A DNA stretch of 54,664 bases from Gammaproteobacteria bacterium (lineage in GTDB: Bacteria; Pseudomonadota; Gammaproteobacteria; DSM-19610), in NCBI GenBank assembly GCA_030621785.1, contig JAUXGZ010000002.1:1-54664 (forward strand), in the 5' to 3' direction. This document shows positions 1 through 54,664 of this stretch, piece after piece. The first letter of the stretch is position 1. Every line of letters begins with the position of its first letter. Under the pieces are notes generated by a model. That model was given only the letters and a program-made list of their open reading frames with translations. It made no database searches and was not told the origin of the DNA. The translations under genes and the position numbers were made by a program.

Positions 1-1373
1 GTCTGCATCGCGGCCACCAGGACCGGGGGCGAATCAAATGTAGTCGAGTAGCTCAGCGTATCCGCATTTTCATCGACATTCCCCAGGATTCCGGCCTCCA
101 GCAAATACCCGCTGGCAGCATCACCGGCCTGGCCTTGCTCCACGGCGATATAGGCAATAGTTTCGTTGCCATGGGACCCTTCTTCCTCCTCTTCCTGCAG
201 GGCCAGATCAAAACCGCCGGCATCGACATTCCACACCCGGGAATTTACCGCATCAGTGTCATTATTCGTCATGACTGAGGAGACGACCACCGGCGTCGTT
301 GAAAATGAAGAGCGAAAAGCAATATCTGCGTGCTCTGTGCGGGCAGAACCACAGTTTCCGGTTACATTGGTCTCATCAATATCCACGACGGTATCTGCCA
401 GCAGCTTCATGCCACCGCTGAGCGTGTGTGATCCGGACTCTATCACCATATAGGAAATGACTTCGTCTGCATGCGTATCATTCAGGTACTCGTACTCCTG
501 AACCCGGATCTGGAAACTGCTTCCGGTCACCGACTGCATGCGAAGCACCGACGGATCGCTACCTGCTATGGTAGGAGGTTTTGCAACAATTACCGGATCC
601 GCATAGGTACCCTGCAGGGTTACCGTTGCCCACACTTCATCGGTAGTAACCTGGCCGAATTCCCCGATCGGGGTGCCCGCATCAGAATAGATAATACCGC
701 TGCCGAAGGTAACTTTCGCATAGGGGTCATAACTGGCCTTGATTGCGCCACCATCGGCAGGTGAAGCGACCATGGCGATCCCTCCATCCGGTATCGGCGA
801 ATAGCTGTCGCTGGAAGAATACTGGCCACCGAATGTTCGATCGGATCGCTCATTGTTTGCAACCAGCTTGTAGCTCAGTCCGGAGCCATAGTTATAGGCA
901 GTGCGGCTTTCGAGCTTGCCACCAACCAGGACCGCGCGCCTGGCATCAACACGACGGGTAGTCAGCCAGTTAAGATACTGCCCGCTCCAGCAGGTTCGCT
1001 CACCGGATGCCGGTGTACAGAGTGACTCTACAAACGCACCCTGCACAGCCGGATCTATAGCCACATTGTAGGCCGAAGTATTTACAGGAATGGAATAGTC
1101 GTACACATAACTCTTGTCGATATCAAATATGCCGGAATAAACCCTGGCCGGATCGAATCCGGACCGTACACTCCATGACGGGTTATACATGGCTGCTTTC
1201 ATACTGCCGGAGTTATCCAGCATCACCATAATATTGGGCTTGACCTGGTTACTCAGAAACAACGGTGTATTAGCCAGATCCAGTGTTGCAGCTGAAGCGC
1301 CTCCGGTCATTATGCCGAGCATCAGGCCGACAAACAGTCCGGCAGGAGATAATTGATGTTGTATCTTCTTCAT
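1..1373 (-). CDS. pilY1: PilY1-type type IV pilus tip adhesin, N-terminal part (runs off the left edge)
   Basis: The reading frame is open from an ATG at 1373 to the window edge (457 codons), so the C-terminus is missing. A signal peptide ends at about residue 28 (GGASA). Residues about 48-58 carry a von Willebrand A metal site (MLDNSGSM), as at the start of PilY1 proteins, which cap the pilus and control retraction and adhesion. From about residue 230 there are repeated segments of roughly 100 residues containing ISYMVIESG and IAYIAVEQG, each flanked by a 'P-V-hydrophobic' strand, resembling H-type lectin repeats; a third copy begins at the edge. The expected C-terminal calcium-binding propeller lies outside the window. 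The gene is the last visible one of fimT-pilV-pilW-pilX-pilY1, with 49 nt between pilX and it. PilY1 identity rests on position, signal peptide and VWA motif; the lectin assignment is weaker. Confidence 0.85.
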   Translation of the reverse strand, partial: MKKIQHQLSPAGLFVGLMLGIMTGGASAATLDLANTPLFLSNQVKPNIMVMLDNSGSMKAAMYNPSWSVRSGFDPARVYSGIFDIDKSYVYDYSIPVNTSAYNVAIDPAVQGAFVESLCTPASGERTCWSGQYLNWLTTRRVDARRAVLVGGKLESRTAYNYGSGLSYKLVANNERSDRTFGGQYSSSDSYSPIPDGGIAMVASPADGGAIKASYDPYAKVTFGSGIIYSDAGTPIGEFGQVTTDEVWATVTLQGTYADPVIVAKPPTIAGSDPSVLRMQSVTGSSFQIRVQEYEYLNDTHADEVISYMVIESGSHTLSGGMKLLADTVVDIDETNVTGNCGSARTEHADIAFRSSFSTTPVVVSSVMTNNDTDAVNSRVWNVDAGGFDLALQEEEEEGSHGNETIAYIAVEQGQAGDAASGYLLEAGILGNVDENADTLSYSTTFDSPPVLVAAMQ

Positions 1374-1422
1374 GGCCTTTCTTCTCCTCAACTGCACTGA
1401 ACGCAAGTCATGAGATATTCAG

Positions 1423-1926
1423 TTAGCGCTTGTACACAGATTGCAGCATGACGACTGCATTCGTACTGCCGCCAACACCACGTGAAGTGATGCGGTAAAA
1501 GTCGGTCTGTTGCGGGAGTCCTGCTTCCAGGCTGCCACCACCGCCCAGCACGGGTTCAAATTCCTCAATCAGGTATGTCGGGTTGGCTGCCACATCGTCC
1601 AGAGTGCCCCCGGTGTAGGCAGCCACGTTGGCCGCCACACCCCAGTCTATGGTCTCCCACTTCTGCGGAGTAGTTGCCTGATAAAGGCCACCGGTTCCAT
1701 TGAACGAGGGCAGCACAGCGACCGTTAGCGAGGCTTCGGCATCACGCAGTGCAGACTCGGCAGCCTGAAAAGCGATACTCCTGTCACGCAGGTTCCCGGC
1801 CATCTTTTCTTCGAGCACCGTGACCTGCATTGCGGTTACACCAATGACTGTCATCACAAGAAGAATAATCAGGCTCATTGCCAGTGCGGCACCCTGCTGC
1901 CTGTTTCCATGTGCATGCTTTTGCAT
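1423..1926 (-). CDS. pilX: Minor type IV pilin assembly protein PilX
   Basis: A 167-residue protein with a short polar leader, then a hydrophobic helix (about residues 14-34) beginning QQGAALAMSLIILLV, followed by VLEEKMAGN and AFQAAESALRDAE, the hallmark N-terminus of PilX. PilX is a minor pilin that joins PilV, PilW, FimU/FimT and PilE in the priming complex that starts pilus assembly in the inner membrane and links to PilY1. The start codon overlaps the pilW stop by one base (TGATG), pointing to translational coupling. The residue before the hydrophobic helix is G and the +5 position is not Glu, as is usual for PilX/GspK-like minor pilins. Confidence 0.9.
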   Translation of the reverse strand: MQKHAHGNRQQGAALAMSLIILLVMTVIGVTAMQVTVLEEKMAGNLRDRSIAFQAAESALRDAEASLTVAVLPSFNGTGGLYQATTPQKWETIDWGVAANVAAYTGGTLDDVAANPTYLIEEFEPVLGGGGSLEAGLPQQTDFYRITSRGVGGSTNAVVMLQSVYKR

Positions 1927-2999
1927 CAGGACACCTTGTTTCGCAGTGAGATGGTGGTTGTAAACACCCGGTGGATACGCCGGTCCGGAGCGGTGACGCT
2001 GGCCCTGTTATAGGTATAGGTCTGCGCCTGGGTACTGATGTTGTTAGCCTGCGTCTGGACCAGTATGGAAATCCGCACGCTGATAACGGACGCCCAGTCG
2101 GTAACATTGTCTGCAGCGACATAAAAATCCGGCACCTGATCTCCGCTCGCGCTGTCCTGACCATACTCGATTTGCATATCGGCTACGTCACTGACCAGTT
2201 CTACCGGATTCACCGAAGCAGCCGCCGCACTGGTATTGTCAAAACGCCATAAAGAAGGCTGCCCGTCAGATCCTGCAGCAATGAAATACGTTAACGAGCT
2301 GAACTTCATTATGTCCGCATCGTCGTCGTAGGTTTTGCTGAGATTCGCGGAGGTATTTACGCTATTGCTACTGTTGTCATGCTCGATAATCTGGGCAGTA
2401 ACCGTGCTGCTGATACTACCGACCCTGAATATATCTACATTGGTACAGTCGGAAATGACCAGAACCTCATCGGCCGTGAAGTTGCAGGCATTCGGGAAAT
2501 TTATCTGGATATCGCCATCCACGGAACCCATGTTGGCGGTAAGATTGGCACCACATTCACTGGCACGCTGGATGGTAATCACGTCGGTACCGCTGGTGAC
2601 CGTACCGAGTGCGCCGGGTAGTGCCGGCGACCAGCTGCCACCGGAACCTTCATAGCCCGTCACTACACTACTGGCATCAATAACCGGGATCGGCGAATTG
2701 GCGACGACGGCCGGTGTAATTACATTCATGGAGCGGCAACCCTGGAAACCGGCGGGCCGAATATCTCTTTGCAGCAAGGTGGTAGCCGTGCGTCCGCTCT
2801 CCTGCAGGCGTGAGTTGGCCTCCTGCGAGCGATAGGTCTGCTTGCTACTGACGAATATCTGACCGACGCCGGCCAGCAGCACCAGACTGAGAGCCATGGC
2901 AACCATAAGCTCGACCATGGTGAAGCCGGTTTGACCCGATGATTCCGGTTCGCGAGGGGGCGTCGATCCTGTACTGACGGGCGAATGCATATAAGTCAT
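1926..2999 (-). CDS. pilW: Minor type IV pilin PilW
   Basis: This 357-residue protein has a prepilin cleavage site at about residue 25 (TG|FTMVELMVA): Gly at -1, Phe at +1 and Glu at +5. A hydrophobic helix follows, then the conserved segment GRTATTLLQRDIRPAGFQGC typical of PilW. The leader is unusually long and polar (25 residues, rich in Ser and Pro), so an internal start is possible, but the upstream ATG overlaps the pilV stop by four bases (ATGA), which supports it. The protein would be processed by PilD and take part in the minor-pilin complex that initiates the fibre and holds PilY1. The C-terminal half is a variable globular domain. Confidence 0.9.
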   Translation of the reverse strand: MTYMHSPVSTGSTPPREPESSGQTGFTMVELMVAMALSLVLLAGVGQIFVSSKQTYRSQEANSRLQESGRTATTLLQRDIRPAGFQGCRSMNVITPAVVANSPIPVIDASSVVTGYEGSGGSWSPALPGALGTVTSGTDVITIQRASECGANLTANMGSVDGDIQINFPNACNFTADEVLVISDCTNVDIFRVGSISSTVTAQIIEHDNSSNSVNTSANLSKTYDDDADIMKFSSLTYFIAAGSDGQPSLWRFDNTSAAAASVNPVELVSDVADMQIEYGQDSASGDQVPDFYVAADNVTDWASVISVRISILVQTQANNISTQAQTYTYNRASVTAPDRRIHRVFTTTISLRNKVS

Positions 3000-3430
3000 G
3001 GTATAAAACTCGTAGCGAAGGTTTGTCCTGCAGCGCCGCTGAAGCTGTCGTCCCAGGAAATCGAGATGGTATAAACGTTAGCAGACAGCGTGATGGTGCC
3101 TGTGCCCAGCGGCAATGTGCTGCCGATCGCTGTCTGCCATTCAAAGATATCGTTCTGTGCCATATTGGCGGAAGTGCATCCCGGGGAAGACAGACAGGTA
3201 ACCTGTTCTGCACCTGCCGGTAACGGTGCGATGTAATCGCCAGGACGGTTTGCACGAATTCGATCCGCCATGTCATAAGCCAGCACACTGGCCTGGCTGC
3301 GCATGTAGGCACTGTTATTGTTACGCATTCCCGCTGCCTGCAGGCTGGCCAGCCCCAGCAAGCCGATGGATAAAATGACCACGGCGATCAGGACTTCAAA
3401 CAGGGTAAAGGCAGCTTGTTGATGTTTCAT
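2996..3430 (-). CDS. pilV: Minor type IV pilin PilV
   Basis: The protein opens MKHQQAA|FTLFEVLIAVV, a seven-residue leader followed by the pilin helix with Phe at +1 and Glu at +5; ASLQAAGMRNNNSA and ADRIRANRPG follow, as in PilV. The residue before the cleavage point is Ala where most pilins have Gly. An in-frame ATG lies 12 nt upstream (3442), but the start at 3430 is preferred because GGAG lies 6 nt before it and the upstream ATG has no ribosome-binding site. The stop overlaps the pilW start by four bases. Its role is in the minor-pilin initiation complex in the inner membrane. Confidence 0.88.
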   Translation of the reverse strand: MKHQQAAFTLFEVLIAVVILSIGLLGLASLQAAGMRNNNSAYMRSQASVLAYDMADRIRANRPGDYIAPLPAGAEQVTCLSSPGCTSANMAQNDIFEWQTAIGSTLPLGTGTITLSANVYTISISWDDSFSGAAGQTFATSFIP

Positions 3431-3446
3431 ATTGATCTCCATGACG

Positions 3447-3950
3447 CTACGGGCAAGCGACCTGGGTAGTCAGTGATACACTGCCACCGGTTAAAATCTG
3501 CAGCTGATTGCCCAGTGCCCCGATTCGATCATCACAAACCTTGATGGTCCCCGGTGTGTTGGTGAAACCGGTCGAGTTGTACGACAACGTGGTATTTGCG
3601 GCGGTTACCACAATGGTCCCCCTGAGCGCCTCGCTCACGCGTACAATTTCTCCCGGAGAGTCCAGGGTACCGTCACTGTCCGCATCCACCCAGATCAGCC
3701 AGCCACCTGACCACGCACTACTGGTACAGCTCGTCTGATTATTACTGCTGCAGATCGTCGTACTGATACCCTGCTTCACCGCCTCACTGCGGGCGAAGGC
3801 CAGCGAACCAACCAGACTATTGGTAGCCGCCGTCAGCCGGTTGTTATAAATCATCGTTTTCATACTGGGCACGCCGACCGTCAGGACAATAGCGGCTATG
3901 GCCAGAGTCACCATAAGTTCGATCAAGGTAAAGCCGTGTTGTTTCTTCAT
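3447..3950 (-). CDS. fimT: Minor type IV pilin, FimT/FimU (GspH) family
   Basis: This 167-residue pilin-like protein begins MKKQHG|FTLIELMVTLAIAAIV, a perfect class III signal with Gly -1, Phe +1 and Glu +5. The following NNRLTAATNSLVGSLAFARSEAVKQG is the GspH/FimT signature, and the C-terminal domain (about 60-167) contains GGWLIWVDAD as in FimT/FimU. It is the first gene of the minor-pilin cluster; pilV begins 16 nt downstream. In Pseudomonas two such genes (fimT, fimU) occur, while only one is seen here, so the choice between the two names is uncertain. FimT-like pilins have also been implicated in DNA binding during natural transformation, which cannot be judged from the sequence. Confidence 0.85.
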   Translation of the reverse strand: MKKQHGFTLIELMVTLAIAAIVLTVGVPSMKTMIYNNRLTAATNSLVGSLAFARSEAVKQGISTTICSSNNQTSCTSSAWSGGWLIWVDADSDGTLDSPGEIVRVSEALRGTIVVTAANTTLSYNSTGFTNTPGTIKVCDDRIGALGNQLQILTGGSVSLTTQVACP

Positions 3951-4202
3951 GAAGTTAACCTACGTCCATTCGGGTGCTGTCGTATATCCAATTCCGATCA
4001 AAGGTGCCGGTTTCTCGACCAGCGGTGCAACGCGCGGAAAAGGAACTGCCGGACTCCACCTCTATATAGGGGATCGACCGCTCAAAACTTTATAGTGACA
4101 GGGACAATTACCGAAACAGATTGATTTGCAGAGGATTTAATACAGGTGGAGCGACAGACAGGGCGTCACCGATAGCAGGAGTTTGCCCCGGCGCGCTGTA
4201 CT
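3951..4202. other. Intergenic region upstream of the minor pilin genes
   Basis: There are 252 bases between the ispH stop and the fimT start, the only sizeable gap in the left 9.9 kb, so it probably holds the promoter of the fimT-pilY1 genes (minus strand). No convincing sigma-70 or sigma-54 box was found. A GG/GC pair with 10-base spacing near 3973-3986 on the minus strand is a poor match to sigma-54 and lies too close to the start codon. Confidence 0.4.
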
Positions 4203-5156
4203 CTAGGAAGCAGGACTGCCGGTAATCCTGAGTTCGCCGGGCAGGACAAAGGTAATATTTTCTTCACGGCCGTCCTGCTCGTTTACGCAGGTGGCCCCCC
4301 TTTCTTTCAGGCAGTCGATAACCTCCTGAACCAGCACTTCCGGTGCGGAAGCACCTGCCGTCAGCCCGATCGTATCCTTGCCCTCGAACCAGTGCTCATC
4401 GATCTGGTCAGGGCTGTCCACCAGGTAAGCAGGCACACCCTGTTGCTCAGCGAGTTCACGCAGCCGGTTGGAATTCGAGCTGTTGGGAGAGCCGACCACC
4501 ATCACGATATCAGCCATGCGTGCAAGTTCCCGCACCGCATCCTGGCGATTCTGTGTGGCGTAACAGATATCATCCTTGCGGGGACCTTCAATCGCCGGAA
4601 AGCGCCGTTGAAGGGCATCGATCACGCGCGCTGCATCATCTACCGACAGCGTGGTCTGGGTAACGTACTTCACGCGGTCCGGGTGCCGGACCTCCAGTTG
4701 TTCCACATCCGTCACATCTTCGACCAGGTAGATACAACCGCCGGCTGTTTCGGAGTACTGTCCCATGGTGCCTTCGACTTCCGGATGGCCGGCATGACCG
4801 ATCAGCACACACTCGTTTCCCTGTTCACTAAACCGGCTGACCTCCAGGTGTACTTTGGTGACCAGCGGACAGGTCGCATCGAAAACCCTCAAACCACGCT
4901 GCTGTGCCTCGCTACGCACCAGTTGGGAAACACCGTGGGCACTGAAAATCACCGTCTCGTCATCCGGTACTTCTTCAAGCTCATCCACGAACACCACGCC
5001 TTTGTTGCGCAGCTTGTTTACCACGTAGCGGTTGTGTACTACTTCGTGACGCACATAGATCGGAGCACCGAACAGGTCCAGTGCCCGCTCCACGATCTCG
5101 ATGGCACGGTCAACACCCGCACAGAAACCACGGGGATTAGCGAGAATAACCTGCAT
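4203..5156 (-). CDS. ispH: 4-hydroxy-3-methylbut-2-enyl diphosphate reductase (IspH/LytB)
   Basis: This enzyme makes IPP and DMAPP from HMBPP in the last step of the MEP isoprenoid pathway, using an iron-sulfur cluster. The 317-residue length is that of the E. coli enzyme. The three cluster cysteines are at 12 (NPRGFCAGV), 96 (DATCPLV) and 198 ([10 protein letters not shown]); the catalytic Glu126 lies in HPEVEGT, with His41, His74 and His124 also present, and SNSSNSNRL binds the substrate diphosphate. It lies 54 nt after fkpB in the ileS-lspA-fkpB-ispH group, the classical gammaproteobacterial order. Its product feeds the octaprenyl diphosphate synthase encoded at 15021. Confidence 0.98.
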
Positions 5157-5210
5157 ATATCCGGAACCTCGAACAACTACCGACTGTTACAAAGTATAAC
5201 GCCAACGTAA

Positions 5211-5660
5211 CTATTCAGCCCAGTGAGCGCGAGTATTCTCAACGGCCAGCACCTGCACTTCGAAGTCGAGTTCCCTTCCCGCCAGTGGGTGATTGAAATC
5301 CACCCGGACCTCCTCGGCCCCCACCTCCAGCACCAGCCCGGCAACTTCTTTTCCGTCTTCCGAACTGAAACCAATGACCTGGCCCGGCTCCAGCTGCATA
5401 TCAGGTGGGAACAAATCGCGCTCGACCAGATGGATCGCCGCTTCATCACGCACCCCGAATGCCTGCCCGGGCATCAAGCGCAGGGACTGTCGATCGCCGG
5501 CGCGCAGGCCGATCAGTGCCAGCTCAAGCCCCTTGTCGAGGCTGCCGTCCCCCACTACAAAGCAGATCGGCTCGTCGTCGAAACTGCTTTCCGCGACCAG
5601 ACCGTCCTGCAGACGCAGGGCAAAATGCAGGGTGACCTGCGAACCGAACGTAATCTGCAC
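5211..5660 (-). CDS. fkpB: FKBP-type peptidyl-prolyl isomerase of the SlpA/FkpB type
   Basis: A single FKBP domain with the SlpA pattern: VTLHFALRLQDG, FVVGDGSLDKGLELALIGL, then an IF (insert-in-flap) domain, and the C-terminal DFNHPLAGRELDFEVQVL. It catalyses cis-trans prolyl isomerisation and acts as a cytosolic folding chaperone. The best start is the GTG at 5660, two bases past the lspA stop, because AGAGGA sits 8 nt upstream and the resulting 149 residues equal the family length. An ATG at 5693 would add 11 unconserved residues inside lspA. The gene is coupled to lspA and followed by ispH, as in Pseudomonas and E. coli. Confidence 0.92.
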   Translation of the reverse strand: MQITFGSQVTLHFALRLQDGLVAESSFDDEPICFVVGDGSLDKGLELALIGLRAGDRQSLRLMPGQAFGVRDEAAIHLVERDLFPPDMQLEPGQVIGFSSEDGKEVAGLVLEVGAEEVRVDFNHPLAGRELDFEVQVLAVENTRAHWAE

Positions 5661-5661
5661 G

Positions 5662-6132
5662 TCAGGAATCCTCTTCCCGAGCGAATAACGCATCCCGGAT
5701 GAGCAATACGGCCCCCAGGCTAATGGCTGAATCCGCCAGGTTGAATGCCGGCCAGTAGAAGCTGCGGTAATACAACTGGATGAAATCGACCACGTGCCCA
5801 AGCCACAGGCGATCTATCAGGTTGCCCACGGCGCCACCGAGAATCAATGCCAGCGCCAGCGCCAGCAAGTACTGGTCCGGCCGCAGCCGCCGCAACCAGA
5901 AAATCAGCAGCACCGCAGCGACAAGCGAAATCGTCACAAAGAACCAGCGCTGCCAACCCGACGCATCACTCAGAAAACTGAATGCCGCGCCCCGGTTATA
6001 CAACAGGGTGAAATTGAACGAAGGAAGAATAGCCAACGGCTCACCGTAGACCAGCTTCGACTGGGCGAGATACTTGGTGAGCTGATCCAGGAGCACCACC
6101 ACGACTGACAAACCAAGCCACTTTCGCATCAT
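5662..6132 (-). CDS. lspA: Lipoprotein signal peptidase (prolipoprotein peptidase II)
   Basis: A 156-residue inner-membrane aspartyl protease with four predicted transmembrane helices. It removes signal peptides from diacylated prolipoproteins. The catalytic aspartates are D116 in GHVVDFI and D134 in FNLADS; the conserved DQLTKY (16-21), NRGAAF and GNLIDR (103-108) segments are all present. It starts 9 nt after the ileS stop. Two ATGs occur in tandem (6132 and 6129); neither has a strong ribosome-binding site, so translation may be coupled to ileS. A likely client encoded in the window is the ApbE-like lipoprotein at 50007. Confidence 0.97.
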   Translation of the reverse strand: MMRKWLGLSVVVVLLDQLTKYLAQSKLVYGEPLAILPSFNFTLLYNRGAAFSFLSDASGWQRWFFVTISLVAAVLLIFWLRRLRPDQYLLALALALILGGAVGNLIDRLWLGHVVDFIQLYYRSFYWPAFNLADSAISLGAVLLIRDALFAREEDS

Positions 6133-6141
6133 GGTAGCCGC

Positions 6142-8988
6142 TCAGGCGAAACGCCGTAGCTCTCCCTGGCCCTCGACATTCTCCACACAACGACTGCACA
6201 GTTCCGGATGCTGTTCACTGCTGCCTACCTCTTCGCGGTGATGCCAGCAGCGAACACACTTCGTATGACTCGAAGGCGCCAGCTGGATAGCGGCTACAGC
6301 ACCGTTACATTCCACTTCGGCAAGACCATCAGGTCGATCCTCGAGCGGGTGCAGACGCGCGTACGAAGTAATCAACACGAAACGCAACTCGCCCTCCAGT
6401 CGTGACAGTTTCTCCAGCAGGTCGGCATCGCAATACAGATCCACTTCCGCATCCAGCGACGAACCAATCTCTCCCGCCGCGCGCAGTTTTTCCAGCTCCT
6501 TGCCGACAGCCTCGCGCACCACCAGCACCTCCTGCCAGTAATCCATGCTGAAACGCTCCCCGTCAGACCGGTCAGCGGGAAACATTTCCGGCAAGCTGTA
6601 CCAGCTTTCGAGGAACACCGAATCACCGTGTTCACCGGGCAGGTTCTTCCAGATCTCCTCGGCCGTAAAGCTGAGAACCGGTGCCAGCCAGCGCACCAGC
6701 GCCTCGGCAATCAGGTACATGGCCGTTTGCGTGGAACGCCGTGCGTCACTTTCCGCCTGCGTGGTGTACTGGTGGTCCTTTATCACATCGAGGTAAAAAC
6801 CACCCAGGTCGGTGGCGCAGAAATTATGCACCTTCTGGTAGATGTGATGGAACTCGTAGCTTTCGTAGGCACGGGTTAGCTCGTGCTGTAATTCGCGGGC
6901 TCGCTCGACCGCCCAGCGATCGAGTTCCAGCATCTGTTCCGGCGCAAGCCGGTGTTGCCCGGGCTCGAAACCATTGAGATTGGCGAGCAGAAAGCGTGCC
7001 GTATTACGCATGCGACGGTAAGCGTCCGCAGTACGTTTGAGAATTTCATCAGAAACACCCATCTCATTGCGGTAATCGGTCGCAGCCACCCACAAACGCA
7101 GAATATCGGCGCCGAGATGGTTCACCACCTTCTGCGGAGCCACCACGTTGCCTTTGGACTTGGACATTTTCTGTCCTTTCGCATCGACGGTAAAACCGTG
7201 CGTCAGCACCTGACGATAAGGGGCCGTACCGTGCATGGCTACCGAAGTAAGCAGCGAGGACTGGAACCAGCCACGGTGCTGATCGGAGCCCTCAAGATAC
7301 AGGTCCGCCGGCACCCGCAGTTCCTCGCGCCGCTCGAGCACGCACTGGTGGCTGGTGCCCGAGTCAAACCAGACATCCAGGGTATCCTGCACCTTGTCGT
7401 ACTGCTCTGCATCCGCGCCCAGCAGATCGCTCGCATCCAGTTCAAACCAGGCGTCGATGCCATGACGCTCGACACGCAGTGCGATTTCCTCCATCAGTAG
7501 CGCGGTATCCGGGTGTAACTCACCGCTCTCGCGGTGCACGAACAGCGCGATCGGTGCGCCCCAGGTACGCTGGCGGGAAATGCACCAGTCGGGCCGCCCT
7601 TCGACCATACCCTCGATGCGCGCTTGCCCCCAGTCCGGCATCCAGTGAACGGTCTGGATGGCTTCGAGTGCGGCACTGCGCAGGCCATTCTGCTCCATGC
7701 TGATAAACCATTGTGGCGTGGCACGGAAAATAATCGGTGTCTTATGCCGCCAGCAATGTGGATAGCTGTGTCGCAAGGCTTCGTCGTGTATCAGGGCACC
7801 ACGGGCTTTCAGCACCTCCAGTACATCGCCATTGGCCGAGAACACGTGCTTGCCGGCGAACAGTTCGGTCCCGTCGACGAAAACACCGTTGGGTCCCACC
7901 GGGTTATCTACCGGAATCCCGTATTTCTGTCCGACTACATAATCCTCCTGACCATGTCCCGGCGCAGTATGTACCGCACCGGTACCAGCTTCAGTCGTCA
8001 CATGATCGCCCAGGATAACCGGCACCTCCCGTGCGTAGAAAGGATGCGCCAGCTTGAGGCCTTCCAGTTCTGCCCCCTTGCAATAGGCAACCACCTGGTA
8101 GTGCTCGCAGCCATAGCGCAGCATGACATCCTTCAGCAGGGATTCGGCTACCAGCACTCGTTCCGTGCCCTGCCCGAGGTCGGCCTGCACCACTGCGTAT
8201 TCAAGCTCGGGGTTAAGCGCCACCGCGCGATTGGCCGGCAGCGTCCAGGGCGTCGTCGTCCAGATGATTACCGATACGGGCCCGTTTCCCTTGTGACCCT
8301 CGGCATGGTGACAGCGTGCCAGCAGCGCTTCTTCGTCCAGCACCCGGAAGCGCACATCGATTGCCGGCGAAGTCTTGTCCTCGTATTCGACCTCGGCTTC
8401 TGCCAGGGCGGATCCGCAGTCGGTACACCAGTGCACCGGCTTGTAGCCCTTGGCCAGGTGACCCGCGGCGATAATACGCGCCAGGGCGCGGATAATATCC
8501 GCCTCGAAACAGTAGTCCATAGTCAGGTAGGGATGCTGCCAGTCACCCAGCACGCCCAGACGAATAAAATCCTTGCGCTGCCCATCGACCTGCTTGCGAG
8601 CGTAGTCCCGACACTTGCTGCGGAAGGTGCTCGCGTCCACCTTGCGTCCGACCTTGCCGACTTTTTTCTCGACATTCAGTTCGATCGGCAAGCCGTGACA
8701 GTCCCAGCCCGGCACAAAGGGTGAATCGAAACCGGCCAGCGTGCGGCTTTTTACAATAATGTCCTTGAGAATCTTGTTGACTGCGTGACCGATATGAATG
8801 TCGCCATTGGCGTACGGCGGACCATCGTGCAACAGGAAGCGCGGCCGGCCCTTGCCGGTCTCGCGCATCCTGCCGTACAGATCGATGCTATCCCAGTACT
8901 TGAGCATTTCGGGCTCGCGTCCCGCCAGGTTCGCTTTCATGGGGAACCTGGTACTGGGCAGATTCAGGGTATTCTTGTAGTCACTCAC
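6142..8988 (-). CDS. ileS: Isoleucyl-tRNA synthetase
   Basis: This class I synthetase attaches isoleucine to tRNA-Ile and edits valine. The HIGH motif is in [13 protein letters not shown] near the N-terminus, the editing (CP1) domain contains [11 protein letters not shown], and the KMSKS loop is [10 protein letters not shown]. The C-terminal zinc-binding module reads [12 protein letters not shown] followed by CSRC. The GTG at 8988 ([11 protein letters not shown]) is chosen because it matches the start of E. coli and Pseudomonas IleS; a frame extension to ATG 9033 lacks a ribosome-binding site. With this start the gene overlaps the ribF stop by 8 nt. Length about 948 residues, normal for the bacterial zinc-containing form. 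Confidence 0.97.
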
Positions 8989-9925
8989 TTGGGCACTCGC
9001 TTGTTGTGAAAAACCGCCTGGCCTGTTCGGCATCAAGCTGTATCTGCTGTTTCAGAAGTTCGAAGGAAGCAAATTTCCTTTCGTCCCGTAGTTTGCTGCA
9101 AAACTCCACATCCAGGTAGCAGCCGTAAATGTCCGCGTCGAAATCGAACAGATGAACTTCCAGCAGCTGGAAACTGCCGTCCACCGTGGGCCGCGTGCCG
9201 ACATTGGCAACGCCGTTTACGGGCTGATCGCCGATACCGGCAACCCGCACTGCGAACACGCCGCTCAACGGTGACACGGCACGGTGCAAATGTATATTGG
9301 CCGTGTGAAAACCAATCGTTCTGCCACGTTGCTGACCAGGCGCCACCCGCCCGATGATTCGGTAGGGACGCCCCAGCAGACAGGCAACCGTCTGCATGTC
9401 TCCGGCCGCCAGTGCCTGGCGAATCCTGGTACTGCTTACCCGTTCACCACATTCGGTACAGGTCACAGTGCCGGCAACCTCGAAGCCGTGACACTCTCCC
9501 GCTCGCTGCAGGAAGGCAAAGTCACCTTCGCGTCCCTTGCCGAAGCGAAAATCATCGCCAACCACCAGGTAGCGTACATCCAGCCCTTCTATCAAGATGC
9601 GCTGGACAAAGTCAGCAGCAGTCAGGCCGGCCAGCCGATGATCGAAATGCAGGCAAAGTACCTGGTCGACATCCAGTGTTTCCAGCAACGCCAGCTTGTC
9701 GCGCAGGCGTTGCAGGCGGGCAGGTGCGGTGGCCGGAGAAAAATATTCCTGCGGCGTAGGCTCGAAAGTGACCACCGACGTGACCAGCTGCTGCGCCGCC
9801 GCGTGCCGGTGCAATTGCCGCAGCACCGCCTGATGCCCCCGGTGCAGACCGTCGAAGTTCCCGATGGTCACGGCACCACCCTGATGGGCGGCATGCAGAT
9901 TGTGCAGGCCTCGTATTACTCTCAT
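8981..9925 (-). CDS. ribF: Bifunctional riboflavin kinase / FAD synthetase
   Basis: The N-terminal half is the FMN adenylyltransferase with [10 protein letters not shown] (HxGH-like nucleotide site) and [12 protein letters not shown]; the C-terminal half is riboflavin kinase with [13 protein letters not shown] and the catalytic Glu in [10 protein letters not shown]. Together they convert riboflavin to FMN and FAD in the cytoplasm. The ATG at 9925 is used; a TTG just upstream is in frame. Length 314 residues, as usual. It lies between murJ and ileS in the conserved order. FAD is the substrate of ApbE-type flavinyl transferases such as the candidate at 50007. Confidence 0.96.
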
Positions 9926-9992
9926 CAAACTGCCGAAAACGGATGATTATAATGAACTGGCCCGCATTTCTCACCACGCTGACGGGCCGGCG

Positions 9993-11570
9993 TCACGATT
10001 CGTGGCCGGATTCTACCGCCGGCGACCACAGCATGGACAGGCGCATGCCCGCCAGACGCAACGCGACGAGGTAACTGGCCATACCCGCGGTAATCCATAT
10101 GCCGAGTTCCGCGGCACGCCGGGCGCCGGACATGCCGGCCCACTCGGCAGCCGCCGGCGCACCCCAGCCGATCACCCCGGCCATGACGACGAGCCCGAAA
10201 AACATCTGCGCCAGCAAACCGGACCAGCCGGCAAGCGGTTGGTAAATACCATCACGACGCAGGTAACGATACAGCAGCCCGGCATTCACGTAAGCCGCCA
10301 GGGCAGTAGCCAGCGCCAGCCCCGCGTGTATGCCGGGCACTTCCAGTAACATCAGTGGCACCACAAACAATACGTTCATGACCATATTCGACAGCATGGC
10401 GCGGATGGCCACCTTTACCGGCGTACGGGTATCCTGGCGGGAATAAAAAGCCGGTGCCAGCACCTTCACCAGCATGAAACCCGGCAGACCTATACCGTAG
10501 GCCACCAGCGCCAGCCCGGCCATATTCACATCATGCTGCGCAAAGTCGTCGTACTGGAACAACGTCGACAGGGCTGGACGGGCCAGCAGAATCAGGCCCA
10601 CGGCAGCCGGCAGACCGATCAACAGAACCCAGCGCAGGCCGGCATCGAGCACACGGGAAAATTCTTCCGGCGCCGCACGCGTATGGGCACGCGACAAAAT
10701 CGGCAAAATGACCGTGGCCAGCGCGATACCGAAAACACCCAGCGGAAATTCCACCAGCCGGTCGGCATAGTAGAGCCAGCTTACGCTGCCGGTGACCAGA
10801 AAAGATGCCAGCAGGGTATCGAACAACAGGTTGATCTGCGACACCGAGGAACCGATGATGCCCGGCACCATCAGTTTCAAAACCCTGCGCACACCGGAAT
10901 CACGCCAGCCCCATCGTGGCCGCGGCAATAACCCGATCCGGGCCAGCGATGGCAGCAGATAAAAAAGCTGCACGAAGCCCGCCAGCAACACACCCCAGGC
11001 GAGCGCCACCACGGGTTGCTCCAGTTGCGGAGCCACCAGCAGGGCAGCCGCAATCAGTACCACATTCAGCCAGACCGGTGTAAAGGCCGCCTGGGCAAAC
11101 CGTCCGTAACTGTTGAGAATCCCGGCGGCAAAGGCAACCAGGGCCATAAACAACAGGTAGGGAAAGGTGAATCGCAGCATGTAGGCGGTCAGCTCGAACT
11201 TCTGCGGGTCACTCCAGAACCCGGGCGCAAATACCAGTACCACCAGCGGGCTGGCCAGGGCACCTGCCAGCACCAGCAGGCCGAGTGAGCCCAGTAGCGT
11301 ACCCGCCACCAGGTCTACCAGCGCCTTGACCTCGGCATGCTCCCGTTGGGTTTTGTACTCTGTGAGCACCGGCACAAAAGCTTGTGAAAACGCACCCTCG
11401 GCAAACAAACGGCGCATGAAATTGGGAATTTTAAAGGCAACGAAAAAGGCATCCATGCCGGCATCGATACCGAAACGGGCAAAAACCATGTCGCGCAACA
11501 GGCCCAGCACCCGCGAAACCAGTGTCATGACGCCCACCGTGGCGGTACTTTTGGCCAGCTTCCGACTCAT
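9993..11570 (-). CDS. murJ: Lipid II flippase MurJ
   Basis: A MATE/MOP-type membrane protein of 525 residues with about 14 transmembrane helices, which moves lipid II across the inner membrane for peptidoglycan synthesis. The N-terminus ([20 protein letters not shown] then [11 protein letters not shown]) is the standard MurJ opening, and [17 protein letters not shown] and [19 protein letters not shown] are conserved core segments. The frame is open further upstream, but starting at 11570 gives the family N-terminus. The divergent rpsT begins 92 nt away, as in Pseudomonas, so the two share a short promoter region. Confidence 0.96.
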
Positions 11571-11662
11571 TGGCGCACAGCCCCGGCGACCGGATAATTG
11601 ACAAAACACGCTGGAATCTGCATAGTGTTCTGCTCTTTGGAACCTGGAACAGGAGTAAGGTT

Positions 11663-11929
11663 TTGGCAAACTCGGCCCAAGCGCGCAAGCGCGCCCGTCA
11701 GGCGGAAAACCGCCGCCAGCGTAATGCCGGCCCGCGCTCGCGGCTGCGCACCCATATAAAAAATGTCATGAAGGCCGTGGCCAGTGGTGACCAGGAAGCA
11801 GCTCAGGCGGCGTATCAGAAAGCGGTACCGGTTATCGATAAATCGGTTGGCAAGGGCCTGCTCCACAAGAACAAGGCCGCCCGGCACAAGAGTCGTCTCG
11901 GACAACACGTCCGCGCACTGGCCGGCTGA
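11663..11929 (+). CDS. rpsT: 30S ribosomal protein S20, with a UUG start
   Basis: The protein begins [13 protein letters not shown] and runs for 88 residues, with the basic helical bundle of S20 ([20 protein letters not shown], then [27 protein letters not shown]). The frame is open upstream to 11570, but the S20 N-terminus fits only a TTG at 11663, which has AGGAG 7 nt before it. E. coli rpsT is also known to start with UUG, which underlies its translational autoregulation. The gene is alone on the plus strand, divergent from murJ, and ends at a bidirectional terminator. Confidence 0.96.
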
Positions 11930-11953
11930 TCGCGGATTCATGCCGGATTCCAG

Positions 11954-11980
11954 AAAAAGCCGGTCCCTGACCGGCTTTTT
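11954..11980. terminator. Bidirectional rho-independent terminator between rpsT and proB
   Basis: The stem is GCCGGT/ACCGGC (11959-11964 with 11970-11975) with loop CCCTG. It is flanked by AAAAA on the left and TTTTT on the right, so it can serve rpsT (plus) and proB (minus), whose genes converge here. Confidence 0.9.
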
Positions 11981-11993
11981 GCTGTCCGAATTT

Positions 11994-14161
<2,168 letters not shown>

Positions 14162-14225
14162 TCAGGCCGGCAGGAATCCAGTGATAATTGATAAAACATT
14201 TGCAGGATATCAGGACCGCGAACAT

Positions 14226-14251
14226 AAAAAAGCCCCGTTACTGGACGGGGC
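14226..14251 (-). terminator. Rho-independent terminator after rplU-rpmA
   Basis: Read on the minus strand, GCCCCGT pairs with ACGGGGC (14251-14245 with 14238-14232) around a CCAGTA loop and is followed by six T. It lies 23 bases past the rpmA stop and would attenuate transcription into obgE. Confidence 0.88.
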
Positions 14252-14274
14252 TTCTCAACAGGACCGGGAAACGG

Positions 14275-14532
14275 TCAGGACGAAACCACATCCACGAATT
14301 TCCGGTTTTTCGAACCGCGGACGGCGAACTTCACCACGCCATCAGCCCTGGCAAACAAAGTGTGGTCCTTGCCGCAGCCTACGTTGACGCCCGGGTGAAA
14401 ACGTGTGCCACGTTGCCGAACAATGATATTGCCCGCAACCACTTCCTGGCCACCGTACATCTTCACACCCAGTCGCTTGGATTCTGAATCGCGACCGTTC
14501 CTGGTACTACCACCGGCTTTTTTATGTGCCAT
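14275..14532 (-). CDS. rpmA: 50S ribosomal protein L27
   Basis: An 85-residue protein starting [20 protein letters not shown], the conserved L27 N-terminal tail that reaches the peptidyl-transferase centre; [20 protein letters not shown] follows. There is no extra N-terminal leader of the kind cleaved in Firmicutes. It lies 19 nt after rplU and is co-transcribed with it. Confidence 0.98.
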
Positions 14533-14551
14533 ATCCGCTTACCTCATCTAT

Positions 14552-14863
14552 TCAGGCGGAGATGCCCGTAATTTCAAGTTCCGTAAAAGCCTGACGATGG
14601 CCCTGACGTTTCATATGGTGCTTGCGACGTTTGAACTTGATGATTTCCACCTTCGCCCCACGCCCGTGCGCCTTTACCTCAGCGGTAACCTTGCCGCTGT
14701 CGAGCACCGGTTTGCCGATTTTGATGTCGTCGCCATCGACAACCATCAGAACCTGATCCAGCTCGATCGAGCTGCCCTCATCAACGTCCAGCTTCTCGAC
14801 GCGAAGCTTGTCGCCCTGGCTGACCCGATATTGTTTACCACCTGTCACGATTACAGCGTACAT
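14552..14863 (-). CDS. rplU: 50S ribosomal protein L21
   Basis: A 103-residue 23S-rRNA-binding protein starting [18 protein letters not shown], with the conserved C-terminal [16 protein letters not shown]. The frame continues upstream, but the start at 14863 matches the family and has GGAGA 7-8 nt before it. It is the first gene of the rplU-rpmA operon and divergent from ispB. Confidence 0.98.
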
Positions 14864-14900
14864 GGCTGAATCTCCAAATACAGCGTCCGAAAGACGCGCA

Positions 14901-14929
14901 ATTCTATAGATTAAGCGGGGTTGGGTCAA
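14901..14929 (-). promoter_or_regulatory. Sigma-70 promoter for rplU-rpmA
   Basis: On the minus strand TTGACC (14929-14924) and TAGAAT (14906-14901) are separated by 17 bases, placing the transcript start near 14894, about 30 nt before the rplU start codon. This is the best-looking housekeeping promoter in the window. Confidence 0.75.
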
Positions 14930-15020
14930 ACCGTCTGTATTCTGGTACCATGCACAGCTCACAGGTAGACTAGGCTGAAGCCTACATTCGCAGACAGGAT
15001 CGCACAGCAACGCACCCCCA

Positions 15021-16022
15021 ATGCAAGAACCTCTTGAAAAACAAAAAGAAACTTTTGATATCGATGATATCCGCGCGCTCGTGCGCACCGACTCGAAAGC
15101 CGTAGACCAGCTGATCGTCACACGCCTCAGCTCCGACGTTGCCCTGATTAACGAACTGGGACGCTATATCGTCAACAGCGGTGGCAAGCGCCTGCGCCCG
15201 CTACTGGTCCTGCTGGCGGCGCGCGCGTGCAATTACCCGGGCCCGCATCATATCGAACTGGCGGCCGTTATCGAATTCATTCACACGGCAACACTGCTGC
15301 ACGATGATGTGGTAGATGCGTCTGATCTGCGCCGCGGCAAGCAGACCGCCAATGCCATATGGGGCAACGAGGCTGCGGTTCTGGTCGGGGATTTTCTCTA
15401 TTCCCGTTCCTTCGAAATGATGGTCGGCGTTAACAGCATGCGGGTCATGGAGATCCTGTCCACCACCACCAACACCATTGCCGAAGGCGAAGTCCTGCAG
15501 CTGCTCAACTGTCACGACGCGGACACCACCGAGAAACGCTACCGGCAAGTGATCGAGTTCAAGACCGCCAAGCTGTTCGAGGCATCCGCCCGGCTGGGTG
15601 CCGTACTCGGCAAGCAGCCGGAAGAAGTCGAAAATGCCCTGGCCCTCTATGGACTGCACCTGGGCACCGCTTTTCAGCTGATCGACGACGCTCTCGACTA
15701 TGGCGCCAGTGGCGGTGATATCGGCAAAAACATCGGCGATGATCTGGCCGAAGGAAAACCCACTCTGCCGCTGATTCATGCCATGCGGCACGGCACAGAA
15801 GAGCAGGCTCAAATGATACGCCGGTCAATCGAACAGGGTGGTCTGGATCAGGTGGAGAGGGTTCTGGGTGCCATTGAATCGACCAACGCCATCGCGTACA
15901 CTTCGCGGGCTGCCCAGCGGGAGGCAGACTTGGCTATTGAAGCACTGACAGAATTGCCCTCCAGTCGCTACAGGGACGCCCTGTACGGCCTGGCTGAGTT
16001 TTCCGTCAACCGCAGTTACTGA
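15021..16022 (+). CDS. ispB: Octaprenyl diphosphate synthase
   Basis: A trans-isoprenyl diphosphate synthase that extends farnesyl diphosphate to the ubiquinone side chain. The first aspartate-rich motif is [15 protein letters not shown] and the second is [27 protein letters not shown] binds IPP, and [14 protein letters not shown] is typical of the IspB group. The 333-residue length and its position divergent to rplU-rpmA match E. coli and Pseudomonas. The exact chain length cannot be read from the sequence. A tRNA gene follows after 3 nt. Confidence 0.95.
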
Positions 16023-16024
16023 CA

Positions 16025-16104
<80 letters not shown>

Positions 16105-16199
16105 TTTTCTAATAATTTCGGTCGGTTATTCCGGGGACAGTATACTCATTCACCCACACGGCACAGAAGCGTATTCAGGCGCTTCCCGCGGCCATTTCG

Positions 16200-16400
16200 T
16201 CAGCCTTTACCAAAAATCCTGTTGAAAATGTGCAGGCCCGGACAGATGCCGGTTACAGCGGCAATGGTGAGAAACACCGCCGGCAGGTAGAGTATCCAGT
16301 GAACGCTGTTATAGCCCGAAAGCCATATCCCTGCCCATATCAACGCGGCTATCGTTAGAAAAAGAAATCGCATGGACGTACCGGCATTCTGAAGCTGCAT
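16200..16400 (-). CDS. Small inner-membrane protein, DUF2892/YgaP-like
   Basis: A 66-residue protein with two predicted transmembrane segments (about 10-28 and 33-50) and the C-terminal pattern [15 protein letters not shown], which resembles the end of DUF2892 proteins (membrane parts of YgaP-type rhodaneses). The start at 16400 has AGGAG 9 nt upstream. No rhodanese domain is attached. Function unknown; it stands alone between tRNA-Pro and the desaturase gene. Confidence 0.65.
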
Positions 16401-16496
16401 AGGATGTTTCTCCTGTCAGGCACAGTAAGGATGGACGCCTGTTCTTACAGCATCCAGTCGGGCATTCGACCATTCGGCGCTGACTTTGGTTCCGCC

Positions 16497-17462
16497 CTAC
16501 CCGGAAGCTGGCTGGACGGGATCGCCGATTGCGGCCCTTCTCTTTGCGAGCACTTTCGCAAGCCGCTCTTCGGATTCAGGCCCACGCACCAGCGCTTTAA
16601 GAAGTACGCCCAGATAACTCTTGTCTATAACGGCGCCGCGCGCTTCCAGCCCGGGCGCCATCAGTTTGTGCAGCTCGATGAGGTTGTACCAGGGTATCGC
16701 GGGGTATACGTGGTGCCCGATATGCCAGTTAATGTTATTCCAGAAAAAACTGTGCACTGGATTCGAGGTCACGGTGCGAGATCCCAGCAACTGGCCTTCG
16801 TTCCACGGCGTTTCGTAGTGTTCTGCAATAAAACGCATGGAATTGAACACCGAAAAGAAAAACACCGGTATCAACCAGACTTCCAGCGTTTTGGCGAGCA
16901 CTCCGTTGTTCAGTGCCCAGGCAATCAGCGCCCAGTAACAGAGTATCTTCAGCGCAGTTTCAAACAGGTGAATGGACCACTTTCTGCGATTAAAGCGTTG
17001 AAACGGGTAAATGAAGTTGAAGTGCACAAAGCTGAGCACCGCACCGGCAACGATATAGGCATAAAACGCTATGAAATCCGTGACGCCCCTTTTTCCCATG
17101 GTGAACGCATCCGGGTCCTTGTAGGTACGGTTGTAGCGATGGTGATCCATGTGGTCTTCCTTGAACGCGATGAAGGAAGTCATCAGGGGAATCATGGCGA
17201 TGATGCCGAACGTCCAGTTTTCCCATTTTTTTTCGAACAGAATGTTGTGGGTGGCATCGTGCATAAACGTCACCATGCCCATCCACAGGTAGCCCAGGCC
17301 GATGTAGGCAGACCAGCGGAGCAACCCCGATTCGGTGGTCCAGGCCAGCCAGGTCAGCAGCCCCATAAGACCAACGAACAACGGAATTTTTAACAGATTA
17401 GGTAGAATTCTCTGGGTTCTCAATCGCTTGAGATCTTCAAGCGAGATCTTCGCATCGATCAT
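16497..17462 (-). CDS. Membrane fatty-acid desaturase family protein
   Basis: An integral membrane di-iron enzyme with the three histidine boxes of the desaturase superfamily: HDATH, HMDHH and HIGHHVYP. There are several hydrophobic spans (LLKIPLFVGLMGLLTWLAW, FGIIAMIPLM, FIAFYAYIVAGAVL). The spacing of the boxes and the C-terminal NINWHIGHH fit acyl-lipid desaturases rather than alkane hydroxylases. The ATG at 17462 (MIDAKISLEDL) is chosen; a TATAAT-like box directly over the alternative ATG at 17510 suggests transcription begins after that codon. Substrate and regiospecificity are unknown. Together with fabA-fabB (36828-38598) it would give two routes to unsaturated fatty acids. Confidence 0.85.
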   Translation of the reverse strand: MIDAKISLEDLKRLRTQRILPNLLKIPLFVGLMGLLTWLAWTTESGLLRWSAYIGLGYLWMGMVTFMHDATHNILFEKKWENWTFGIIAMIPLMTSFIAFKEDHMDHHRYNRTYKDPDAFTMGKRGVTDFIAFYAYIVAGAVLSFVHFNFIYPFQRFNRRKWSIHLFETALKILCYWALIAWALNNGVLAKTLEVWLIPVFFFSVFNSMRFIAEHYETPWNEGQLLGSRTVTSNPVHSFFWNNINWHIGHHVYPAIPWYNLIELHKLMAPGLEARGAVIDKSYLGVLLKALVRGPESEERLAKVLAKRRAAIGDPVQPASG

Positions 17463-17671
17463 GGTCGCCACCGGGTCTTCTGCAACGCAGGCACGCAAGG
17501 GAGCCCGCATTATACAGGAAATGGCTGTTCCCGTCCTCTGTGCCTGCGGACAAGAATCTGGCGTGCAGGGATTACCCGTCTTTCGCTATCCCCCGTATCT
17601 TGCATTCCACGCCCTGCAGCCATACTGCTGCGCGGCGATTCAGGATACCAGTAGAGATTCAGGAGGTAATC

Positions 17672-17902
17672 ATGCTCGTACTGACCAGGCGAATGGGTGA
17701 ATCGGTGTATATTTTTCCGTCAGATGATCTTGACCCGGATACGACGATTGCGGATTTATTCAGGGACGGTCCGATCAAAATCACGCTGACCCGCGTCAAC
17801 GGCAACCAGTCACGACTGGGAATCGTTGCCCCCGGAACGCTGACCATCGCCCGTGAGGAAGTAATCAACGAATTCGGGAAACAGGCTCTGACTTTAGGCT
17901 GA
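17672..17902 (+). CDS. CsrA-family RNA-binding regulator of the RsmN/RsmF type
   Basis: A 76-residue protein starting MLVLTRRMGESVYIF, with AGGAGG 5 nt before the ATG. The CsrA elements are present: LTRR in beta 1, IKITLTRVNGNQSRLGIVAP in beta 3-4 and TIAREEV in beta 5. Between beta 2 and beta 3 there are about 17 extra residues (PSDDLDPDTTIADLFRDG) that could form a short helix; ordinary CsrA (about 60 residues) lacks them. This is the layout remembered for RsmN/RsmF of Pseudomonas aeruginosa. Arg61 aligns with the RNA-binding Arg44 of CsrA once the insert is discounted. It would bind GGA motifs in mRNAs and control translation. It overlaps the end of the convergent AraC-family gene by 9 nt. 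Confidence 0.88.
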   Translation: MLVLTRRMGESVYIFPSDDLDPDTTIADLFRDGPIKITLTRVNGNQSRLGIVAPGTLTIAREEVINEFGKQALTLG

Positions 17903-18940
17903 ACGGACGTCATCCTCCGGTTGGGCGTCACGTTGCCGAAACTCATTTGGCGACGTGCCGCTCCAGCGGCGGAAGGCACGGGTGAAATTGCTTGGCTCGG
18001 AAAAACCCAGCAGGTAGGTGATCTCACCGATGCTGCGGTGTTTCTGGGTGAGATACTGCGAGGCAAGCTCCCTGCGCACTTCTTCCAGCAGCAACGTGAA
18101 GCTGGAGCCGTCGTCATGCAGCTTGCGCTGCAGATTGCGCACACTCATGCCCAGCACAGTTGCAACATCTTTCTGGGTCGGCTGACCCGCCGGCAACTGC
18201 TCGATAATCTGCGAACGAACCTTCATACACACGCTGTTGAGTTCGAACTGGCTCAGGTACTCGATGACGACCTGGTCGTTGGCGCGTGCCAGCACGGGAC
18301 TTGCGTGCGGCAGGTGCCGTTGCAGGGATTCAGGGCTGAAATAGAGGATATTGGCTGCGGCGCCAAAAGTCACCGGAGCCTGGAAGTAATCACTGAAACG
18401 TTCTGCACAAGGCGGCGCCTGCCGTCGTAGCGCCACACGGCAAGGATTGAAATCCTCAGCCAGCGCCAGGCGACACATCCTGATCAGCATAGCGGACGAG
18501 GCATCATAGACCATCGGGTGCAGCTCCCGGATCGCTGCGGCACGACTCGCTATCTGGACCCGCAGCTCAACCATGCCGGCCACTTCCTCCAGCACGAAGT
18601 TCGCACGGGTACTGATAATCCGCTGGTACCGCACCAGCCGCCTCAGACCATCGTACAGTGTGTCACTCGACACCCAGGCAAAACCCAGGCCATGCAGCGC
18701 CTGCGGCTGCATGTGCTCGGCCACGGCCAGGCCAAAACAGGGATCTCCCGTGCATTGCTCGGCGAGGCTCCAGACACGGTCCAGCTTGTCGCTCGGATAG
18801 CGCAGCTCGGCGGTATTCTCGGGATGAGGATCCAGGCCCGCCTCAGAGAATATTGTTACGTCGTCACAGCCATAATCCCGCAGCGCCAGGACCAGCGGCC
18901 GGGTAACTGCTGCCATTGTTGTCTCTTTCTCTCCAGCCAT
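17894..18940 (-). CDS. AraC-family transcriptional regulator (arabinose-binding-like N-terminal domain)
   Basis: A 348-residue regulator. The N-terminal region (about 20-210) resembles the Arabinose_bd/OruR-type domain of AraC proteins in Pseudomonas-like bacteria, with LAEQCTGDPCFGLAVAEH and LHGLGFAWVSSDTL. The C-terminal 100 residues hold two helix-turn-helix motifs: KDVATVLGMSVRNLQRKLHDDG and IGEITYLLGFSEPSNFTRAFRRWSG. A second possible start lies eight codons inside. Target genes are unknown; the neighbours are amt upstream on the same strand and the RsmN-type gene, whose 3' end it overlaps head-on. Confidence 0.9.
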   Translation of the reverse strand: MAGEKETTMAAVTRPLVLALRDYGCDDVTIFSEAGLDPHPENTAELRYPSDKLDRVWSLAEQCTGDPCFGLAVAEHMQPQALHGLGFAWVSSDTLYDGLRRLVRYQRIISTRANFVLEEVAGMVELRVQIASRAAAIRELHPMVYDASSAMLIRMCRLALAEDFNPCRVALRRQAPPCAERFSDYFQAPVTFGAAANILYFSPESLQRHLPHASPVLARANDQVVIEYLSQFELNSVCMKVRSQIIEQLPAGQPTQKDVATVLGMSVRNLQRKLHDDGSSFTLLLEEVRRELASQYLTQKHRSIGEITYLLGFSEPSNFTRAFRRWSGTSPNEFRQRDAQPEDDVRSA

Positions 18941-19093
18941 GCCGCCCCCCCGAGTCAGTGGCTACTCCCTGACCCAACCATACCTCAATTCCGGCTGAAC
19001 AATCCAGCCAGCCGAAATTATCAGCCATTACATAAACCTGGCTATAGCCGCACAAGGTATGCCCGTCCCCGGAAGGCCGGCAACCACCCCGGA

Positions 19094-20284
19094 TCATATA
19101 TCCGGCGTTGCTGAAATATGGTGGATACTGAGATCGGCACCCTGGTATTCCTGCTCCTGGTCGAGTCGCAGCCCCACGAGCATTTTGATTGCGCCGTACA
19201 CCAGGAAACCACCAAGCAACGCAATGCTGACACCCAGCAACGTACCAGTAAACTGGGCACCCAGGCTGACGCCACCCAGACCACCGAGAGCCTGACTGCC
19301 GAAAATCCCGCAGGCAATGCCACCCCAGGCGCCGCACAGACCATGCAGGGGCCAGACACCCAACACATCGTCAATTTTCCAGCGATTCTGGGTTAGCGTG
19401 AACAGCCAGACGAACATGCCGCCCGCCACGACCCCGGTCGCCAGCGCACCCAGTGGATGCATGACATCGGAACCGGCACAAACCGCCACCAGGCCGGCCA
19501 ATGGACCGTTATGCACGAAACCGGGATCGTTCTTGCCGACGAACAGGGCTGCCAGGATTCCGCCAACCATCGCCATCAATGAATTGGCCGCTACCAGACC
19601 ACTCACCGCATCGATGGTCTGGGCGGACATCACATTAAAACCAAACCAGCCGACCGAAAGGATCCAGGCACCGAGCGCCAGGAAAGGAATACTTGAAGGA
19701 GGATGGGCATTGATTCTGCCATCCTTGTCATAGCGGCCATGACGATGCCCCAGTAGCAGAACGGCTGCCAGCGCAATCCAGCCACCCATGGCGTGCACCA
19801 CTACTGAACCGGCAAAGTCATGAAACGGGGCGCCAAAGGTGGATTCGATCCATTCCTGAACCCCGTAGTTGCCGTTCCACGCAATGCCTTCAAAAAAGGG
19901 GTATATCGCCGCCACGAGCACAAAAGTAGCCAGCAACTGCGGGTTGAAGCGGGCGCGTTCGGCAATGCCCCCGGAAACGATAGCCGGGATAGCGGCCGCA
20001 AACGTCAACAAAAAGAAAAATTTGACCAGTTCATAGCCATGCTTCTCGGCCAACACCTCGGCGCCGGAGAAAAAATCCACACCGTAGGCCACGCTGAAGC
20101 CGATAAAGAAATAGGCAATGGTCGACATGGCGAAGTCGGCGATAATCTTGACCAGGGCGTTGACCTGGTTCTTGGCGCGCACGGTACCGACCTCCAGAAA
20201 AGCAAAACCGGAGTGCATGGCAAGCACCATGATCGCTCCAAGCAGAATAAATAATACGTCGCTACCAGCCTGATACGGATCCAT
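19094..20284 (-). CDS. amt: Ammonium channel/transporter Amt
   Basis: A 396-residue membrane protein with about 11 helices. Conserved Amt segments include AMHSGFAFLEVGTVRAKN, the pore-lining DFAGSVVVHAMGGWIALA with its first His, and WPLHGLCGAWGGIACGIFG with the second pore His. It conducts ammonium across the inner membrane. The N-terminus has no cleaved signal peptide. No glnK (PII) gene is adjacent, unlike the usual glnK-amtB pair, and no clear sigma-54 site was found for this strand in the 247-base upstream region. An ATG at 20284 is preceded by AAAGGAG. Confidence 0.93.
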   Translation of the reverse strand: MDPYQAGSDVLFILLGAIMVLAMHSGFAFLEVGTVRAKNQVNALVKIIADFAMSTIAYFFIGFSVAYGVDFFSGAEVLAEKHGYELVKFFFLLTFAAAIPAIVSGGIAERARFNPQLLATFVLVAAIYPFFEGIAWNGNYGVQEWIESTFGAPFHDFAGSVVVHAMGGWIALAAVLLLGHRHGRYDKDGRINAHPPSSIPFLALGAWILSVGWFGFNVMSAQTIDAVSGLVAANSLMAMVGGILAALFVGKNDPGFVHNGPLAGLVAVCAGSDVMHPLGALATGVVAGGMFVWLFTLTQNRWKIDDVLGVWPLHGLCGAWGGIACGIFGSQALGGLGGVSLGAQFTGTLLGVSIALLGGFLVYGAIKMLVGLRLDQEQEYQGADLSIHHISATPDI

Positions 20285-20438
20285 TACGGACTCCTTTGGG
20301 TTTGATTGTCTGACAGAACGTACACGCCATGACCGGGAACCAGATTTATCAGAATTTTCTTATACGCAGTCATCAAGGTACGCAGGCGAACCATAATGAT
20401 TTTCACCCGATTATCAATGCTGAAAAAAAATGGAGGGC

Positions 20439-20454
20439 TGGCACGACTGATGCA
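20439..20454 (+). promoter_or_regulatory. Sigma-54 promoter upstream of the unknown gene at 20532
   Basis: The plus strand reads TGGCACGACTGATGCA, with GG at 20440-20441 and GC at 20452-20453 separated by exactly 10 bases, matching TGGCACG-N4-TTGCW with one mismatch. Transcription would start near 20464, about 68 nt before the start codon at 20532. An enhancer-binding regulator such as NtrC would be needed; no clear NtrC site was recognised. Confidence 0.7.
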
Positions 20455-20531
20455 GTAGCTGTGCGAAAGACGGAATTCCGGCACCAGCTGGCATTCTGTC
20501 ACGACACCAACCATCCAGGAGGAGACAAGCG

Positions 20532-20966
20532 ATGAATCACCAGGCACACAGCCTGTCCGGCACGACGGCTCGTACTGCGACCGGTGGCAGCAAACTATCC
20601 CTGCGCATTGTTACCGAGCATGATTCCGAAGACCACACGCAGCAGCTGTATCTGGCGCCCCTGCAACCCGATCTACCGCGCCGCCAGACTATTCGTCATT
20701 TACGCCTGAAAGATCGCCTTGCCGGCGGAAGTGCGAGTGGTAATGCCGCCATCCTGATGCGTGATCCGGGCTTCTGGAGTTATCTGCAACTGATCAGCCT
20801 GACCGCCTACAACGAGGAAATTGACGTACGCAGCGCTCGCTATTTTATCAATCGACTGTGCGGGGTACGGTGGCGTCAGGAACTGGACCAGATCGATACA
20901 GCAGCGGAACGATTCTTTCAACTAATCGAAAGACCGTTTCTGGAATGGCTGGATACCGGCTACTGA
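20532..20966 (+). CDS. Unknown protein behind a sigma-54 promoter
   Basis: A 144-residue soluble protein of unrecognised family. Residues 1-25 are Ser/Thr-rich and probably disordered. The core contains GGSASGNAAILMRDPGFWSYL and then a helical part with ARYFINRLCGVRWRQELD and AAERFFQLIERPFLEWL. The start is well supported: AGGAGG precedes the ATG by about 8-9 nt. A sigma-54 promoter at 20439 and the divergent ammonium channel suggest expression under nitrogen limitation or another enhancer-controlled state. It converges on mazG with 7 nt between stops. No function is proposed. Confidence 0.75.
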   Translation: MNHQAHSLSGTTARTATGGSKLSLRIVTEHDSEDHTQQLYLAPLQPDLPRRQTIRHLRLKDRLAGGSASGNAAILMRDPGFWSYLQLISLTAYNEEIDVRSARYFINRLCGVRWRQELDQIDTAAERFFQLIERPFLEWLDTGY

Positions 20967-20973
20967 CCGGCGA

Positions 20974-21798
20974 TTATTCGTCCTCGCCGGCGACCGGCTT
21001 TTTGGCCTGTTGCCAGAAGTCTTCCAGCTGTAGCAGGGAAAAGTCCTGCAGCTGGCCCTGCTGTTCCGCAACCATCTGCTCCACCTTGCGGAAACGCGAG
21101 GAAAACTTGTCGCTGGCTTCACGCAACAACGTTTCGGCATCTGCGTCCAGAAAGCGCGCCAGGTTGACACAACTGAACAGCAGGTCACCCAGCTCTTCCC
21201 TGGCGCGGGCCACAGGCTGATTCCCGGCCAGCGCTTCCCGGAGTTCGTCGAGTTCTTCTTCGAGCTTGAGCATCACATCACCGGTTTCTTTCCAGTCAAA
21301 CCCGACCCGGGCGGCGCGACGCTGGATCTTCTGGGCACGCACCAGCGCCGGCAACGCCAGGGGCACACCATCGATTGCACTTTCTGCCGGCTGCCCGGAC
21401 TTTTTCTCGCGCTCCCTGGCCTTGTGTCTCTCCCAGGCTTCGGTCTGCGCTTCAGCATCGGCAACTTCTTCATCACCGAATACATGCGGGTGCCGGCGGA
21501 TCATCTTTTCGTTAATGGCCGTCACCACATCAGCAAAATCGAACCAGTTTTCCTCGCCGGCCAACTGCGCGTGATACACCACCTGAAACAGCAGGTCCCC
21601 CAACTCATCCCGCAAATCATCCGGTGCATTGCGCTGAATGGCATCGGCGACTTCGTAGGCTTCCTCCAGGGTATACGGCGCGATGCTGGCAAAATCCTGC
21701 TCCAGATCCCACGGACAACCCCCTTCAGGATCACGCAGGCGCGCCATAATTCTTAGCAATTCATCGATACCGGTATATTTACTGTCCAAAGTTTCCAT
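20974..21798 (-). CDS. mazG: Nucleoside triphosphate pyrophosphohydrolase MazG
   Basis: A 274-residue enzyme that hydrolyses NTPs and dNTPs to monophosphates and can lower ppGpp. Two MazG domains are visible: the first with CPWDLEQDFASIAPYTLEEA, EEAYEVADAI and LRDELGDLLFQVVYHAQ, the second with EEELDELREAL and REELGDLLFSCVNLAR. The C-terminal SDKFSSRFRKVEQM is also typical. The start at 21798 gives the family N-terminus (IDELLRIMARLRDPEGGCPW); an upstream extension has no support. It is divergent from the membrane methyltransferase-like gene at 21836, with 37 nt between starts. Confidence 0.95.
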   Translation of the reverse strand: METLDSKYTGIDELLRIMARLRDPEGGCPWDLEQDFASIAPYTLEEAYEVADAIQRNAPDDLRDELGDLLFQVVYHAQLAGEENWFDFADVVTAINEKMIRRHPHVFGDEEVADAEAQTEAWERHKAREREKKSGQPAESAIDGVPLALPALVRAQKIQRRAARVGFDWKETGDVMLKLEEELDELREALAGNQPVARAREELGDLLFSCVNLARFLDADAETLLREASDKFSSRFRKVEQMVAEQQGQLQDFSLLQLEDFWQQAKKPVAGEDE

Positions 21799-21835
21799 TC
21801 CTGCTTTGTGTAACCCGTCACTGTACACTGGCATC

Positions 21836-22486
21836 ATGCTATCCACTCAATATCTGCTACTGCTGGCCATAAGCTGGGCATGCTACGCCATCGTGCATTC
21901 CCTGCTGGCCTCCCACGCCTGCAAGAACTGGTGCCTGCAACACTACCCCCGTTATTACCCGGCATACCGACTCGGCTACAACATCCTGGCCGGCCTGTTG
22001 CTGGTGCCACCATTGTGGCTGACCTGGAGTTACCAGGGAACGGTTCTGTGGCACTGGCCAGCCGGGCTGGGCCGGGTCGCGGATGCGGCTGCACTGGCAG
22101 CAGTCGCCGGGTTTGTCTGGACCATGCGCGCCTATGATAGCGGCGAGTTCCTCGGCCTCAGTCAGTTGCGACAGAAATCAGCCACCGTGGATGACCAGGC
22201 CCCCATGCACCTGTGTACGGTGCACCGCTTCGTGCGCCACCCCTGGTATTTTTTCGGTCTGGTCATCATCTGGAGCAGGGAAATGAATGCCGCTTTCCTG
22301 GTAAGCGCGATCATCCTGACCCTCTATTTGATTATCGGTTCACGGCTGGAAGAAAAGAAACTGGTCACCTGCTACGGTGAACAGTACGACCACTACCGGC
22401 AACGGGTACCGGGACTGATCCCCTTGCCGTGGCGCTATCTCAGCCGGCAGGAGGCTAAACAGATTCGGGCAGGTGCGAAGAAGTAA
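21836..22486 (+). CDS. Membrane methyltransferase-like protein (isoprenylcysteine methyltransferase / NnrU / MddA-like)
   Basis: A 216-residue protein with four to five hydrophobic helices (LLLLAISWACYAIVHSLL, ILAGLLLVPPLWLTW, DAAALAAVAGFVWT, FFGLVIIW, AAFLVSAIILTLYLII). The C-terminal half has VRHPWYFFGLVIIW, SRLEEKKLVTCYGEQYDHY and RVPGLIPLPW, the RHPxY and EExxL...YGxxYxxY pattern of the ICMT/PEMT superfamily, in which S-adenosylmethionine is bound. From memory the arrangement resembles NnrU-like and methanethiol S-methyltransferase proteins. The substrate is unknown. The ATG at 21836 directly precedes the first membrane span. Confidence 0.72.
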   Translation: MLSTQYLLLLAISWACYAIVHSLLASHACKNWCLQHYPRYYPAYRLGYNILAGLLLVPPLWLTWSYQGTVLWHWPAGLGRVADAAALAAVAGFVWTMRAYDSGEFLGLSQLRQKSATVDDQAPMHLCTVHRFVRHPWYFFGLVIIWSREMNAAFLVSAIILTLYLIIGSRLEEKKLVTCYGEQYDHYRQRVPGLIPLPWRYLSRQEAKQIRAGAKK

Positions 22487-22509
22487 TCCACCCGGCCGGA
22501 GTTTTGACG

Positions 22510-22977
22510 CTAGTGCGTTCGACCGGTCATGGCACCGATCACCTGGTCCTCGAGCTGAATGCGCTCCGCCAGAATCTCACCCAGGTTGGACAGGTCCGCA
22601 TCCAGCAGATCCAGCAGATCCTTGTCGCTGCTCAACAGATTCACACTCTCGTACTTGTCGTTAAAACGCAGGATTACATCCGTGGTCTGAATGATCTGCG
22701 GGTACACCCGGTCGGCCACACTCAGCACCGGTGTCCGGCGCTCCAGCTTGTCCGATAGGTAGCGATACAACTGAAAGTGTGCACTGGCCGCATAGTCAAT
22801 CAACGCCTGACAAAAATCCTGCAACGCATCGGAAGTCACCTCATCGGCTTCGAACGGCCGCTGATTTGCCAGTTCGCTATACAGGGACAGGGTTTCTGCG
22901 CGCGTCTTGACCAGTGTCGCCAGTTTCTCCCGCGACCGCCCACGCCGATCGCTACCGGTAATGTATTCGCTTGCCAT
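22510..22977 (-). CDS. rsd: Regulator of sigma-70, Rsd/AlgQ family
   Basis: A 155-residue all-helical protein. The matching segments are REKLATLVKTRAETLSLYSE, QRPFEADEVTSDALQDFCQALIDYAASAHF, RVYPQIIQTTD, FNDKYE and LGEILAERIQLEDQVI, the pattern of E. coli Rsd and Pseudomonas AlgQ. These bind region 4 of sigma-70 and free core RNA polymerase for alternative sigma factors in stationary phase. The start at 22977 has GGAG 8 nt upstream. In Pseudomonas algQ is near algP, a lysine-repeat protein; here a similar protein lies about 12 kb away (34921). Confidence 0.85.
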   Translation of the reverse strand: MASEYITGSDRRGRSREKLATLVKTRAETLSLYSELANQRPFEADEVTSDALQDFCQALIDYAASAHFQLYRYLSDKLERRTPVLSVADRVYPQIIQTTDVILRFNDKYESVNLLSSDKDLLDLLDADLSNLGEILAERIQLEDQVIGAMTGRTH

Positions 22978-23199
22978 GCATCTACTCCAGTCACTTTGTT
23001 CGTATCTAATCCGGCACATCGTAACGAACGACTCTGTCGCTGTTGCCAACAAAGCGTCGGTCCTTTGTCGCCCTCATTCGGCCCATCCCCCGGGCGGCAC
23101 TCAGGATACTGAATTCCATAATTTTTTCAACAGTGGTGCAGTTCTTGCTTTTGATTACAGGAAAGGACGTTACCACAATTCACTATACAGGAATCCAGG

Positions 23200-24591
23200 A
23201 TGGGAATACCGAGCAATGTGCGCAACTTTCTGGACCGGGAAGGCACCGGTTACCAGGTCCTGTTCCATCGCAGAACATCTACCCTGAGCCAGGCGGCAGA
23301 AGCCTGCGATCTACCGCTGAATCACCTGGTCCGCGCCGTGATTCTGGTAGACGGGCAAGGTCTGCTCATGGCAGTGCTGCCCGCAGATCATGTACTCGAT
23401 TTTAATGCGCTGGGCGAATGGCTGCACCGGGACCTGGAACTGGTACCTGGCAACCAGCTGGCGACCATATTTGACCAGTGCGAACCGCGTTCGTACCCGC
23501 CACTGGCACCGGTCTACAATCTCGATGTCATCATCGATGCTTCCCTGGATGAGCTGGATGTCATCACCTTCGAGCCTGGAATACATACGACACTGGTCCA
23601 GATGGACACCGAGCGGTATCGCAAAATGCTGGGCAACGCACTGAGCGGCCAGTTCTCCCGGCCGGCATCGACACTGCGCAGCGAGCACGGCGAGAACGAA
23701 CTGGAATTAACCGATGTGGTTGGTCAGTTCACGCCGGCGAGAGTAAAACGCAATATCGAGGAATTCCACGAACTACCTGCCATCCCGGCTACCGCAGCAC
23801 AGATACTCGAGCTTGCCACCAATCCACGAGCCAATGCACGTCAGCTTGCACAGATCATCGAACAGGACCCCGACCTGACGGCACAGGTTCTGCGTTACGC
23901 AAACGCCCCCTCTTATGGTTACGCGGGCAGCATCCAGAATCTGCAAACGGCCATTGCCCGGGTACTGGGCTTCGATTATGTACTGAGTCTTGCGCTCGGT
24001 TTTTCCATCGGCAAGAGCCTGCTCATTCCCCGGGATGGTCCTTTCGGGCTGGATTCCTTCTGGCGGCACTCGGTACATGCAGCTCGTCTGGTAGAAGAAC
24101 TGGCACTTCACCTGCCGCATGAATTGCGCCCGCAACGCGGCACTGCCTACCTCGCCGGCCTGTTGCAGAACCTGGGCAGACTGGTTCTTGGTCACACCTT
24201 CCAGCCGGAATTCTTCATTCTCAACCGCTTCGCCCAGGCCAATCCGGACATGCCCACCTGCGAACTCGAGCGTCATGTGCTGGGCGTAACTCACGACCAG
24301 ATCGGCGCCTGGCTGCTGGAGGCCTGGGGACTGCCCGAAGAACTGATTGTGGCCGTACGCCACCACCACGATGAGAGTTACTGGGACCGGTTTTCCACCT
24401 GTTCCCAGCTGGTATTGATCGCCAACCGGGCGCTGGCAAACTACGGTCTCGGCGAATCGGACCAGGGCGGTATTCCGCAATTCTCCCTGGAAATGCTCGG
24501 CCTGGACGAGCAGACTGTTCTCGCAGAAACAGACAAACTATTTGAAAAATCAAGTGATTTAACGGATCTGGCCGCTCGACTGGCGGCCTGA
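23200..24591 (+). CDS. Fusion of a YbaK-like aminoacyl-tRNA deacylase domain and an HDOD domain
   Basis: A 463-residue two-domain protein. Residues 1-155 resemble the YbaK/ProX editing domain (FHRRTSTLSQAAEACDLPLNHLVRAVILVDGQG). Residues about 185-400 form an HDOD domain: FHELPAIPATAAQILELATNPRA, LAQIIEQDPDLTAQVLRYAN, FWRHSVHAARLVEEL, AYLAGLLQNLGRLVLGH and HDQIGAWLLEAWGLP. HDOD proteins act in signalling and stress responses and lack metal-dependent phosphodiesterase activity. This combination occurs in several gammaproteobacteria, so it is a real fusion. Whether the first domain still hydrolyses mischarged tRNA is unknown. The gene stands alone with a 222-base upstream gap. Confidence 0.88.
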   Translation: MGIPSNVRNFLDREGTGYQVLFHRRTSTLSQAAEACDLPLNHLVRAVILVDGQGLLMAVLPADHVLDFNALGEWLHRDLELVPGNQLATIFDQCEPRSYPPLAPVYNLDVIIDASLDELDVITFEPGIHTTLVQMDTERYRKMLGNALSGQFSRPASTLRSEHGENELELTDVVGQFTPARVKRNIEEFHELPAIPATAAQILELATNPRANARQLAQIIEQDPDLTAQVLRYANAPSYGYAGSIQNLQTAIARVLGFDYVLSLALGFSIGKSLLIPRDGPFGLDSFWRHSVHAARLVEELALHLPHELRPQRGTAYLAGLLQNLGRLVLGHTFQPEFFILNRFAQANPDMPTCELERHVLGVTHDQIGAWLLEAWGLPEELIVAVRHHHDESYWDRFSTCSQLVLIANRALANYGLGESDQGGIPQFSLEMLGLDEQTVLAETDKLFEKSSDLTDLAARLAA

Positions 24592-24668
24592 ACCGACTTT
24601 CCAGCCTTCCCCTCCCTCTCCCGGCACTGCGCCCGGGCCGGCGTGTCTGTACCCCTGCGCCGCAATTT

Positions 24669-24693
24669 ATTCTTGACTAAAATACTCAAGTAT
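24669..24693 (+). promoter_or_regulatory. IscR type-1-like operator over the -35 region of the iscR-like/iscU operon
   Basis: The 25 bases from 24669 match the E. coli type-1 IscR consensus (ATASYYGACTRWWWYAGTCRRSTAT, recalled) at all but two positions: its core is TTGACTAAAATACTCAAGTAT. The TTGACT at 24673-24678 is also a good -35 box, so a bound regulator would repress, as at E. coli iscR. The -10 is less clear (TTATCA at 24696-24701 with 17-base spacing). Confidence 0.72.
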
Positions 24694-24770
24694 TATTATC
24701 ATGTACCCAGGTTCATGAAACGGAGACGCGCATCCTGTATTGCGCCGGATAGTTCAAAATGAGGCGAATC

Positions 24771-25232
24771 ATGAAATTATCAACCAAAGGGCGTCACGCC
24801 ATCACTGCGATGATGGAGCTGGCACTGCGTCACCAGAAAGGCCCGGTGACGCTTGCGGATATTTCCAGTGAGCAATCGATATCGGTTTCTTACCTCGAGC
24901 AGTTGTTTGCCCGCCTGCGCAATCACGGTCTGGTGACCGGCATGCGCGGACCGGGCGGTGGCTACTGCTTACGGCGATCGGCCAGCGAAATCACCATTGC
25001 CGAGATTCTGAGTGCCGTGGACGACGCCATGCCGGCCCGCCGCGAGCGTATCCCCGGCGAGGAATGGCCCCAGAGTGTCATTATGTGGAACCAGCTCAGC
25101 TCGCGTATCTACGACTACCTGGATGGCCTGACGCTGGCAGAAGCAGTCAGCACGCCACAAATGAACAACGTTGAAGGCAGTGAGCAAAACGAGGTCGGCT
25201 TTCGCTCCGGTTTTGCACAGACAGCGGCCTGA
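24771..25232 (+). CDS. IscR-like Rrf2-family regulator lacking the Fe-S cysteines
   Basis: A 153-residue regulator. The N-terminal winged helix (MKLSTKGRHAITAMMELALR, ISVSYLEQLFARLRNHGLV, GPGGGYCL) is that of IscR, and the C-terminal SVIMWNQLSSRIYDYLDGLTLAEAV aligns with the helix after the cluster site in IscR. The loop that normally carries three cysteines reads PARRERIPGEEWPQS and has none; the only Cys in the protein is in the wing. It therefore probably works only as an apo-type regulator. The ATG at 24771 has GAGG 6 nt before it; a second ATG at 24759 is less likely. It heads an operon with iscU (32 nt apart). Confidence 0.88.
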   Translation: MKLSTKGRHAITAMMELALRHQKGPVTLADISSEQSISVSYLEQLFARLRNHGLVTGMRGPGGGYCLRRSASEITIAEILSAVDDAMPARRERIPGEEWPQSVIMWNQLSSRIYDYLDGLTLAEAVSTPQMNNVEGSEQNEVGFRSGFAQTAA

Positions 25233-25264
25233 CGTCGACTGAAACAGCGCACTGGAGAACAGCA

Positions 25265-25663
25265 ATGGCATACAGTGAAAAGGTTCTGGATCACTACGAG
25301 AATCCCCGCAATGTCGGGTCCTTCCAGCAGGCCGACCGCAACATCGGTACCGGCATGGTGGGCGCTCCTGCCTGTGGTGACGTCATGAAACTGCAGATCA
25401 AGGTCAACGAATCGGGCGTCATAGAAGAAGCACGCTTCAAAACCTATGGTTGTGGTTCCGCAATCGCATCCAGTTCCCTGCTGACCGAATGGGTCAAGGG
25501 AAAAACACTGGATGAAGCAGGTGAAATCAAGAACAGCCAGATTGCCGACGAACTGGCCTTGCCGCCGGTCAAGATACACTGTTCGGTTCTCGCCGAAGAC
25601 GCCATCAAGGCGGCAATCAGCGATTTCAGGCAGAAAAACAGCACACAGGATGAGGTGGCCTGA
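25265..25663 (+). CDS. iscU: Fe-S cluster assembly scaffold IscU
   Basis: The 132-residue protein is very close to E. coli IscU over its full length, starting MAYSEKVLDHYENPRNVGSF. The three cluster ligands Cys37, Cys63 and Cys106 and Asp39 are at the canonical positions, and the HscA recognition motif LPPVK is at 99-103. It receives sulfur from a cysteine desulfurase and iron to build a [2Fe-2S] cluster. Oddly, no iscS lies between the regulator and iscU, and no iscA, hscBA or fdx follows: the operon ends at a strong terminator. Partner genes must be elsewhere in the genome. Confidence 0.97.
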   Translation: MAYSEKVLDHYENPRNVGSFQQADRNIGTGMVGAPACGDVMKLQIKVNESGVIEEARFKTYGCGSAIASSSLLTEWVKGKTLDEAGEIKNSQIADELALPPVKIHCSVLAEDAIKAAISDFRQKNSTQDEVA

Positions 25664-25691
25664 AAACCCGCCACTTACATCCCGGAAAGCC

Positions 25692-25724
25692 GGCCGTATC
25701 AGCTTTACTGATACGGCCTTTTTT
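25692..25724 (+). terminator. Rho-independent terminator after iscU
   Basis: A perfect 11-bp stem GGCCGTATCAG/CTGATACGGCC (25692-25702 with 25708-25718), loop CTTTA, followed by six T. It closes the iscR-like/iscU operon. Confidence 0.95.
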
Positions 25725-25753
25725 ATTCCGCAGGAAAAAGTCAGGATTTGTGC

Positions 25754-26584
25754 ATGGATGAACGCGTTCTCGAACTGTACCCGGAATGCGGTAACCGTCA
25801 CGCTCTGCAGGGACTCTACCTCACGCGATTGCCTGACAGCGGAACATCCGGCATAGCACCATTCATTTATACCAATTATATAAGCAGCCTGGACGGACGC
25901 ATCGCATTACCCGTGCCTGGTCAGCATACTCACCAGGTGCCGGCGGCAACCACCAACGCACGTGACTGGCGCCTGTTCCAGGAACTGGCAGCGCAGGCCG
26001 ACCTGCTGATTACCACGGCCCGCTATTTTCGTCAGGCGGCAAAGCAACAGGCCCAGGCAGAACTACCGCTGGGTACTGCCAGCGAATTTGACGACCTGCG
26101 CGACTGGAGAAAAATACAGGGCATGTCGCCACGGCCGGACATTGCCATCTTCAGTGCCAGCCTGAATATCCCGCCAGACACCCTGGAACAATACCGCGAC
26201 AGAAAATTGTATGTCGTCACTGGCGCGCAGGCCGACCAGGGCAGGCTGCAGCGGCTTTCTGACACCACAGGCGTGCAAATCATCACTTGCGGAAACGGCC
26301 ATCAGGTGGAAGCAACCCACCTGCGCGCGAGACTCGGCCAACTGGGTTACCATCGGGTATACGCAATCGGTGGGCCGGCCGTGCTGCACACCCTGATTAG
26401 TGGTAACGCGCTCGATCGCCTGTACCTGACAACCGCACATGTACTGCTTGGAGGCACTGAGTTCGATACTTTCGTAACCGGCCCTCAGCTGGCGCCCGTG
26501 CGTGCCATGCCATTGCGCACCATGTATCTGGATACTTCGACACCCGGGGGCGCGGGACAAACCATGGCCATTTATGGTGAATAA
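25754..26584 (+). CDS. RibD C-terminal-like (pyrimidine/dihydrofolate) reductase
   Basis: A 276-residue protein. TNYISSLDGRIALP near residue 40, QELAAQADLLITTARYFRQ, the glycine-rich YAIGGPAVLHTLI and DRLYLTTAHVLLGG are the elements of the RibD_C reductase fold, which uses NADPH. The substrate could be a riboflavin intermediate, but stand-alone RibD_C proteins have varied roles and there are no rib genes beside it. It shares one base with the following Nudix gene, so both are in one operon. The ATG at 25754 is preceded by AGGA at a spacing of about 8. Confidence 0.78.
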   Translation: MDERVLELYPECGNRHALQGLYLTRLPDSGTSGIAPFIYTNYISSLDGRIALPVPGQHTHQVPAATTNARDWRLFQELAAQADLLITTARYFRQAAKQQAQAELPLGTASEFDDLRDWRKIQGMSPRPDIAIFSASLNIPPDTLEQYRDRKLYVVTGAQADQGRLQRLSDTTGVQIITCGNGHQVEATHLRARLGQLGYHRVYAIGGPAVLHTLISGNALDRLYLTTAHVLLGGTEFDTFVTGPQLAPVRAMPLRTMYLDTSTPGGAGQTMAIYGE

Positions 26585-27102
26585 TGGGACAGCGTAAAAC
26601 CCTCTACCAGGGACAGATCGTCGACCTTGGCCTGGAAACGGCCAGGTTGCCGAATGACGAAATCATGGAGCTGGAAGTGGTACGCCATCCTGGCGGTGCT
26701 GCCGTCGTCGCCATGGATAACCACCAGCGTGTCTGTCTGCTGCGACAATACCGGCATGCGGCGGGCGGCTGGCTGTGGGAACTGCCGGCCGGCAAGATAG
26801 ACCCGGGAGAAGGTCCGGATCAAACAGTACGCCGGGAACTACAGGAGGAAGCCGGTCTTGCGGCCGAACACTGGCAGAGCCTGGGAAGCTTTTTGAGCAC
26901 TCCCGGCTTCTGCGACGAGCGCATCTATCTGTACCAGGCACTCGGTTTGCGACCGGTAGCAAGCTCGCCTCATCCGCACGAAGTCATCGAGATACACTGG
27001 CTGGACTACCAGGACGCCCTGCAAAAGGTACACAGCGGAGAAATCGACGATGGCAAGACCATGCTGGGCCTGTTACTGGCCCGAGACAGGAAAATAACGT
27101 GA
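26584..27102 (+). CDS. Nudix hydrolase, ADP-ribose pyrophosphatase-like
   Basis: A 172-residue enzyme with a complete Nudix box starting at about residue 80: GKIDPGEGPDQTVRRELQEE followed by AGL. The upstream VVRHPGGAAVVAMDN and RQYRHAAGGWLWELPAG and the downstream FLSTPGFCDERIYLYQA are the signature of the NudF/YffH ADP-sugar pyrophosphatase group. It would cleave ADP-ribose or related ADP-sugars in the cytoplasm. It overlaps the RibD_C-like gene by one base and the next Nudix gene by four. Confidence 0.88.
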   Translation: MGQRKTLYQGQIVDLGLETARLPNDEIMELEVVRHPGGAAVVAMDNHQRVCLLRQYRHAAGGWLWELPAGKIDPGEGPDQTVRRELQEEAGLAAEHWQSLGSFLSTPGFCDERIYLYQALGLRPVASSPHPHEVIEIHWLDYQDALQKVHSGEIDDGKTMLGLLLARDRKIT

Positions 27103-27659
27103 ACTACTGCAGTAACTGCGGCGCTACCGTGAGTCAGCGCATTCCACCCGGAGATAACCGGGAGCGTTATGTATGTGATGGCTGCGCAACCATCCACTAC
27201 CAGAACCCCAAGATCGTAGCCGGGTGTATCCCGGAGTGGGATGGTCGTATCCTGCTGTGCAAACGTGCCATCCAGCCACGCTATGGCCTGTGGACCCTGC
27301 CTGCAGGTTTCATGGAAAATGGCGAAACAACGGAACAGGCCGCCATGCGCGAAACGCATGAGGAAGCCAGCGCACAGATTGACAATATCAGCCTGTACGG
27401 CCTGTTCAGTATCCCGCACATCAGTCAGGTCTATATGCTGTTCCGCGGGGAAGTGGTAAACGGTGAATATGCACCAGGCACCGAGAGCCTGGAATGCAGG
27501 CTCTACGAAGAACGTGACATCCCCTGGGATGAACTCGCCTTCCCCGTAGTCACGGAAACCCTGAAGCGTTACTACAAAAACCTGGCGCAGGGCAACGGCT
27601 TCCCCCTGCAGACCGGGATCATCATCAAGCACCCGGCGCGAAAAAAACGCGAACCCTGA
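27099..27659 (+). CDS. Nudix hydrolase with an N-terminal zinc ribbon
   Basis: The GTG at 27099 overlaps the previous stop (GTGA) and gives a 186-residue protein beginning with MNYCSNCGA and CDGC after 20 residues, a four-Cys zinc ribbon followed by IHYQNPKIVAGCIPEW. The Nudix box GFMENGETTEQAAMRETHEE is complete in its metal-binding glutamates, although the late Gly of the consensus is Ser. Members of this zinc-ribbon group are widespread in Proteobacteria; their substrate is not known with certainty. Two consecutive Nudix genes with a reductase suggest a small nucleotide-cofactor clean-up operon. It converges on the PilZ gene. Confidence 0.87.
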   Translation: MNYCSNCGATVSQRIPPGDNRERYVCDGCATIHYQNPKIVAGCIPEWDGRILLCKRAIQPRYGLWTLPAGFMENGETTEQAAMRETHEEASAQIDNISLYGLFSIPHISQVYMLFRGEVVNGEYAPGTESLECRLYEERDIPWDELAFPVVTETLKRYYKNLAQGNGFPLQTGIIIKHPARKKREP

Positions 27660-27667
27660 AGCAGGGC

Positions 27668-28030
27668 CTAGGCCACCGCACGCTGATCAGCGACCACGCT
27701 GTCGTCTCCCTCACCGGCCGTCATGGCTTCGCTTCTGCTGAACAACCAGGCACGCAACTGCCGCCGCTGCCCGGCCGTTACCTCATCGAACATCAAACCG
27801 ATGCCATCCTCTCGCCGGTGCACGACAATTGCGGGTATCCGCATGGAAACCGCACCCTGGTGTCCGGTAAATTCCACCATCAATTGTTCATGCCTGCGCC
27901 ACCCTGCCGCCGCGACATACATACCATCAAGACCAATGTTGAGAGATTGGCCACTCTGCACCGGCAAACCGTGTTTGTACAACAACACGCTGAATTTCAT
28001 TGGCTTCCGAACACAGCATCGATGTTCCAT
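27668..28030 (-). CDS. PilZ-domain protein (putative c-di-GMP receptor)
   Basis: A 120-residue single-domain protein starting MEHRCCVRKPMKFSVLLYKHG. The arginine motif RxxxR is present (RCCVR) and the second motif reads NIGLDG, so the usual Ser of [D/N]xSxxG is Gly, which may weaken c-di-GMP binding. GIGLMFDEVTAGQRRQLRAWL near the end completes the beta barrel and helix. The start at 28030 has AGGAGG 6 nt upstream. Together with the degenerate GGDEF protein at 35356 and the pilus genes it hints at c-di-GMP control of surface behaviour, but there is no direct link. Confidence 0.85.
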   Translation of the reverse strand: MEHRCCVRKPMKFSVLLYKHGLPVQSGQSLNIGLDGMYVAAAGWRRHEQLMVEFTGHQGAVSMRIPAIVVHRREDGIGLMFDEVTAGQRRQLRAWLFSRSEAMTAGEGDDSVVADQRAVA

Positions 28031-28243
28031 AACGAACCTCCTGTGGAAATACACTTGCCCCGTCAATGTACTGCCGCCATCCTCCGCGGAGCCTATCAGC
28101 AAACGGCAACTTTCGACATGAGCTGGATCAAGTATTCATGCGACAGCAAAAATTTGTCGGTGTTCCTGAACATGCAAGAATCTTTCCATACGCGCATCAT
28201 ACTGCTATCTTCCGACCTTCATTCATGCACAAGGAATTACACC

Positions 28244-28816
28244 ATGCGCCGAATCCTGCCTGTCTTTCTTAACCTTTGCCTGCTGCTGGCTTCCGTGGCA
28301 ACACACGCGGAGACCGAAATTGCCGGAGTAAAACTGGCCGACAGCTATACCCTGGGCAACCAGACCCTTGCACTCAACGGGGCCGGGATACGCAGCAAGT
28401 TCATTGTCGAGGTGTATGTAGGGGCACTCTACGTCGCAAAACCCACTCACGATGTAAACACGATCCTGGCCGCAGACGGACCCGGAAGCATGCAGATGTA
28501 CATGCTCTATAAACACGTATCGGCCGGCAAGCTTGTCAAGGCATGGACGGAAGGCTTCGCTGCCAACCTGTCCGAACAGGAACTTGGCCACCTGCAGGCC
28601 AGCATCGATAAATTCAACAACATGTTCCCTTCTCTCAAGGAAGGTGACGTCGTACTCATGGACTTCACTCCGGGCAAGGGCACCGAAGTCATTGTGAACA
28701 AGGAATCCAGAGGCGTTGTGGAAGGCAACGACTTCTTCCCTGCCCTGCTGAAAATCTGGATCGGTGAACACCCGGCTGATGATGACCTCAAGGAAGGCCT
28801 GCTGGGCAGCGAGTAA
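28244..28816 (+). CDS. Periplasmic chalcone-isomerase-like protein
   Basis: A 190-residue protein with a signal peptide (MRRILPVFLNLCLLLASVATHA). The mature part begins EIAGVKLADSYTLGNQTLALNGAGIR and contains KFIVEVYVGALYVAKP and YMLYKHVSAGKLVKAWTEGF, the pattern of bacterial chalcone isomerase-like (CHI fold) exported proteins. These usually bind fatty acids or unknown ligands and lack the plant catalytic residues. It ends one base before the dehydrogenase gene. Confidence 0.85.
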   Translation: MRRILPVFLNLCLLLASVATHAETEIAGVKLADSYTLGNQTLALNGAGIRSKFIVEVYVGALYVAKPTHDVNTILAADGPGSMQMYMLYKHVSAGKLVKAWTEGFAANLSEQELGHLQASIDKFNNMFPSLKEGDVVLMDFTPGKGTEVIVNKESRGVVEGNDFFPALLKIWIGEHPADDDLKEGLLGSE

Positions 28817-28817
28817 T

Positions 28818-29783
28818 ATGCAGGCAGTATTTCTCGATCTGGATAGCCTGAATCCACAGGATCTGGACCTGACTCCGTTACACCGACTGCATATCGAGTG
28901 GAACCACCATGACCGTTCAGCAAGCGAACAGCTTGCTGAACGCGCCGCCAATGCCGCCATTCTGGTTACCAACAAGGTTGGCATTGACAGGGCGACCATC
29001 GAAAGCCTGCCAGCGCTACGCCTGATCTGCGTGGCCGCAACCGGCACCAACAACGTGGACCTCGGGGCAGCCAGCGATCACGCTGTCGTGGTCAGCAATG
29101 CCCGCAACTACGCCACCGCCTCGGTTGCCGAACATGTGTTCGCCATGCTGCTGACCCTGTTCCGGCAACTGGATAACTACCGGCAAGGTGTAGCCGGAAG
29201 GGACTGGGCGCAGAGCCCGTATTTCTGCCTGTTCGGCAATACTATCGAGGAACTCTACGGTAGAACTCTCGGTATCGTCGGTTACGGAGTGCTCGGCAGG
29301 GCCGTGGCGGAGCGGGCGCGTGCCTTCGGTATGCAGGTGGAAATTGCCCAACGCCGGCACGTGGACCCCGTCGCTGGACGCATACCACTGGATGAATTGC
29401 TCGAGTCCTGCGATGTGCTCAGCCTGCACTGCCCGTTGACCACGCAGACCCGCGGACTGATCGGTGCACAACAGCTGAAAAGGATGAAACCCGGATCTAT
29501 CCTGGTGAACACGGCGCGCGGCGGCATTGTCGAAGAAGCAGCGCTGCTGGAGGCGTTACAGACCGGGCAGATCGCCGGCGCCGCCGTGGATGTGCTGTTA
29601 CAGGAACCGCCTGACGCATCGAACCCGTTACTGCAGGCAGACCTGCCCGGGCTACTGGTAACCCCGCACGTCGCCTGGGCCAGTCGCCCGGCCCGTCAAC
29701 GCCTGCTGGAGGAAATCGCCACGAACATCAACGCGTTCCTGACGGGAAGCCCGCGTAACCAGGTCAACACACCACCGTCCTGA
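28818..29783 (+). CDS. D-2-hydroxyacid dehydrogenase (glycerate dehydrogenase / hydroxypyruvate reductase type)
   Basis: A 321-residue NAD(P)-dependent oxidoreductase. The Rossmann motif is LGIVGYGVLGRAVAERA; the catalytic Arg lies in VNTARGGIVEE, the Glu in DVLLQEPP and the His in VTPHVAWAS. CVAATGTNNVD and NYATASVAEHVFAMLL are typical of the glycerate dehydrogenase subgroup, which reduces hydroxypyruvate or glyoxylate. The ATG at 28818 follows the previous stop by one base, so it is probably co-transcribed with the CHI-like gene. The substrate is not fixed by the sequence. Confidence 0.88.
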   Translation: MQAVFLDLDSLNPQDLDLTPLHRLHIEWNHHDRSASEQLAERAANAAILVTNKVGIDRATIESLPALRLICVAATGTNNVDLGAASDHAVVVSNARNYATASVAEHVFAMLLTLFRQLDNYRQGVAGRDWAQSPYFCLFGNTIEELYGRTLGIVGYGVLGRAVAERARAFGMQVEIAQRRHVDPVAGRIPLDELLESCDVLSLHCPLTTQTRGLIGAQQLKRMKPGSILVNTARGGIVEEAALLEALQTGQIAGAAVDVLLQEPPDASNPLLQADLPGLLVTPHVAWASRPARQRLLEEIATNINAFLTGSPRNQVNTPPS

Positions 29784-29801
29784 CCGCCTGTCGATGGTCA
29801 T

Positions 29802-30074
29802 TCAGTGTCGGGGACGGCGCAGTCTCCACACCCCGCGCGGCCTGGCGATATTAACCTTCAAACTGCGACCCTCGAACTCGACACCGTCGGTAGCGTCAAC
29901 CGCACCTTCCGCATACTCGTCGTCCATCTCCACAAAGGCGAAACCCCGGGGTTTTCCGGTGTCACGATCGTTGATCAGCTTGACAGACTTCACGTCACCA
30001 TGTTCGGCGAACAGCTGCCAGATCTGGTCTGAAGTCGTTTCAAAAGCAAGGTTTCCGACATATATGGATTTCAT
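29802..30074 (-). CDS. Single-RRM RNA-binding protein
   Basis: A 90-residue protein consisting of one RNA-recognition motif: RNP2 is IYVGNLAF and RNP1 is KPRGFAFVEM, followed by GVEFEGRSLKVNIARPRG. Such small RRM proteins are found in cyanobacteria and many Proteobacteria, some cold-induced. There is almost no glycine-rich tail. AGGAGG lies 12 nt before the ATG, a wide spacing. It converges on the dehydrogenase gene. Confidence 0.92.
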   Translation of the reverse strand: MKSIYVGNLAFETTSDQIWQLFAEHGDVKSVKLINDRDTGKPRGFAFVEMDDEYAEGAVDATDGVEFEGRSLKVNIARPRGVWRLRRPRH

Positions 30075-30278
30075 TGTTGTTTTCGACCTCCTGAGGATAA
30101 TCCGTTCCCGGGATCCAGCCGTGTCTGCCGACAGGGCCATGGCGCCTATTGCGAAAGTATAGCCCAAGTAAACCGCAACGGAAGAGCAATTGCCTGTTCA
30201 CTAGCCGGCTGGCGCCGTTATACTACGATCTGCGCGACGGGGCGCGCCTGCCCGGTTGCAGAAGGGGGAACTTACGTT

Positions 30279-30806
30279 ATGACTACAGGAATTGAAAGCG
30301 TCTGGGTATTGGCTATCGGTTTTGCCGTCCTCGCCGTTGGCGTGATCATTGGCATCGTGATCGGCTACCTTGGACTGGGTGACAGCCGCAAGGCCCAGGA
30401 ATTGCAGGACAATCTGGATGAACTACAACAGGAATTCGATCAGTACAGGGACAAGGTAAGCAACCACTTCCTGCAAACCTCCGCGCTGGTACAGAAAATG
30501 ACCAGCAGCTACCGGCAGGTGTACGAACACCTGGCAAGCGGATCAGAGGAACTGTGTGCAACACCGGTCGATACTCCGCAGCTCGATCTTCCCGATCATC
30601 CCGCGCTGGATGTAGAACAGGACATCGACAAAAACACCGCAACCGACTCCCGGGCAGTGCCGGAGCCGGAGCCGCAGGCTGTGCCGCTTGAGGTGCCGGA
30701 TCAGGCGGTACGGGAAGAAGAAGACGAAGTACTCGGCGATGCTCCGCAGGTGCCGGACCTGGAACTGGAAATACCCCTGCACAAGACGGCGGGCATGAAA
30801 TCCTGA
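30279..30806 (+). CDS. zapG: ZapG/YhcB (DUF1043) cell-division-associated membrane protein
   Basis: A 175-residue protein with one N-terminal transmembrane helix (VWVLAIGFAVLAVGVIIGIVIG), then a coiled coil (LQDNLDELQQEFDQYRDKVSNHF) and the conserved TSALVQKMTSSYRQVYEHLASGSEEL. The tail is acidic and proline-rich. In enterobacteria YhcB/ZapG links cell division with envelope growth. It often sits near degP-type proteases; none is present here. Confidence 0.9.
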   Translation: MTTGIESVWVLAIGFAVLAVGVIIGIVIGYLGLGDSRKAQELQDNLDELQQEFDQYRDKVSNHFLQTSALVQKMTSSYRQVYEHLASGSEELCATPVDTPQLDLPDHPALDVEQDIDKNTATDSRAVPEPEPQAVPLEVPDQAVREEEDEVLGDAPQVPDLELEIPLHKTAGMKS

Positions 30807-30819
30807 CGGCAGGATAAAT

Positions 30820-31239
30820 TCAGGACTCACCGTATATCGTGACGGATACCCGTCTCTGGTGCGGCATCTGCCGGTGCTCCCAGAGATAGATCCCCTGCCA
30901 GGTTCCAAGATCACAGCGACCGTCAACCAATGGCAGGCTAAGGGAATTACTGGTCAGAATGCTGCGCACATGCGCCGGCATATCGTCGACGCCCTCATCC
31001 GTGTGCCTGAACAGCGGATCACCGTCAGGAACCAGGCGCGCCATGAAGCGCTCCAGGTCGGCACGCACCTGCGGATCGGCATTTTCACATAAAATCAGCG
31101 ATGCGCTGGTATGGTGCGCAAAGACCAGCACTATCCCCGTAGCCAGGCCTGAATCACGCACACAGGCGTACACCTGATCACCGATCAGAAGACTGCCCCG
31201 ACCCGGCGTGGCAACGCTGAACGAACCCTGGTACATCAT
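30820..31239 (-). CDS. YjbQ/UPF0047 family protein
   Basis: A 139-residue protein with VFAHHTSASLILCENADPQVRADLE, the FRHTDEGVDDMPAHVRSIL segment and LGTWQGIYLWEHR, the complete UPF0047 signature with conserved histidines. Members are annotated as secondary thiamine-phosphate synthases because E. coli YjbQ has weak activity of that type; the real role is unclear. Two tandem ATGs occur at 31239 and 31236. It is divergent from typA. Confidence 0.92.
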   Translation of the reverse strand: MMYQGSFSVATPGRGSLLIGDQVYACVRDSGLATGIVLVFAHHTSASLILCENADPQVRADLERFMARLVPDGDPLFRHTDEGVDDMPAHVRSILTSNSLSLPLVDGRCDLGTWQGIYLWEHRQMPHQRRVSVTIYGES

Positions 31240-31251
31240 ATTAGACCCCTC

Positions 31252-31280
31252 TTATACTTGTGTACGAAATCAGGTATAAT
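31252..31280 (+). promoter_or_regulatory. Probable typA promoter
   Basis: A perfect TATAAT lies at 31275-31280, 28 nt before the typA GTG. The best -35 at 17-base spacing is TTATAC (31252-31257), which is weak, so the promoter depends mainly on its -10 box. Confidence 0.5.
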
Positions 31281-31308
31281 TTGATTCCTTTACCTGCGAG
31301 AAAGTACC

Positions 31309-33123
31309 GTGATCGAACGCCTGCGTAATATTGCTATCATCGCCCACGTTGACCACGGGAAAACCACCCTTGTCGACCAGCTCCTGTCCCAGTCCGGAAC
31401 GCTCGGCGAGCGCTCCAACGCGCCTGAGCGCGTCATGGACTCCAACGATCTGGAACGCGAACGCGGTATTACCATACTATCGAAAAACACCGCTATAGAG
31501 TGGCAGGACTATCACATCAATATCGTCGACACTCCCGGACACGCCGACTTCGGTGGTGAAGTGGAACGTGTTCTGTCGATGGTAGATTCAGTGCTGTTGC
31601 TGGTGGACGCCGTTGAGGGCCCCATGCCCCAGACCCGCTTTGTCACCCAAAAGGCATTGCAGCAGGGACTCAGGCCAATTGTCGTCATCAACAAGATCGA
31701 CCGGCCGGGCGCGCGCCCTGACTGGGTACTGGACCAGACCTTTGACCTGTTCGATCGGCTTAATGCCAGCGATGAACAACTTGATTTTCCGGTCATCTAC
31801 GCATCCGGACTGCAGGGTTTTGCCAGTGATGATTCCGACGCTCGCGACGGCGATATGACTCCGTTGTTCGAACTGATCGTAGAGAAAGTGCCGGCTCCAC
31901 AAGTTAATCTGGAAGGTGGCTTCCTGATGCAGATCAGCTCGCTGGACTACAACAGCTACGTCGGCGTTATCGGTATTGGCCGCATCAACCGCGGCACGGT
32001 CAGCACCAACACCCAGGTAACCGTTGTGGACCGCGATGGTAAACAGCGCAACGCGCGTATCCTGCAACTGTACGGCTTTCTGGGACTGGAACGCATCGAA
32101 GTAACGGAAGCACGGGCCGGTGATATCATCGCCTTTACCGGCATCGACAAACTCGGCATCTCCGACACGCTGTGCCATCCCTCCCAGATCGAGCAACTGC
32201 CACCGCTGAGTGTCGATGAACCCACGGTCAGCATGACTTTCCAGGTGAATAATTCCCCGTTTGCCGGGCGTGAAGGGAAGTTCGTCACCTCACGCCAGGT
32301 TCGCGAACGTCTCGCACGCGAACTGATCCACAACGTGGCACTGCGTGTTGAAGACACCGGGGATCCGGACAAATTCCGGGTTTCCGGACGGGGCGAACTA
32401 CACCTGTCGATCCTGATAGAGAACATGCGCCGTGAAGGCTACGAACTCGGCGTCTCCCGGCCCGAAGTCATCTATCGCGAAATCGACGGCGCGTTACAGG
32501 AGCCCTTTGAGCAACTGACCGTGGATGTCGAGGACAAGCATCAGGGCACGGTAATGGAGAAACTGGGCGAGCGCGGGGCGGACCTGCAAAACATGGTGCC
32601 GGACGGCAATGGCAGGGTACGACTCGATTTCAGCATCCCGTCACGTGGACTGATCGGCTTCCGCACCGAGTTTCTTACCGCAACCCAGGGCAGCGGCCTG
32701 TTGTACAACGTGTTCGACCACTATGCACCGGTCAGAAAAGGCAGCTTCGGCAACCGTATCAACGGCGTTCTGATTGCCAACGGTGCCGGCAAAGCCCTGG
32801 GCTATGCGCTGTTCAACCTTCAGGAACGTGGTCGGATGTTCATCGACCCGGGCACCGAAGTCTACGAAGGCATGGTAATTGGAATCCATGCCCGCGCCAA
32901 CGACCTGATCGTCAACCCGCTCAAGGCCAAGCAACTTACCAACGTCCGCGCCGCCGGCACTGATGAAAACATTCTGCTGACACCGCCGATCCGCATGTCC
33001 CTGGAACAGGCCCTGGAGTTCATCGACGATGACGAACTGGTGGAAGTAACGCCGGAAAGCATCCGGCTGCGCAAAAAATTGCTACTGGAGCACGAGCGCA
33101 AGCGGGCAGCACGCGCCAGCTGA
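31309..33123 (+). CDS. typA: Ribosome-associated GTPase TypA/BipA
   Basis: A translational GTPase of 604 residues, the normal length. G1 is [10 protein letters not shown], the switch I region RGITIL, G3 DTPGHADFG and G4 [10 protein letters not shown]; the C-terminal half holds the EF-G-like domains III and V and the TypA-specific domain ([15 protein letters not shown], then [10 protein letters not shown]). It assists 50S assembly, especially in the cold, and affects virulence and stress in enterobacteria. The start codon is GTG ([17 protein letters not shown]). Confidence 0.97.
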
Positions 33124-33153
33124 TCCAGCTCTGAATCGGTCGTTAATTTGTAA

Positions 33154-34515
33154 CTATTCAGGCGACGGCGCCCCCGCCTGTGGATACTGTCCGGACATCA
33201 CCATGTCTTTCAGTGTCCGCTCACCCAGCTTATCTTCCAGCGCCTGCTCCACCGCCTGCATTGTTGCCTCTGCCCCGGCCTGATGGGACAGGTGGTGCAG
33301 TGTCAGCAGTCGGGTTTCGCCTGCACGACGCATCACATGCAGCAACTCGCTCACACGAACAGCATCGATATCACGCCGTGGCAGATACACGGGCGGCACT
33401 TCGCTGGTCTCCGCAACAAAGCCTGCTTCTTCCAGAACACGCAACACATGGTATACCGGCTGCATTGGCAACCCTATATATTGAACAAAGTCATCCAGTG
33501 ACCACGGTTCCTGCTGATGGATATAGCGTTCTGCAATCAGGAACATTAGCTGCAGTGCAAGGTATTCACGCAAGCGGTTGCTCAGCGAGACCTGCACAGG
33601 ATGACGAGTGAGATACTGCGGATACTGCACATAAAAGGACACCTTTGCCCCCAGCAACAGAATCCACCAATTCAGATATAACCAGATCAACAACAGAACA
33701 AGAATTGCGAATCCGGAGTAGATTGCTGCATAGCGCGATGACGACGCGATAAATGCCGCAAAACCCCAGCCACTGGTTTGCCAGAGTATACCGGCCAGCA
33801 CACCACCGGCCAGCGCCGGCAACAGGCGAACACGCGTATTGGGAACCAGTATGTAGGCAAATGTAAATGCTGCGATAACCAACAGGTAAGGTAGCAGGTT
33901 GCTGCCCGACACAATGATGCGCCCGACCGGTTCTACATTCATGACTCCTTTCACCAGAGCGTTGTTCATGACGGCAGCCGTCAGCCCAAGCGCCGCGAAC
34001 ACCAGAACCGGCCCGACCAGGATTACACCCAGGTAACTGAAGATACGCCGTGAGAACTCTCGCAAACGCTCGACCTGCCACAGAGAGTTAAACGAGGATT
34101 CAACTTTTTGTGTAAGGGAAACAACAGTATATAGAAGAAACACCAGACCGATAGAACCAAGAACGCCGACCTTCACATTCTCTACAAAACCTATAATGCT
34201 GGCCGAAAGATTGCGTCCCTCCTCGCCCAATGGCGCAAGAAAGTTATTCAGCAACGGCTCCAGCTCGTTATGCACACCGAATCCCTTCAGCACTGAAAAA
34301 CTGACTGCCAGCAACGGAACCACCGAAAGCAGAGTGGTGTATACCAGGCTTGCTGCACGCACGCTCAACTCACCATCAAACTGATCCCTGATCAGCACAA
34401 TCAACATCCGTACTGACAAGCGTGACCAGCGATCGATCCCGTGTAACGCGTGCAGATCATCCTTCCATAACCAGTTCATGACTTGCTGGTAGCATTTGAA
34501 TTTCGCAATGTTCAT
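33154..34515 (-). CDS. YihY-family inner-membrane protein with a C-terminal winged-helix-like extension
   Basis: The N-terminal 290 residues contain six hydrophobic segments and the YihY/UPF0761 signature (LSVRAASLVYTTLLSVVPLLAVS, NLLPYLLVIAAFTFAYILVPN, AIYSGFAILVLLLIWLYLNWWILLLGA). The family was once called RNase BN, wrongly. After the last helix there are about 130 residues resembling a winged helix (LDDFVQYIGLPMQPVYHVLRVLEEAGFV), as in long YihY proteins of gammaproteobacteria. The ATG at 34515 (MNIAKFKCYQQ) is favoured over a longer frame start. It ends 30 nt after typA on the opposite strand. Confidence 0.87.
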   Translation of the reverse strand: MNIAKFKCYQQVMNWLWKDDLHALHGIDRWSRLSVRMLIVLIRDQFDGELSVRAASLVYTTLLSVVPLLAVSFSVLKGFGVHNELEPLLNNFLAPLGEEGRNLSASIIGFVENVKVGVLGSIGLVFLLYTVVSLTQKVESSFNSLWQVERLREFSRRIFSYLGVILVGPVLVFAALGLTAAVMNNALVKGVMNVEPVGRIIVSGSNLLPYLLVIAAFTFAYILVPNTRVRLLPALAGGVLAGILWQTSGWGFAAFIASSSRYAAIYSGFAILVLLLIWLYLNWWILLLGAKVSFYVQYPQYLTRHPVQVSLSNRLREYLALQLMFLIAERYIHQQEPWSLDDFVQYIGLPMQPVYHVLRVLEEAGFVAETSEVPPVYLPRRDIDAVRVSELLHVMRRAGETRLLTLHHLSHQAGAEATMQAVEQALEDKLGERTLKDMVMSGQYPQAGAPSPE

Positions 34516-34920
34516 AACACGGAGACTTCCACCTGTTTGTTGCACTTATACAACTTGGCAACCGTAATCACGGCACTCAAGGCATGAAATGACAGCTTCC
34601 TGCAAAAATATTTTTCAGCAGGAAAAACTTCGCGACGACCCACCTGCCTTATAGCTTAACTGCACGTACAGCCTGAATAATTTCGAGACACATGAAGCAA
34701 TACACTATTATTTACTTTCAAAACACATCCTACTGCAAGCAGAGCTGTAACTACATCACATGACATCAAGATAAAACAGCATGCAATGAAAGCCAAGCTT
34801 ACAGCATAAACATAGAGCCAAACCTTACTTAAGTGTTGTAATTTATTATTTTTCAATTAAAGTTTTAAATGCAAACGCCGTTACGTTGCGCGAACCATGT
34901 ATCGTTAAGGAGATATCCTC
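34516..34920. other. AT-rich divergent intergenic region
   Basis: About 405 bases without a convincing gene, clearly richer in A and T than the flanking genes (especially 34650-34870). It separates yihY (minus) from the H1-like gene (plus) and must hold both promoters; no clear -35/-10 pair stands out. A 66-codon open frame on the minus strand (34656-34856) has no ribosome-binding site and a Cys-rich, unfamiliar translation. Confidence 0.5.
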
Positions 34921-35214
34921 ATGGCAGTACGGAAGAAGACCGTCAAACGTAAGACCGCCGCCAGGAAAAAGAAGGTGGTTTCCAAGAAGAGAGTTGCCAA
35001 GAAAAAGGTAGCCAAGAAAAAGGTTACCCGGAAAAAGGCCGCCAAGAAAAAAGCAGCCAAAAAGAAGGTAGCCAAAAAGAAGGTAGCCAAAAAGAAGGTA
35101 GCCAAGAAAAAAGCTGCCAAGAAAAAAGTAGCCAAAAAGAAGGTTACCAGGAAGAAGGCTGCCAAGAAAAAAGTAGCCAAAAAGCGTGTCACCAAGAAGA
35201 AAGCGCACCTCTAA
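34921..35214 (+). CDS. Lysine-repeat histone-H1-like protein (AlgP type)
   Basis: A 97-residue, extremely basic protein made almost only of Lys, Ala, Val and Arg, with about a dozen five-residue repeats such as KKKVA and KKKAA. This matches the C-terminal tail of AlgP and bacterial H1-like proteins, which bind DNA without sequence preference. There is no globular domain. AAGGAG lies 8 nt before the ATG, and a strong terminator follows, so it is an expressed single gene. Its likely role is DNA compaction or condensation of nucleic acid; length varies between strains because of the repeats. Confidence 0.85.
34990..35190 (+). repeat. Tandem 15-bp repeats inside the H1-like gene
   Basis: Units close to GCCAAGAAAAAGGTA or GCCAAAAAGAAGGTA repeat about a dozen times with synonymous changes. 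They encode the KKVAK units and invite replication slippage, so copy number may differ among strains. Confidence 0.8.
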
Positions 35215-35228
35215 ACCCGGTAGCGACT

Positions 35229-35260
35229 AAAAAAGGCCTGCAGTTGCAGGCCTTTTTTTT
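35229..35260 (+). terminator. Rho-independent terminator after the H1-like gene
   Basis: Stem GGCCTGC/GCAGGCC (35235-35241 with 35246-35252), short loop AGTT, followed by eight T and preceded by an A-run, so it may work in both directions. Confidence 0.92.
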
Positions 35261-35355
35261 GCCCTGCGAAATTTGGCTTATAGTGACGCAAGACCTAAAC
35301 AGGCTGACGATTCTGCCGATATCCCGCCAACAAGTATAAGTATCGGAGACCTCGA

Positions 35356-36594
35356 ATGACTGAACTGTTGGCCAGTAAACCTGTAATCCTGGTAGTAGAC
35401 GACTCCAGACTGATGCGCGTTGCAGCGCGCAAGATCCTTAAAGCCGGGTTTGAAATAGAGGAAGCACCGGATGGAGAGGTCGCCTGGGACACGCTTCAGA
35501 AAGACGGCCGGATAACATTGGTAATGTCCGATCTGTCCATGCCTCACATGGACGGACTGGAATTACTGGAAAAAATCAGGACAGCAGACGATTGTCGACT
35601 TCGGGAACTGCCGGTAATCATTGTTACCGGTGCAGAAGACGATGACGGCAGCAAGAAAACCGCACTGGCAGCCGGTGCCAGTGATTTTATCACCAAGCCG
35701 TTTGACTCCATACAACTGGTTGCCCGCACCCGCTCCCAGATAAACCAGCAACGTACCCGGCAGGACCTGAAACACAGCGAAGATGTAAAACAGAACCTGG
35801 AAAAACACAGCAGGCTCGACTCGCTCACCGGTCTGGCTAATGCCCGGGCATTTACCGATCGGCTCGAGGACGACATTTCCTACGCAAAACGTCACCGAAC
35901 CGAACTGGCGGTGGTACAGATCAGGATCGACAGGTACAAGATTCTGTTCCTGCGCAAAGGCAAACAGGTCGCCGAAGAGGTACTGCAAAAGCTGGCCGGG
36001 ATGTTTACCCGCACACGCAGACAGGAAGATACCGTGGCCCGGCTTTCCCTGGACACCTTCGCCATACTCATGCCTTCAGCCAACCATGCCGGTGCCGGCG
36101 CGATAGCCGAAACGCTCAGAGCCGATATCGAACGACTGGTGTTGACAGAAGATGGCCCGGAACTACAAACGAGCGCCAGTATTGCAGTCACCACGCCACT
36201 CATTGAGCATGGCGTCACTGCCGCGCATTTACTGGAAGACGGGAACACCAAACTGGACCTGGCCAGGAAAGCCGGTGGTAACTGTGTACAACATCAACTG
36301 TCCGCGCAGGCGACCGGACATGAATCGCCGGCCATCGCAGCTACCGGCGACCATGCCACGACGGGCGTGAGCATAGCCAGTCCGGCTGACGTCCACCGGG
36401 CCCTCGATCAGCTGGCCGCGGGCAAGACGCCCGATACGGACCTTAACGAAATCGCCAGAGCCCTGCTCCCCTTTCTCAGGTCGTGGAACCACTCCAGAAA
36501 CCGGCAATACACCGGTCTCGTCGAACAACTGGAACGCGCATTGCAGTACAGGGAGGCAGCCGGTGCAAGGCCTGATACCGGCAAAGCTCCCTGA
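35356..36594 (+). CDS. Response regulator with a degenerate GGDEF domain
   Basis: A 412-residue protein. Residues 10-130 form a receiver domain: Asp15/Asp16, phospho-acceptor Asp59 in VMSDLSMPHMDG and Lys114 in FITKPFD are intact. Residues 150-305 form a GGDEF fold starting DSLTGLANARAF, but the catalytic GGDEF is SLDTF (231-235) and the usual FK..ND..GH..GD stretch reads YKILFLRKGKQVAEE, so it cannot make c-di-GMP by the normal mechanism. The C-terminal 100 residues are of unknown fold. It may act as a phosphorylation-controlled receptor. No histidine kinase is adjacent. Confidence 0.85.
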   Translation: MTELLASKPVILVVDDSRLMRVAARKILKAGFEIEEAPDGEVAWDTLQKDGRITLVMSDLSMPHMDGLELLEKIRTADDCRLRELPVIIVTGAEDDDGSKKTALAAGASDFITKPFDSIQLVARTRSQINQQRTRQDLKHSEDVKQNLEKHSRLDSLTGLANARAFTDRLEDDISYAKRHRTELAVVQIRIDRYKILFLRKGKQVAEEVLQKLAGMFTRTRRQEDTVARLSLDTFAILMPSANHAGAGAIAETLRADIERLVLTEDGPELQTSASIAVTTPLIEHGVTAAHLLEDGNTKLDLARKAGGNCVQHQLSAQATGHESPAIAATGDHATTGVSIASPADVHRALDQLAAGKTPDTDLNEIARALLPFLRSWNHSRNRQYTGLVEQLERALQYREAAGARPDTGKAP

Positions 36595-36827
36595 ACGCAT
36601 AACAAACCCCTCTTTGCGGGTTACCAAGCGGGTTCCGTTACCGATTTCAGACCCCCGATCCAGTTGGAGTACCCGGCCTGAAACATTGGGCCAAACTCTC
36701 CACCAGCCCGCGCAAATGAAGAAAATTCCCCACCGGAACAAAGATCAGGCGAGATCATGTCGATCTGGTGAGGAATCCGGGCTAGAATAGGAGTCCATGC
36801 AACTCTAACTGGTCAACGGCTACTCCT
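36595..36827. other. Intergenic region upstream of fabA
   Basis: About 230 bases with no gene. It must carry the fabA-fabB promoter; no clear FabR- or FadR-like palindrome was recognised. Confidence 0.4.
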
Positions 36828-37370
36828 ATGACGACACAACCACAAGCCTTGCACAAGAACACACAAAGCCGGTTTTCTCACGCAGAGCTTCTGCAGTGCG
36901 GCCACGGTGAGCTGTTTGGCCCCGACAATGCCCGCTTGCCGCTGCCCCCCATGCTCATGTTCGACCGTATTACACACATCAGCGATGAGGGCGGCATCTA
37001 CGGCAAAGGCTCGATAGTCGCAGAACTCGATATCAACCCGGAACTCTGGTTCTTCGGCTGTCATTTCGAAACCGACCCGGTAATGCCGGGCTGCCTGGGA
37101 CTGGATGCCATGTGGCAACTGATCGGTTTCTTCCTCGGCTGGTTGGGCGGACCGGGTCGCGGCCGCGCGCTGGGCGGCAGCGAGATCAAGTATTCGGGTC
37201 AGGTTACCCCCAGGAACAAACTGGTGAGTTACCGCATAGACATGCGTCGTGTCATGCAACGTAAACTGTATATGGGTATTGCTGACGCCGTGATGGCCGT
37301 CGACGGCAAAGATATCTACCACGCAAAAAGTCTGCGGGTAGGATTATTCACCTCCACTGATAATTTCTAG
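36828..37370 (+). CDS. fabA: 3-hydroxydecanoyl-ACP dehydratase/isomerase FabA
   Basis: This bifunctional enzyme dehydrates 3-hydroxydecanoyl-ACP and isomerises the trans-2 to the cis-3 double bond, starting anaerobic unsaturated fatty-acid synthesis. The active-site pair is His79 and Asp93 within [20 protein letters not shown], and PPMLMFDRI is the substrate-tunnel signature. At 180 residues it is slightly longer than E. coli FabA at the N-terminus. fabB follows after 10 nt. Confidence 0.97.
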
Positions 37371-37380
37371 GAATTCAGAT

Positions 37381-38598
37381 ATGCGTCGTGTAGTAGTCAC
37401 CGGTCTGGGTGTCACTTGCAGTATCGGCAACGATCGTGAGGCAGTCACCGAATCCCTGCGCCAGGGAAACTCCGGCATTGTATTCGTACCCGAATACGAG
37501 AAACTCGGGTTTCGCAGCCATGTGCATGGCAGTGTGGATATCGACCTGGACAGCCGGATCAACCGCAAGCTGAAGCGCTTCATGGGTGACAGTGCAGCCT
37601 ACAACTATGTCGCCATGCAGGAGGCCATTGAAGATGCCGGCCTGGGCGAAGAACACATATCCAGCCCGCGAACCGGTCTGATTGCAGGTTCGGGGGGCGC
37701 CTCCACCGCAAATCTGTCCCAGGCATTCGATACCCTGCGTGAGAAAGGTGCGAAGAAAGTTGGCCCGTTCATGGTTCCACGTACCATGTCGAGCTCAAAT
37801 TCGGCCTGTCTGTCCACTGCGTATAAAATAAAGGGTGTCAACTACTCCATCAGCTCCGCCTGTTCGACCAGCGCCCACTGCATAGGCAACGCCTGTGAGC
37901 AGATCCAGTACGGAAAACAGGACATTGTGTTTGCCGGCGGCGGCGAAGAACTGGACTGGAGCATGACACTGCTGTTCGACGCCATGGGTGCATTGTCATC
38001 GAAATATAACGACACTCCCGGAAAGGCTTCACGCGCCTACGATGCCAACCGTGACGGTTTTGTAATTGCCGGTGGCGGCGGCATGCTGGTGCTTGAAGAA
38101 CTTGAGCATGCGCGGGCCCGTGGTGCAAAAATCTACGCCGAAGTAGTCGGGTATGGCGCCACCTCCGATGGCTACGACATGGTTCAGCCATCGGGAGAAG
38201 GCGCCGTACGTTGCATGCAGCAGGCCATGGAAAGTGTCGACACTCCCATCGATTACATCAATGCGCACGGAACCAGTACACCAATCGGTGATACGCGCGA
38301 ACTGGAAGCGATCAAAGCCGTGTTCGGCGACAACATCCCCGCGATCAGTTCCACCAAATCACTGACCGGCCATTCGCTTGGTGCTGCGGGTGTACACGAA
38401 GCCGTCTATTCGCTACTGATGCTGGCTAACGATTTTGTCTGTGCATCCGCCAATATCGAGCAGCTGGACCCGGCTGCCGACGGCTTCCCGATACAGAGGG
38501 AACTGCGGGAACAGGCCGGGCTACGCACCGTCATGTCCAACAGTTTCGGTTTTGGTGGCACCAATGCATCGCTGATTTTCAGGAAACTGGAAGATTAG
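37381..38598 (+). CDS. fabB: 3-oxoacyl-ACP synthase I (FabB)
   Basis: The elongating ketosynthase partner of FabA, able to extend cis-3-decenoyl-ACP. The Cys-His-His triad is Cys161 ([10 protein letters not shown]), the His in [11 protein letters not shown] and the His in [12 protein letters not shown]. The 405-residue length matches the family, and the C-terminal [15 protein letters not shown] is present. It is coupled to fabA (10 nt) as in E. coli-type unsaturated fatty-acid synthesis. Its stop overlaps the stop of the convergent hrpA gene. Confidence 0.97.
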
Positions 38599-41500
38599 CC
38601 CTTCCACATGCGTTCCAGCCGTTCGGGAGAAACCTTGACGGAAGTACCCAGCTCCTGGGCAAACAGCGATACGCACAATTCCTCAATGTGCCAGCGAAAC
38701 CTGACAAGCTCGGCATCCCGAGGTCGGCGCACAGACTCCCGCGCGTAACGATCACGGAAGCTCCGGATCGATGCGGCCAGGTGGCGGTCACGTGCCGGAT
38801 CGGCCGGCAACTTCTCCAGGCGCCGTGCCGCCGCGCGCAAGTAGCGCTCAAGGTGCGGCAACCACTCCAGCGGCGTTGCATAAACGAATCCCCGATAGAT
38901 CATTGCCTGCATCTGCTCCCGCACCTCCCCCACCGCAGCGATCATGGGCGGAGTTACCGGTTTGCCAAGCTGCTGCTTCAGGTCATGAAAGGCCTGCAAT
39001 GCGGACTGACTCCAGCCACCGATCTGTACCGCCTGCCCGACCAGCCGGGGGACACCTGCCTGCAGGCGTGCATGGAAAGTTTCTGCATCGCGGATATCGC
39101 CATTATCGGCCATAAACACCTGTTGTAGTGCGGCGCGCTCGATGTCTTCCAGCAACGCGCCGGCATCCGCCACAGCGGAGAACCACAGGGACTGCTTTTG
39201 CAAACCGGGTACGCAGCGCCTGACTTCCTTCAGGCTGCGGCCCGATTTGCGGCGAAACAAGGCCAGCAGCCCTTCCCGATGCGCTTCCAGTGCATGCTGT
39301 TGCTGGTCAAAAACCCGCAGAGCGATACTGCCGTGTTCTGCTTCCAGTGCCGGGTAGCCACGCAAGACCAGTCCACCACGGCGCAATTCAACAAATTCTG
39401 GCAACGCGGGAAAATCCCATTCCTGTATGTCCTCACGCTCGAAGCGAGTATCGCTAACACTGACAAAATCGGACTCAGCCTGGCCCGAGAATTCGAGCTG
39501 CAAGTGCGCCAGGTCACGACTGGCTGCCAGTAATTTTCCATGTGCATCTATCAGCTCGAAACAGGTCGACAGATGCTCAGGCAGCGCCTCGCTGCGCCAG
39601 GCATCGGCAGGCACCGTCACACCGGTCATGCGGTGTAACTCATCGGACAACCAGGTCAGCAGGCTGACCTGAGCGTCATTCATCGCCTGCAGACAGGCAT
39701 CTGCATAATCCGGCACCGGTACAAAATGGCGCCGCAACTGTCGCGGCAGTGACTTGATCAACAGAATGATCTTTTCCCGCAACATTCCCGGCACCAGCCA
39801 GTCAAAATCGGCCGACTGTAACTGGTTCAGACCGGCAAGCGGAACCTGTACGCACAGACCGTCGTTCGCATCACCGGGTGCGAAGTGGTAACGCAAGGCC
39901 AACTGCAGGCCACGGAACTCCAGTTGCGACGGAAACTGCAGTTCAGTGATCTGTTCCGCATCGTGCCGCATGACCTGTTGCCGATCCAGTTGCAGCAACT
40001 GTGACTGTGCAGCCGGCATCTTTCTCCACCAACGTTCAAAACTGGCTCCGTCACAGACATGCTGCGGAATACGTTGATCGAAAAAGTGGTACAGGTCTTC
40101 TTCATCGATAACAATATCCCTGCGCCGGGATCGGGACTCAAGCTGATCCAGCTCGGCCAGCAGGTCGCGGTTGTATTGCACAAAACCGGCACGGGTACGG
40201 AATTCTCCATACACCAGCGCATGCCGGATGAAAAGTTGACGAGCAAGCGGCCGGTCGATACGCGCATAGTCCACCTTGCGCCGGCTGACCAGGGGCAGTC
40301 CGTACAGGGATACCTTTTCGAAAGCGACGACCCGCGAGCGTTTCATTTCCCAGTGTGGATCCGAATAACTGCGTTTGACCAGGTGTCCGGCCAGTGTCTC
40401 CACCCATGCAGGATCAATAGTCGCTACCGTACGCAGATAACGTTTGCCGGTCTCTACCAGCTCAGCGGCAACCAGCCACTGTGGTTGTTTGCGGATCAAT
40501 GCAGATCCCGGAAAGATCCTGAAGCGCAGATTGCGTGCCCCCTGGTACTCACCGGAATCGATCCGCATGGCGATGTTACCCAGCAGTCCTGTCAGCAGTG
40601 CGCCGTGTATGGCGTGATAGTCGGCTGGCTGATCATTGAAGGACATGCCCATACCAGCCAGCCGACCATGCAACTGCGTGTGTATCTCTGTCCACTCGCG
40701 CATACGCAGCCAGGAAAGAAAATGCTCACGACACCATTTGCGAAGTTTGTTCTGCGACAGGTGCCGTGCCTGCTCCCGGTAGCGAACCCAGATATTCAGC
40801 CACGCAAGAAAGTCGGAGCGGACATCGGCGAACAGGGCGTGTTTCTCATCGGCCGCCTGCGTCCTGTCCAGCGGACGCTCACGCGGGTCGACCACTTCCA
40901 GCGCAGACACGATCACCAGAACCTCGGTCAGGCAGTGCAGGTCACGGGCAGCGATCAGCATACGCGCCAACCGGGGATCCACGGACAAGTGCGCCAGTTG
41001 CTTCCCCATGCCGGTCAGGCCGTAACGCTCATCGACCGCACCGAGTTCCTGCAGCAGGCGATAGCCATCACGCATCAGACGCGGATCCGGCGGATCGACA
41101 AAAGGAAAGTCCTCTACCTTGCCCAGGCCGAGAAAAGCCATTTTCAGGATTACCGATGCAAGGCTGGTGCGCTGGATTTCCGGCTCGGTAAATTCTGCCC
41201 GTGCCTGGTAATCCTCCTCGTCATAGAGGCGAATACAAATGCCGGCGGCAACACGACCACAGCGGCCGGCACGCTGGTTGGCCGAAGCACGTGATACCGG
41301 TTCTATCGGCAGACGCTGCACCCTGGTGCGATAACTGTAGCGGCTGATACGGGCCAGACCGGTATCCACGACGTAGCGGATACCCGGCACTGTCAGGGAT
41401 GTCTCGGCTACGTTGGTAGCCAGCACCACCCGTCGTCCCTGGTGCGGCCGGAACACCTGACTCTGCTGGCCAGCTGACAAACGCGCAAACAGCGGCAGTA

Positions 41501-42476
41501 TTTCAGTCTGTGGCGGATGATGTTTGCGCAGGCGCTCGCTGACTTCACGGATGGCACGTTCACCCGGCAGAAATACCAGTATATCTCCCGGACCATCTGC
41601 CGCCAGTTCATCCACGGCATCGAGCACCGCCTGTACCCGGTCACGATCGACCTGGTCCTCATCCTCACCCCGCAAGGGCCGGTAACGGGTCTCGACCGGC
41701 CAGCTGCGGCCCGCAACCTCGAACACCGGTGCAACACCGAAATGCCGGGAAAAACGTTCCGGGTCGATGGTGGCCGAGGTAATAACAACCTTGAGGTCAG
41801 GACGACGCGGCAACAGGCGGTGCAGGCAGCCCAGCAGAAAATCGATATTCAGGCTACGTTCATGTGCCTCGTCGATAATCAGCGTGTCGTATTCTCGTAA
41901 TTCAGGATCGGACTGGATCTCCGCCAGCAACATACCGTCAGTCATCACTTTTACATAACTGTGTTCCTGCACCCGGTCGTGAAAGCGCACCTTGAAGCCG
42001 GCATGTTCACCCAGCGGGCTGTGCAGTTCCTCGGCAATGCGGGCCGCCAGACTGCGCGCCGCAATCCTGCGTGGCTGGGTATGGCCGATTTTCCCCCGCG
42101 TGCCGCGTCCCAGTTCCAGGCAAATTTTCGGCAACTGGGTGGTTTTCCCAGAACCGGTCTCGCCACACAGGATCACAACCTGATGCCGGTCGATACACTC
42201 CAGTATCTGCGCACGTTTTTCGACCACCGGTAGCGCCAGCGGATAATCCGGCCGGGGGGCACGCTGCCGGCGTTGCTCCACCTGCTGCCGCGATACCTGC
42301 ACCGCCGTGGAAAGCCCGGCAAGGCCGCAGTCGATCGGCTGCTGCTTGCGACGCCGCAACACAAGTTGCTCCAGTTGCCGGGACAGGGCCGGTACATCCC
42401 GCGCCATGCAGCCTTCCAGCAACAGGCGCAATTGATCCAGCTCCGCGCACCCGCGACGATGTATATCGTCAGACAT
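38595..42476 (-). CDS. hrpA: ATP-dependent RNA helicase HrpA
   Basis: A DEAH-box helicase of about 1293 residues, the usual HrpA size. Walker A is [10 protein letters not shown], the DEAH box lies in [12 protein letters not shown], motif III is SAT, and motif VI is in [12 protein letters not shown]. The winged-helix/ratchet region ([20 protein letters not shown]) and the long DUF3418 C-terminal domain follow. It rescues stalled ribosomes by acting on mRNA in E. coli. The ATG at 42476 is used; a TTG two codons upstream is also possible. The 3' end overlaps the fabB stop by four bases. Confidence 0.95.
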
Positions 42477-42551
42477 GCTCAATCACGTTATCCTATGCGT
42501 ACTGTAACGAACAGGCTGTATTGTACACACCGTTCCACCGGAGTCTGACCC

Positions 42552-43028
42552 ATGCAAACACCCCTGCCACGCCGTAATTTCCTGCAACGTCTGGCCGCCG
42601 CTGCCGGCGTACTCAGTGTCGCTTCTGCGACCCGGGCCGAGCCGATCGACCGGGAGTTGTTTGGTGACCCCTCGCACAAGCTGGTCTACCAGCTCAACCG
42701 CTCCGACACAGAGTACATCGAGCATATTCTGTTCTCTGTGGGAGAGCTGTTACGGAAGTATGGAGACGATATTCACCTGGTCGTTACGGTGATCGGACCT
42801 GGCATTCACGTGCTGGCCAAACGGCCGGTACGACCGGTACCTGAACTGATACGTCAGCGCGTATCCAGCCTGGCGGCCTACGGCGTATCCTTCCATGCCT
42901 GCGGCAACACCATGAAGTCTCTCAGCTGGACCGAAGACGATATGCTGGATTTCGCCGAAATCGTCAAAATCGGTGCCGATGACCTGATGCTGCTGCAGGA
43001 ACAGGGCTATAGCTACATCAGTTGGTAA
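42552..43028 (+). CDS. Exported DsrE-like protein with a twin-arginine signal
   Basis: A 158-residue protein. The leader PRRNFLQRLAAAAGVLSVAS carries a twin-arginine motif (RRNFL), so it may be exported folded by Tat; cleavage is probable near residue 29. The mature part is a DsrE/DsrF-like fold: KLVYQLNRSDTEYIEHILFSVG, IHLVVTVIGPGIHVL, GVSFHACGNTMKS (Cys117) and ADDLMLLQEQGYSYI. In the cytoplasm such proteins relay sulfur on this Cys; exported versions are less understood. Two c-type cytochromes follow closely (87 nt), suggesting a periplasmic redox or sulfur role. Confidence 0.82.
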   Translation: MQTPLPRRNFLQRLAAAAGVLSVASATRAEPIDRELFGDPSHKLVYQLNRSDTEYIEHILFSVGELLRKYGDDIHLVVTVIGPGIHVLAKRPVRPVPELIRQRVSSLAAYGVSFHACGNTMKSLSWTEDDMLDFAEIVKIGADDLMLLQEQGYSYISW

Positions 43029-43115
43029 GCTTTGTTTATAATGCGCCAGATCCCGATTTGACCCGCAACGGGAAAAACCGTTGCCCCACGGCAACTAACC
43101 ACGAGAGCAAGAACT

Positions 43116-43442
43116 ATGAAAACAAGCAATCTGATCCGGCTGGCACTACTGGCCGCAGCCACCACCGTGTCTGCAGCCGCAACCGCTGCCGGCGACGCGG
43201 AGGCAGGCAAAAGCAAGGCATTTACCTGTATGGGCTGCCACGGCGTTCCCGGTTACAACAATGTCTATCCGACCTACCACGTTCCCCGACTGGGTGGTCA
43301 GCACGCCAAATACCTGGTATCGGCCCTGGAAGCCTACAAGACCGGACAACGTACGCATGCGACCATGCAGGCCCAGGCCATCACTCTGAACGAACAGGAT
43401 ATGCAGGATATTGCTGCGTACTTCGAACAGATCGGCAAGTAA
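43116..43442 (+). CDS. Class I c-type cytochrome (small, periplasmic)
   Basis: A 108-residue protein with a signal peptide (about 1-24) and one haem site CMGCH. GQHAKYLVSALEAYKTGQRTH and the Met in HATMQAQA are typical of cytochrome c553/c4-type domains, in which Met is the second axial ligand. It carries electrons in the periplasm. A similar gene follows after 29 nt, so the pair probably arose by duplication. Confidence 0.92.
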   Translation: MKTSNLIRLALLAAATTVSAAATAAGDAEAGKSKAFTCMGCHGVPGYNNVYPTYHVPRLGGQHAKYLVSALEAYKTGQRTHATMQAQAITLNEQDMQDIAAYFEQIGK

Positions 43443-43471
43443 ATCCAGTGACCCCAGTGAGAGACAAAATA

Positions 43472-43822
43472 ATGATGAAAATCCTGAATATAATCCTGTT
43501 CGTGGCAGTGGCCGTCACATCGGCCACCGGCTTTGCCGGTGGAGACCCCTCCGCAGGCAAGGAAATTGCCGCAAAAACCTGCCAGACCTGCCACGGCGCC
43601 GACGGCAACAGCACTGACCCGCAGTATCCACGACTGGCAGGGCAGTACGCCGACTACCTGGAACGGGCACTGGAGGAATACCAGACGGGCAAACGTACCA
43701 ATCCGATTATGACCGGTTTCGCGGCCGGCCTTTCTGAACACGACATCAAGAACGTTGCCGCCTGGTTCTCGAGCCAGAGTGGCTTAAACACCCCCGTCGA
43801 GCCTCGCACAGTCTCCAGGTAA
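43472..43822 (+). CDS. Class I c-type cytochrome (second of a pair)
   Basis: A 116-residue protein with a signal peptide (about 1-22) and the haem motif CQTCHGADGN. PRLAGQYADYLERALEEYQTG and NPIMTGFAAGL give the same layout as its neighbour, with Met as likely axial ligand. Two tandem ATGs start it. The operon ends at the inverted repeat at 43865. Confidence 0.92.
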   Translation: MMKILNIILFVAVAVTSATGFAGGDPSAGKEIAAKTCQTCHGADGNSTDPQYPRLAGQYADYLERALEEYQTGKRTNPIMTGFAAGLSEHDIKNVAAWFSSQSGLNTPVEPRTVSR

Positions 43823-43864
43823 CCCCGCTTACCCTTACCACCGGGCGTACGAGGAAACATCGGG

Positions 43865-43902
43865 CAAAAAGGAACAAAAATTGATCTTTTTGTTCCTTTT
43901 TG
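43865..43902. terminator. Perfect 16-bp inverted repeat after the cytochrome genes
   Basis: CAAAAAGGAACAAAAA (43865-43880) and its exact complement (43887-43902) flank TTGATC. The stem ends in T-runs, so it can act as a terminator for the cytochrome operon. A minority possibility is a regulatory site, since the merR -35 box begins only two bases later. Confidence 0.75.
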
Positions 43903-43903
43903 C

Positions 43904-43950
43904 TTGACATTCCACGCGAGCCTGCGACACTTCAGTGATTCACGAATCAC
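43904..43950 (+). promoter_or_regulatory. Promoter and palindrome upstream of the merR-like gene
   Basis: A consensus -35 TTGACA lies at 43904-43909; the -10 is poor (GACACT near 43926). Downstream, GTGATTC-AC-GAATCAC (43935-43950) is a perfect 7+7 palindrome near the expected transcript start, a candidate operator for autoregulation. Confidence 0.55.
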
Positions 43951-43966
43951 CCATGGGGGGGTGGCC

Positions 43967-44410
43967 GTGACACGAAGCTCATTCAGTCGACAACAGGTAG
44001 CTGCCATCACCGGCCTCAGTACGCGTCAACTCGGGTACTGGCGAAAAACCGGCCTGGTGGTTCCGCAGACCTTTACTCCGGGCGGACATGCTCGCTACTC
44101 CTTTACGGATCTGATCGCCCTGCGTGCAGCCAAACGCCTGCTCGAAGCAAATGTATCCTTGCAGCGTGTACGCAAATGTCTGCAATCGCTTACTCGTTTT
44201 CTGCCCACAATAGAACAACCACTGGTGGAATTATCGCTGGTGGTTACCGGCGATGTCGTGCTCGTGTTTCACGACCAGCAGACATTCGATGCACTGACCG
44301 GCCAACAATGGGTATTTCCGGTAGCCGAACTGGTTGCAGAGGTAGAACGGTTGCAGAAATCACGACCGGCACCGGAACAGGGTGAACTGTTTCTGGCTGA
44401 AAATTGCTGA
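43967..44410 (+). CDS. MerR-family transcriptional regulator
   Basis: A 147-residue protein. The N-terminal winged helix reads FSRQQVAAITGLSTRQLGYWRKTGLVVP and continues GGHARYSFTDLIALRAAKRLLEANVSLQRVRK, the MerR DNA-binding domain. The C-terminal domain (about 80-140) has no metal-binding cysteines typical of MerR or CueR, so it responds to another signal or partner. GTG at 43967 is chosen; a GTG two codons earlier is equally possible. It begins an apparent operon with the three genes at 44520-46035, 109 nt later. Confidence 0.85.
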   Translation: MTRSSFSRQQVAAITGLSTRQLGYWRKTGLVVPQTFTPGGHARYSFTDLIALRAAKRLLEANVSLQRVRKCLQSLTRFLPTIEQPLVELSLVVTGDVVLVFHDQQTFDALTGQQWVFPVAELVAEVERLQKSRPAPEQGELFLAENC

Positions 44411-44519
44411 CAACAGAGAACAGGGCGGTGAAACGGTGGAAACGTTCACCTTTCCAGGAAGGCGACGGACCGCACCGGAAACGGGCCCGCACAAAGCTGC
44501 GGCCCAGGAGGATAACACC

Positions 44520-44813
44520 ATGCACGCGGCAAATATAAAACCCCGGCTACAACTGGTTGTGCTGACGTTCGATTGCATCGACTGCGAACGACTGCAACTG
44601 GCCGGTGATTTCAACGACTGGGTACCCGATCGCAATATCGAAACCCGAAAAATCAACGGACGCTGGCAAAAGATCTTTACCGCTGAACCCGGCATATACG
44701 AATATCGCCTGATTGTTGACGGGAAATGGCAACAGGACCCGGGAAATACCGCCGAAATACCCAACGATAAAGGCACCATCAATTCCCTGTTGCAAGTACC
44801 GGTACAACTCTGA
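44520..44813 (+). CDS. Stand-alone CBM48 (glycogen-binding, AMPK-type) domain protein
   Basis: A 97-residue protein consisting of one E-set/CBM48 domain: LQLAGDFNDWVPDR, GRWQKIFTAEPGIYEYRLIVDGKW and DPGNTAEIPNDKG. This matches the glycogen-binding domain of AMPK beta subunits and branching enzymes (GDFN.W, YEYRF.VDG.W..DP). No enzyme domain is attached. The ATG has AGGAGG 8 nt upstream. It overlaps the next gene by one base (TGATG), implying a shared function. It may bind alpha-glucan or serve as a protein-interaction module. Confidence 0.85.
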   Translation: MHAANIKPRLQLVVLTFDCIDCERLQLAGDFNDWVPDRNIETRKINGRWQKIFTAEPGIYEYRLIVDGKWQQDPGNTAEIPNDKGTINSLLQVPVQL

Positions 44814-45502
44814 TGAGCACCCACCTGAACCCCATGCAACCGCAACAAACAGACTCCGCCTCGCCCACCGGAACAGCTCGCATTGGTCTGACCGACAAGC
44901 CGCAAACCAGATCGACATACCGGGCAGATGGCAAACTAATCCCGTTCCTGCTGGACTCAGCGGAGCAGAGCTGGATTACCCACGACCTTTGCAAGCTGCT
45001 TACCCGAAGAAACCACAGCAGTATTCTGTGCCACGTTGACGAGCTGGCATCCACCACGGAAGCACAAATTTTCGAACACCTTGCCAGGCAGGGAGCCAGT
45101 GGCTATGAATACCGTCTGCTACCGGTAACTTCGCCGCAATTGATCAAGCGACTCCGTCTCAGCCACGTGGTACTTCTGGTGCCCGCAAACCTGGATGCTA
45201 TCTGCCTCGCCTATCAGCGAATCAAGTTGCTGGCCGAGGAAACCACCCCGGAAATCGGCATCGTCATGGTGGGCCCGCGCGACCAGCACGCAGCCTGGCG
45301 TTATTTTCGCAAGCTCGCGGTTGGAACGCTGCGCTACCTGGATATTCCGCTGCTGAACCTCGGTTTCCTGCCGAATCAGATTACGCCGCAATGCGGACCC
45401 GCCGATCATCATCGTGATAACTTTCTGACCCGCATCAGTGAACGTTTGTTACGCAGTGAATTTCACACCGGCAATCTTGAGGTGTACAGAAAGTCCGGAT
45501 GA
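44813..45502 (+). CDS. MinD/FleN-like protein without a P-loop (putative)
   Basis: A 229-residue protein of uncertain family. The region about 110-190 (HVVLLVPANLDAICLAYQRIKLLAEE, then IGIVMVGP and AVGTLRYLDIPLLNLGFLPN) looks like the C-terminal half of MinD/FleN ATPases, where a strand, a helix 'AY..IK.L', another strand and 'L.yLG.iP' occur in that order. No Walker A motif is present, so it would not bind ATP normally. Residues 1-40 are polar and probably disordered. It is translationally coupled to the CBM48 gene before it and to the next gene (four-base overlap). Confidence 0.5.
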   Translation: MSTHLNPMQPQQTDSASPTGTARIGLTDKPQTRSTYRADGKLIPFLLDSAEQSWITHDLCKLLTRRNHSSILCHVDELASTTEAQIFEHLARQGASGYEYRLLPVTSPQLIKRLRLSHVVLLVPANLDAICLAYQRIKLLAEETTPEIGIVMVGPRDQHAAWRYFRKLAVGTLRYLDIPLLNLGFLPNQITPQCGPADHHRDNFLTRISERLLRSEFHTGNLEVYRKSG

Positions 45503-46035
45503 AGTCCAGCGTCACCTCTTCCGACCCGGGCGACCTCGAAGAACTGCGCACTCTTCTTATCAACTCTGCGGAAAAACTGGCAGGGCCGGGGGCCTTCATC
45601 CTCAAACCCGGACTCCCCGGTGACGGTAGCCCGATCCTGATGCACAACGCTGAACACCAACCGGTGGTGATCAGCTTCGACCCGGGAAACGGCGAGACCG
45701 CGCTGATTAACGGACTTCGGGCAGTCGAACGCCTGACCGCCACCCGGCCAGAACCACAGCCCGCAAGACTGGTCGTGGTCAGCCAAACCCTGCTACCGGC
45801 ATCAACTACGATCCTGGCGAACTGCTCCCGACTACAGCTGTACGTTGTCAGGCGACAGGAGATTAACGATACAACAAGGCTATGGCTGGACCGCGTACAG
45901 ACGGACACACCGGATGAATCCGCAGCTGAGCAGCCACTGCCAGAGGACAGGCCAACACTGGCGAAGTCTTCAATCGACGCAGACAGCCTGCCGGCACTCA
46001 GCGAAGAGGAAGCCAGCTACTTCAGGCAGCTCTAA
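45499..46035 (+). CDS. Unknown protein, possible degenerate PD-(D/E)XK (NucS-like) fold
   Basis: A 178-residue protein, third in the tightly overlapped operon. Residues 25-130 read SPILMHNAEHQPVVISFDPG, then ALINGLRAVERL and ARLVVVSQTLLPAS, resembling the strand-turn-strand core of NucS/DUF91-type nucleases (DILA.D..G..V.IE.K, then a helix, then a strand). The catalytic Asp and ExK residues are replaced (HN, SFD), so it should be inactive. The last 45 residues are acidic and likely disordered. The fold is a tentative reading; function unknown. Confidence 0.45.
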   Translation: MKSSVTSSDPGDLEELRTLLINSAEKLAGPGAFILKPGLPGDGSPILMHNAEHQPVVISFDPGNGETALINGLRAVERLTATRPEPQPARLVVVSQTLLPASTTILANCSRLQLYVVRRQEINDTTRLWLDRVQTDTPDESAAEQPLPEDRPTLAKSSIDADSLPALSEEEASYFRQL

Positions 46036-46054
46036 GCGGTTACAGAAATTGAAA

Positions 46055-46702
46055 TCAGGCCACCAGTTCGGCAAACAGCTCCTGCCTGCGCTGACCAAGC
46101 CGGCTACATACTTCCGGATAATCAGCGCCCACCTGCTCGAACCAGTCACGAATGGGGAGATCAAGCTGCTGCAGCATCGTTACCAGGTGCTCAATGCGTT
46201 CCGGAATATGCTCAATAATGTAGCTGCGTTGCACTTCATCCAGTCCGGCGAGCGCCATCTTCAATTCGCGCATGCCAAAAGCAACATGGTCAAGTTCATC
46301 CTGCAGGGGAATACGCAGGGATTCGCGTGTACCGGGATCCGCCAGGGGAACGATCTGTTCAACGGCCTGGGAGCCCAGCGCCTCGATAACCAGGTACAGG
46401 TCAGTCAGAAAATCGATCCAGTTCAGCCCCCGAAAATGCGCGCGAAAATGTTCCAGGGTCGGTTCATCGATCAACGGAGAGGCAGATACATCGAACTGTT
46501 CGAGCCACTCCTGCTGTATCCTGACATGGTGACTTTCATCACCAACCTGTTTGGCGAGCCCGAGTCGGGCGCTTTGACCGGGCGCGCAGCTGATCCGCTC
46601 GGCGCAGACTTCCATAATGAACTGATCGACCTGAGTATAGAGAACCAGCAGGTTTCCCATCGAGCTGGCGTACTGCAAAGCTTCCACAGGTGGATTTTTC
46701 AT
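46055..46702 (-). CDS. Ferritin-like di-iron protein
   Basis: A 215-residue, mostly helical protein. Two ExxH motifs are visible: Glu56-His59 in VGDESHHVR and Glu136-His139 in QDELDHVAFG; Glu31 (FIMEVCAERI) and Glu107 (YLVIEALGSQ) are placed to complete a four-helix di-iron site. The fold suggests an oxidase, oxygenase or iron-handling protein, but the subfamily was not recognised. GGAGG lies 9 nt before the ATG. It converges on the operon ending at 46035 and is divergent from the START-like gene. Confidence 0.72.
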   Translation of the reverse strand: MKNPPVEALQYASSMGNLLVLYTQVDQFIMEVCAERISCAPGQSARLGLAKQVGDESHHVRIQQEWLEQFDVSASPLIDEPTLEHFRAHFRGLNWIDFLTDLYLVIEALGSQAVEQIVPLADPGTRESLRIPLQDELDHVAFGMRELKMALAGLDEVQRSYIIEHIPERIEHLVTMLQQLDLPIRDWFEQVGADYPEVCSRLGQRRQELFAELVA

Positions 46703-46861
46703 GGTGCATGACCTCCTTGTGTACTACTGTGGCTGGCATTCGCCTCGCCACCGATAAAAACGGGGCAACGCCAGACCGATAATCGCCGTATGACGTACGA
46801 GAAAATATTCCCGACAAAGAATAACCCTGTACCCTGCGTAAATAGCGTAAACCGGCATACA

Positions 46862-47527
46862 ATGCAACTGAACAAATGGCTAGTCAGAGCCATTACCCTG
46901 TTTCTGGGCTTGATCGCTCTGCCGGGTGCCGGCTGGCCTGCATCAGAGTGCAACCCCGTAGCACCGCCTTTCGGCCACTGGAGGCTGGCATCGCAACAGG
47001 CCGGCACCACACTCTACCTGCCTGAAATAAATACAGTCTCCCTGCCATCCGCGGCGGCATCGATACACTGGCAGTTTTCTCCCCGGGCACTCTACGAAAC
47101 CGTGCGTGATTATGATGAATTTTCGACATTTATCCCCAACGTCGTCACCAGCCGTATAATTTCCACATCGAACAACAGGGAATGGATATATCAGGTGCTG
47201 CAGTTCCCCGCTCTTGCCCGTGACCGACACTATCTTCTGCAGAGCTCCTGGCAAGAGATCGATAGCGAAAAAATGCACTTCCGCATTGACTGGCACCTCA
47301 GCGACCGATTTCCACTGCCTCCGGGGGGTCAGCTGGTCGTGCCGAAACAGTTCAGTGGCTGTTGGGATATCCGCGCCAGCGATAGCGGCGGCACTGAGGC
47401 AATCTACCGGATCGAGCTCGACCCCGGCGGCTGGTTACCGCCCTGGCTGGTGCAGCCGGCCATGCACCACTACCTGCAATCGCTGATGTCAGCCATCCGG
47501 AACCGCCTCGAAAACGGCCGGAAGTGA
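46862..47527 (+). CDS. Exported START/SRPBCC-like domain protein
   Basis: A 221-residue protein starting MQLNKWLVRAITLFLGLIAL with a signal peptide ending near PGAGWPA. The mature protein has SPRALYETVRDYDEFSTFIPNVVTSRIIS, a typical opening of START/polyketide-cyclase folds, and ends in an amphipathic helix (MHHYLQSLMSAIRNRLE). It would bind a hydrophobic ligand in the periplasm. The frame is open 72 nt upstream, but this start puts the signal peptide at the N-terminus. Next to it is another envelope lipid-handling candidate (LolA-like). Confidence 0.78.
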   Translation: MQLNKWLVRAITLFLGLIALPGAGWPASECNPVAPPFGHWRLASQQAGTTLYLPEINTVSLPSAAASIHWQFSPRALYETVRDYDEFSTFIPNVVTSRIISTSNNREWIYQVLQFPALARDRHYLLQSSWQEIDSEKMHFRIDWHLSDRFPLPPGGQLVVPKQFSGCWDIRASDSGGTEAIYRIELDPGGWLPPWLVQPAMHHYLQSLMSAIRNRLENGRK

Positions 47528-47661
47528 GGCTTCATCGGCGCGCTACCGGTCAAGTCCGCAGCTATGTGTTTACCGGGTGGATGTGAACCGTGATAGGGTG
47601 CCCGGGGTAAAACGTATCTATCTCCTGGTACATTCCGGTTTTTCAGTAAAGGAAACTCTGC

Positions 47662-48447
47662 ATGCGTACTGTCGCTTATTGCCTTATCTTCTGGCTTGGC
47701 CTCCCCGCTGTCATGGCTGCCGATGAACCCGCGGATGCGAACCGTGGCAGACAAATTGTGGAACAGGCTTTCCGTCAACATTTCGACTACCAGGACGTCA
47801 AGGCGCATTTCAAAATGATCCTGCAGACCCCGGAACAAACAGCAACCCGCGAGGGTGTCGCCAAGGCAATGCTGCTGGAGCAAGGACGCACTTTCAGCCT
47901 GGTGACCATTACGCAGCCCAGAGATGTGCTCGGCTATTCCCTGCTAACCCACTCCTACAGCGATCAGCCGGATGACCAGTGGGTGTATCGGCGCAGAACA
48001 CGCAGAGTCGTACGACTGAATGCGACCAACCACGGACAGCCATTCCTGGGCAGCGATTTCTCCTTCCAGGACCTGGGATCTCCGGGTTTCAACAAGTTTG
48101 ATTACCACTACCTGGGAGAAGAAGAACTCAATGGCCAAACCTGTCTGGTCATCGAACGCCTGCCCACGCTGGATAACACCGGCTACAGCCGCCAGGTCGT
48201 CTACTATCAGAAACAACACCTCTATCCATTGCGCATCGTCTACTACGAAATGTCGGGGCAACGCCTGAAGACGCAGGATTACCTGGACTACCAGCTGATA
48301 AACGGGCAACACTGGCGGGCACTCGAAAACCGCATGACCCACCATGCACGCAATACCAGCACCCGCCTGTTATGGTCGGACATCCGTTTCGATACGGGTC
48401 TTTCCGAGCGGGAATTTCAGGTCGGTGCGCTATCGCGCAAACGCTAG
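47662..48447 (+). CDS. LolA-like outer-membrane lipoprotein-sorting protein
   Basis: A 261-residue protein with a signal peptide (MRTVAYCLIFWLGLPAVMA). The rest matches the LolA-like group usually encoded beside RND/MMPL exporters: ITQPRDVLGYSLLTHSYSD, QWVYRRRTRRVVRL, PFLGSDFSFQDLG and YYEMSGQRLKTQDYLDY. It would be a periplasmic beta-barrel-like lipid carrier. No exporter gene is next to it; instead a START-like gene precedes it by 134 nt, suggesting a small lipid-transfer pair. Confidence 0.82.
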   Translation: MRTVAYCLIFWLGLPAVMAADEPADANRGRQIVEQAFRQHFDYQDVKAHFKMILQTPEQTATREGVAKAMLLEQGRTFSLVTITQPRDVLGYSLLTHSYSDQPDDQWVYRRRTRRVVRLNATNHGQPFLGSDFSFQDLGSPGFNKFDYHYLGEEELNGQTCLVIERLPTLDNTGYSRQVVYYQKQHLYPLRIVYYEMSGQRLKTQDYLDYQLINGQHWRALENRMTHHARNTSTRLLWSDIRFDTGLSEREFQVGALSRKR

Positions 48448-48519
48448 TCCGAAGCGGACTGGACAATTCCAGCCAGTCCCTTATGCTGACGACCACTACT
48501 TAATAAAGGAGTTCTATAC

Positions 48520-48831
48520 ATGAGTTCCACAGAAGAGATGCCAAAATGGGACGAGGCGCTGGCAGCCCTGGCAACCGACGAATACCGCAGGAAAAATGTA
48601 CCGCTTGGCCTGGATGATTTTCATGCACTCGCCCGGCAACATAACATCCGCCTGGACGACATAATGGAAACCATGTTTCTTCTGGTCATCCACGGCAAGT
48701 GGCAGTATCTGGACACCACGGGGCAGCGGCAACTGCTGCCCCAGAAAACACTGGATGCCCTGTATGTACAACGGCGCCTGTCAGAAGATGACCTGCGCGC
48801 CTTTGATGGCAGCTGGTTGCCTGCAGGCTGA
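48520..48831 (+). CDS. Unknown small protein upstream of the LCIB-type gene
   Basis: A 103-residue soluble, acidic protein (KWDEALAALATDEYRRKNVPLGLDDFHALARQHNIRLDDIMETMFLLVIHGKW). AAGGAG lies about 9 nt before the ATG. It is not recognised, but its spacing (8 nt) to the carbonic-anhydrase-like gene suggests co-expression. The helical, charged sequence could be an interaction partner. Confidence 0.7.
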   Translation: MSSTEEMPKWDEALAALATDEYRRKNVPLGLDDFHALARQHNIRLDDIMETMFLLVIHGKWQYLDTTGQRQLLPQKTLDALYVQRRLSEDDLRAFDGSWLPAG

Positions 48832-48839
48832 AAACCGCC

Positions 48840-49991
48840 ATGTACAACACCAGCAGCAATCCCCTGGCCACGATGGCAAGTTACCGGATCGAAGGACGGA
48901 TGCTGCGCTACAGCATCTTCATTCCCAAGCTCTACAACCTGTGCAAGTCGCTGGGTTTCGAAGCCGGAAAGATCATGCCGTCACGTGCATTCTGCTCTGA
49001 CGAAAGCCAGGGCTACCCGATCATACTCATTGCCAAACACTTCAATACATTTCCTTTTAATCACGGCATGGTCGGTGGTGTCGTTGCGACGGACCGGCAT
49101 AAACCTCACTCGGAACACGGCCAGGATCTCGTCGTCATCCAGGCCAGCCATGTCGGCTATAATCCCGACACTCAATCCCTGGGGGTATACCGGCGGCTGC
49201 AAACCAGGGAACACGAACTTTCCTCAAGCTGTGGAAAAATAGACAGCGTGTTGTCCTGGTATGAAACCGAACACCGCTTCGCGCGTGAGAATATCTTCGT
49301 TTCCTGCGAAGCAGGCAAGTGGATAATCACCATTGACAATCAACTGCTGAGCGAAACGCGAGATGAAGGCCTGCACCTCCACCTCGACAAACTGATCACG
49401 CCGGATGAACAGGGCCGGCCCAGCCCCATACGGGCCTACAGTACTTCCATGTGTTTTCCCGCCTCGACTGCACTCGCGCAACAACTGGAGCAGCGCCCGG
49501 ACCTCAGGGACACAACCCGGGCACTCGGCTCCTTTTTACTTCCCGAGTGGTACTACTTCACACGCTGTATCGCAGGCGATGATGAGGAAGGGCGGGGTCA
49601 CCTGGAACAGAATCTGCTCCCGGTCATGCCCTGGGTCCTCGCCTCCAGGTCGCCATTACTGACTGCCGCGAAGGTCAACACCCAGGTCGAGTTCGACCGT
49701 GCCTATCGCAGTATCCTGCGCGAAGAATGCTATCGAAATAAACGGGTATTCTTTATCGCCGGTCTGAATATTGATATCTCGCCGAGCACCGGGCAGATGT
49801 TTCCCCTGACCAAATTTGTACCCTGGGCAGCTTATGTGCAACTGCCGGATGGAGAGCACCGCAACCTCGAACAGGACGAGCTTTTTTCGCAACTGGAAAG
49901 CCAGAGCGCCGAGAATCCGGATCAGACCGATCTTGAAAATGCAATTCGCCTCATGAGCGAGGCGGAAGAGGTTCGAGTACCCAACGAGTAG
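48840..49991 (+). CDS. LCIB-type beta-carbonic anhydrase family protein
   Basis: A 383-residue cytoplasmic protein. Candidate zinc and active-site residues are Cys52-Ser-Asp54 (RAFCSDES), His104 (VIQASHVGYNP) and Cys131 (SSSCGKID), in the order and context recalled for the algal LCIB/LCIC family, a group with the beta-carbonic anhydrase fold. Also matching are FNHGMVGGVV and the 'HVG...G..R' strand-turn. The last 150 residues (for example EWYYFTRCIAGDDEEGRG) appear family-specific. It would interconvert CO2 and bicarbonate if active; not all LCIB members are. It is probably co-expressed with the 103-residue gene before it. Confidence 0.72.
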   Translation: MYNTSSNPLATMASYRIEGRMLRYSIFIPKLYNLCKSLGFEAGKIMPSRAFCSDESQGYPIILIAKHFNTFPFNHGMVGGVVATDRHKPHSEHGQDLVVIQASHVGYNPDTQSLGVYRRLQTREHELSSSCGKIDSVLSWYETEHRFARENIFVSCEAGKWIITIDNQLLSETRDEGLHLHLDKLITPDEQGRPSPIRAYSTSMCFPASTALAQQLEQRPDLRDTTRALGSFLLPEWYYFTRCIAGDDEEGRGHLEQNLLPVMPWVLASRSPLLTAAKVNTQVEFDRAYRSILREECYRNKRVFFIAGLNIDISPSTGQMFPLTKFVPWAAYVQLPDGEHRNLEQDELFSQLESQSAENPDQTDLENAIRLMSEAEEVRVPNE

Positions 49992-50006
49992 CGAACAGAG
50001 CGTACA

Positions 50007-51074
50007 TCAGGGAACCAGGTGTTGATGCTCCGTGCGTTGGTTCCAGTGAAGCCGTTCTTCCATTGTCGTACTGGTGTACATCGTTCCGTCTTGCATGATA
50101 ATCATCACTGAACGCGCCCCCATCTTGCTGGCAACTGATGCCCAGTCGTCTATTCCGGAAATCAACAATGTTGTCGCGGCAGCATTCGCCCACGCAGCAC
50201 TGTCGTGAATGATGGTTACCGTATTGACCTCCCTTACCGGGAGTCCGGTTCGTGGATCGACGACATGCCGGTACACAAAATCCTGTTTGCCGATCGACCG
50301 GTCAAATGCGCGCACTGTGACAACAGCCTCGTCTTCACCCAGCTCGATATATCCAACGGAATGTACCCCGCCGATACCCGTTACGGAATTCCACCAGGGA
50401 TGTTCACCCCTGCTCCCTACACTACGAACGCTGCCACCCAGCTCGATCATCGCGTTGCTGATATCCAGCTTCTTCAGGTGAGCCATGCCTTTATCCAGCG
50501 CGTAGCCGCGAATCATGTCACCAAACTCGAGCCGTACCGACGGGTTTTTCGATGACACCTCGTTTCCGTTCAGCACAAGATCTTCCATCGACGGGTGCAT
50601 GGCAATAACCGCTGCAGCTTTCTCTTCCACCAACTGCTGGACTTCCTCCGGATAGGGAGATTCAGTGCAATCTGCCTTGTTACAATGGAATTCCCACAGG
50701 GCAACAAGCTCACCGGCGGCAGGGTTGAACAATCCTCCGCTGGCCCTGTAAAGCTCCCTGGCATTCAGTATAAGATCCCTGAGTTCAGGGCTGACTGTCC
50801 TGGATCCGCCCCGGGCTATTGTTTCATTGAGCTCGTGCAGCTCTCCCTCGGACGAGAAAGTGTAACCAACCTGATCGAGCTGCCTGAGATCCTGCTCCAC
50901 GGCCCCGACAGCGGTTATTGACTCCGCATCCGGCAAGCCGGCGATAGAGATACCCGCAAGCGTTCCCAGCACCTCCAGCTTGCCGTCATATATGCTCTGG
51001 GAGCGACCACAGCCCGTAGACAGAAGAATAACAAGTATGCCGATGACAGCGGCCAGGCGAGGTATGGTTTTCAT
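50007..51074 (-). CDS. ApbE-like lipoprotein (flavin transferase family) with an atypical metal site
   Basis: A 355-residue protein whose lipobox LLSTGC puts a lipidated Cys near residue 18. ApbE features are GTLAGISIAG, LNETIARGG, ASGGLFNPAAGELVALWEF, FGDMIRGYALDKG, MIELGGSVRSVGSR and YRHVVDPRTGLPV. ApbE proteins attach FMN to Thr/Ser of periplasmic or membrane redox proteins and use Mg2+. In the usual AD-A/G-xxT metal motif the Asp is Asn here (WANAAATT), so activity is uncertain. The ATG at 51074 has GGAG 6 nt upstream; a longer frame start at 51086 is less likely. Confidence 0.85.
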   Translation of the reverse strand: MKTIPRLAAVIGILVILLSTGCGRSQSIYDGKLEVLGTLAGISIAGLPDAESITAVGAVEQDLRQLDQVGYTFSSEGELHELNETIARGGSRTVSPELRDLILNARELYRASGGLFNPAAGELVALWEFHCNKADCTESPYPEEVQQLVEEKAAAVIAMHPSMEDLVLNGNEVSSKNPSVRLEFGDMIRGYALDKGMAHLKKLDISNAMIELGGSVRSVGSRGEHPWWNSVTGIGGVHSVGYIELGEDEAVVTVRAFDRSIGKQDFVYRHVVDPRTGLPVREVNTVTIIHDSAAWANAAATTLLISGIDDWASVASKMGARSVMIIMQDGTMYTSTTMEERLHWNQRTEHQHLVP

Positions 51075-51119
51075 ATCAAACTCCAATGCAACCGTATCAT
51101 GATGTGCCTGCGATCCATT

Positions 51120-51395
51120 TTATTCAAAATCGGGCTGAGTTAATCCACAGATCAACCCGGCTGCGATGATAACCGGCTTCGACTTGCGCAGGTGTGTAAA
51201 CTCTTCGGCGACAACCAGTGCATACGCCAGCACAAAAACAGCCAGGGCGATATAGCCAACCGAACTGTGAACGAGGTCAGGCCCTCGTTCCACGGCCGCC
51301 TCACTCGCGTAGCCGAGCGCCGGCAACATGCCCGAAATCGCCACCAGAATGACCGAGCGGCACCTGGACGCAAAGCCTGCTGTCAGAGCATACAT
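51120..51395 (-). pseudogene. Truncated NhaD-type Na+/H+ antiporter (N-terminus only)
   Basis: A 91-codon frame whose middle reads VHSSVGYIALAVFVLAYALV and VAEEFTHLRKSKPVIIAAGL, the N-terminal opening of NhaD antiporters (about 450 residues in full). It then ends after GLICGLTQPDFE, so only the signal/first helix and part of the second remain. No NhaD sequence follows downstream, where apbE starts after 45 nt. It is probably a remnant, unless the short protein has been kept for a new use. The SLC13 transporter gene lies directly upstream on the same strand. Confidence 0.7.
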
Positions 51396-51447
51396 ATCGA
51401 CATAGCGTCTGATTGTTTCATGACCTGAATTCCTTATCGTTATACAA

Positions 51448-53400
51448 CTAAAAAATCAGGTTCATCATGGCCAACATGACGACCAGGAAAAGCACGGTCA
51501 TGATGCCGCCGGCGCGCATAAAGTCTGCAACACGGTAGCCACCCGGCCCCATTAACAGCGCATTGACCTGGTGTGTCGGGATGAGGAAGGAGTTCGATGT
51601 CGCAATTGCAACGGTCAACGCAAATACGGCCGGGTCGGCACCGGAAGCGACCGCAAGGTTCACCGCCAGTGGAACCAGCAATACCGTTGCTCCCACATTG
51701 GACATGACCAGCGTGAAGAAGGTCGCCAGGACAGCCAGTGCGGCCTGCAGAACCCAGGTCGGCACATCACCCAGTACCGCCAGCGTTTGATCGGCGATCC
51801 AGGCCGCCGTGCCGGTGTTCTCCACCGCCATACCCAGTGGAATCAGGCTGGCGAGCAGAAATACCGTCTTCCAGCTGACCGCCTTATAGGCCTCTTCCAT
51901 GTTCAACACACCAGACAGCACCATACCCAGCGCACCGGTCAGCAGGGCAACTGACAGACGCAAATCGGAAAACAGAACCAGGCCCACGGCTACCAGAAAG
52001 AAAAACAGCGCCGGCGCAACTTTCTTGGGCCGCGTTTCATCGCGCGGGTATTCAGTCGTAACAATAACGAAATTCCGATTATCTTCCAGGCGAATCAGAC
52101 TCTCCCAGTTGACATAACACACCAGCGTATCGCCCGCCTCGAAGGGAAGATCGCGAACGCCTTCGCCCTTGTGAATGGTTTCACCATGCCGGTGCATGGC
52201 GAGCACGGAAAGACCATACTGTTTTCGCATCCACACATCGCGAGCTGATTTCCCTATCAGCTCCGAATCCGGAGGAATAACAATTTCTGCAATACCGGCC
52301 CTGGTTTGCGCCAGAACTTCTGCAAAGACGGTCAGCCTTTCCTGCCGGTGCAACTCGTTGGTCTCAATCAGGCCTTTCAGATCCTCTCCGGAGGCCATCA
52401 CAGCCAGGGTCGCGCCAACGGGTATCTCCACGTCTCGCGCCAGCCCCCCCGGTGCCAGACGCAGTCCGTCGCTGGATTGCATACCTACAATACGCACCGA
52501 AAAGCGCTTTTCGACTTCATCCATGGTCCAGCCCAGCAGGGGGCTTTTCGCCGGCACATCGAGTTCAGTTACGTCGTAACTCGCGCCGTATACGCGCTTC
52601 AAATAGTCTGTCGTATCGCCGCCCGTGGTGCCTTTTGACTTGATTGTCGGTAAAACGAACCTTCCGGCCAGAACAAAATACACGACACCAACGGCGACCA
52701 GAACGAGGCCAATGGGCGTGACGTCAAACAGGTGAAAAGTGCCCATCTTCTGGTCAGGTGGTAACGCCCGGTTGGAGGTGAGAATCAAATCATTAAGTAA
52801 AATCAACGGGCTGGAACCAACCATCGTCACGGTTCCGCCGAGAATGGCGCAGAAACCCATTGGCATCAGCAAGCGCGATAAGGGCAACCCGGAGCGAGCC
52901 GAAATTCGACTGACAACCGGCAGGAACAGGGCCGCGGCACCAACGTTCTGCATAAAGCTTGAAATAATGGCAACGGTACTGGAGATCAGTGGAATGATCC
53001 TCTTTTCCGTTGTGCCGCCATACTTGAGAATAGCGCCCGCGACGTTATTCATAACACCCGTCTTGTCCAGGCCCGCGCCGATAATCATCACGGCGATGAT
53101 TGAAATCACTGCGTTACTTGCGAAACCGTCGAACAGGTGGGAGGCAGGTACAAATGGCTGATCCAGGCCAACCATGGGACCAATAAACGACATGAGACCG
53201 AGCAAAACCATGATGCAAACGGCCGCGACATCAACCTCGACAATCTCGAATACGAACAGGTAGATCGTCAGCAACAGGATGCCCGACACCCAGGCTATTT
53301 CGATGGTGGGAACAACTCCACTCACAAAAAATCCGGCCACTATAAAAATGACCGCGCCTAGCATGCGCTTCATTAGTGCGCTCTTTGTTGATGTACTCAT
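51448..53400 (-). CDS. SLC13 (DASS) family anion transporter with two RCK_C domains
   Basis: A 650-residue membrane protein: N-terminal helices (about 10-240, with FMQNVGAAALFLPVVSRIS), a soluble insert of about 210 residues holding two RCK_C/TrkA-C domains (SVRIVGMQ...PVGATLAVMASGEDL and LSVLAMHRHGE...FEAGDTLVCYV), then C-terminal helices with MSNVGATVLLVPLAVN and the second half-repeat TSNSFLIPTHQVNALLM. This is the layout of sulfate/thiosulfate-type SLC13 carriers such as algal SAC1/SLT proteins. The substrate is inferred only. The ATG has GGAG 7 nt upstream. Confidence 0.9.
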   Translation of the reverse strand: MSTSTKSALMKRMLGAVIFIVAGFFVSGVVPTIEIAWVSGILLLTIYLFVFEIVEVDVAAVCIMVLLGLMSFIGPMVGLDQPFVPASHLFDGFASNAVISIIAVMIIGAGLDKTGVMNNVAGAILKYGGTTEKRIIPLISSTVAIISSFMQNVGAAALFLPVVSRISARSGLPLSRLLMPMGFCAILGGTVTMVGSSPLILLNDLILTSNRALPPDQKMGTFHLFDVTPIGLVLVAVGVVYFVLAGRFVLPTIKSKGTTGGDTTDYLKRVYGASYDVTELDVPAKSPLLGWTMDEVEKRFSVRIVGMQSSDGLRLAPGGLARDVEIPVGATLAVMASGEDLKGLIETNELHRQERLTVFAEVLAQTRAGIAEIVIPPDSELIGKSARDVWMRKQYGLSVLAMHRHGETIHKGEGVRDLPFEAGDTLVCYVNWESLIRLEDNRNFVIVTTEYPRDETRPKKVAPALFFFLVAVGLVLFSDLRLSVALLTGALGMVLSGVLNMEEAYKAVSWKTVFLLASLIPLGMAVENTGTAAWIADQTLAVLGDVPTWVLQAALAVLATFFTLVMSNVGATVLLVPLAVNLAVASGADPAVFALTVAIATSNSFLIPTHQVNALLMGPGGYRVADFMRAGGIMTVLFLVVMLAMMNLIF

Positions 53401-54023
53401 TGCCTACTCCAGGACACGTTGTTTCTGGCTGAATTGTCGGCCTGGTCACAGAGTTCATCGATGTCCTGCAAGGACAATAAATGATCACACGATATACCCG
53501 CACGTTGATATTGAAACGTGCCGGCTGGCAGACAGATTGGAAAAAGGATTACCTGTGGATCCCGGTCAGCAGCAGCTGATTACAGCGCCCGGAATCAGCT
53601 CGTCAGCTGTGAAAAATATAGTCCGGGGGTGCACGAACCAGTTCGGCATGGTGCAGAAACCCGCTGTTGGAATCTGTAGCGTCAACTGCAGGGAAAGAAT
53701 CTGTCTGGTACTGGTACGCAGGGGGGAGGTGTTGCTCTAGAGCCTTTCCTTCAACATCACTTTCCGCAAAATCTTCATCGATCAATATTTCACAACTGGC
53801 GGCGCATAGCTCGCCCCCGATGGCCTGGGAGCTAAAACCGATGCTGACGGCCACCACAATCAACAGGGAGCACAAAGACTTGTGTGAACATGGATTGAAA
53901 GAGAAAGTCAGCATCAATAGTGAACATTGGGGAATGAGCGTTGTATGTTGTTCAGAATATAATCAATTTCTTATAGAAAGTAAAGGGTATTGGTGCTGCA
54001 TCGAGGCCGGTTGGTACCGCTCA
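53401..54023. other. Gene-poor stretch with one weak open frame
   Basis: No recognisable gene apart from a possible small exported protein at 53603-53914 (listed separately). The base composition drops toward AT between 53880 and 54020. No IS ends, tRNA or attachment repeats were seen. Confidence 0.4.
53603..53914 (-). CDS. Possible small exported protein of unknown function
   Basis: A 103-codon frame with a signal-peptide-like start (SLCSLLIVVAVSIGFSSQAIGG) followed by CAASCEILIDEDF and a polar tail. No ribosome-binding site is visible before the ATG at 53914 and no family was recognised. The signal-like profile is the only argument for it; it may be non-coding. Confidence 0.35.
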   Translation of the reverse strand: MLTFSFNPCSHKSLCSLLIVVAVSIGFSSQAIGGELCAASCEILIDEDFAESDVEGKALEQHLPPAYQYQTDSFPAVDATDSNSGFLHHAELVRAPPDYIFHS

Positions 54024-54281
54024 TTATGCATAGCGCTGAAGCCTCGCCCTTAGTTCTTTACTGACAATATCCCGCTCACGCGCCCGACCAGCCCGAATGC
54101 CGTCGACGAGCACGTATTTCAGGCCGTGGACCAGGAACTCTTCCCGATTACTGATATTTGGAGCTATTTTTTCACCACCAGGGATAGCCAGAGATGCGGC
54201 CAGCGACCGCTTCACCGCCGAATGAAGCTGAGATGGGCTCATCCCTAACTCGACTGACAGCGAGACATCGGACCACGTCAT
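54024..54281 (-). pseudogene. Truncated winged-helix DNA-binding gene
   Basis: The frame reads MTWSDVSLSVELGMSPSQLH, then SAVKRS and EEFLVHGLKYV, resembling the middle of a family of small bacterial helix-turn-helix proteins (WTY..LA.ELGMS.SEVHAAVKRA ... EFLVHGV.Y). The N-terminal helices are missing: an in-frame stop lies 24-26 nt upstream. The expected C-terminus after GLKYV also diverges. The start overlaps the frameshifted gene at 54172-54458 in another frame, which suggests a deletion joined two genes. Confidence 0.45.
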
Positions 54282-54458
54282 CCCGTAATTCGGAGGCCTT
54301 GTCTACGACGCGGACATTTATTCTTATCCTGCCGCGCCACTGGCTAATCCAGAACCAAAGACCACCGCTACCGCCAGCGAGGTATAGAAGCCGGAATGGA
54401 TCATGCGCAAAGTAGTTTAAGATGCTCTCCCGGATTGTATATTCTCCTTCTCAGACAT
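54172..54458 (-). pseudogene. Frameshifted membrane-anchored partner gene of the Panacea protein
   Basis: An ATG at 54458 with GGA-rich sequence opens MSEKENIQ, then meets a stop after 13 codons; shifting frame near 54437 gives IRESILNYFAHDPFRLLYLA, GGSGGLWFWISQWRGRIRIN and VRVVDKASEL, a conserved-looking stretch with one hydrophobic span. After about 54290 the sequence of this frame no longer looks protein-like, while the HTH frame begins. The ATG lies 5 nt after the Panacea stop, the position of a cognate toxin gene in Panacea loci. It is read as a decayed gene. Confidence 0.45.
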
Positions 54459-54463
54459 CCTAA

Positions 54464-54664
54464 CTATATTCTCAGATCCTTGGCATGCAGATACGAAATG
54501 GTCTCCCCCTTCATCGTCGACGCATACGCCGCCTCTTCGTGGGAGAACTTCATGATCTCTGCAGATCCAAAGTCCCGGAAATAATTGATCACCTGTTCCA
54601 GAACGTCACGCTCTGATGGTGCAAACGCGCCAAGATCAGGTTCGACGCGGGCCACGCATTTAAA
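54464..54664 (-). CDS. Panacea-domain (DUF4065/SocA-like) antitoxin, C-terminal part
   Basis: The frame is open to the right edge; 66 residues are visible. FAPSERDVLEQVINYFRDFG, SAEIMKFSHEEAAYASTMKG and ETISYLHAKDL match the C-terminus of DUF4065/Panacea proteins (sxxELsxlSHeExAwkxTxxGexIpYxxA). In PanAT systems this domain neutralises diverse small toxins, often as an adjacent gene. The N-terminal catalytic-like part lies outside the window. The gene downstream is broken, so the pair may be inactive. Confidence 0.7.
   Translation of the reverse strand, partial: FKCVARVEPDLGAFAPSERDVLEQVINYFRDFGSAEIMKFSHEEAAYASTMKGETISYLHAKDLRI

Follow-up and report, generated by a model that had tools for sequence, protein, structure and literature searches.

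The three small overlapping genes that follow a MerR gene in the window look like the remainder of a ParA-CBM48 gene set, apparently not described before, whose ATPase domain, judging by related genomes, has been lost here. The window is the whole stretch of DNA that was analysed, 54,664 nucleotides of a gammaproteobacterial contig; its relevant features are collected in the table. As the initial annotation had described, the small genes overlap by 1 base (CBM48/MinL) and by 4 bases (MinL/NucL). The first overlap is found in 16/16 loci of the clade and the second in 13/16. The trio is present in 14 of 16 genomes of the same genus and in one of three others of the family, so that it is not confined to this genome, and the apparently undescribed conserved set that had been suspected does recur in relatives. 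Since different genera and phyla carry the set, with the overlaps kept in the clade, it is not a chance arrangement. No Pfam match was obtained for the MinL and NucL of the window up to an E-value of 1.

Table. Features of the locus (positions refer to the window)
Feature	Position	Strand	Description
Inverted repeat, candidate operator of the MerR gene (putative function)	43864-43903		Perfect 17-bp arms, 6-base loop
Probable promoter	43904-43931	+	TTGACA, spacer of 16 bases, GACACT; -10 read by eye
MerR-family regulator gene	43967-44410	+	147 aa, GTG start; Pfam MerR_1 3.3e-15
MerR-CBM48 spacer, probable site of the deleted ParA domain	44411-44519	+	Comparison with clade genomes
Shine-Dalgarno AGGAGG of the stand-alone CBM48	44506-44511	+	Counterpart GAGG in fused genes
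Stand-alone CBM48/AMPK-beta-type module, glycogen-binding-type	44520-44813	+	97 aa; Pfam AMPK1_CBM 9.6e-10
MinL, FlhG/FleN-like domain without Walker A	44813-45502	+	229 aa; profile match to FlhG 1.9e-11
NucL, degenerate NucS/EndoMS-like PD-(D/E)XK domain	45499-46035	+	178 aa; AF2 model and Foldseek

In 12 of 18 close loci a ParA ATPase of the Soj type ends in the CBM48 module as its C-terminal domain; in the other six the module stands alone. Within the clade, a ParA domain and a linker lie in frame with CBM48 in 10 of 16 genomes, at the place of the spacer that separates MerR from CBM48 in the window. ParA-CBM48 fusions were also found in 70 of 80 fetched loci, spread over seven bacterial group names. 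Their ParA domains are Soj-like throughout and align along Soj as far as the C-terminal region, after which come the linker and CBM48. The Walker A pattern KGG[VC]GK[ST]T is present in 67/70 fused ORFs, those outside it being L163 (KGGCAKT), L155 (KGGCGKTI) and L124, which is cut by the end of its contig. Hence the deviant Walker A ATPase of ParA/MinD systems occurs in the fused systems elsewhere, and the window genome is without this domain. Three of nine class-level loci (G099, G100, G300) gave profile matches to ParA-CBM48 and none to MerR, MinL or NucL. The initial annotation had pictured a complex made of 'dead' folds only; since CBM48 is fused to a ParA with an intact P-loop in 12 of the 18 close loci, we replace this picture by that of a ParA-type system which has probably lost its motor here.

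The ParA-less loci are the window and five relatives (G000, G003, G004, G009, G010 and G017, of which G009 is complete). In the tree, three of these genomes nest among ParA-bearing ones with support values of 95-99. An assembly gap is ruled out because ParA is missing inside single contigs, including the complete one-contig G009 and the one-contig G004. Relocation of the gene was likewise rejected: no close ParA copy was found elsewhere in the six genomes, where the best matches reach 38-40% identity (38% in the window assembly, and none of the ParA-CBM48 family), with assemblies that are 75% complete for the window and 71% for G004. Comparison with the clade therefore identifies the window set as an apparently reduced, motor-less form. 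The comparison further indicates how fused genes may also make a free module. In all 10 fused genes of the genus, GAGG and an in-frame ATG are preserved at the place where the stand-alone CBM48 begins, and a Shine-Dalgarno-like word precedes 10/10 of these CBM48 ATGs against 0/47 other internal Met codons. The internal start of the fused gene would thus also yield free CBM48, and a gene with two functions could by this means easily become a gene with one.

The assignment of the first small protein as a glucan-binding module was borne out. Pfam CBM_48 itself reaches only an E-value of 0.22, the AMPK1_CBM match is far stronger (table), and AMPK beta-1 structures are matched at 4.2e-6. The module of the window keeps W34, R63, W70 and N88, which we take from AMPK beta-1 to be the glucan contacts; it has both the family match and the contact-type residues. 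Among 99 CBM48 rows (clade duplicates included), W34 is conserved in 99, W70 in 99, N88 in 96 and R/K63 in 98. Position 84 is a lysine in the window alone, the other rows being mostly hydrophobic. The ligand is most likely an alpha-glucan, presumably glycogen. The link to glycogen that had been guessed gained support from two sides; for the cell pole, also suggested in the initial annotation, the analysis turned up nothing in favour or in contradiction. GH57 enzymes adjoin the system in 7 of 8 Omnitrophota loci (the branching-enzyme C-domain was checked in one locus, L180). Furthermore, all 14 of 14 genomes with the system had a GlgA above the cut-off, as did 142/262 of those without it (p 2.6e-4, genomes within the class); restricted to genomes of 2.2-3.9 Mb, GlgA was found in 14/14 against about 106/159 (p 0.005, an approximate hand count), a statistical link in which the 14 system genomes represent just 8 families. 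PhaC, used as a control, showed no association (2/14 system genomes, 51/262 others), and PHB granules were rejected as cargo on this ground. In the Thiogranum clade no glycogen gene was seen among the annotated neighbours. Neighbour annotation outside Omnitrophota covered 70 of 117 listed ORFs (hand-chosen, plus earlier single proteins) and the best 25 of 100 families, so that glycogen genes may also lie near those loci.

MinL is a homologue of the MinD/FlhG/FleN ATPase family and not a member ATPase, since Walker A is found in 0/45 rows; the one exception in appearance is a chance KGG without GK[ST] in L132. A profile of these 45 rows matches FlhG/FleN chains at 1.9e-11 to 5e-10, and the nine best Foldseek ranks of the AF2 model are all FlhG/FleN chains, which agrees with the 'MinD/FleN remnant without its ATP site' of the initial annotation. 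MinL often opens with a ParB-like motif. The motif reads KRLGRGLEDISHYF in Nitrospirae and KRGLGRGLDALL in the own ParB, and own-genus ParB begins with MAAKKRGLGRGLDALLG in 3/3 genomes read. In 9 of 10 Nitrospirae, Omnitrophota and Rokubacteria loci, picked for having the motif, the gene that follows opens with LG[RK]GL[ED]DIS. A regular expression, made after the motif had been seen, finds it in 44/69 next genes against 19/549 other ORFs; it misses 25 of the 69 loci, including 7/8 Planctomycetes, 2/2 Myxococcales and 4/6 Deltaproteobacteria, some with variants recognisable by eye. The motif is kept in 12/12 ParA-bearing and in 2/6 ParA-less loci (Fisher 0.0049, uncorrected for phylogeny). A perfect correlation between motif and ParA was not borne out, as G004 and G009 are ParA-less and still carry it. 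In the window, the first ~40 residues of MinL (44813-44932), where ParA-bearing relatives hold the motif, are degenerate, and the core retains the most conserved block of the clade. According to one study, ParB contacts the ParA dimer through an N-terminal motif that also stimulates hydrolysis (PMC12462528), and another describes N-terminal peptides in the partners of ParA/MinD ATPases (PMC10241942). By analogy, the MinL peptide would contact ParA and stimulate its ATPase.

NucL was predicted by AF2 with a pLDDT of 85.8. All three Foldseek matches with E <= 0.001 are EndoMS/NucS, among them 5gke (5.7e-5), and an Omnitrophota homologue matches the NCBIfam NucS model at 5.5e-5; the NucL profile (36 rows) found no PDB sequence match. 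The catalytic residues of NucS/EndoMS, which we take to be D...E-x-K, are not retained: in the alignment, inspected by eye, S-F-D or N-F-D takes the place of E-x-K in its strand, and only the Omnitrophota and Rokubacteria copies retain the early Asp. The proposed PD-(D/E)XK-like fold, devoid of catalytic residues, is thus recovered, and neither MinL nor NucL falls in an unrelated family. A variable linker and a conserved C-terminal LSxEE..YF.QL tail complete NucL; the window copy is without an 11-column stretch present in other clade rows. In pairs with a ParA-less member, pN/pS is 0.14-0.58 for the MinL core and 0.29-0.55 for NucL (0.33 and 0.55, respectively, for the window against G012).

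The MerR protein is 67-79% identical (tblastn) in 15 clade relatives and 57% in G041 and G083. A dyad similar to that of the window lies at the equivalent position in 15 other clade genomes (imperfect by eye in G001, G002, G008, G010 and G014), and none was recognised by eye upstream of MerR in G041 and G083. Classical MerR promoters hold their dyad inside the spacer, whereas that of the window abuts TTGACA at 43904 and so lies just upstream of the -35 element; TTGAC(A/T) right behind the dyad is conserved in the clade. A bidirectional terminator as its sole role was rejected, since the dyad is A/T-rich and is kept in G010 and G012, which have no cytochrome gene before MerR. Of the palindromic operator claimed for MerR, the dyad itself is real and kept in the clade; binding of MerR to it, and autoregulation, is what we infer. 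MerR is not a fixed part of the system because the profile search did not find it in Omnitrophota, Planctomycetes or Rokubacteria loci.

Starting from the architecture, the families, the loss of the ATPase domain, the internal start and the motif, as the comparison of sequences gives them, we propose that the full system consists of MerR, ParA-CBM48, MinL and NucL acting on glycogen, and that the window holds its motor-less remainder; for this proposal we see right and wrong as evenly balanced. ParA-CBM48 would be a P-loop ATPase of the Soj type that binds alpha-glucan, most likely glycogen, through its C-terminal CBM48, and in its ATP-bound state it would keep glycogen particles attached to the nucleoid. 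MinL, an FlhG/FleN fold without P-loop, would be the partner whose N-terminal ParB-like peptide docks on dimeric ParA and sets off ATP hydrolysis, and the dead NucS-like fold of NucL, produced together with MinL, would complete the partner complex. This complex would release the particles, which could then be spread, positioned or shared at division. We infer, in other words, a positioning of glycogen by a ParA-type system. In the window genome, with the ATPase domain deleted and the docking peptide of MinL decayed, free CBM48, MinL and NucL would live on as a complex that is associated with glycogen, has no motor and is maintained by purifying selection. Persistence of the trio without ParA shows that part of the function needs no motor.

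The same parts could instead form a sensor or regulator of glycogen status, in which ParA-CBM48 is an ATP switch reading glycogen and MinL, like FleN, restrains either an enzyme or a transcription factor, be it MerR or a different one. The closeness of MinL to FlhG/FleN (solved FleN complexes include the activator FleQ, from structure titles), the AMPK-beta type of the CBM48, the MerR gene at the head of the clade loci and the survival of the free trio without motor all fit such a role. We nevertheless hold it to be unlikely, as a ParA cycle is what the Soj type of the ATPase and the ParB-like motif of its partner suggest, and MerR is not a fixed component. Plant CBM48 proteins (PTST) reportedly target enzymes to starch granules, and by analogy CBM48, MinL and NucL might recruit a partner to glycogen as a scaffold or tether without transport, ParA only switching its assembly; the scaffold would remain and work in the window. 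The stand-alone CBM48 of six close loci, the preserved translation overlaps and coding constraint, and the LSxEE tail of NucL, which resembles a docking peptide, are consistent with this. A scaffold alone leaves the ATPase fusion of 70/80 fetched loci unexplained, and we judge it improbable. That the window trio is a relic in decay, with no function left today, appears more improbable still: the ATPase and the docking motif are gone, NucL lacks its 11 columns and CBM48 carries the lysine, yet the reading frames, start overlaps and dyad are intact, the MinL core and NucL show the constraint given above, and five further ParA-less genomes keep all three genes.

Chromosomes, plasmids, carboxysomes, chemotaxis arrays and flagella are all known to be positioned by ParA/MinD ATPases. 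If confirmed, a ParA that binds glucan would add a storage polysaccharide to these cargoes and bear on the sharing of carbon reserves between daughter cells. The data suggest that some bacteria have dedicated machinery to place or tether glycogen stores. We would go further only tentatively, at somewhat less than even confidence: several phyla may own a ParA-driven machine for glycogen positioning or partitioning, the first for a storage polysaccharide, with an internal start making a motor-free product, and several lineages, including that of the window, may run on the motor-free form alone. In the open-licence PMC literature, partly among the top matches listed, we found no account of a ParA joined to CBM48 or of ParA-based glycogen positioning. 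Repeated ATPase loss, accompanied in four of the six ParA-less loci by decay of the putative docking peptide, serves as a natural experiment that hints at the contacting residues, and MinL and NucL are further enzyme folds kept after catalysis was lost.

A defence system was considered and rejected: PADLOC returned a generic MerR match (mad1 1e-7), weak ParA matches (PDC-M28B) and none on the CBM48, MinL or NucL of the window, while its candidate models PDC-S11/S18 match the Omnitrophota NucL (7.6e-8). With AMPK beta and plant PTST the system shares a CBM48 with the kept Trp/Trp/Asn and, presumably, its use to bring other proteins to a storage glucan; it differs in being bacterial and in the ParA-type machine to which the module is fused or next to which it is encoded. 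NucL has the fold of the EndoMS/NucS C-terminal nuclease domain, with weak sequence matches of the Omnitrophota copy, but it has S-F-D/N-F-D for E-x-K and no part of the NucS N-terminal domain. MinL resembles FlhG/FleN in fold and sequence profile and differs by the missing Walker A and the extra ParB-like N-terminus; no flagellar genes were seen among the annotated neighbours. In common with ParABS (Soj/Spo0J), the system has a Walker ATPase of the Soj type, which shares 38-40% identity with the chromosomal ParA found in the same genomes, and a partner whose N-terminal motif resembles that of ParB. Unlike in ParABS, the ATPase carries a glucan-binding domain and the partner is a P-loop-less FlhG-like protein instead of the ParB clamp. 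To our knowledge, a cargo-type domain on the ATPase itself sets it apart from the ParA systems known. The orphan ParA/MinD cargo systems (McdA for the carboxysome, ParC for chemotaxis, FlhG for the flagellum), as described in PMC10241942, combine a P-loop ATPase with a small dedicated partner that has an N-terminal peptide, as is proposed here, whereas the present system has glycogen as its presumed cargo, the cargo-type domain on the ATPase, a pseudo-ATPase as partner and a third protein of NucS fold.

The set in the window consists of CBM48, MinL (a P-loop-less FlhG/FleN-like protein) and NucL (a degenerate NucS-like PD-(D/E)XK protein) behind a MerR gene, and no NCBIfam model matched the first three. 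It is flanked by genes for a DsrE-family protein and two cytochromes c on the upstream side, and by a MiaE-like gene and a lipid-binding (polyketide cyclase/START-like) gene on the downstream side; most of these neighbours were found again around the set at the loci of the Thiogranum clade (genomes G000, that of the window, to G017). The tandem cytochrome c genes ahead of MerR (43116-43822) are absent there in G010 and G012.

Features of the MerR-CBM48-MinL-NucL set in the window
Feature	Position	Strand	Pfam match
MerR	43967-44410	+	MerR_1
CBM48	44520-44813	+	AMPK1_CBM
MinL	44813-45502	+	none
NucL	45499-46035	+	none

Ten of the 16 clade loci, and the close loci of G041 and G083, encode CBM48 as the last ~90 residues of a protein of 363-393 residues, the N-terminal part of which is a complete ParA ATPase. 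CBM48 stands alone, with 97 residues, in the window, G003, G004, G009, G010 and G017. Searching with the ParA domain revealed 62-100% identical copies solely in genomes with the fusion. The six ParA-less genomes contained no close copy of this domain, their best matches being 38-40% identical; in the three genomes read, this match was the chromosomal ParA adjoining ParB. A tree was built from HrpA, DsrE, MerR, CBM48 and the MinL core, data which derive partly from the system itself. It placed the ParA-less G009, G003 and G004 each beside ParA-bearing genomes (support 96, 99 and 95), its deep nodes being weak (28-69). Because these three genomes nest with ParA-bearing ones and the outgroups are fused, the ParA domain was likely lost at least three times in the clade.

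In all 10 fused clade genes, the codon that corresponds to Met1 of stand-alone CBM48 is an ATG, with GAGG at ribosome-binding distance before it. An SD-like word precedes 10/10 CBM48-start ATGs, versus 0/47 other internal Met codons. The Glu codons of the fused clade ORFs comprise 92 GAG versus 138 GAA, and the Glu of the SD-like word is GAG in every case (10/10). No GAGG-ATG internal start was present in the fused genes of G041 and G083. Given this internal start, the fused clade genes probably make two products, the short one being retained in the window.

A MinL profile (45 rows) matched FlhG and FleN structures (1.9e-11 to 5e-10) beginning behind the P-loop, and Walker A was found in none of the 45 rows. 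FlhG/FleN also occupied ranks 1-9 among the matches of the MinL AF2 model (pLDDT 85.6); the TM-scores, normalised to query length, were moderate (0.54-0.64). The MinL N-terminus is disordered and bears a motif, which reads RLAEISHHFLSE in gammaproteobacteria, KRLGRGLEDISHYFIS in Nitrospirae and KLGKGLEDISYLFLS in Omnitrophota. In one record from Rokubacteria (L155:1588-2226), the ParB-like motif LGRGLEDISHLFQS is fused directly to NucL without the intervening FlhG-like domain, and ParB of three clade genomes starts with MAAKKRGLGRGLDALLG. N-terminal peptides have been described for partners of ParA/MinD ATPases in general (PMC10241942); the word glycogen does not occur in that text. All 12 ParA-bearing close loci show the MinL motif recognisably, and it is degenerate in 4 of the 6 ParA-less loci, including the window; the ParA-less G004 and G009 retain it, the latter being the closest relative of the ParA-bearing G011. 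Variants are RMEKIRDRFLS (G007, G016) and RLASISDSYLS (G008). A regular expression, composed post hoc, only after inspection of the MinL N-terminal sequences, matched 44/69 genes adjoining fusions versus 19/549 other ORFs.

The AF2 model of NucL (pLDDT 85.8) matched 5gke (EndoMS/NucS) at 5.7e-5, and all three structural matches with E <= 0.001 were EndoMS/NucS; the NucL sequence profile gave no match to PDB sequences. An Omnitrophota copy gave weak sequence matches (NucS_C 0.086, NCBIfam NucS 5.5e-5). In the strand where E-x-K is expected, NucL has SFD or NFD, and the 36 aligned rows show no variation at L16, L167 and E171 (window numbering). The C-terminal LSxEExxYFxQL tail (window 46000-46032) is kept across phyla, the preceding linker is not, and the tail looks like a docking peptide. 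The Omnitrophota NucL at L180:2969-3670 matches the PADLOC candidate models PDC-S11 and PDC-S18 (7.6e-8), possibly as another PD-(D/E)XK relative.

The three proteins were each searched in 95 genomes (own, 16 of the same genus, 3 of the same family, 75 of the same class), and neighbourhoods were retrieved for 17 relatives and G065. All three were present in the own genome, 14/16 same-genus genomes, G017 and G041. This search did not find the complete trio in the same-genus G006 and G013 (assemblies 79% and 82% complete) or in the same-family G018 and G019; G083 had CBM48 and MinL only. Weak single matches were excluded (G065 NucL, 8.5e-4, internal stop; G071 CBM48, 3.3e-4). A contig scan with the CBM48 alignment yielded 148 relatives, and 70 of the best 80 are ParA-CBM48 fusions; the other ten are divided between the clade (four loci) and stand-alone CBM48 ORFs (six). 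The fusions are in MAG records with titles naming Gammaproteobacteria, Deltaproteobacteria, Myxococcales, Nitrospirae, Omnitrophota, Rokubacteria and Planctomycetota/Phycisphaerae. The class survey detected the system CBM48 at E < 1e-30 in 14/276 genomes from 8 families, three weak matches (G071, G170, G204) being excluded. Among nine class-level loci examined with profiles over their full length, MerR, MinL and NucL occur together in five (G134, G181, G238, G262, G296), G205 has MinL alone, and none of the three was found in G099, G100 and G300. A deltaproteobacterial locus (L161) carries a stand-alone CBM48 gene (6890-7204) followed by a separate ParA-CBM48 gene (8127-9554). Small stand-alone CBM48 proteins of Verrucomicrobia (L166, L175, L178, L179), with no ParA match nearby, probably represent a different family; in L179 the CBM48 end is overlapped by a sigma-factor-like ORF.

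In five Omnitrophota loci, 66-92% alike (L173 and L180 are near duplicates, ParA-CBM48 92% identical), ParA-CBM48, MinL and NucL are followed on the same strand by genes for Cu-oxidase_4, DUF4912 and GH57 proteins, in that order; the GH57 protein of L180, the sole copy tested, has the branching-enzyme C-terminal domain. A GH57 gene lies immediately upstream in L160 and L162, and none was seen at the L182 locus. Four gammaproteobacterial loci (L139, L140, L143, L145) share, upstream of the system, a gene cluster encoding GH100 invertase, an ABC ATPase and an HDOD protein, assigned by Pfam on one member of each. GlgA was above cut-off in 156/276 class-survey genomes and in 14/14 system genomes (one-sided Fisher, 2.6e-4; p 0.005 in an approximate hand count of genomes of 2.2-3.9 Mb only), and the control PhaC in 53/276 and 2/14. 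Within one genus, G262 has the system and GlgA, and G165 has neither. CBM48 retains its Trp, Arg/Lys, Trp, Asn set.

We propose that ParA-CBM48 in its ATP state would tether glycogen to the nucleoid, and that MinL and NucL would trigger its release. The window has no motor, and the putative docking motif of its MinL is degenerate; in addition, 11 alignment columns are missing from NucL, and CBM48 carries Lys84. Since pN/pS versus G012 is below one (0.24 for CBM48, 0.33 for the MinL core, 0.55 for NucL), some motor-free function of the trio probably remains. To our knowledge, a glucan-binding domain on the ATPase itself is unusual among known ParA systems, and among the papers listed by our literature search none described a ParA with a glycogen-binding domain. 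The window locus by itself, without the ATPase, is not a ParA/MinD positioning system; the full system is like these systems in its anatomy and is a candidate member.
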